From Ignavibacteria bacterium (GTDB taxonomy: Bacteria; Bacteroidota; Ignavibacteria; Ignavibacteriales; Melioribacteraceae): DNA of 5,903 nt. Below, in pieces: positions 1-5,903 of this stretch (the first letter of the stretch is position 1; the number at the start of each line of letters is the position of its first letter). The position numbers and the translations under genes are program-made. Below the pieces are notes generated by a model, which did no database searches, was not told the origin of the DNA, and was given only the letters and a program-made list of their open reading frames with translations. Where the stretch lies: positions 1 through 5,903 of the forward strand of contig QILJ01000374.1 of NCBI GenBank assembly GCA_003233295.1. Direction: 5' to 3'.

Positions 1-1120
1 TAGATGATGTTACTTCTGCCAGCTTGTAATTTGAAAAGTTAACAAGTGCAAAGATCAAAAGAAAGCCTGCGCTGCCGGCAGTTGAAATACTTTCTAAATT
101 AAGTGTGTTTGCTAAAGCCAAAGTAAATAGAGCGGTTACTAACAGACCGATAGGTTCGTTCCAAAATATCTTTGTGAATTCATGAGGGATCTCATCATCT
201 TCTGCAAGTTCATAATTAACTCTGCTTCCGCCATAGAGTGTAGCATTAACAGCCGAAAAGGTAGATATCATTGCAGTAATACTTATAACAACAAACCCGA
301 TTTTGCCAAGCATCGGTTCAGCTGCAACAGCTAAAACATATTCTTGTGCTTCCCCTATCTTAGCAAAGGAAACTGAGCCTACTGTAATGATAGCAATCAG
401 TACATATAAAACAACAACACTTATCGTAGAGATGTAAAAAGATCTCGGAACATTTACTTGTGGATTTTTAATATTCGGTACGGCGTTTGCAATTAATTCA
501 AAACCTTCGTAAGCGACAAAAATCACCATGCCACCGCTGATAAGTTTTATCGGGGTTTCCCATTCTGAAATGTTTAATTGAAAAGTAAAACCACTGCCGA
601 AAAGTCCGATAATACCAATAATTACAAATCCGCTAAGGATGATCATTTTAGTATAAACAGCAATGGATTCGGCAATGCTGACAGCTTTAAAACTAATGTA
701 ATTTAACAATGTGGATAAAATTATAAGAGAACTTAACAAAATATGTTTATCAATTTCATAATCACCGCTGATCTTTATCATCTTTGCGCCGTATGAACCA
801 AACGCAGAAGAATACAACGAGAGCATTATGATATAACTTATCCAAAGTAAGTTGTTGGTCCCTCCACTAAAAACATTTTTGCCGAAACCCTTGTTTATGT
901 AATTAACAGTGCCGCCTGTACTTGGGAAATACAATGAAAGCCGGGCATATGAATATGCTGTTATCATTGCGATGATCCCTGCAATCAAGAACGCTATGGG
1001 AGTTCCGCCTTTTGCCAATTCAACGGCTAAACCCAATACTGCAAAAATTCCACCGCCTACCATACCGCCAATACCAATAGCAACGGCTCCCTTCACTCCA
1101 ATTTTATTACTCTTTGTCAT
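1..1120 (-). CDS. APC-family amino acid permease, C-terminus cut by the window edge
   Basis: This is an inner-membrane transporter of the amino acid-polyamine-organocation superfamily (LeuT fold). 373 residues are visible with no internal stop, and the frame runs off the window at base 1. TM1 (about residues 12-35) contains GIGGMVGGGIF, the glycine-rich unwound helix of the family. Residues 195-227 hold the TM6 block FVAYEGFELIANAVPN followed by KNPQ and VPRS, which is highly typical of APC carriers. Around 283-305 is ISTFSAVNATLYGGSR, another family hallmark. About ten hydrophobic helices are visible, so the last two or so of the usual 12 are probably outside the window. The start ATG at 1118-1120 is preceded by AAAGGAAAG. 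Its gene lies 24 bases downstream of the pentapeptide-repeat gene on the same strand, so the two may be co-transcribed. The substrate cannot be read from the sequence; uptake or exchange of an amino acid is inferred from the family. Confidence 0.93.
   Translation of the reverse strand, partial: MTKSNKIGVKGAVAIGIGGMVGGGIFAVLGLAVELAKGGTPIAFLIAGIIAMITAYSYARLSLYFPSTGGTVNYINKGFGKNVFSGGTNNLLWISYIIMLSLYSSAFGSYGAKMIKISGDYEIDKHILLSSLIILSTLLNYISFKAVSIAESIAVYTKMIILSGFVIIGIIGLFGSGFTFQLNISEWETPIKLISGGMVIFVAYEGFELIANAVPNIKNPQVNVPRSFYISTISVVVLYVLIAIITVGSVSFAKIGEAQEYVLAVAAEPMLGKIGFVVISITAMISTFSAVNATLYGGSRVNYELAEDDEIPHEFTKIFWNEPIGLLVTALFTLALANTLNLESISTAGSAGFLLIFALVNFSNYKLAEVTSS
71..82. repeat. GC-rich palindrome GCTGCCGGCAGT, copy 1
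   Basis: Contains the perfect 10-base palindrome CTGCCGGCAG inside the permease gene, where it encodes TAGS. The identical 12-mer recurs at 2160-2171 in another codon frame, and the 8-base core TGCCGGCA appears again in hemL. Confidence 0.5.
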
Positions 1121-1129
1121 CTTTCCTTT
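1121..1129 (-). promoter_or_regulatory. Ribosome binding site of the permease gene
   Basis: On the minus strand AAAGGAAAG ends directly before the ATG, leaving only 3 bases between AGGA and the start, which is tighter than usual. It sits in the 24-base gap after the pentapeptide gene stop and supports the ATG at 1118-1120 as the start. Confidence 0.5.
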
Positions 1130-1144
1130 GAATTTGTTATAAAC

Positions 1145-1720
1145 TCATGTCTCTATAATTATATCATATTTATCTAGTAAACCAAGAACCCCAATCGAAG
1201 AGAATTTTGCTTTTTTAATTCTATTTATCTCCGGATCAATTGAATAATTGTAGGCTGTGGAAAAATCAGCTTTCTCTAAATTTGTGCTTGAAAATATAGC
1301 TCTATTCAGATCACAATTTTCAAATGTTGAATTTGTTAAATCGGTTTCTGTAAAATCAGCTTCTTGAAGATCACAATTCTGAAATCCAATATTTTTTAAT
1401 TCTAATTTATAAAATGATGCTAAATTTAAATGACAATTATCAAAATGCATCATTAATAAAAAATTATCACAATCATTGAAATTCAAACCTAATAGTTTAC
1501 AATTTATAAACTTTACTCCTTTGAACGATGTATTATTTATTTTTGCCATACTTAAATCACAACCATCAAATTCGCATTCGATAAATGAAAAACTAGATAA
1601 ATTTATATTTGTGAATTGACAATTAATAAATCTGCAATTATCATAATCACCCCGTGGAATTCCTTTTTCCACAAAATTAATTTTCTCAAAGACTTTATTT
1701 TCAATAATAGCTTGGTTCAT
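1145..1720 (-). CDS. Pentapeptide-repeat protein, Qnr/MfpA/McbG-like
   Basis: A 191-residue protein whose residues about 28-155 are almost entirely pentapeptide repeats of the A(D/N)LxX type with central Leu/Phe, for example FINCQF, CDLSMA, CDLQEADFTETDL and NLEKADF. Such repeats fold into a right-handed quadrilateral beta-helix. Residues 84-105 break the pattern, as loops do in Qnr proteins. After the helix comes a non-repeat tail (156-191) with SIDPEINRIKKAKFS and GLLDKYDIII, resembling the C-terminal dimerisation segment of Qnr and MfpA. The length is close to that of Qnr (about 215). Known relatives mimic DNA and protect gyrase from quinolones or peptide toxins; whether this one does is inference. 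No signal peptide is seen, so it is probably cytoplasmic. There is no clear Shine-Dalgarno before the ATG (only A-rich sequence), and the next upstream ATG is out of frame. It lies 24 bases before the permease gene. Confidence 0.9.
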   Translation of the reverse strand: MNQAIIENKVFEKINFVEKGIPRGDYDNCRFINCQFTNINLSSFSFIECEFDGCDLSMAKINNTSFKGVKFINCKLLGLNFNDCDNFLLMMHFDNCHLNLASFYKLELKNIGFQNCDLQEADFTETDLTNSTFENCDLNRAIFSSTNLEKADFSTAYNYSIDPEINRIKKAKFSSIGVLGLLDKYDIIIET

Positions 1721-1794
1721 TTTTGTGCATTATTTCGTTTCGAAAATTAGTGTTTTTGAGAGAGTATTCAGCAGAAATTTTTAGTAGTATCATT

Positions 1795-2733
1795 CTACAA
1801 ATTTAATAAGAATAGTTTAGTCCCGGCTGAATTATCGGGATCACTATTGAATGATTCAAAAATTAATTTTGTGCCATCTGGTGAAACAGATGGAGCGCCG
1901 TCATATCCTTCATAGTTTGTCAGTCTTACAGAAGTTCCACCAGTGACAGGTATCTTATAAATATTTGATAAGTCAAGTTCAAAATCTGTGCTGTAAATAA
2001 TAAACTGACCATCATTCGAAAATGAAGCATCTGTTTTGTTTCCTGAACCGTTGGTAACTTTTGTTTTATCAGTTCCGTCAGTATTCATTATCCAAATATC
2101 CCATTGTCCATTTTCAAATTTCTGATAAAGAATTTTACTACCACTTGGAGACCAATTAGGCTGCCGGCAGTCATCCCCGCTATTAGTTAGGTAAATATAA
2201 GGAGAACTCTTATCAATTTTATATTTTACTATAATACCATTGCCTTCTTCATCTAACTTATGTGATTCAAAAACAACCCACTCACCATCCGAGCTAAATG
2301 TAGGTTCATATGCAACACTGTCCTGCCTATTTGTTATTTGTACTTCATCACCAGGCGATCCATTCTCATTGATTAAATAAATTTCATCATGCGGCTCTCT
2401 TGATGATGAAAATACAATTTGATTTGCTGCTCCATTCCAAGCAGAACCGGGCAGGTTAACATTAGTGCTGCCGTCAGATACCAATAATGTTAATTGTTTT
2501 GTTAATATCTTCCATTTGTATAGTTCGGCTGGTTCTTTGTTGTAGCCGTTAATGAATATTGTGAAAACTATCGACTTCCCATCAGGCGAGAAAGCCGGAT
2601 TTTGAAGACTGCCGCTCAAAGAAATATTCAGTTCAATTCCATTATCATTTCTTTGCTTAGTAATAGGTGGTTCTGTAACATCTTCTTTACAGGAGATTAA
2701 GGATAATATCAATAATATTAAAATAATTTTCAT
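1795..2733 (-). CDS. PD40/TolB-like beta-propeller lipoprotein
   Basis: A 312-residue exported lipoprotein. The N-terminus MKIILILLILSLISC is a lipoprotein signal peptide with lipobox LISC, so Cys15 is the likely lipidation and cleavage site. After a short linker (KEDVTEPP) come PD40/WD40-like propeller repeats with the P-x-(F/W)-S-x-D-G signature at residues 45-57 (NPAFSPDGKSIVF), 143-155 (EPTFSSDGEWVVF), 191-203 (QPNWSPSGSKILY), 235-247 (DASFSNDGQFIIY) and 280-292 (APSVSPDGTKLIF). A degenerate blade lies at 98-109, giving six blades as in the TolB propeller. Repeats such as IWIMNTDGTDKTKVT and IYKIPVTGGTSVRLT show the alternate strands. There is no separate TolB N-terminal domain, so it is not TolB itself. 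It probably sits in the periplasm or on the outer membrane, binding a protein or ligand; no catalytic residues are apparent. No strong Shine-Dalgarno precedes the start, and the hairpin array lies about 165 bases upstream. Confidence 0.9.
   Translation of the reverse strand: MKIILILLILSLISCKEDVTEPPITKQRNDNGIELNISLSGSLQNPAFSPDGKSIVFTIFINGYNKEPAELYKWKILTKQLTLLVSDGSTNVNLPGSAWNGAANQIVFSSSREPHDEIYLINENGSPGDEVQITNRQDSVAYEPTFSSDGEWVVFESHKLDEEGNGIIVKYKIDKSSPYIYLTNSGDDCRQPNWSPSGSKILYQKFENGQWDIWIMNTDGTDKTKVTNGSGNKTDASFSNDGQFIIYSTDFELDLSNIYKIPVTGGTSVRLTNYEGYDGAPSVSPDGTKLIFESFNSDPDNSAGTKLFLLNL
2160..2171. repeat. GC-rich palindrome GCTGCCGGCAGT, copy 2
   Basis: Identical to the 12-mer at 71-82 but inside the beta-propeller gene, read there as the DCRQ codons, so the match is not due to shared protein sequence. 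Confidence 0.5.
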
Positions 2734-2916
2734 TTAATTGTTCTTATTTCTCGCTATATAAATCACACTAAAAGCGGATAAGTATAGCGGGATCATATAT
2801 TCAATTCTGTTAGTTTATTACATCTGGGTAAAAATTCATTTAGTTACTATTAACGGCTGAGTTCTAGTTATTTCAGTAAAATAACAAATTTAAATTGTCT
2901 GTAAGACTCCTTCGTT

Positions 2917-2933
2917 GAACTACTCCGTAGTTC
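2917..2933. repeat. Left outer hairpin, 7-bp stem and 3-base loop
   Basis: GAACTAC and GTAGTTC pair perfectly around TCC (GGA on the minus strand). It has the same 17-base format as the two central hairpins and occupies the position matching the 3085-3102 hairpin in the right arm, although the stem sequence is different. Confidence 0.8.
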
Positions 2934-2952
2934 CTTATAGTTTTGTCATCAT

Positions 2953-3003
2953 TAACCACGTATTTCATACGTGGTTATTATAACTTTGACTGCTTTGCAG
3001 TCA
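2953..3003 (-). repeat. Left inner arm (two hairpins plus linker)
   Basis: Read on the minus strand from 3003, a 17-base hairpin (TGACTGC, loop AAA, GCAGTCA), the linker AAGTTATAA, then a 25-base hairpin with an 11-bp stem (TAACCACGTAT pairing with ATACGTGGTTA) and loop GAA. All 18 pairs are perfect. It aligns gaplessly with 3009-3059. Confidence 0.88.
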
Positions 3004-3008
3004 TAACA

Positions 3009-3059
3009 GAACTGTGAAATAGTTCAAATTATAATAACTATGGGTGAACCCCATAGTTA
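3009..3059 (+). repeat. Right inner arm (two hairpins plus linker)
   Basis: On the plus strand, a 17-base hairpin (GAACTGT, loop GAA, ATAGTTC, with one G-T pair), the linker AAATTATAA, then a 25-base hairpin (TAACTATGGG pairing with CCCATAGTTA) around TGAAC. Compared with the left arm, 9 pairs are identical, 7 are changed on both sides, one becomes G-T and one next to the loop is unpaired. Confidence 0.88.
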
Positions 3060-3080
3060 AAGACAAACAAGCAACAATCT

Positions 3081-3107
3081 ACAATCCCGAAAACTTTCGG
3101 GAGTTGT
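3081..3107. repeat. Right outer hairpin with a single bulge
   Basis: TCCCGAAA (3085-3092) pairs with TTTCGGGA (3095-3102), most realistically with the innermost pairs open as an AACT loop. The foot ACAA/TTGT extends the stem past a bulged G at 3103. Confidence 0.7.
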
Positions 3108-3116
3108 CCAAAGGAC
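3106..3116. repeat. Small terminal hairpin of the right arm
   Basis: GTCC and GGAC pair around AAA. Its last bases run into the conserved outer word. The matching place in the left arm (CAAC, GAA, GGAG) no longer pairs, so this hairpin is intact on one side only. Confidence 0.5.
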
Positions 3117-3161
3117 TCTTAAAGAGAAATATAATTGCTGAATAGAACTTAGCTCTATTAA

Positions 3162-3620
3162 CTAAATATCCCCATCGTAACGTATCCATTCCTGCGTTCT
3201 ATGAAAAAAGAACACATAGCCGCGAACTTGCAATTTCCCGTTTTCAACCCAGAGTTTGCAGTCATATACTTTTCCTTTTTTAGGATCGAGAATTTCACCG
3301 TCTTCCCAATCATTATCGTCTTTGTTATACACCATATCTGTAATGATTGTCATACCCAATATTTTTTGATCTTTTCTCGGATCATCATCATCGCATTTGT
3401 CACAAACAGGGTCCGGGTCCTCATCGGGTAACCTAAATAATTTTACAACATCTCCGTAGAGTTTTCCATCCTTAATATAAATTTTAACAACAGATTTAAC
3501 ACGCCCGGTTTCGTCATCAATAGTTTTCCACAATCCGGTTATATCTTCGTGTTGTGCAAAAAGTAAGTTTGAGAGTAAAAGGAATATTAACATGGCTGGG
3601 AATATGAATAAACGTTTCAT
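3162..3620 (-). CDS. Secreted DUF2147 family protein
   Basis: A 152-residue exported protein. Residues 1-23 form a classic signal peptide (MKRLFIFPAML, then a hydrophobic stretch ending NLLFAQ), probably cleaved after the Ala of FAQ. The mature part matches the DUF2147 family along its length: ITGLWKTIDDETG (27-39), SVVKIYIKDGKLYGDVV (43-59), the acidic segment with a CDKC pair (Cys73, Cys76), KILGMTII (86-93), DWEDGEILDPKKGKVYDCKL (104-123), KLQVRGY (129-135) and RTQEW (141-145). The family has a lipocalin-like beta-barrel appearance, and its biochemical role is not established. The ATG at 3618-3620 is preferred over a GTG one codon upstream because AGGAG lies 5 bases before the ATG but only 2 before the GTG. 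It is divergent from the small plus-strand gene, with a 150-bp gap between them, and is followed 36 bases downstream by the hairpin array. Confidence 0.93.
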   Translation of the reverse strand: MKRLFIFPAMLIFLLLSNLLFAQHEDITGLWKTIDDETGRVKSVVKIYIKDGKLYGDVVKLFRLPDEDPDPVCDKCDDDDPRKDQKILGMTIITDMVYNKDDNDWEDGEILDPKKGKVYDCKLWVENGKLQVRGYVFFFHRTQEWIRYDGDI

Positions 3621-3625
3621 CACTT

Positions 3626-3630
3626 CTCCT
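3626..3630 (-). promoter_or_regulatory. Ribosome binding site that decides the DUF2147 start
   Basis: AGGAG on the minus strand (within TAAGGAGAAGTG) is spaced 5 bases from the ATG at 3618-3620 and 2 from the GTG at 3621-3623, favouring the ATG. It is one of the better Shine-Dalgarno sites in the window. Confidence 0.7.
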
Positions 3631-3683
3631 TAATTTTCAATTAGTTAATGGATTTTGAAAAATATGAATTTTTAGATACTTCT

Positions 3684-3691
3684 CAAAGTTA
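3684..3691 (-). promoter_or_regulatory. Possible Bacteroidota-type -7 element for the DUF2147 gene
   Basis: TAACTTTG on the minus strand matches TAnnTTTG exactly and would give a leader of roughly 55-60 bases. No TTTG lies at the expected -33 position, so this is a weak call that relies on the organism belonging to the Bacteroidota group. Confidence 0.3.
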
Positions 3692-3712
3692 AAGTAACTA
3701 ATGATTTTTCGT

Positions 3713-3739
3713 TTTGCATAAAAAAAAACAGTAGTTTTG
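3713..3739 (+). promoter_or_regulatory. Possible Bacteroidota-type promoter of the small plus-strand gene
   Basis: TTTG at 3713-3716 and TAGTTTTG at 3732-3739 (exact TAnnTTTG) are separated by 15 bases including a run of nine A (3720-3728). The spacing is a few bases shorter than is usual for these promoters. Transcription would begin near 3746, about 25 bases before the ATG. Confidence 0.35.
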
Positions 3740-3770
3740 AAAATATATATCCAGTATCAAGTTGATTTAA

Positions 3771-4061
3771 ATGAAATATAAAATTCTGATAACGCTATTA
3801 ATGCTGATCTTTATCGTTCAAAATCAAGCGCAGAAAATTAAAGGAACAAATGTCAAAGATAGTATTTTTACTTCATTTAAAAGTGATTTTGGATTTAATA
3901 ATTTCTTTGAATTTAACACTAATAATGTTCTTGGTTATAGTAATTTTGGTCAATACCAATACAATAGAATATTTGTACAACAAAATCTAAATTTTAAGCT
4001 CTCTAAGTTTAGCCATTTTGATAAGTGTTTGAATGAAGTATGGATTGAAGGATCAATATAA
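3771..4061 (+). CDS. Small secreted protein of unknown function, possibly truncated
   Basis: I do not recognise the family. The 96-residue product begins MKYKILITLLMLIFIVQNQAQ, a clear signal peptide probably cleaved near residues 20-21, so export is likely. The mature part is rich in Asn, Phe and Gln (FGFNNFFEFNTNN, FGQYQYN, FVQQNLNFKLSKF), with an alternating aromatic and polar pattern that could be the start of a beta-rich domain. There is no Shine-Dalgarno, but a possible TAnnTTTG promoter lies just upstream. The last dozen residues (CLNEVWIEGSI) look unlike the rest and overlap another frame that stays open and protein-like to 4146. The gene may therefore be the N-terminal remnant of a longer one, through frameshift or deletion. 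It is divergent from the DUF2147 gene and convergent with hemL. Confidence 0.55.
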   Translation: MKYKILITLLMLIFIVQNQAQKIKGTNVKDSIFTSFKSDFGFNNFFEFNTNNVLGYSNFGQYQYNRIFVQQNLNFKLSKFSHFDKCLNEVWIEGSI

Positions 4062-4146
4062 ATATGACCTTGGTGCTATAGGGGAATATTTGGGTTTGAC
4101 GAAAAATGCCGCAGCAATTTTAATAGGTATTATTTCACTGTTATAA
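4033..4146 (+). pseudogene. Out-of-frame 37-codon tail, possible C-terminal remnant
   Basis: In the frame one base on from the preceding gene, an ATG at 4033 opens 37 codons ending in TAA at 4144-4146. The product (MKYGLKDQYKYDLGAIGEY, then LGLTKNAAAILIGIISLL) has a protein-like, helix-forming composition and ends just before the 4151-4184 hairpin. A TGA lies immediately upstream in this frame and no ribosome site is visible. I read it as the displaced end of the 3771 gene; an independent small protein is the alternative. Confidence 0.3.
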
Positions 4147-4150
4147 TTTT

Positions 4151-4184
4151 TAATATGAGGAAAGAAAGATCCTTCCTCATATTA
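4151..4184. terminator. Hairpin between convergent genes, probable bidirectional terminator
   Basis: TAATATGAGGAA (4151-4162) pairs perfectly with TTCCTCATATTA (4173-4184), a 12-bp stem with a 10-base loop. It lies 2 bases after the hemL stop on minus and 4 bases after the TAA at 4144-4146 on plus. Neither side has a strong T-run, so termination is inferred from position and stem strength. Confidence 0.6.
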
Positions 4185-4186
4185 TA

Positions 4187-4843
4187 TTAAATTATTTCTT
4201 TTAGTGCATCATAATTCGCTTTAATTGTTTTATCTAAGTCTTCCGTAGTATGTGCGGTGGAAATAAACATTGCTTCAAACTGTGACGGTGCAAGATAAAT
4301 TCCTTTCTCAAGCATTTTGTGAAAATATTTCCCGTACAGTTCTGTATCCGATTTCATTGCAGAGTTAAAATCGGCAACATTTTCTTCTGTAAAAAACAAA
4401 CAGCTCATCGAACCAACTCTATTCATCACAAAAGATCTGTTGAGTTTTTTCAAGTTCTCTTTTAAACCTTCTTCGAGATATCCGCTTTTTTCTTCGAGTA
4501 TATCGTAAAGATTTTCATTTTCCTTAATATGTGTGAGGGCAGCAAGCCCGGCACTCATAGCAAGAGGATTGCCGCTCAATGTTCCTGCTTGATAAACCGG
4601 ACCAACCGGAGCAAGAGTATCCATAATATCTTTTCTTCCGCCAAACGCACCGACGGGGAGTCCGCCCCCGATTATTTTCCCAAAGGTTGTTAAGTCCGGT
4701 TGAACGCCGTAGACTTCCTGTGCTCCACCTTTGGCAACTCTAAAGCCTGACATTACTTCATCGAAGATCAGAACAATGTCTTCCTCATTACAAAGAGTTC
4801 TTAATTCTAATAGAAACTCTTTGGCAGCGGGAACCACTCCCAT
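4187..4843 (-). CDS. hemL: Glutamate-1-semialdehyde 2,1-aminomutase, C-terminal part (frameshifted gene)
   Basis: This is the 3' half of hemL, a PLP enzyme (class III aminotransferase fold) converting glutamate-1-semialdehyde to 5-aminolevulinate. In this frame the reading is open from about 4915. The upstream codons give [18 protein letters not shown] before MGVVP, so the Met at 4843 is an internal residue and not a real start. Key residues are the PLP-contacting Asp in IFDEVMSGFR and the Schiff-base lysine in TFGKIIGGGLPVGAFGG, which is residue 265 of the rejoined protein, matching E. coli HemL Lys265. PVYQAGTLSGNPLAMSAG and the C-terminal FEAMFISTAH follow the family closely to the end. 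Nothing in this half is degraded. It ends two bases before a strong hairpin. With the other half it makes about 427 residues, the usual length. Confidence 0.9.
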   Translation of the reverse strand: MGVVPAAKEFLLELRTLCNEEDIVLIFDEVMSGFRVAKGGAQEVYGVQPDLTTFGKIIGGGLPVGAFGGRKDIMDTLAPVGPVYQAGTLSGNPLAMSAGLAALTHIKENENLYDILEEKSGYLEEGLKENLKKLNRSFVMNRVGSMSCLFFTEENVADFNSAMKSDTELYGKYFHKMLEKGIYLAPSQFEAMFISTAHTTEDLDKTIKANYDALKEII

Positions 4844-4855
4844 ATTGCCGGCAAT
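4844..4855. repeat. GC-rich palindrome ATTGCCGGCAAT
   Basis: A perfect 12-base palindrome in hemL (codons for IAGN) with the same TGCCGGCA core as the two other copies. Confidence 0.4.
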
Positions 4856-4866
4856 CGGTTCAATGA

Positions 4867-5469
4867 TTATCGCAGCAATTTCGTTCCTGTTTTCTTGAAG
4901 AAGAGATTTTCGATGTCATTATAATCGGCAACAAGAGTATCTGCCGCGTTGGCTGCAGTAACACCCGGACTTGTAGGCACTCCGAAGGTAAGAGCACCCG
5001 AACCGGCTTTGATCAGGAAGTAATCAGCATGCCCGTGATAGCAGCCTTCGAATTTGATAAATTTGTTCCGATTAGTAAATCCGCGGGCAACACGAACAGC
5101 GCTCATCGTTGCTTCTGTTCCGCTATTTACCATTCTGATTTTTTCAACTGATGGAACAAGCTCAGTTATAATTTTTGCCATTTTAATTTCAAGTTCAGTC
5201 GGCGCTCCAAAACTTGTTCCCTTTTCAAGATTAGCTGTAAGGGCATTTAAAATAAACTCAGGGTTATGCCCGAAAAGATGAGGTCCCCAACTCCCGATAT
5301 ATTCTATATATTCATTTCCATCCACATCATAAATTCGAGAACCTTTCCCGCGCTCAATAAATAACGGGGTACCGCCAACAGATTTAAAAGCGCGTACAGG
5401 GGAATTCACACCTCCGGGAATATATTTTTTAGCTTCTTCAAAAAACTTTTCACTTTTAGAATAATTCAT
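4867..5469 (-). CDS. hemL: Glutamate-1-semialdehyde 2,1-aminomutase, N-terminal part (frameshifted gene)
   Basis: This is the 5' half of hemL. Residues 1-187 follow the family: [13 protein letters not shown] (17-29), [18 protein letters not shown] (46-63), [17 protein letters not shown] (84-94), the PLP phosphate-binding [16 protein letters not shown] (115-130), [11 protein letters not shown] (139-149) and GVPTSPGV (163-170). After YNDIE (187) the frame drifts into 13 unrelated residues and stops at 4867-4869. The start ATG is supported by AAAAGGA 7 bases upstream, overlapping the hemB stop codon, so hemB and hemL are translationally coupled in one operon. If the frameshift is real, this half lacks the catalytic lysine and would be inactive, blocking 5-aminolevulinate synthesis by the C5 route. 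If it is a base-calling error, the gene is intact. Confidence 0.92.
4897..4915 (-). other. hemL: Frameshift site inside hemL
   Basis: The upstream frame is convincing through YNDIE. The downstream frame is open only from 4915 (a stop lies at 4916-4918) and convincing from the Gln codon at 4895-4897. One missing base in this interval joins them. If the four-base run at 4907-4910 were five long, the text would read [19 protein letters not shown], a natural HemL sequence giving 427 residues. Confidence 0.85.
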
Positions 5470-5476
5470 ATTGCTG

Positions 5477-5483
5477 TCCTTTT
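5477..5483 (-). promoter_or_regulatory. hemL ribosome binding site overlapping the hemB stop
   Basis: AAAAGGA on the minus strand shares its first two bases with the TAA stop of hemB (5482-5484) and leaves 7 bases to the hemL ATG. The overlap implies coupled translation of the two enzymes. Confidence 0.75.
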
Positions 5484-5903
5484 AATCGTTTAGTAATTTT
5501 GCAACATCTTTAGCAAAATAAGTTAAAATCATATCGGCACCGGCTCGCTTAATTCCCAGCAAAGATTCAAGTATTACTCGCTGCTCATCAATCCAATCAA
5601 GCTTGCCAGCAGCTTTGATCATTGAATATTCTCCACTCACTTGATAAGCAGCCAAAGGCGTATTGAACTCATCTTTTATCCTGCGGATAATATCCATATA
5701 AGGACCGGCAGGTTTAACCATAATGATATCAGCGCCTTCTAATATATCTGACTCGGCTTCTCTTATCGCTTCATCGCTGTTTGCTTCATCCATTTGATGT
5801 GAGCGTCTATCACCAAACGAAGGAGCCGAATCAGCTGCATCTCGGAATGGACCGTAATAACCGGAAGAATATTTTACTGCATAGCTCATTATCGGGATTT
5901 TAC
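5482..5903 (-). CDS. hemB: Porphobilinogen synthase (delta-aminolevulinic acid dehydratase), N-terminus outside the window
   Basis: The enzyme condenses two 5-aminolevulinate molecules to porphobilinogen in cytoplasmic tetrapyrrole synthesis, using the product of HemL. Only the last 139 or so codons of a usual ~325 are present. The frame continues past the Met at 5889 to the window edge (codons for KIPI), so that Met is internal. Recognisable blocks are [28 protein letters not shown], the active-site segment [16 protein letters not shown] containing the Schiff-base lysine, [15 protein letters not shown] and [18 protein letters not shown]. The second active-site lysine and the metal-binding region lie in the missing part. 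The gene ends 12 bases before hemL on the same strand and shares an operon with it; earlier hem genes may lie further upstream. Confidence 0.96.

Follow-up and report, generated by a model that had tools for sequence, protein, structure and literature searches.

The window analysed here, a stretch of 5,903 nucleotides from an Ignavibacteria bacterium (contig QILJ01000374.1), harbors in an intergenic position an array of hairpins arranged as two inverted arms. This locus raises the questions of what kind of element the array is and how it came to lie at this site. As set out below, it seems to us rather probable that a REP/BIME-like hairpin pair belonging to a Y1 transposase system was captured as cargo by a MITE of the IS1595 type, and that this MITE made the insertion found in the window.

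Structure of the hairpin array

The array is flanked by two minus-strand genes at positions 1795-2733 and 3162-3623, the latter coding for a DUF2147 protein. Elsewhere in the window, the minus strand of positions 4187-5469 holds two open reading frames (4187-4843 and 4867-5469) which may be separated by a frameshift or a sequencing error; we take the product of this region to be a hemL-like aminotransferase. The two arms of the array face each other with hairpin 1 innermost. Each arm consists, in this order, of hairpin 1 (3-nt loop), a linker with the conserved motif AA...AATAA, hairpin 2 (TGAAA-like loop) and a remoter hairpin 3 which often resembles hairpin 1; the conserved stems of hairpins 1 and 2 have 7 pairs each. 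Arm A reads on the minus strand and comprises hairpin 1 at 2987-3003, the linker at 2978-2986, hairpin 2 at 2953-2977 with the core AACCACGTA-TGAAA-TACGTGGTT, and hairpin 3 at 2917-2933 (GAACTAC-GGA-GTAGTTC in minus reading). Arm B reads on the plus strand, with hairpin 1 at 3009-3025, the linker at 3026-3034, hairpin 2 at 3035-3059 (stem CTATGGG...CCCATAG), and hairpin 3 at 3085-3102, TCCCGAAAACTTTCGGGA. Hairpins 1 and 2 were delimited by alignment of the arms, the linkers by arm and unit alignments and hairpin 3 by folding and comparison of units.

An ungapped alignment of 51 bases can be made between the inner parts of the arms, 2953-3003 (minus) and 3009-3059 (plus); they are identical at 33 positions, which reproduces the match from which the sequence-only reading had started. 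Counting by hand over the 18 stem pairs gave, as in that reading, seven that differ on both sides and still pair, one G-T pair and one pair lost next to the loop. The AAC/GTT feet of the long hairpin, which had been described as fixed, do pair in the window copy (A-T/A-T) but are unpaired in most relatives: in one foot column pair, 33 of 42 representatives are lettered on both sides, 20 of them with A-A and 9 with A-U. Folding of positions 2880-3140 yielded -78.6 kcal/mol for the plus strand, compared to -42.8 (sd 3.8) for shuffled sequences, and the array region of the minus strand yielded -91 kcal/mol compared to -50.6; on either strand none of 200 shuffles reached the value of the array.

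A dispersed family of paired units

A search with the protein of the neighbouring DUF2147 gene returned relatives whose labels were Melioribacteraceae, Ignavibacteriae and further names of the Bacteroidetes type. A covariance model built from the two window arms alone (R1) was run on the window together with 40 of the 80 loci from this protein search and found nothing convincing outside the window, the best other match having 18.6 bits and an E value of 0.3. Plain DNA comparison of positions 2880-3140 with five genomes (G001-G005) gave short matches only, of which three (L081, L082, L087) were set aside as a generic CCCGAAAACTTTCGGG hairpin. With R1 applied to 294 genomes of the class to which G002 (Melioribacteraceae) belongs, and up to 20 candidates scored per genome, eight genomes matched at E up to 0.01, and two class genomes contained at least 19 and at least 18 copies. 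With the refined model (R2), units were detected in 22 of 391 genomes of the class (E up to 0.001) and in 16 of 395 genomes taken from the phylum (E up to 1e-5). At the family level, 9 of 57 genomes matched, with at least 94, at least 42, 36, 29, 19, 5, 4, 1 and 1 copies, the highest counts being lower bounds as up to 104 candidates were scored per genome; the remaining 48 genomes were devoid of copies and serve as a built-in control. Thus the covariance-model search that had been proposed for the two 51-base arms uncovers a family whose many copies are scattered through related genomes.

The paired arrangement is not peculiar to the window either. Neighbouring units at most 330 bp apart stand in the -+ arrangement in 40 of 73 cases, and 33 of the 40 distinct -+ pairs are alike in the two arm types they combine, which carry C and T, respectively, as the second letter of the hairpin 2 stem. 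This difference is therefore a property of the family and not of the window copy alone; nevertheless, the 40 pairs are not independent cases because copies within one genome are related. In G234 and G241 units are also repeated head to tail, one about every 69-70 bp (L269, 1306-1564; L271, 1525-1850).

Covariation of the stems

For the analysis of the stems, a structure-blind MAFFT alignment of 41 units was made which contained 39 representatives at no more than 80% identity together with both window arms. From the 42 representatives the partial units L161 and L169 had been left out, and L240 was replaced by the two window arms, of which arm A is closer to L237 than the 80% limit applied to the others. 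In this alignment 96.7% of the 574 cells pair, and double changes are seen in 13 of the 14 stem pairs, while the loops and linkers are fixed. The double-change cells amount to 188, compared to 56.1 (sd 7.9) in shuffles, which leave kinship in, and to 14-26 in slid structures. Covariation was also found on 62 distinct rows of the model-fitted alignment. The stem changes with kept pairing that were first noticed between the two window arms are thus also seen among the units of the family. The strand preference is weak, with 12 G-T against 5 A-C wobble pairs (p = 0.14); leaving aside the outermost pair the numbers are 11 and 2 (p = 0.02).

The paired changes could in principle stem from the mutational process itself, that is from quasi-palindrome correction through template switching as described in PMC8794818, rather than from selection on shape, and the mostly perfect pairing of the stems would fit such a process. 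We regard this as unlikely, since the loops and linkers stay fixed while the stems vary, as would be the case for a recognised substrate, although repair of the stems would spare the loops as well. The units moreover track a single clade of Y1 transposases, as is also anticipated for a recognised substrate.

Association with one clade of Y1 transposases

The sequence-only reading had advised to look for a Y1/RAYT transposase, and Y1_Tnp genes are indeed present in 12 of 13 and in 14 of 15 genomes searched. Among the 97 distinct Y1 matches listed, 72 loci were scanned with R2, and ten of them contained units; the E value was at most 4e-5 at nine of these and 0.00098 at L227, the unit of which is weak. 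In a tree of the Y1 proteins, from which five of 54 reading frames were left out as shorter than 110 residues, the ten unit-bearing proteins form one clade with a support of 100/100: units are found at 10 of 10 loci inside and at none of 39 outside the clade. One of the frames left out, L264, is a clade-like Y1 fragment with no detected unit. The same ten proteins are the best matches of the L164 protein with E up to 7e-60 (L164 included), the next match being at 1e-40; two of the ten, L219 and L261, are nearly identical. At six of the ten loci (L144, L155, L156, L164, L171, L178) the model R1, made from the window arms alone, had already detected the units with E values up to 0.001; the link to the Y1 genes is therefore not a product of model refinement. 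The layout [- +] Y1 [- +] is realized in L164, L171 and L259.

The clade proteins have a length of about 150 aa, and the HxH (HUH) and Y---Q motifs are invariant in nine aligned members; the L164 protein, coded at 1956-2399 of this G268 locus, matches PF01797 with 74.9 bits. The IS200 model NF033573 was passed at its cut-off by seven of the eight members scanned, and all eight remained below the cut-off of 80 bits of the RAYT model NF047646, reaching at most 32.2 bits. The extended motif Y---Q--HH is found in nine of ten members, L227 having EYH in place of EHH, and is also common among Y1 proteins without units. Judged by the family models and this motif, the clade proteins appear as IS200-like enzymes resembling subclass 1.2.

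Other Y1 genes also tend to have hairpin-rich surroundings, with 4.05 hairpins per 900 bp of non-ORF sequence compared to 1.63 in 23 other loci of the class, where 9,927 bp contained 18 hairpins, and three or more hairpins are found at 18 of 44 other Y1 loci. Around the Y1 genes of L135, L138, L141, L142, L212 and L213 stand arrays of short hairpins which are of another kind and belong to the respective gene; that of L141 has two-hairpin arms with TAAA/TTTA loops repeated on either side.

Given the association with one clade, we suggest that the units are probably the single-stranded DNA substrate of one Y1 (HUH, IS200-like) clade in the related genomes. The Y1 protein would read the shape of the hairpins, their loops and the AA...AATA(A/G)C linker and not the letters of the stems, and for this reason the stems could drift as long as pairing is kept. 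The hairpin dimers would then have spread through the genome.

A different possibility is that the array acts as RNA, either as a cis structure in the leader of 1795-2733 or in the tail of 3162-3623, or as a bidirectional terminator. Its location between two minus-strand genes, the strong folds predicted on both strands and two terminator-like sites, compared to 0.3 expected, could be understood in this way. We consider such a role improbable, as the units are dispersed at many other places, also beside Y1 genes, and as no such array is seen in the roughly 330 bp covered downstream of the DUF2147 gene of locus L002. Identity with a known RNA family was rejected, since the Rfam covariance models gave no match to the window at E up to 1.

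The window copy lies within an element with terminal repeats

Are the arms then the whole of the inserted element? The limits of 2898-3125 given by the sequence-only reading proved too small. The full copy extends from 2855 to 3154 and is a 300-bp element which has the hairpins as its core, is bounded by terminal inverted repeats and stands between target duplications of 8 bp that match perfectly. The left terminal repeat, GGCTGAGTTCTA...CAGTA, covers 2855-2878 on the plus strand and is an end common to other copies in the genome G399 and to an IS1595-type element; the right one, AGCTAAGTTCTATTCAGCAA in minus reading, covers 3135-3154 and was delimited by the end scan and by its match to the end of the IS1595-type element. 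The duplicated letters CTATTAAC stand at 2847-2854 and again at 3155-3162, and the right duplication ends on the last nucleotide of the DUF2147 stop codon.

G399 is 95.8% identical to the window over 3,803 bp and contains the same insertion. Comparison of its copies yielded the ends GGCTGAGTTCTA...CAGCA with 8-bp duplications, those of three further copies being AGAAAAAT, GTAAATAC and AATTTTTT. The duplications match at eight of eight positions in the window, L237, L239 and L244, and at seven of eight in L242, the terminal repeats being present in all five. In L285, as read from the sequence, the hairpin core is absent, and both ends and the duplication CTATTTCT are kept. In G216 the hairpin element of L360 has ends of the window type and a perfect duplication of eight bases, GTAAAAAT; at 257-2098 of L360 a hairpin MITE is interrupted by a long reading frame which looks to us like the transposase of another IS. 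The hairpin pairs of G407 are bounded by ends of another kind (GGTACA...); in the three pairs that were readable, the duplications match at 8, 8 and 7 of 8 bases.

An automatic scan for ends and duplications in 51 core regions gave 12 hits, namely the window, L237, L239, L242, L244, L247, L250, L251 and four weak ones. The latter (one in L164, one in L165 and two in L171) were discounted, as flank pairs score even after shuffling, in 12 of 215 cases. No convincing hit was obtained for the core regions of G268, G334, G308 and G265. At L357, L358, L359 and L361 of G216, which the scan missed, the left end stands beside hairpin units, and no right end was found within the stretches examined. Several hairpin pairs of G268 (L159 to L170) are, by eye, flanked farther out by similar sequence of tens of bases; these flanks are in direct orientation and are not terminal inverted repeats.

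The end motif was matched in 12 of 57 family genomes, with 69 occurrences in G002, compared to six matches in all for a reversed control pattern. One element of G002 (L353, 570-1672) of 1,103 bp has ends of the window type and codes for a transposase of the IS1595 type (PF12762, 47.3 bits), the frame of which terminates within the terminal repeat; the 8-bp stretches on its two sides are not duplicates of each other and differ at 4 positions. An IS1595 transposase was looked for in G399, G216, G407 and G374 and none was found. Six Y1 matches were obtained in G399, and the five loci examined neither contained units nor belonged to the clade: the tree places L236 and L257 elsewhere, L258 is a weaker match whose frame was not long enough to enter the tree, and L209 and L221 have no matching Y1 frame. 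The absence from G399 of a clade Y1 gene and of an IS1595 transposase speaks against the reading preferred below, but is weak evidence as G399 has more than 440 contigs. Further elements with GGCTRAGTTCTA-type ends and 8-bp duplications contain other cargo (L288, L297, L298, L362, L364, L367), either terminator-like AAAAGCCCAACTTTT pairs or GTCAT... palindromes, the latter presumably a REP-like type of repeat.

IS1595 elements make target duplications of 8 bp; for Y1 transposases, to our knowledge, such duplications have not been described. We conclude that 2855-3154 is a non-autonomous transposable element, a MITE, with IS1595-type ends and a core of inverted three-hairpin arms. Since the window copy lies within an element having terminal inverted repeats and an 8-bp duplication, its insertion was most likely carried out by a DDE transposase. 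That a Y1 transposase inserted it as a plain REP/BIME, with terminal repeats that are coincidental or were added later, is very improbable, as the window and three like copies in G399 have perfect 8-bp duplications and elements with the same ends and other cargo show such duplications as well, even though such ends are absent from most other -+ pairs tested. The earlier idea of a REP/BIME-like unit moved by a Y1 enzyme is supported for the family, whose units occur in many genomes, stand in inverted pairs, covary in their stems and go together with one Y1 clade, but it had missed the element which encloses the pair. According to the reading we prefer, the hairpin dimer would have been captured in the window species between IS1595-type terminal repeats and then moved in trans by a DDE transposase, and the MITE carrying it would thereby have come to lie next to the DUF2147 stop codon.

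Comparison with known systems

The family resembles the REP/BIME/REPIN repeats and their RAYT proteins in its dispersed palindromic units, its inverted pairs and the copies on either side of a Y1 gene, that is in a BIME/REPtron-like architecture. Compensatory changes are also on record for the hairpin-forming spacer of REPINs (PMC3116915). Unlike REP/RAYT systems, however, the window family has three-hairpin arms, two arm types per pair and variable stems, and by the NCBIfam cut-offs the clade protein is IS200-like and not a RAYT. A classical GTAG REP was rejected, as the 41-unit alignment contains no GT(A/G)G foot; instead AA follows hairpin 1 and AATA(A/G)C precedes hairpin 2, and the flanks before hairpin 1 are variable.

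The clade proteins, about 150 aa long, share with TnpA-Y1 proteins of subclass 1.2 the Y---Q--HH motif, which is the signature of this subclass according to PMC6006769. The same paper describes the subclass as residing mostly in Cyanobacteria and Bacteroidetes, as low in copy number and as generally without typical terminal structures, in contrast to the clade found here with its abundant, cognate-looking hairpin arrays. The TIRYT/TIRtrons, as presented in PMC3733652, share inverted repeats around Y1 genes, some of them self-complementary, which elsewhere occur as dimers or clusters. According to PMC6006769, 20 of 26 published TIRYTs belong to subclass 2.1; their motif GGGGWSAS was not seen in the 41-unit alignment.

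With IS1595 elements and MITEs the window element has in common the terminal repeats, the 8-bp duplication and the PF12762 transposase, which is encoded by an element having these ends. Its interior differs in being a Y1-type hairpin array with no remnant of a transposase. A REP-containing MITE, QMITE2 of Coxiella, is described in PMC10969869; this one carries a GTAG REP, whereas the MITE of the window carries a paired three-hairpin array.

Implications

Taken more broadly, we see about an even chance that TnpA-Y1 proteins of subclass 1.2 run a shape-reading, REPtron-like system in which the ends are paired, non-equivalent and built of several hairpins, the stems are free as long as they pair, and each Y1 clade has its own hairpin family, with the arrays also able to spread along a second, unrelated route as cargo of DDE (IS1595) MITEs. 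The hairpin arrays are in this respect a candidate substrate for a subclass of Y1 enzymes described as generally lacking terminal structures, and the relatives of the hairpin pair beside one Y1 branch suggest what this little-known branch acts on. The natural covariation set, with free stems and with fixed loops and linker, points to the positions worth testing. The window itself would offer an example of the repeat of one transposition system riding inside the element of another.
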